NCBI GenBank assembly: GCA_023392205.1
Contig: JAEVZN010000219.1
Coordinates: 1-11,838, forward strand
DNA length: 11,838 bases
Origin: Pseudomonadota bacterium
GTDB taxonomy: Bacteria; Pseudomonadota; Alphaproteobacteria; Rhizobiales; Xanthobacteraceae
Direction of reading: 5' to 3'
Part shown: positions 1 through 11,838 of the stretch, piece by piece
Position numbering within the stretch: the stretch's first letter is position 1
How the letters are laid out: each line of letters starts with the position of its first letter
Translations under genes and position numbers: made by a program
Notes under the pieces: model-generated
What the model was told of the DNA's origin: nothing
The model's input: only the letters and a program-made list of their open reading frames with translations
Database searches by the model: none

Positions 1-501
1 CGCAGCGGTCAGGTCCACGCCGCAGCGCGCATCGCCGAGATCGGCATTGCAGCCCGCCGTATAGAGCCGCCCGGTTTCCTGCGCCAACGCATCGGCAAGG
101 CCGCGCAATTCGGCGGTGAAGGCATGCCCCTCGCGGCGCACCTCGCCGATATGCCCGCGTGACAGCAGCACATGCAGACTGGGCTCGCTCCAGTCCGCGA
201 TGTAGAGATCGACCTGCGCCGCATCGTAGAGCCCCAACGACAAAGCGGCATCGCTGAGCGCCTCGTCCGACAAGGCGCCGGCCACCTCGCCGCCATCGAC
301 GGCAAGACCAAGCCGCGACACGGCCTCCGATCCGGCAAAGCCAGTCTGCGCATGGCAGATCACATCGTCGAGCACGACATCCGCGTCGTGATCGGTGAAA
401 CCCTGAACGACATGGTCGCGCCGGGTCACGATCCAGCAGCGGCATAAGGTGGTGACGCCGCTGTCGAGTTTCGCCTGAAGGGCTTCAGGAATATGACGCA
501 T
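1..501 (-). CDS. DUF2163 / phage BR0599-family tail protein (GTA gp13-like), 3' end cut by window
   Basis: This is the first 167 codons of a gene that runs off the left edge without a stop. It starts MRHIPEALQAKLDSG and contains the stretch VVQGFTDHDADVVLDD (about residues 31-46), which is typical of the N-terminal half of DUF2163 proteins (RcGTA gp13 position). In the GTA particle this family forms part of the distal tail hub/baseplate between the gp12 and gp15 proteins. The start codon lies 3 nt beyond the stop of the DUF2460 gene, so the two are almost certainly co-translated. The Cys pattern near the visible end (residues around GCNADLGDARCGVDL) is also seen in the family, where paired cysteines are common. 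Identity is strong from sequence and position together; the C-terminal BR0599 domain cannot be checked because it lies outside the window. Confidence 0.9.
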   Translation of the reverse strand, partial: MRHIPEALQAKLDSGVTTLCRCWIVTRRDHVVQGFTDHDADVVLDDVICHAQTGFAGSEAVSRLGLAVDGGEVAGALSDEALSDAALSLGLYDAAQVDLYIADWSEPSLHVLLSRGHIGEVRREGHAFTAELRGLADALAQETGRLYTAGCNADLGDARCGVDLTAA

Positions 502-504
502 GGC

Positions 505-1146
505 TCACACCCTGATTTCGATCAGCGGGATTTTCGGAATGACACCGGCCGAGAAGGCCGAGAGATCGACTTCGAGATAATCGGTATCGAAGCGCACCGG
601 CACATCGAACAGAAAGCCCGCCGTCACGACGGCACCAACGCCCGGTTCATGTCCTTCGACAAAGGTGACGAGGCCCGTCGCCGTGTCACAGGCATAGTCA
701 ATGCCCTCCTCTTCCATCTCGCCATCCACTGCAACAACAACGCTGCCCGGCACCGGCTTGGCGATCGGCCGGATATAGGGCGCGAAGGCCCCGCCATAGG
801 TCTTGGTAAGCTGGAAGTCTGCCTGGCTGCCGTCGCCCATGCCGATCGGCTGGTCGAGTGCACTCACGGCAACGCCCGGAAAGGCGGAACTGTGATCGAG
901 CCGGTCGCGAAATCGAAAGCCATGCAGCCGCCCGCGCCGCTCCTCGAAGAAAGCCACCACCTGCGACAACGCAACGTGATCCTTGACGCCATAGCCCGCA
1001 TCGTAGCGGCGGCGCGAATGCATCCAGCGCGCGTTGCGCTCCTCGCGGCCGGAGCCGAGGGTGACGATATCGGTGCGCCGTTCCGGCCCGCCGGCGCTGC
1101 CAAGCGCGATATCGAGCGGAAACAGAACTTCGTGAAAGACGTTCAT
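505..1146 (-). CDS. DUF2460 (TIGR02217) tail protein, GTA gp12-like
   Basis: This is a 213-residue protein of the DUF2460 family, the RcGTA gp12 distal tail component. Family hallmarks are the N-terminal VLFPLDIALGSAGGPERRTDIV (residues about 7-28), the RRRYDAGYGVK stretch (about 45-55), and the C-terminal PVRFDTDYLEVDL (about 183-195). Length matches the family (about 210). The start is preceded by GAGG with 5 nt spacing, and the gap to the tape measure stop is only 6 nt. The next gene downstream, DUF2163, begins 3 nt after the stop. The predicted role is joining the tail tube to the baseplate hub; that role is known for the family, not visible in the sequence itself. Confidence 0.95.
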   Translation of the reverse strand: MNVFHEVLFPLDIALGSAGGPERRTDIVTLGSGREERNARWMHSRRRYDAGYGVKDHVALSQVVAFFEERRGRLHGFRFRDRLDHSSAFPGVAVSALDQPIGMGDGSQADFQLTKTYGGAFAPYIRPIAKPVPGSVVVAVDGEMEEEGIDYACDTATGLVTFVEGHEPGVGAVVTAGFLFDVPVRFDTDYLEVDLSAFSAGVIPKIPLIEIRV

Positions 1147-1152
1147 GCCGCC

Positions 1153-1743
1153 TCACATTCCGCGCTGGCCACGCGCCACGGCGCGGGCGATCTGACCGGT
1201 GATGTAGACTTCCGAGCGGCGGAAGGACTCCATATCGGGTGTCGCGATGTTGACTGTGATCCCGCCGCTGCGTCCGCCCGATGTCGCAACGCCGAGCCGT
1301 CCGTCCGGCCCGCGCGCCAGCGGCAGGATCGCCTCGGGGCCTGCTTCGCCCGCAAGCCCGATGCCGCCCTGGCGCATCGGGAAATAGGTCGGCGTGCCGA
1401 TCACGCCGCCGGACGCGAATGGCTTGATCGCCCCCGATGCTGCCACGAGGCCCGGCATCGACGTTGCGCCGAAGCCTGAGAACAGGGCCGAGAAGCCGCT
1501 GGCAAAGCCCTGCTCCAGTGGCTTGAAGGCCGCGCGCAAGGCAATGTCCGACAGCCGCGTGTAAAGATTGCGCAGCACGCTCTCGAAGGTGCGGGAGCCG
1601 GTCACGCTTTGCGCAAACGCGTCGGACATGGCGCGGCCGAATTGCGTGGCGCTGCGCTGCATGTCGCGCATGCGCAGGTCGGCGCGGTCCAGCGCATCGG
1701 TCAATGTCAGCACGTCGAAGGAAGCCGGGAGGTCATCGGTCAT
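1153..1743 (-). CDS. Short phage tail tape measure protein, GTA gp11-like
   Basis: This is a tape measure/tail length protein of 196 residues, close to the unusually short GTA gp11 and far shorter than tape measures of ordinary siphophages. The N-terminal part is helical (TDALDRADLRMRDMQR, about 14-29). The middle has the small-residue hydrophobic stretch FASGFSALFSGFGATS (about 81-96). The C-terminal part has KPFASGGVIGTPTYFP and GLAGEAGPEAILPLARG, the signature end of tape measure proteins. I chose ATG at 1743 (MTDDLPAS); an in-frame ATG at 1761 would add six residues. The start overlaps the chaperone gene by 11 nt, as tape measure and chaperone genes usually do. In the particle it sets tail length and lies inside the tube. 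Confidence 0.93.
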   Translation of the reverse strand: MTDDLPASFDVLTLTDALDRADLRMRDMQRSATQFGRAMSDAFAQSVTGSRTFESVLRNLYTRLSDIALRAAFKPLEQGFASGFSALFSGFGATSMPGLVAASGAIKPFASGGVIGTPTYFPMRQGGIGLAGEAGPEAILPLARGPDGRLGVATSGGRSGGITVNIATPDMESFRRSEVYITGQIARAVARGQRGM

Positions 1744-1942
1744 CTGCAGGATTCCGTGCATCGGGGTATCGCGCCATCAGCGCGGAGAATTCGTGCCGCA
1801 TCAGCGGTGGCGCGGCGCCGGTCACACCGCGGATGGCGGCGCCGAGTTCGCGCGGCGTCATTGCCCAGAAGACCGGCGGCGGCAGCCGCAACACGCCAAG
1901 TCCGAAGGCCATCGCGTCTCCCCAGGGAAACGGCGCGCTCAT
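1733..1942 (-). CDS. Small tail assembly chaperone, GTA gp10.1-like (rcc01693 / DUF2376 type)
   Basis: This is a 69-residue protein starting MSAPFPWGDAMAFGLGVLRL with a central PPPVFWAMTPRELGAAIRGV, the conserved W-x-M-T-P-x-E-L pattern of the small phage tail assembly chaperone family found in GTA clusters. The ATG overlaps the stop of the GTA-gp10 gene in an ATGA junction, a classic translational coupling arrangement, and its own stop lies inside the tape measure gene. A much longer reading frame continues upstream, but the ATGA start and the family N-terminus decide for 1942. Its likely role is to coat and keep soluble the tape measure protein during tail assembly; this is inferred from family and position. 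Confidence 0.92.
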   Translation of the reverse strand: MSAPFPWGDAMAFGLGVLRLPPPVFWAMTPRELGAAIRGVTGAAPPLMRHEFSALMARYPDARNPADDR

Positions 1943-2253
1943 GTGTCGCCCCCGAAGGTCACCGCGATCAGGTCGGCGGCGATGCGCACGAAACCGGCCG
2001 CCCCGCCCGGCACGCTCATGCGCGCCACCTCCTCGTCGGAGACGCTCTCGCCGGCCCCGCGCAAGCCCGCGCCGACAATGCGGATGAGATCCTGCGCGCG
2101 CAGCCGGCCGCTGGCGAATCGTTCGGAGAGTGCCACAAGGTCGTCGGCACCGAAGGCGCTTTCCAGTTCGGCCAGCGCGCCGAGCGTCAGCACCAGCGTG
2201 CGGGTGGTGCCGTCGATTTCGGCCGTGATCTCGCCGCGATATCTGTTCGGCAT
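1939..2253 (-). CDS. GTA-gp10 family protein (tail assembly / chaperone-like)
   Basis: This is a 104-residue protein with the family N-terminus MPNRYRGEITAEIDG followed by LVLTLGALAELESAFG (about residues 20-35), the signature of GTA-gp10. I chose ATG at 2253 because GGGAG lies 7 nt upstream and the family usually begins this way. An in-frame ATG at 2268 overlaps the tail protein stop (TGATG) and would add five residues, so a coupled restart there is also possible. It lies between the major tail protein and the tail chaperone, the place where ordinary siphophages encode the G/GT tail assembly chaperones, so a similar job is plausible but inferred. Confidence 0.93.
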   Translation of the reverse strand: MPNRYRGEITAEIDGTTRTLVLTLGALAELESAFGADDLVALSERFASGRLRAQDLIRIVGAGLRGAGESVSDEEVARMSVPGGAAGFVRIAADLIAVTFGGDT

Positions 2254-2267
2254 GACCGACTCCCGCA

Positions 2268-2675
2268 TCAGGCGGCGGCAAAGGTGAGTTCGCCGGCGGA
2301 TTCCAGCGACATGTCGTACGTGAGTTCGCCGTTATGCTCGCCGGCAAATTCCAGCGCGGTGATCTGGAATGCGCCGGTGACAGTCCCGAAATCGGGAATG
2401 ACCACCTGGCAATCCTTCACCGCGCCGTCGAAGAAGGTCTGGCGGATCAGCGCATCGGTCGCGGCATCGCGGAACAGGCCGCGGCCCGAGAGGCCCGCGC
2501 GCTTGATGCCGGCGCCGTCCAGCAATTCGCGCCAGCGCCCCGCCGATTCCGCATGCGTGATGTCGACAATTTCCGCGTTGAACGCGATGCGCCGCGAGCG
2601 CAGGCCGGCAACGGTCACATAGGCCGTGCCGTCATGCATGCGGATGAGAAGGTCCTTGCCCTTTTGTGCTGCCAT
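2268..2675 (-). CDS. Phage major tail tube protein (TP901-1 family), GTA gp9-like
   Basis: This is a 135-residue tail tube protein starting MAAQKGKDLLIRMHDG, with the family motifs VTVAGLRSRRIAFNAEIVDIT (about residues 20-40), WRELLDGAGIKRAGLSGRG (about 48-66) and the C-terminal FAGEHNGELTYDMSLESAG. Many copies stack as hexameric rings to form the tail tube. AAGGA 7 nt upstream of the ATG is a good ribosome binding site, fitting a highly expressed structural gene. It lies 17 nt downstream of the DUF3168 gene and one or a few bases from the gp10 gene. Confidence 0.95.
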   Translation of the reverse strand: MAAQKGKDLLIRMHDGTAYVTVAGLRSRRIAFNAEIVDITHAESAGRWRELLDGAGIKRAGLSGRGLFRDAATDALIRQTFFDGAVKDCQVVIPDFGTVTGAFQITALEFAGEHNGELTYDMSLESAGELTFAAA

Positions 2676-2692
2676 GTTGGTTCCTTTGAAGA

Positions 2693-3100
2693 TCAGGCCG
2701 GTTCGGTGACGGCGCGGAAGCGCACCAGCGCGTGGTATGTGCGGCCGTCCGGCTCGCGGCGAATGTCGGCCAGTGCGAAACGCAAATTGACAAGGCGATG
2801 ACCGTCGGGAGACAGCGGCGCATCGTCCAGCGCCTGCAACAGCGCACCGGCAATCATGTGCGCTTCCTTGTGGCCGCCCTGCCGCGACCAGCCATGCAGC
2901 GTAAGCTGATGCTCCTCGATGCGCGTGTCGCCCGCCGAGAGATCGCTGACCCGCGCTTCGCCGAGCGTGACATAGGGGAAGTCGGCATTGCGCGGCGGCA
3001 CGTCATAAATCTTTGCGCCGCCGAGGATCGCCACAAGCGGAGCATCTTCGCTCAAGGCAGTATGGATCGCTGCGCGCAACGCAGCGGTGGAGGCGGTCAT
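2693..3100 (-). CDS. DUF3168 tail completion / terminator protein, GTA gp8-like
   Basis: This is a 135-residue DUF3168 protein: N-terminal helix STAALRAAIHTALSEDAPL, then IYDVPPRNADFPYVTLGE (about residues 31-48), and a central LTLHGWSRQGGHKEAH (about 66-81), all characteristic of the family. In RcGTA-type particles this protein caps the tail tube at the head-tail interface. GAGGA lies 6 nt before the ATG. A 55-nt gap separates it from the upstream head-tail joining gene, the widest spacing between consecutive genes within the connector-to-tail segment; I see no convincing promoter or hairpin in that gap. Confidence 0.94.
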   Translation of the reverse strand: MTASTAALRAAIHTALSEDAPLVAILGGAKIYDVPPRNADFPYVTLGEARVSDLSAGDTRIEEHQLTLHGWSRQGGHKEAHMIAGALLQALDDAPLSPDGHRLVNLRFALADIRREPDGRTYHALVRFRAVTEPA

Positions 3101-3155
3101 GGTGTGTCCTCTCGTGCCCCAGACGCATTGCGGCTTGCGTGCCGAGAACAGGTGC

Positions 3156-3479
3156 TCAATCCACCCGCTCTTCGGCGGAGATATCCAGAAACCGCTTGCG
3201 GCCGTCGCTGTCGCGCAGGCTCACGATGCGGAAGATGCGGCTGCCGTCGCGCAGGCGATGACGCGTCGTGATGTTGTCTGCGAAGCGGATACGGATGCGA
3301 TGCGTGATGCGGGCACCCAGTCGTGCCGCCTCGATCTCCGCTTGCGCGGAAATCGGCGTCACCTGCGCCCACAGGGTTGCGACGGCTTCGAAATCGCGCA
3401 GGACACCGCCCGCGCCATCGGCCGTGTCCTGCGGCGCGTCCAGTGTGAGACGGCGATTGAGCGCGCCCGGATCGGTCAT
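3156..3479 (-). CDS. Phage head-tail joining (head closure) protein, GTA gp7-like
   Basis: This is a 107-residue protein of the head closure family (SPP1 gp16-like). It starts MTDPGALNRRLTLDAPQ, then has LWAQVTPISAQAEIEAARLG (about residues 35-54), THRIRIRF, and the end FLDISAEERVD typical of the family. The ATG at 3479 overlaps the stop of the connector gene in an ATGA junction, so translation is probably coupled; a longer upstream in-frame reading is rejected for this reason. It would plug the portal/connector channel after DNA packaging and dock the tail. Confidence 0.93.
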   Translation of the reverse strand: MTDPGALNRRLTLDAPQDTADGAGGVLRDFEAVATLWAQVTPISAQAEIEAARLGARITHRIRIRFADNITTRHRLRDGSRIFRIVSLRDSDGRKRFLDISAEERVD

Positions 3480-4051
3480 AGCGACACCACGCGATAGGGG
3501 GCAACGAGGCTCGCGACCGATGCCGGCATCGACGCCGCCTCGCCGCTCGCTGCCACGATGCGGCGGTTCTCGTACCAATGCGCGACCAGCATGCGGATCG
3601 CCTGCCGCAAGGGCGCGGGCACGTCGTCCGCGTTGTCGCCATAGCCGGCGACGATATCGATCTCGATCCCGGCCAGCGGCCGGCCCGGTTGCGGCATCGC
3701 CACACGCGAGAAGCGCAAGACGGCCGGCGCCGAGGCACGATCGACGGCGAAATGATCAACGTCCAGCATCTGCAACATGCCGTCTGCGTCATACACCCCG
3801 AGCGCCGTCACCGCCTGCAACGGGACCGGCAGGATCGGGATCACGCCGGAGGCCGGCCATACATCGCGGGTCAGCCGCCAGTTCTGCGTGATGAGAGCAC
3901 GCCGCGCCTGCGCCTCCACATATCCGCGCGCCGATGCGATCAGCGCGGCGATCAGGTCGTCGTCGTCATCGTGCTCGACGCGCAGAAAATGTTTCGCATC
4001 GGCAAGCGGAACCGGCTCGACCGCCGGTGGCGTCAAGAGAATGGCAGGCAT
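3476..4051 (-). CDS. gp6-like head-tail connector (phiE125 gp8 / TIGR02215 type), GTA gp6-like
   Basis: This is a 191-residue connector protein. The N-terminus has PLADAKHFLRVEHDDDDDLI (about residues 15-34), matching the 'K-x-x-L-R-x-x-x-x-x-x-D-D-x-L-I' helix of this family, then IASARGYVEAQARRALITQNW (about 38-58) and the late PLRQAIRMLVAHWYENR (about 150-166), another family hallmark. Twelve copies bind under the portal. I chose ATG at 4051 because GAAGGA precedes it and the protein family starts here. This is the first GTA gene after the 2-kb transporter/protease interruption; the 116 nt before it hold a GC hairpin repeat and no promoter I can defend, so it may depend on readthrough from the transporter gene, which lies on the same strand. 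Confidence 0.94.
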   Translation of the reverse strand: MPAILLTPPAVEPVPLADAKHFLRVEHDDDDDLIAALIASARGYVEAQARRALITQNWRLTRDVWPASGVIPILPVPLQAVTALGVYDADGMLQMLDVDHFAVDRASAPAVLRFSRVAMPQPGRPLAGIEIDIVAGYGDNADDVPAPLRQAIRMLVAHWYENRRIVAASGEAASMPASVASLVAPYRVVSL

Positions 4052-4092
4052 GATGATTCCTTCAGAGCCGGCGCGCAGCATCGCCGCGCGTT

Positions 4093-4117
4093 CTCCCTCC
4101 CCTGCAAGGGGGAAGGT
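4093..4117. repeat. GC hairpin, candidate interspersed intergenic repeat
   Basis: In the 116-nt gap between the transporter stop and the connector start lies CCCTCCCCTGCAAGGGGG, which folds into an imperfect hairpin (TCCCCT/AGGGGG around a GCA loop, one wobble pair), followed by GAAGGTCGGGGTGCGGG. This form (pyrimidine block, small loop, purine block, then GTCGGGGTG) resembles short repeats scattered between genes in many Hyphomicrobiales genomes. That family assignment is from memory. It could weakly terminate transcription, but there is no T-run after the stem on either strand. Confidence 0.5.
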
Positions 4118-4167
4118 CGGGGTGCGGGTCAGCTCAGTTCGAAATGGCTAAAGCCGGGCTGGCGCGC

Positions 4168-5133
4168 TCACATTCCGGCGGTCAGCATGATGGCGATGGG
4201 CATCAGCGCCACCATCGCGAAGGTGGTCAGCACCAGGGTCGAGGCCGCCTCGGTCTCGTAAATGCCGTAACGCGGCGCGAACAGCACGGCCAGAGCCGAA
4301 CTCGGAATGGCGCACATCAATATGACTTCGCGGCCGAGCGGCTCGCGCACCGCAAGCAGCATCACCAGCAGCAGCGCGAAAAGCGGCTGCGCAATCATCT
4401 TGGCGACCACATTGAAGACGATCTCGCCGCTCACCTTCACCTTGTAGGCGGCGATGATCAGGCCCGCGGCAAACAGCGAGACACCCGATGTGGTGGAGCC
4501 GATCAGCGCCAGCATATTGTCGAAAGTATCGGGCACGCGCAGGCCGGTCAGCACCACCGCCATCGCCGCCAGCGGCGACCAAACGACAGGCTTGGCGAGG
4601 CTGCTTTTCACCGCCGCAATAACATCATCGGCGATGCGCGCCACTTCCGCTTCCGCACTGGTCTTGGCCACGCGCTGGGCATGGATTTCCAGCAGCAGCA
4701 CGGTCAGCGGCGCCACGGTCAGGTTGGCGATCACCGTCGCACTCGTCACCGACAGCACGCCGGAATCGCCGAACAATCCTCTGAAAATCGGAATGCCCAT
4801 GAAGGCCACCGACGGAAAGCTCAAGAGGCAGGCCTGCAAGGCCGCCTCGCCCAGCGAATGGCGCAGCCCGTATATGCTCACCAGCAGCACCGCCACATAG
4901 AAGCCGGTAAAGGCGATCAATATGGCGATCAGGAAACCGGTCTCGCCGGCGGGCACATGCGCCGCCGACTTGACGATGCCCACGAACATCACGGCCGGTA
5001 GCGCGAAATCCAGCACCAGTTCGTTGATGCCCTTCACCTGGTCGGCATCGAAACGCTTTGCCCGCCCTGCCCAATAGCCGAGCAGCAATACGAACAGGAC
5101 GGGCATCAGGACCGAGAAGGAGGTTTCGAGCAT
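4168..5133 (-). CDS. AEC (auxin efflux carrier) family transporter
   Basis: This is a 321-residue integral membrane protein of the AEC family (Mdc/PIN-like secondary transporters of organic anions such as malonate). About ten hydrophobic segments are visible, e.g. residues 5-20, 40-55, 65-88, 100-117, 125-148, then a charged cytoplasmic loop at about 150-182, and further segments at 185-198, 215-230, 242-262, 270-285 and 298-318. Family-typical stretches are NELVLDFALPAVMF (37-50), the substrate-site proline region FPSVAFMGIPIF (106-117), and CAIPSSALAVLFAPRYG (274-290). Length matches the family. The start at 5133 gives the standard N-terminus but has no Shine-Dalgarno; instead a 19-bp near-palindrome ends 4 nt upstream. 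It is not a virion gene: it is inserted in the GTA block, divergent from the serine protease. Substrate unknown. Confidence 0.92.
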   Translation of the reverse strand: MLETSFSVLMPVLFVLLLGYWAGRAKRFDADQVKGINELVLDFALPAVMFVGIVKSAAHVPAGETGFLIAILIAFTGFYVAVLLVSIYGLRHSLGEAALQACLLSFPSVAFMGIPIFRGLFGDSGVLSVTSATVIANLTVAPLTVLLLEIHAQRVAKTSAEAEVARIADDVIAAVKSSLAKPVVWSPLAAMAVVLTGLRVPDTFDNMLALIGSTTSGVSLFAAGLIIAAYKVKVSGEIVFNVVAKMIAQPLFALLLVMLLAVREPLGREVILMCAIPSSALAVLFAPRYGIYETEAASTLVLTTFAMVALMPIAIMLTAGM

Positions 5134-5137
5134 AAGG

Positions 5138-5156
5138 AATTTTCGAATCGGAAATT
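5138..5156. promoter_or_regulatory. 19-bp near-perfect palindrome, candidate operator
   Basis: AATTTTCGAATCGGAAATT reads almost identically on both strands: eight of nine positions of each arm match around a central base. It is notably AT-rich against its GC-rich surroundings. It lies in the region between two divergent starts, 4 nt before the transporter ATG and about 95-120 nt before the protease start. A dimeric repressor bound here would block transporter initiation or early elongation. No regulator gene is visible beside it. Confidence 0.45.
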
Positions 5157-5249
5157 TGCGCGGGCGTTTCGCAGCCTCGCATCCGCAACGCCCGATTCCA
5201 AGAAAAAGGAACCGGTGCGACAGCGCCCGCCGCGCAGTTGACATCGCGC

Positions 5250-6032
5250 ATGAAGATCGCTCCAAGTTCGCCGGTCATGCGCCATCCCCTCCTCATCGTC
5301 GCCCTCCTCGTCGCATTCACCGCCCCCGCCTTCGCCCTGGTCGGTGGCGCACAGCCGGTTGGCGGAGCGCAGCCCGCGGTGATGATCGTCGGCTCGCGCG
5401 GCAATGCCTGCACCGGCGTGGCCATCGCCCGCGATCTGGTGCTGACGGCGGCGCATTGCGTACCGTCCGGCGCCGAATACAAACTGGTCGAATTCGATGC
5501 GCAGCGTCAGCCGCGCCTGCGCGATGTGCTGAGCGTCGCGCGGCATCCGCAATTCAGCCAGAAGGCGTTCGACGAAAGCCGCGCAACGGCCGACGTGGCG
5601 CTGCTGAAATTCGCAAGCCCCGTGGTTTCGGGGCCGCCCGCGCCCGTGCATCCGGCGCGGCTCTCCTTCACGCCCGACGACCGCTTCACGGTGCTGGGCT
5701 TCGGTCTCACCCGCATGGGCGATGGCAAGAGCGGCGGCACCTTGCGCAGCGCGCAGCTTCTGGTCACCGGCCGTCCCGGCAATCTGCAGATCCGGCTAAT
5801 GGACCCGGCCACCCGCAACCAGCGGCCGGGGCTTGGCGCCTGTACGGGCGATTCCGGTGGGCCGGTGTTTCGCGACATTGGCGGCCGCATGATGGTGATT
5901 GGCGTGGTGAGCTGGTCGACGGGCGCCGGCAATTCTGCCGGCTGCGGCGGCCTCACCGGCGTGACGCCGCTGTCCTTATATTATAGCTGGATCGCCGAAA
6001 CGGCGCGCAGGTTCGGTTCGCCGCTACCCTAG
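5250..6032 (+). CDS. Secreted chymotrypsin-fold (S1 family) serine protease
   Basis: This is a 260-residue exported endopeptidase. A Sec signal peptide (residues about 10-29, RHPLLIVALLVAF then APAFA) is predicted to be cut before LVGG at 30-33. The catalytic triad is clear: His69 in LTAAHC, Asp115 in TADVALL, Ser202 in CTGDSGGP. Cys54-Cys70 and Cys198-Cys232 fit the two conserved disulfides flanking the active site. The base of the S1 pocket (six residues before the Ser) is Gly rather than Asp, so Arg/Lys specificity is unlikely. A short VGGAQP direct repeat follows the cleavage site. The start is uncertain: ATG 5250 gives the longest ATG form, ATG 5277 gives a cleaner signal peptide, TTG 5238 is also in frame, and none has a good ribosome binding site. 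It is the only plus-strand gene, convergent with the capsid gene and divergent from the transporter. A role in the particle is not indicated. Confidence 0.9.
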   Translation: MKIAPSSPVMRHPLLIVALLVAFTAPAFALVGGAQPVGGAQPAVMIVGSRGNACTGVAIARDLVLTAAHCVPSGAEYKLVEFDAQRQPRLRDVLSVARHPQFSQKAFDESRATADVALLKFASPVVSGPPAPVHPARLSFTPDDRFTVLGFGLTRMGDGKSGGTLRSAQLLVTGRPGNLQIRLMDPATRNQRPGLGACTGDSGGPVFRDIGGRMMVIGVVSWSTGAGNSAGCGGLTGVTPLSLYYSWIAETARRFGSPLP

Positions 6033-6052
6033 TGAAGCCGCAGGCGGAGAGA

Positions 6053-6121
6053 AGAACCCCGCTCGTCCCCGCGCAGGCGGGGACCCAGATAGAGACTGGA
6101 TTCCCGCTTGCGCGGGAATGA
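6053..6121. repeat. Paired GC hairpins between convergent genes, candidate REP-like repeat / bidirectional terminator
   Basis: Two perfect hairpins lie between the convergent stops of the protease and capsid genes. The first is GTCCCCGC-GCAG-GCGGGGAC (6065-6084), the second ATTCCCGC-TTGC-GCGGGAAT (6100-6119), each an 8-bp stem with a 4-nt loop. They are joined by a short CCAGATAGAGACTGG-like linker. The pattern 'CCCCGC..GCGGGGACCCAG...CTGGATTCCCGC..GCGGGAATGA' resembles an intergenic repeat widespread in alphaproteobacterial genomes. The family attribution is from memory. The position suits transcription termination in both directions, though neither stem is followed by a long T-run. Confidence 0.6.
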
Positions 6122-6139
6122 GCGGAGGTTTTGTCAGCC

Positions 6140-7390
6140 TCACTCGCCCGCGAATTTCAACAGCTTGATCGCGTCGTAATCCTGCACGCCGCCGCCGACC
6201 CGCTTCGTGGTATAAAACAGCACATAGGGCTTGGCGGAATAAGGGTCGCGCAGCACCCGCACGCCCTGCCGGTCGACGATCAGATAGCCGCGCTGGAAAT
6301 CGCCGAACGCAATCGCATGGCTGTCGCTGGCGATATCCGGCATGTCCTCGGCCTCCACCAGCGGGAAGGACAGCAATCCCGCGCGGCCACCGGCCTGGGC
6401 GGGCGGCTGCCACAGATAATGCCCGTCCTCGTCCTTCAGCTTGCGGATCGCGCTTTGCGTGCGGCGGTTCATCACGAAGGACGCATTCTGCCGGTAACCC
6501 GCCTTCAACGCATAAACGAGATCGATCAGCGGATCGGCCGCGCCCACTTCGGGAAAGCCGCCATCTTCGCCGGTCTCGACAAAACCGATATTGCCCCACG
6601 ACCACGACGTTTCCGCGACCTTGGTATATTGCAGGAAGCCCTTCGGCTTGTTGGTGCCGTCGCCATTGACGAAGGCCGCGCCCTCCTGCATCGCGAACAC
6701 CTGCTCGACCTCACCCGCAATCCATTGATCGATATTCACGGCCGTGTCTTCGAGCAGCGCACCGGTCGCCGCCGGCATCGCGTAGAGTTCGGCGGCCGGA
6801 AAGGCGAGTTCATCCAGCACCGGCGAAGTGGTCTGCGGACGTGCTGCGCTCTCGCCGACCCAGCCGGTGGCGGGGCCTGCGGTCATGAACGGCTTCTTGT
6901 AGACATTGCCGTTCATCTCGCGCACGGCGGCAATGGAGCGAATGGGCGAAATCGCCGCAAGCCTGCGGCCGATCTCCTGCTCCACCTCGTCGGGAACGAG
7001 ATATCCGCCATCGGCGGGCGTGCCGACCGACATCGCCTTCACCTCCAGAGCTCGCAGGCCCGCGCTCTCGCCGCAGCGGACATAACTCTCGAACGCCGTC
7101 TTGTGTTCGCGCGCGGATGCGGGCGACGCGCGGTCCTGGGCAAGCTGTGGCCGCGCCTGCTTCAGCGACAATTCATCGAGCCGGCGCGCCTGCGCATCGA
7201 GGGCGGCATCGATGCGGGCCACCTTCTCCTCGTGCAGCACATCGGCCGCGCGGCGTTCGATATCGGCCAGGCGCTCGTCATTGGCCGCCTTGAAGGCCTC
7301 GAATGTGCGCATCATGTCGGCATGGGTGACGGCGGCTTCAGGCGTGAAGCCGGCTTTGGTTTCAAGATGGTCGTGTGTCGCGAAGTCCAT
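6140..7390 (-). CDS. HK97-fold major capsid protein, GTA gp5-like
   Basis: This is a 416-residue major capsid protein. Residues 1 to about 118 form a charged, helical N-terminal scaffold (delta) domain (e.g. FEAFKAANDERLADIERRAADVL, about 30-52), normally removed by the prohead protease. The mature domain begins around SVGTPADGGYLVPDEVEQEI (121-140), the classic start of GTA-type HK97 capsids, followed by GWVGESAARPQTTSP and the E-loop, NIDQWIAGEVEQVFAMQEGAAFVNGDGTNKPKG (A-domain entry), and the C-terminal FGDFQRGYLIVDRQGVRVLRDPY. Cleavage just after Lys118 is plausible. AGGAG stands 6 nt before the ATG, and the start overlaps the protease gene by 29 nt. Downstream, the normal next gene (connector) is displaced by about 2 kb. 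Confidence 0.97.
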   Translation of the reverse strand: MDFATHDHLETKAGFTPEAAVTHADMMRTFEAFKAANDERLADIERRAADVLHEEKVARIDAALDAQARRLDELSLKQARPQLAQDRASPASAREHKTAFESYVRCGESAGLRALEVKAMSVGTPADGGYLVPDEVEQEIGRRLAAISPIRSIAAVREMNGNVYKKPFMTAGPATGWVGESAARPQTTSPVLDELAFPAAELYAMPAATGALLEDTAVNIDQWIAGEVEQVFAMQEGAAFVNGDGTNKPKGFLQYTKVAETSWSWGNIGFVETGEDGGFPEVGAADPLIDLVYALKAGYRQNASFVMNRRTQSAIRKLKDEDGHYLWQPPAQAGGRAGLLSFPLVEAEDMPDIASDSHAIAFGDFQRGYLIVDRQGVRVLRDPYSAKPYVLFYTTKRVGGGVQDYDAIKLLKFAGE

Positions 7391-7925
7391 GGCGTTCTCC
7401 TGTTGAGTACAGATGACGTGTGCGCGTCCGCGCGGGAGCAGCGAGCGGGGATGGCCTCGCCTGCTTCACCGCACGGACGCGCGCCCCGGGGAGGAGCGGA
7501 AAAGTGACGATGGAAATCTCCCAGAGGTCGATCTCGTGGATGCGGCGGATGCGCGTCTTTGGATCGATTCGCGCACGCACCGTCTTGAAGCCGATCGACA
7601 GGCCGTCGGCCGCGCCCTCGCGCAAAAGCGCCAGCAATTCGCGTGCGCGCACGACTTCCGGGATCAGCCGCCCCGACACATGGAGCCCGCGCCAGTCCTC
7701 GTGGATTTCGCACCAGATGCCGATCGGCTCGGCCGGATCGTGCTGGAACAGCATCGGAATGCGATGCAGCCCGCGCAGACGCAGCGTCTGCGTGAAGGCG
7801 CCCGGCATCACCATGTCGCGCGACTGGTCGATCTCGCCGAACAGGCTGGCATAGCCTTCAACGCGGCCATCGGCATGAAAGGCCGCGCGCGGCTGCGACA
7901 ATGCGGGTGCGTTGGGTGCAAGCAT
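7362..7925 (-). CDS. HK97-family prohead maturation protease (U35), GTA gp4-like
   Basis: This is a 187-residue capsid maturation protease with a herpesvirus-protease-like fold. It starts in the usual way with RVEGYASLFGEIDQSRDMVMPGAF (about residues 21-44). The catalytic residues expected for the family are visible: His62 in LFQHDP, Ser110 in DGLSIGF, and Glu136 in DLWEISIVTFP. It would digest the capsid delta domain from inside the prohead. GGAA precedes the start, which lies 18 nt after the stop of the 63-residue gene. The C-terminal 30 residues are Arg/Pro-rich and probably cleaved off or disordered; this tail overlaps the capsid gene start. Confidence 0.96.
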   Translation of the reverse strand: MLAPNAPALSQPRAAFHADGRVEGYASLFGEIDQSRDMVMPGAFTQTLRLRGLHRIPMLFQHDPAEPIGIWCEIHEDWRGLHVSGRLIPEVVRARELLALLREGAADGLSIGFKTVRARIDPKTRIRRIHEIDLWEISIVTFPLLPGARVRAVKQARPSPLAAPARTRTRHLYSTGERHGLRDTRPS

Positions 7926-7943
7926 GATAGTTCCGATACGAAT

Positions 7944-8135
7944 CTAGGATTGCGCGGATCGCTTGCCGCGCGCCTTACGTCCAGGTTTGCGCACAGCCTT
8001 CACGTCGCGCGTCTCCTGGCTGCGGCTGACACGATCGAGATGCGAGAGAAATTCGCGAAACACCGTCAGGTGATCGCGCTTGCGCCGCTGCACCGGGCGC
8101 AGGGAGCGCAGCACGGAATGCAACTCATCCATCAT
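7944..8135 (-). CDS. Small basic protein of unknown function in the GTA head region
   Basis: This is a 63-residue protein, not recognised. It starts MMDELHSVLRSLRPVQRRKR, has a short helical middle (HLTVFREFLSHLDRVSRSQ, about residues 22-40) and a very basic tail rich in Lys, Arg and Gly (about 44-60). Its ATG overlaps the stop of the preceding small gene in an ATGA junction, and the prohead protease follows 18 nt later, which argues it is a real, co-translated gene. The basic tail could bind DNA, RNA or the acidic inner capsid surface, but nothing decides between these. A second in-frame ATG at 8132 is equally usable. Confidence 0.7.
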   Translation of the reverse strand: MMDELHSVLRSLRPVQRRKRDHLTVFREFLSHLDRVSRSQETRDVKAVRKPGRKARGKRSAQS

Positions 8136-8317
8136 CGGCCTCCGAATTTTCTGTTGAAGCGCGCAAGCTCGCGCACGAAATCGTCGAAGCGGCGGATCGC
8201 GGCGGTCAGTTCGCGCAGCGTGAACAGCAACAGCGCGCTTGCACTCATCGCCCACAGAAACAGCGCGAGATGCGCGAGATCGCCGCGTTCGGCGAAGACC
8301 GCGGTCAGGTCGGGCAT
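8132..8317 (-). CDS. Small single-span membrane protein at the GTA gp3.5 position
   Basis: This is a 61-residue protein: a short N-terminus, one hydrophobic helix (about residues 15-34, LAHLALFLWAMSASALLLFTL), then an amphipathic, charged helix (RELTAAIRRFDDFVRELARFNRKF, about 35-58). AAGGA 7 nt upstream supports the start, 26 nt after the portal stop. RcGTA clusters carry a small 'head formation' gene (g3.5, rcc01685 family) exactly here, between portal and prohead protease. I cannot confirm homology by eye; that family, as I remember it, places the charged helix before the hydrophobic one, the reverse of this order. Call is therefore positional. Confidence 0.75.
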   Translation of the reverse strand: MPDLTAVFAERGDLAHLALFLWAMSASALLLFTLRELTAAIRRFDDFVRELARFNRKFGGR

Positions 8318-8343
8318 CGATGTATCCTTGGAAAGACGATCCG

Positions 8344-9543
8344 TCAGGCAGGACCGGCGGGCAGCGTGTCGCCGCCCTCAAGGGGCGAATAGCCGACCGC
8401 AATCCGCTTCTCGTTCACGGTCAGGAACGGCGCATCCGTGACGCGCGACCACAGCGCATTGCGATCCGACGCCAGCGCGTCGATGCGGTCGGCATCCACC
8501 GCAAGCCGCAAGTCCGCGCCGAAGACCGGCGACAGCCATTGCGACAGCGCCCCGCAGATGCGTCCCATCAGCGGCAGCATGGTGGAGCGCCAGAAGGCGC
8601 GCTGCGCTTCCTGGTAATTGGCATAGGTATTGTCGCCGGGAATGCCGAGCAGCATCGGCGGCACACCGAAAGCGAGTGCGATCTCGCGCGCGGCATTGTT
8701 CTTGGCGTCGAGGAAATCCATGTCCTTGGGCGTCAGCGCCATCGCCTTCCAGTCGAGCCCGCCTTCGAGCAGGAGCGGCCGCCCGGCATTCACCGCGCCC
8801 TGATAATTGTCTTCCAGTTCGCGCTTGAGCCGTTCGAATTGGCCATCGGACAGCACCGCGCTGTCCGGTCCCGTGAAGACCAGCGCCCCGGAGGGCCGCG
8901 CGGCATTGTCGAGCAAGGCCTTGTTCCAGGCGGCGGCGGCATTGTGCGTATCGACGGCGATGGCGGCGGCTTCCAGCGGCGCCAACCCGTAATGATCGTC
9001 GAGCGGATGGAAATGCGTCAGATGCAGGATCGGCTGCAAAGCGCCCTCGCTTCGCACGAAGCGCAGGCTCTGTGCGCCGACATGATATTCATAGGCCTCC
9101 GTCCAGCCGTCGCGGTCCGGCACCACGCGTATCCGGTCCGGCCGCAATGCATGCAATTCGCGCACACGCCCGTCCAGTGTCACAGCCTCGAGATAGGCAT
9201 TTCCGGCGAGTTGCAGATGCGACACCAGCGTTTCGATGAAGGCGCCGCCGTCCTGGCGCGGATTGGGCCGCGCCAGAAGATCGAGTAGCGGATGCGTGCT
9301 GCGTTCGGTGTCGTTCTCGTAAAGCAGAAATCCGAGCTGGCCGGCATTTTCCGCGATCATCTTCACCGCCCGATGCACGACGGCATTGCGGCAATAGCCT
9401 TCGCGGGTCAGCGCGGCATAATCGCGCGGCGTCCAGCGCGCGCGTCCGCCGCTTTGCAGCGCGATCACCTGTGCGGTGCGGGAGGCCTTTATATCCGGGG
9501 CGGTCTGCGGTCGCGTTCCGGTAAACCATGACGGAAGCTTCAT
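8344..9543 (-). CDS. HK97-family portal protein, GTA gp3-like
   Basis: This is a 399-residue portal protein, the dodecameric ring through which DNA enters the head. Family motifs run in order: YCRNAVVHRAVKMIAENAGQ (about residues 50-69), LDLLARPNPRQDGGAFIETLV (about 87-107), GNAYLEAV, LHALRPDRIRVVPD (about 130-143), YGLAPLEAAA, LDWKAMALTPKDMDFLDAKN (about 264-283) and FGVPPMLLGIPGDNTYANYQEA (about 292-313). I chose ATG at 9543 (MKLPSWF); the longer frame upstream crosses a terminator hairpin and is not coding. The start has no clear ribosome binding site, but a five-codon ATG reading frame (9560-9543 region) ends in an ATGA overlap with it. It lies directly behind the intrinsic terminator of the small peptide unit, so its transcription needs readthrough or an unseen promoter. 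Confidence 0.95.
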   Translation of the reverse strand: MKLPSWFTGTRPQTAPDIKASRTAQVIALQSGGRARWTPRDYAALTREGYCRNAVVHRAVKMIAENAGQLGFLLYENDTERSTHPLLDLLARPNPRQDGGAFIETLVSHLQLAGNAYLEAVTLDGRVRELHALRPDRIRVVPDRDGWTEAYEYHVGAQSLRFVRSEGALQPILHLTHFHPLDDHYGLAPLEAAAIAVDTHNAAAAWNKALLDNAARPSGALVFTGPDSAVLSDGQFERLKRELEDNYQGAVNAGRPLLLEGGLDWKAMALTPKDMDFLDAKNNAAREIALAFGVPPMLLGIPGDNTYANYQEAQRAFWRSTMLPLMGRICGALSQWLSPVFGADLRLAVDADRIDALASDRNALWSRVTDAPFLTVNEKRIAVGYSPLEGGDTLPAGPA

Positions 9544-9585
9544 CGCATGCGATCCATGTTGAGGGACTTGACGATTGCGGACAGC

Positions 9586-9614
9586 AAAAAGGCCCGCCTT
9601 GCGGCGAGCCTTTT
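9586..9614 (-). terminator. Intrinsic terminator downstream of the 24-residue peptide gene
   Basis: On the minus strand AAAAGGC-T-CGCC, loop GCAA, GGCG-G-GCCTTTTT forms an 11-bp stem with one mismatch, ending in five T residues. The plus-strand direction gives four T. It lies about 49 nt past the peptide stop and about 43 nt before the portal ATG. This is the clearest terminator in the window, and it sits inside what should be one GTA operon. Confidence 0.8.
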
Positions 9615-9662
9615 GGAAATTTCGAACGTGGGTCTGTTGCGTCAGCCCTGATGCGCGTTGGC

Positions 9663-9737
9663 TTAGAATACGCCGAGCAGCGCCAGAACGATGATCAGAC
9701 TCAACGGAACACCCAGCAACCACAGAATAATCGGCAT
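9663..9737 (-). CDS. 24-residue hydrophobic small membrane peptide
   Basis: This is a tiny gene encoding 24 residues, starting MPIILWLLGVPLSLI and ending in GVF: one membrane-spanning helix with no charged residue. Support for expression is unusually good: a perfect AAGGAGG Shine-Dalgarno at 9750-9744 with 6-nt spacing, a GGAAC-N16-CGTT match to the alphaproteobacterial EcfG stress promoter about 40-60 nt upstream, and an intrinsic terminator just downstream. Short hydrophobic proteins of this kind are common in Hyphomicrobiales and several belong to the general stress regulon; I do not recognise a named family with confidence. It is not part of any known GTA particle. A longer frame upstream (to 9908) lacks a ribosome binding site and starts inside the terminase gene. 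Confidence 0.75.
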   Translation of the reverse strand: MPIILWLLGVPLSLIIVLALLGVF

Positions 9738-9743
9738 TGTCGC

Positions 9744-9750
9744 CCTCCTT
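9744..9750 (-). promoter_or_regulatory. Perfect Shine-Dalgarno deciding the start of the 24-residue peptide
   Basis: AAGGAGG on the minus strand, 6 nt before the ATG at 9737. It is the strongest ribosome binding site in the window, stronger than that of any capsid or tail gene. Confidence 0.8.
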
Positions 9751-9774
9751 GATGTATCGATCGGTTGCGCGGAC

Positions 9775-9799
9775 AACGCGCGACTGGCGCGCGGGTTCC
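9775..9799 (-). promoter_or_regulatory. Candidate EcfG (general stress response sigma factor) promoter
   Basis: Minus-strand GGAAC (9799-9795), 16-nt spacer, CGTT (9778-9775) matches the alphaproteobacterial EcfG consensus GGAAC-N16/17-CGTT exactly. Transcription would begin near 9767, leaving a leader of about 30 nt before the 24-residue peptide. The spacer contains a CGCGCG inverted repeat, which could be chance in GC-rich DNA. Confidence 0.6.
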
Positions 9800-9870
9800 G
9801 GAAAAAATCATTGACATCCCGCCAGCGCCGCAATGCTGCGCATCGCGCCGAGAAAATGAATTCCCGCCGA

Positions 9871-11235
9871 TCACAAACTTCGCACCCGCGGTCCCGGCCG
9901 TGCGCCAAAAGTCAGATGCGAGATCGCCCAGACCAGCGCATCGAGCCGGTCGGGCGAACGGCCGGACGACAATCCGTTCAATCCGAAATCGCACATCTCG
10001 TCCTCCAGCGATGCGAACCCGCCCTTATGTTTCACCCGCCCCTGCTCGTAGAGCGCGGCCACCGGCTCCGCGCGCAGCCACTTGCCGCGTGACGCACGCA
10101 CCGCGATCACCGGCACATCCGGATCTGCCTCGCCGATCACCGCGCGCACCATGTCGCCGCCCTGGTTGACCTCGACCACCAGCGCATCGGCCGACAGCCT
10201 ACGCCACAAGGCGATGGCCCGCGACGCCCAGCCGGCCGGCGACAGACCCTGTATCGTTTCATCGGCGATCACATAACAGACGCTGTTCGCGTCAAGACCT
10301 GCCGCCACCAGCCCGCAGGCATCGGCGCCCTTGCCGGAAGATGCCGGCGGATCGACCGCCACCACGATCCGCTGCAAGGGCGGTGCATCGGCAACCCGGC
10401 ACATCTCGAGCAATGCGCGCGACCACAAGGCATCCGGCCGGTCCTCGACGATCTCACCATCCAGTTCCTGCCGGCCGAGCCGCGTGCCGTCATAACGCTT
10501 CACCACATTGTCGATGAAGGCGGGTGAGAGATGATAGGCATTGGCCCGCGTCGGAGCGCGCGTCACCGCACTTGCCGGATCGGCGATGAGCCGCTTCAGG
10601 AGCGCGTTCGGCCGCGGCGTGGTGGTGATCGCCTGGCGCGGATGCACACCCAACCGCAATCCGAATTGCAGCATGTCGAAGGCGGACTCCGCCTGCTTCC
10701 ATTTCGCCAGTTCATCGCACCAGGCGGCGGAGAATTGCGGCCCGCGCAGGCTTTCCGGATCTTCCGCCGAAAAGGCCTGCGCGATCGCGCCGTTGGCCCA
10801 TTCCAGCCGCCGCCGCGAGGGCGACCAGAGCGGTCGCTTCTCGCGTGCATGCACGGACAGCAGGCCCGATACACCCTCGACCATCACCTCGCGCGTTTCG
10901 TGTTCTGTCTCCCCAATCAGCGCGATGCGCCGCTCTTCCTCGTCCTCCCCGCGCGGTGCCTCCGCGATGGCCCGCACCCATTCGGCGCCGGCGCGGGTCT
11001 TGCCCGCCCCGCGTCCGCCGATCAGCAGCCAGGTGCTCCAGGGCTCGCCGTTATTGCCAAGAAGCGGCGGACGCTGATGCGGGTGGCAATGCACGTCCCA
11101 CGCCGCGTTGAACATTGCGAGTTCCGCGGCATCAAGCGCCGCCATTACCTTCGGAATGTCGCTGGGCGACAATCGCTGCGAGTTTTGCCGCAACAGATCG
11201 TCGAAGCTCGTCAATGGATCGCGGAACGGGCTCAT
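9871..11235 (-). CDS. Phage/GTA large terminase (DNA packaging ATPase-nuclease), GTA gp2-like
   Basis: This is a 454-residue packaging motor. Walker A GGRGAGKT is at residues 73-80, followed by RAGAEWVR as usual in GTA terminases. Walker B with catalytic Glu is AAWCDE (170-175), and the coupling motif is ITTTPRP (203-209). The C-terminal RNase H-like nuclease has Asp295 (VVAVDPP), Glu355 (LVVEVNQGG) and Asp432 (DRLDAL). All key residues are present, so the enzyme looks active. Start choice is unsure: ATG 11235 overlaps the upstream gene by 104 nt and has GAGAAG about 10 nt before it; ATG 11145 would overlap by only 14 nt and drop 30 residues (not motifs). It works with the small terminase and portal to fill heads with host DNA. 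Confidence 0.96.
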   Translation of the reverse strand: MSPFRDPLTSFDDLLRQNSQRLSPSDIPKVMAALDAAELAMFNAAWDVHCHPHQRPPLLGNNGEPWSTWLLIGGRGAGKTRAGAEWVRAIAEAPRGEDEEERRIALIGETEHETREVMVEGVSGLLSVHAREKRPLWSPSRRRLEWANGAIAQAFSAEDPESLRGPQFSAAWCDELAKWKQAESAFDMLQFGLRLGVHPRQAITTTPRPNALLKRLIADPASAVTRAPTRANAYHLSPAFIDNVVKRYDGTRLGRQELDGEIVEDRPDALWSRALLEMCRVADAPPLQRIVVAVDPPASSGKGADACGLVAAGLDANSVCYVIADETIQGLSPAGWASRAIALWRRLSADALVVEVNQGGDMVRAVIGEADPDVPVIAVRASRGKWLRAEPVAALYEQGRVKHKGGFASLEDEMCDFGLNGLSSGRSPDRLDALVWAISHLTFGARPGPRVRSL

Positions 11236-11692
11236 CCTTCGATGTCTTCTCTTTCGCGATCCTGCGCTTCCGCGCATCCGTCTCGTGCCGCGCATCGAGC
11301 GCGGTCAGCGATTGCAGCGTCCTCGCCAGCAACGCCAGCGTGCGGGCACAGCGCTCGCGGTCGCCGAGCGCCTGGCTGCTGCCGGCGAGACGCGCTTCGA
11401 TCTCGCCGATCTGCGCTTCCGCCGCGCGCATCATGCGACTGGCCAGCGTGAGCCGGTCTTCTGTCATGATGCGCTGCGGCGCCTTGCGGCGTTTGCCCAG
11501 CGGCGGCAGGAGCGGCCGGCCGGTTGCATCCTTCGGTCCGCCAGCGATCCAGCGATACAGCGTCCAGTCGCTGAACCCGGTCGCCTGTCGGATATCGCGA
11601 ATGGGCGCGCCGTCCGCATACATCTTCCGCGCATGCACGGCGTTGTCTGGAATGTCACTGACGGGAATGGTGCTGTCGGGACTCTCGGACAT
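11132..11692 (-). CDS. Small terminase-like protein with N-terminal helix-turn-helix, GTA gp1 position
   Basis: This is a 186-residue protein. Residues about 18-52 (ARKMYADGAPIRDIRQATGF then SDWTLYRWIAGG) form a convincing helix-turn-helix of the small-terminase/transposase type. A basic linker follows (GKRRKAP, about 66-72), then long helices (about 79-140) suited to oligomerisation, and a charged C-terminal tail with RKRRIAKEK. It is the first gene of the cluster. I chose ATG at 11692 because GGGGGA stands 8 nt upstream; a TTG at 11740 would add 16 residues and lacks such a site. The family role is recognising or handing DNA to the large terminase. In GTAs packaging is nearly sequence-independent, so the DNA-binding specificity of this domain is open. 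Confidence 0.85.
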   Translation of the reverse strand: MSESPDSTIPVSDIPDNAVHARKMYADGAPIRDIRQATGFSDWTLYRWIAGGPKDATGRPLLPPLGKRRKAPQRIMTEDRLTLASRMMRAAEAQIGEIEARLAGSSQALGDRERCARTLALLARTLQSLTALDARHETDARKRRIAKEKTSKDEPVPRSIDELRRSVAAKLAAIVAQRHSEGNGGA

Positions 11693-11705
11693 GATGACGA
11701 TCCCC

Positions 11706-11722
11706 CGGCCGCAGCAAGGCCG
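11706..11722 (-). promoter_or_regulatory. Leader hairpin abutting the ribosome binding site of the first GTA gene
   Basis: CGGCC-TTGCTGC-GGCCG on the minus strand forms a 5-bp GC stem whose 3' side runs straight into the GGGGGA ribosome binding site of the small terminase gene. It could modulate translation start, but a short GC stem may also arise by chance here. Confidence 0.3.
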
Positions 11723-11757
11723 CGTCCGCTTCAGATCCAATTGTGGAGCATGCCGGA

Positions 11758-11786
11758 ACCCTATCCCGGCAGCGTTACGCTGTCAA
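11758..11786 (-). promoter_or_regulatory. Sigma70-type promoter of the GTA cluster
   Basis: Minus-strand TTGACA (11786-11781), a 17-nt spacer and TAGGGT (11763-11758). The -35 box is perfect, the spacing ideal, and the -10 box keeps the key first, second and last bases. An A-rich stretch (AAAGGAAAATAG) precedes the -35. Transcription would begin around 11751, giving a leader of about 60 nt. This is the natural start of the GTA transcript. No CtrA half-site pair (TTAA-N7-TTAA) is seen in the visible 52 nt upstream, but the region is cut by the window. Confidence 0.7.
11770..11782. promoter_or_regulatory. 13-bp perfect palindrome in the GTA promoter, candidate operator
   Basis: CAGCGTTACGCTG has perfect 6-bp arms around one base. 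It occupies most of the promoter spacer next to and overlapping the -35 box by two bases, a common place for a repressor or activator site controlling the whole cluster. Confidence 0.5.
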
Positions 11787-11838
11787 GGACTATTTTCCTT
11801 TCTTCGATGAAATTGCGTCGTCGCGTTTTGCCCCAGTT

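What the first reader, a model, noticed from the sequence alone, without database searches (positions are those of the whole stretch)
9586..9799. Self-contained stress-type transcription unit for a 24-residue membrane peptide nested inside a GTA cluster
Within about 215 bp on the minus strand I see, in the right order and spacing, GGAAC-N16-CGTT (exact EcfG consensus), a 30-nt leader, a perfect AAGGAGG, a 24-codon all-hydrophobic ORF, and an intrinsic terminator. A 9-base motif with two allowed spacings is expected well under once in this window by chance under uniform base use, and here it coincides with the strongest ribosome binding site and terminator. GTAs are tied to stress and stationary phase, so a general-stress membrane peptide carried as a 'moron' between terminase and portal could link particle production, release or cell survival to stress.
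Basis: partly seen in the sequence, partly recalled or inferred. Interest (0 to 1): 0.75.

Follow-up and report, generated by a model that had tools for sequence, protein, structure and literature searches.

The report
Stress-controlled membrane micropeptide inside GTA cluster
A tiny gene for a 24-residue membrane peptide, with its own general-stress promoter and terminator, sits inside a bacterial gene-transfer-agent cluster; it belongs to a conserved but unnamed peptide family that often carries the same stress promoter in bacteria that have this stress system.

Summary
It is a real gene. Units with a GGAAC-N16 promoter 59-65 nt before the start lie upstream of portal in at least five other genomes. 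Against the two closest copies, 12 of 14 and 10 of 11 changed codons are synonymous. The peptide belongs to an unnamed family with a W-x-x-G-x-P core. In a phylum sample, an EcfG-like motif precedes it in 24 of 31 scored genomes with the anti-sigma factor NepR (13 exact) and in 0 of 12 without. Copies outside GTAs often neighbour a ~300-aa hydrophobic protein, in either gene order. So the 'stress moron' reading is supported. A role in GTA production or release is not: the unit is terminated before portal and most GTAs examined lack it. Action in the membrane is inferred; transcription, EcfG dependence and translation were not testable. Neither Pfam nor NCBIfam names the family, and a search for six core strings found no paper.

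The parts
9795..9799 (-). -35 element GGAAC of EcfG-type promoter
   Evidence: present in all 7 GTA-resident copies, window included
9775..9778 (-). -10 element CGTT, 16-nt spacer
   Evidence: CGTT in 5 of 7 GTA-resident copies, CATT in L016 and TGTT in one L011 copy
9738..9767 (-). inferred ~30-nt leader (start site not mapped)
   Evidence: inference from promoter position
9744..9750 (-). ribosome-binding site AAGGAGG
9663..9737 (-). 24-codon ORF, hydrophobic membrane micropeptide MPIILWLLGVPLSLIIVLALLGVF
9586..9614 (-). intrinsic terminator hairpin plus T run
9871..11256 (-). flanking gene: terminase large subunit (terL, GTA g2)
   Evidence: Terminase_6N, Terminase_6C
8344..9543 (-). flanking gene: portal protein (GTA g3)
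   Evidence: portal_HK97, Phage_portal; start by eye

Best explanation
The feature is a self-contained, monocistronic stress cassette. The general-stress sigma factor EcfG, freed from NepR by PhyR under stress (established pathway, recalled), would read GGAAC-N16-CGTT and make a ~180-nt mRNA, translated into a 24-residue single-pass inner-membrane peptide and ending at the hairpin before portal. The peptide belongs to a conserved, unnamed W-x-x-G-[VI]-P micropeptide family. Its non-GTA copies often neighbour a ~300-aa protein with four hydrophobic stretches, so the most likely action is as a small membrane subunit or modulator (of that protein, its relatives or another envelope protein) that supports the cell envelope under stress. 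The GTA cluster is a permissive landing site (moron cargo), not the peptide's target. Shown: sequence anatomy, conservation, coding constraint, promoter association across the family, neighbouring gene. Inferred: transcription by EcfG, membrane insertion, partnership, envelope role.
For: Exact unit in the window. Like units upstream of portal in G011 (two copies), G016, G064, G096 and G138, promoter 59-65 nt before the start. Window vs G096: 12 synonymous and 2 changed codons; vs G016: 10 and 1; 0 of 4000 random placements as conservative in either. Phylum sample: motif (GGAAC-N16/17-NGTT or CATT, within 120 nt) in 24 of 31 NepR-positive and 0 of 12 NepR-negative genomes; exact CGTT in 13 of 31 and 0 of 12; without CATT 19 of 31. 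Background for random 75-nt windows of the fetched loci: 93 of 20000 relaxed, 40 exact. Exact motif at -66 S. meliloti, -62 Paracoccus versutus, -60 Bradyrhizobium japonicum, -73 Rhizobium sullae, counted from the tblastn match start. A ~300-aa gene family lies beside the peptide in 14 of 21 loci checked (L093 plus 13 of 20); in 7 of 9 of the loci GGAAC-N16-[GT]GTT lies 58-84 nt before that gene (none exact). NepR in 7 of 8 genomes searched, 4 of the 5 GTA carriers.
Against: No expression data. The window's own genome is not held, so its EcfG/PhyR/NepR could not be checked. G138, with an exact unit, gave no NepR match. 4 of 8 plasmid-borne homologues lacked the motif in the 160 nt upstream; in 3 of these 4 the ~300-aa gene is a neighbour (L150, L151, L154). 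In the first family set only 12 of 41 had the motif directly upstream (7 exact). The CATT variant was added to the motif after I saw it in L016. The family also occurs in 25 NepR-negative genomes of the phylum sample and the 12 scored lack the motif, so stress control is not universal, and the NepR link is partly one of ancestry. Exact motifs without an assigned gene also occur in the fetched regions (L088 three, L089 one, L016 one). The partner was not found at E 1e-5 in G011, G096 or G138, and not beside the peptide in 7 of 21 loci. Codon evidence is weak against the far copies (64 and 162 of 4000 for G138 and G064).
Confidence: 0.72

Rival explanations
1. The peptide serves the GTA: it acts in the membrane on particle release or producer-cell survival, and the stress promoter ties that to stationary phase.
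For: Location before portal in at least six GTA clusters, in four of them with a peptide start 180-221 nt before the portal match. In R. capsulatus a different partner-switching system (Rba) affects RcGTA and stationary-phase viability (PMC3999984, passages seen).
Against: Seen near portal in at least 5 of 171 portal-bearing genomes only; 6 of 120 listed peptide places are near a portal (by eye); own terminator before portal; other cargo shares the gap in L016 and L089.
Confidence: 0.12
2. It is a hydrophobic peptide toxin of type I toxin-antitoxin kind, held in check by an antisense RNA.
For: Very short, wholly hydrophobic, more than one copy in some genomes.
Against: Short leader with a strong ribosome site, no sigma-70-like site found in the window, no Rfam match in the window, stress-type promoter common in the family. 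None of these excludes an antisense RNA.
Confidence: 0.08
3. The unit makes a small regulatory RNA, or the ORF is a leader peptide controlling portal; the peptide itself has no function.
For: Short transcript expected, with a strong terminator just before portal.
Against: Between the seven GTA-resident copies second codon positions differ at 0-2 of 24 sites, third positions at 5-11 and first positions at 2-10; the peptide is conserved in unrelated gene contexts.
Confidence: 0.05
4. Chance: a motif, a ribosome site and a short hydrophobic frame that happen to coincide.
For: The motif alone appears in 17 of 200 shuffles.
Against: Conserved unit with near-constant spacing in other genomes and association across the family.
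Confidence: 0.01

Closest known systems
EcfG (sigma-EcfG/RpoE2) general-stress regulon of Alphaproteobacteria
   Same: GGAAC-N16/17-CGTT promoter (consensus recalled); 7 of 8 comparison genomes hold NepR
   Different: The micropeptide has no Pfam model and no credible NCBIfam one; no held paper has three of the four terms EcfG, small ORF, hydrophobic peptide, general stress response
RcGTA-type gene transfer agent clusters
   Same: Window genes match TerL, portal, S78 protease, HK97 capsid, connector, tail tube, GTA-gp10, DUF2460 and a baseplate hub N-domain
   Different: The cassette is not a GTA structural gene; 51 of 57 distinct portal loci showed no copy in the stretch examined
Single-pass stress micropeptides such as E. 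coli YoaJ or Listeria Prli42 (recalled)
   Same: About 20-30 residues, one hydrophobic stretch
   Different: No sequence relation tested; different core and regulator
Phage morons (recalled concept)
   Same: Own promoter and terminator, inserted between structural genes, patchy among relatives
   Different: Carried by a GTA, and under a promoter of host stress type

Membership tests
EcfG regulon | GGAAC-N16/17-CGTT promoter upstream of the gene | tested here: met
EcfG regulon | host has PhyR-NepR-EcfG | tested here: inconclusive
   NepR in 7 of 8 comparison genomes, not in G138; the window's genome is not held; PhyR and EcfG themselves not searched
EcfG regulon | expression depends on EcfG | not testable with these tools
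   needs RNA from wild type and mutant
W-x-x-G-x-P micropeptide family (defined here) | 22-28 residues, hydrophobic, invariant W, G, P | tested here: met
   22 of 22 members that I picked by hand; the set was filtered by this motif, so it is no further test
RcGTA-type GTA cluster (for the surroundings) | terL, portal, protease, capsid, connector and tail genes incl. GTA-gp10 in order | tested here: met
GTA structural or lysis gene (for the peptide) | conserved across GTA clusters | tested here: not met
   6 carriers among 57 distinct portal loci
Type I toxin | antisense RNA antitoxin | tested here: inconclusive
   no sigma-70-like site and no Rfam match in the window; absence of an antisense RNA not shown
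Moron | autonomous promoter and terminator between structural genes, patchy distribution | tested here: met
   by sequence only:

The most novel reading that the evidence does not exclude
A proteobacterial, unnamed family of 22-28-residue membrane micropeptides with a W-x-x-G-x-P core was captured by the EcfG regulon in Alphaproteobacteria and is an overlooked, common output of that stress response, working with a large unnamed ~300-aa membrane protein family; GTA clusters have become carriers of EcfG-driven membrane cassettes (the 24-aa peptide, a second 51-aa peptide, and in G064 a partner-like gene behind the capsid), so stress-protection genes ride in the GTA locus.
Probability: 0.4. Interest if true: 0.75.

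Novelty: new variant of a known kind. Interest (0 to 1): 0.6.

Why it matters
It adds an unnamed, conserved micropeptide family to the likely outputs of the alphaproteobacterial general stress response, one that annotation usually misses, and gives it a testable neighbour gene. It also shows that GTA clusters, usually seen as stripped-down and domesticated, can host independently regulated stress cassettes.

Tried and rejected
Rejected: GTA structural role (patchy); leader-peptide or RNA-only reading (codon pattern); chance. Pfam gave nothing for 22 peptides; NCBIfam gave 3 of 22 a weak hit to an archaeal sorting domain, best E 0.022. tblastn of the peptide in 50,697 phage records found nothing. 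A portal scan of viral contigs gave 17 loci; none of the five close ones (L070-L074) showed the peptide in the stretch before portal. The AlphaFold model of the ~300-aa partner was poor (mean pLDDT 50), so no fold search was run. The portal tree (quick method) puts 4 of 6 carriers (window, G016, G064, G096) in a group of five rows (SH-aLRT 88; L070 is the non-carrier); the label needs 4 changes (6 of 500 shuffles as low) and one origin is not ruled out. The G138 row has a very long branch (its portal match is partial), so its place is unsure.

Dropped before counts: seven duplicate or partial loci were left out by hand and six identical rows merged. In one search one L011 copy (GTG start, weak ribosome site) was not picked up, and upstream starts chosen by the script hid the motif in at least L037 and L048, so 12 of 41 is an undercount. 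In one search I examined 50 of the 64 peptide-positive genomes, one locus each (31 of 39 NepR-positive, 19 of 25 NepR-negative); 7 loci gave no small ORF under the script's rules, all NepR-negative, and were not counted. Some counted loci are near-copies (L158/L159, L165/L166, L190/L202), and L028 is the GTA copy of G016. The 9 loci were chosen by me as non-GTA copies without a motif directly upstream.

Full report
What is there. On the minus strand, between terL (ends 9871) and portal (ATG probably 9543), lie GGAAC 9799-9795, a 16-nt spacer, CGTT 9778-9775, AAGGAGG 9750-9744, an ATG at 9737, 24 codons, a stop ending at 9663, and a hairpin with GCAA loop and T run, 9614-9586. The exact N16 motif occurs once in the window against 0.10 expected; 17 of 200 shuffles hold at least one. 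The hairpin folds at -21 kcal/mol, z -3.0. The surroundings are an RcGTA-type cluster: TerL, HK97-type portal, S78 protease, HK97 capsid, connector, head completion, tail completion, tail tube, GTA-gp10, DUF2460 and a hub N-domain.

Is it conserved? The window's genome is not held. A scan of genome contigs with the portal gave 27 relatives, 50-75% identical, among them Afipia, Pseudolabrys, Rhodoplanes and Pseudorhodoplanes. Two of 27, L011 and L016, showed the peptide between terL and portal; where one search placed no terL before portal, the 1.5 kb before portal were examined. A search of 296 genomes of the family of G016 found the peptide in 98 at E 0.05 and the portal in 171 at 1e-60. Comparing the two place lists by eye, 6 of the 120 listed peptide places, in five genomes (G011 twice, G016, G064, G096, G138), lie within 5 kb upstream of a portal. 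The portal list was cut at its weak end and drafts split contigs, so five is a lower bound. With the window that is six GTA clusters and seven copies. All seven have GGAAC, a 16-nt spacer and a -10-like element 59-65 nt before the start: CGTT in five, CATT and TGTT in one each. Hairpins with T runs are visible by eye after the ORF in all seven; only the window's was folded. In four clusters a copy starts 180-221 nt before the portal match; in G064 it is 1.3 kb and in G016 3.1 kb away, where genes that look by eye like a transposase and others follow.

Is it coding? Between the seven copies second codon positions differ at 0-2 of 24 sites, third positions at 5-11, first positions at 2-10. Window against G096: 12 synonymous and 2 changed codons; against G016: 10 and 1; 0 of 4000 random placements of the same substitutions were as conservative. 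Against the two G011 copies 2 and 8 of 4000 were; against G138 64; against G064 162. Constraint on the peptide is clear for the near copies and weak for the far ones.

The family. 14 of the 27 portal relatives hold a match somewhere at E 5. The 22 members that I aligned hold 22-28 residues and share W, G and P. None matches Pfam; in NCBIfam 3 of 22 give a weak hit to an archaeal sorting domain. tblastn found homologues in 8 and 40 plasmid records with two queries; of 8 that I opened, 4 carry usable annotation and none of these 4 has a gene called at the peptide, while one unopened Paracoccus record does, as a hypothetical protein. A full-text search for six core strings found 0 papers.

Stress promoter across the family. 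In a 398-genome phylum sample the peptide profile matched 64 genomes and NepR 92, with 39 shared (Fisher p 6e-13); part of that link is plain ancestry. I looked upstream of the peptide in 50 of the 64 genomes; 43 gave a scorable small ORF. NepR-positive: 24 of 31 with the relaxed motif within 120 nt, 19 without the CATT variant, 13 exact. NepR-negative: 0 of 12, although the peptide is conserved there. That contrast is the strongest evidence that the promoter belongs to the stress system. The promoter is not universal: in the earlier set only 12 of 41 copies had the motif directly upstream. Many of those copies follow the ~300-aa gene: in the 9 such loci that I picked, the peptide starts 6-38 nt after that gene's stop, and 7 of 9 have GGAAC-N16 followed by GGTT (6) or TGTT (1) 58-84 nt before the gene's first ATG; none is exact.

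The partner. The ~300-aa protein has no Pfam family, four hydrophobic stretches and at least 2525 relatives at 1e-10, called hypothetical where the 120 listed bear a name. A homologue lies beside the peptide in 14 of 21 loci checked: L093 itself and 13 of 20 others, 30-60% identical. It precedes the peptide in L091-L099 and in Beijerinckia (L154), and follows it in Phyllobacterium, Ensifer and Rhizobium sullae (L150-L152). The swapped order argues for a functional tie. In whole-genome searches it was found in 3 of 8 genomes (G006, G016, G064). In G064 a distant relative (31%) lies inside the GTA cluster behind the capsid gene; an exact EcfG-type motif lies 66 nt before the start of its longest frame, further if an inner start is used. 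In G016 a weak peptide match lies about 33 nt behind the partner gene, 26 kb from the GTA copy.

Other cargo. Upstream of portal in L006, L012 and L018 lies an unrelated 51-aa protein with one hydrophobic stretch, preceded by an exact EcfG-type motif (70, about 134 and 115 nt; the L012 gene was read by eye). One search, which reports only the last terL match, placed no terL before portal in these three loci, so this is not shown to be the terL-portal gap. The protein database gave 4 entries for the L006 protein, one identical. The spacing varies and the motif is not rare over 1.5 kb, so this is suggestive only; other exact motifs without an assigned gene occur too. The window's nearest portal relative (L070, 78%) shows no peptide in its gap.

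Reading. The unit is most likely a stress-regulated cassette in a GTA locus that tolerates cargo. Its terminator, patchy distribution and many non-GTA relatives speak against a GTA function. The likely work of the peptide is in the inner membrane under stress, perhaps with the ~300-aa partner; this step is inference. Papers: passages of PMC3999984, PMC4842269 and PMC10117765 were seen; none of the passages shown names this peptide. Other papers were seen in listings only.

Noticed in passing
window 5238-6032 (+): A trypsin-like serine protease gene on the opposite strand near the connector gene; a relative lies in 18 of 21 fetched GTA loci that hold both capsid and connector. A conserved GTA companion gene; literature not searched.
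   Followed up: partly
window 4168-5265 (-): A membrane transport protein (Mem_trans) gene between connector and the protease gene; found in 0 of the same 21 loci, so likely recent cargo.
   Followed up: partly
L006, L012, L018, upstream of portal: A 51-aa protein with one hydrophobic stretch, unrelated to the 24-aa peptide, with an exact EcfG-type motif upstream.
   Followed up: partly
L155 8114-9076 (-): A ~320-aa protein distantly like the peptide's usual neighbour, with an exact EcfG-type motif at 9142, inside the GTA cluster behind the capsid gene.
   Followed up: partly
L011 3995-5320 and 15715-16938: Two terL-like genes in one GTA region, one on each side of portal and capsid.
   Followed up: no
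L070 6870-7170: The gap in the window's nearest portal relative shows no peptide; by eye its minus strand looks like a GIY-YIG endonuclease (not searched).
   Followed up: no
L016 6208-6822 (+) and L089 8054-8656 (-): A similar ~200-aa gene (cupin-like by eye) lies just before the peptide unit in both loci, which also pair in the portal tree.
   Followed up: no
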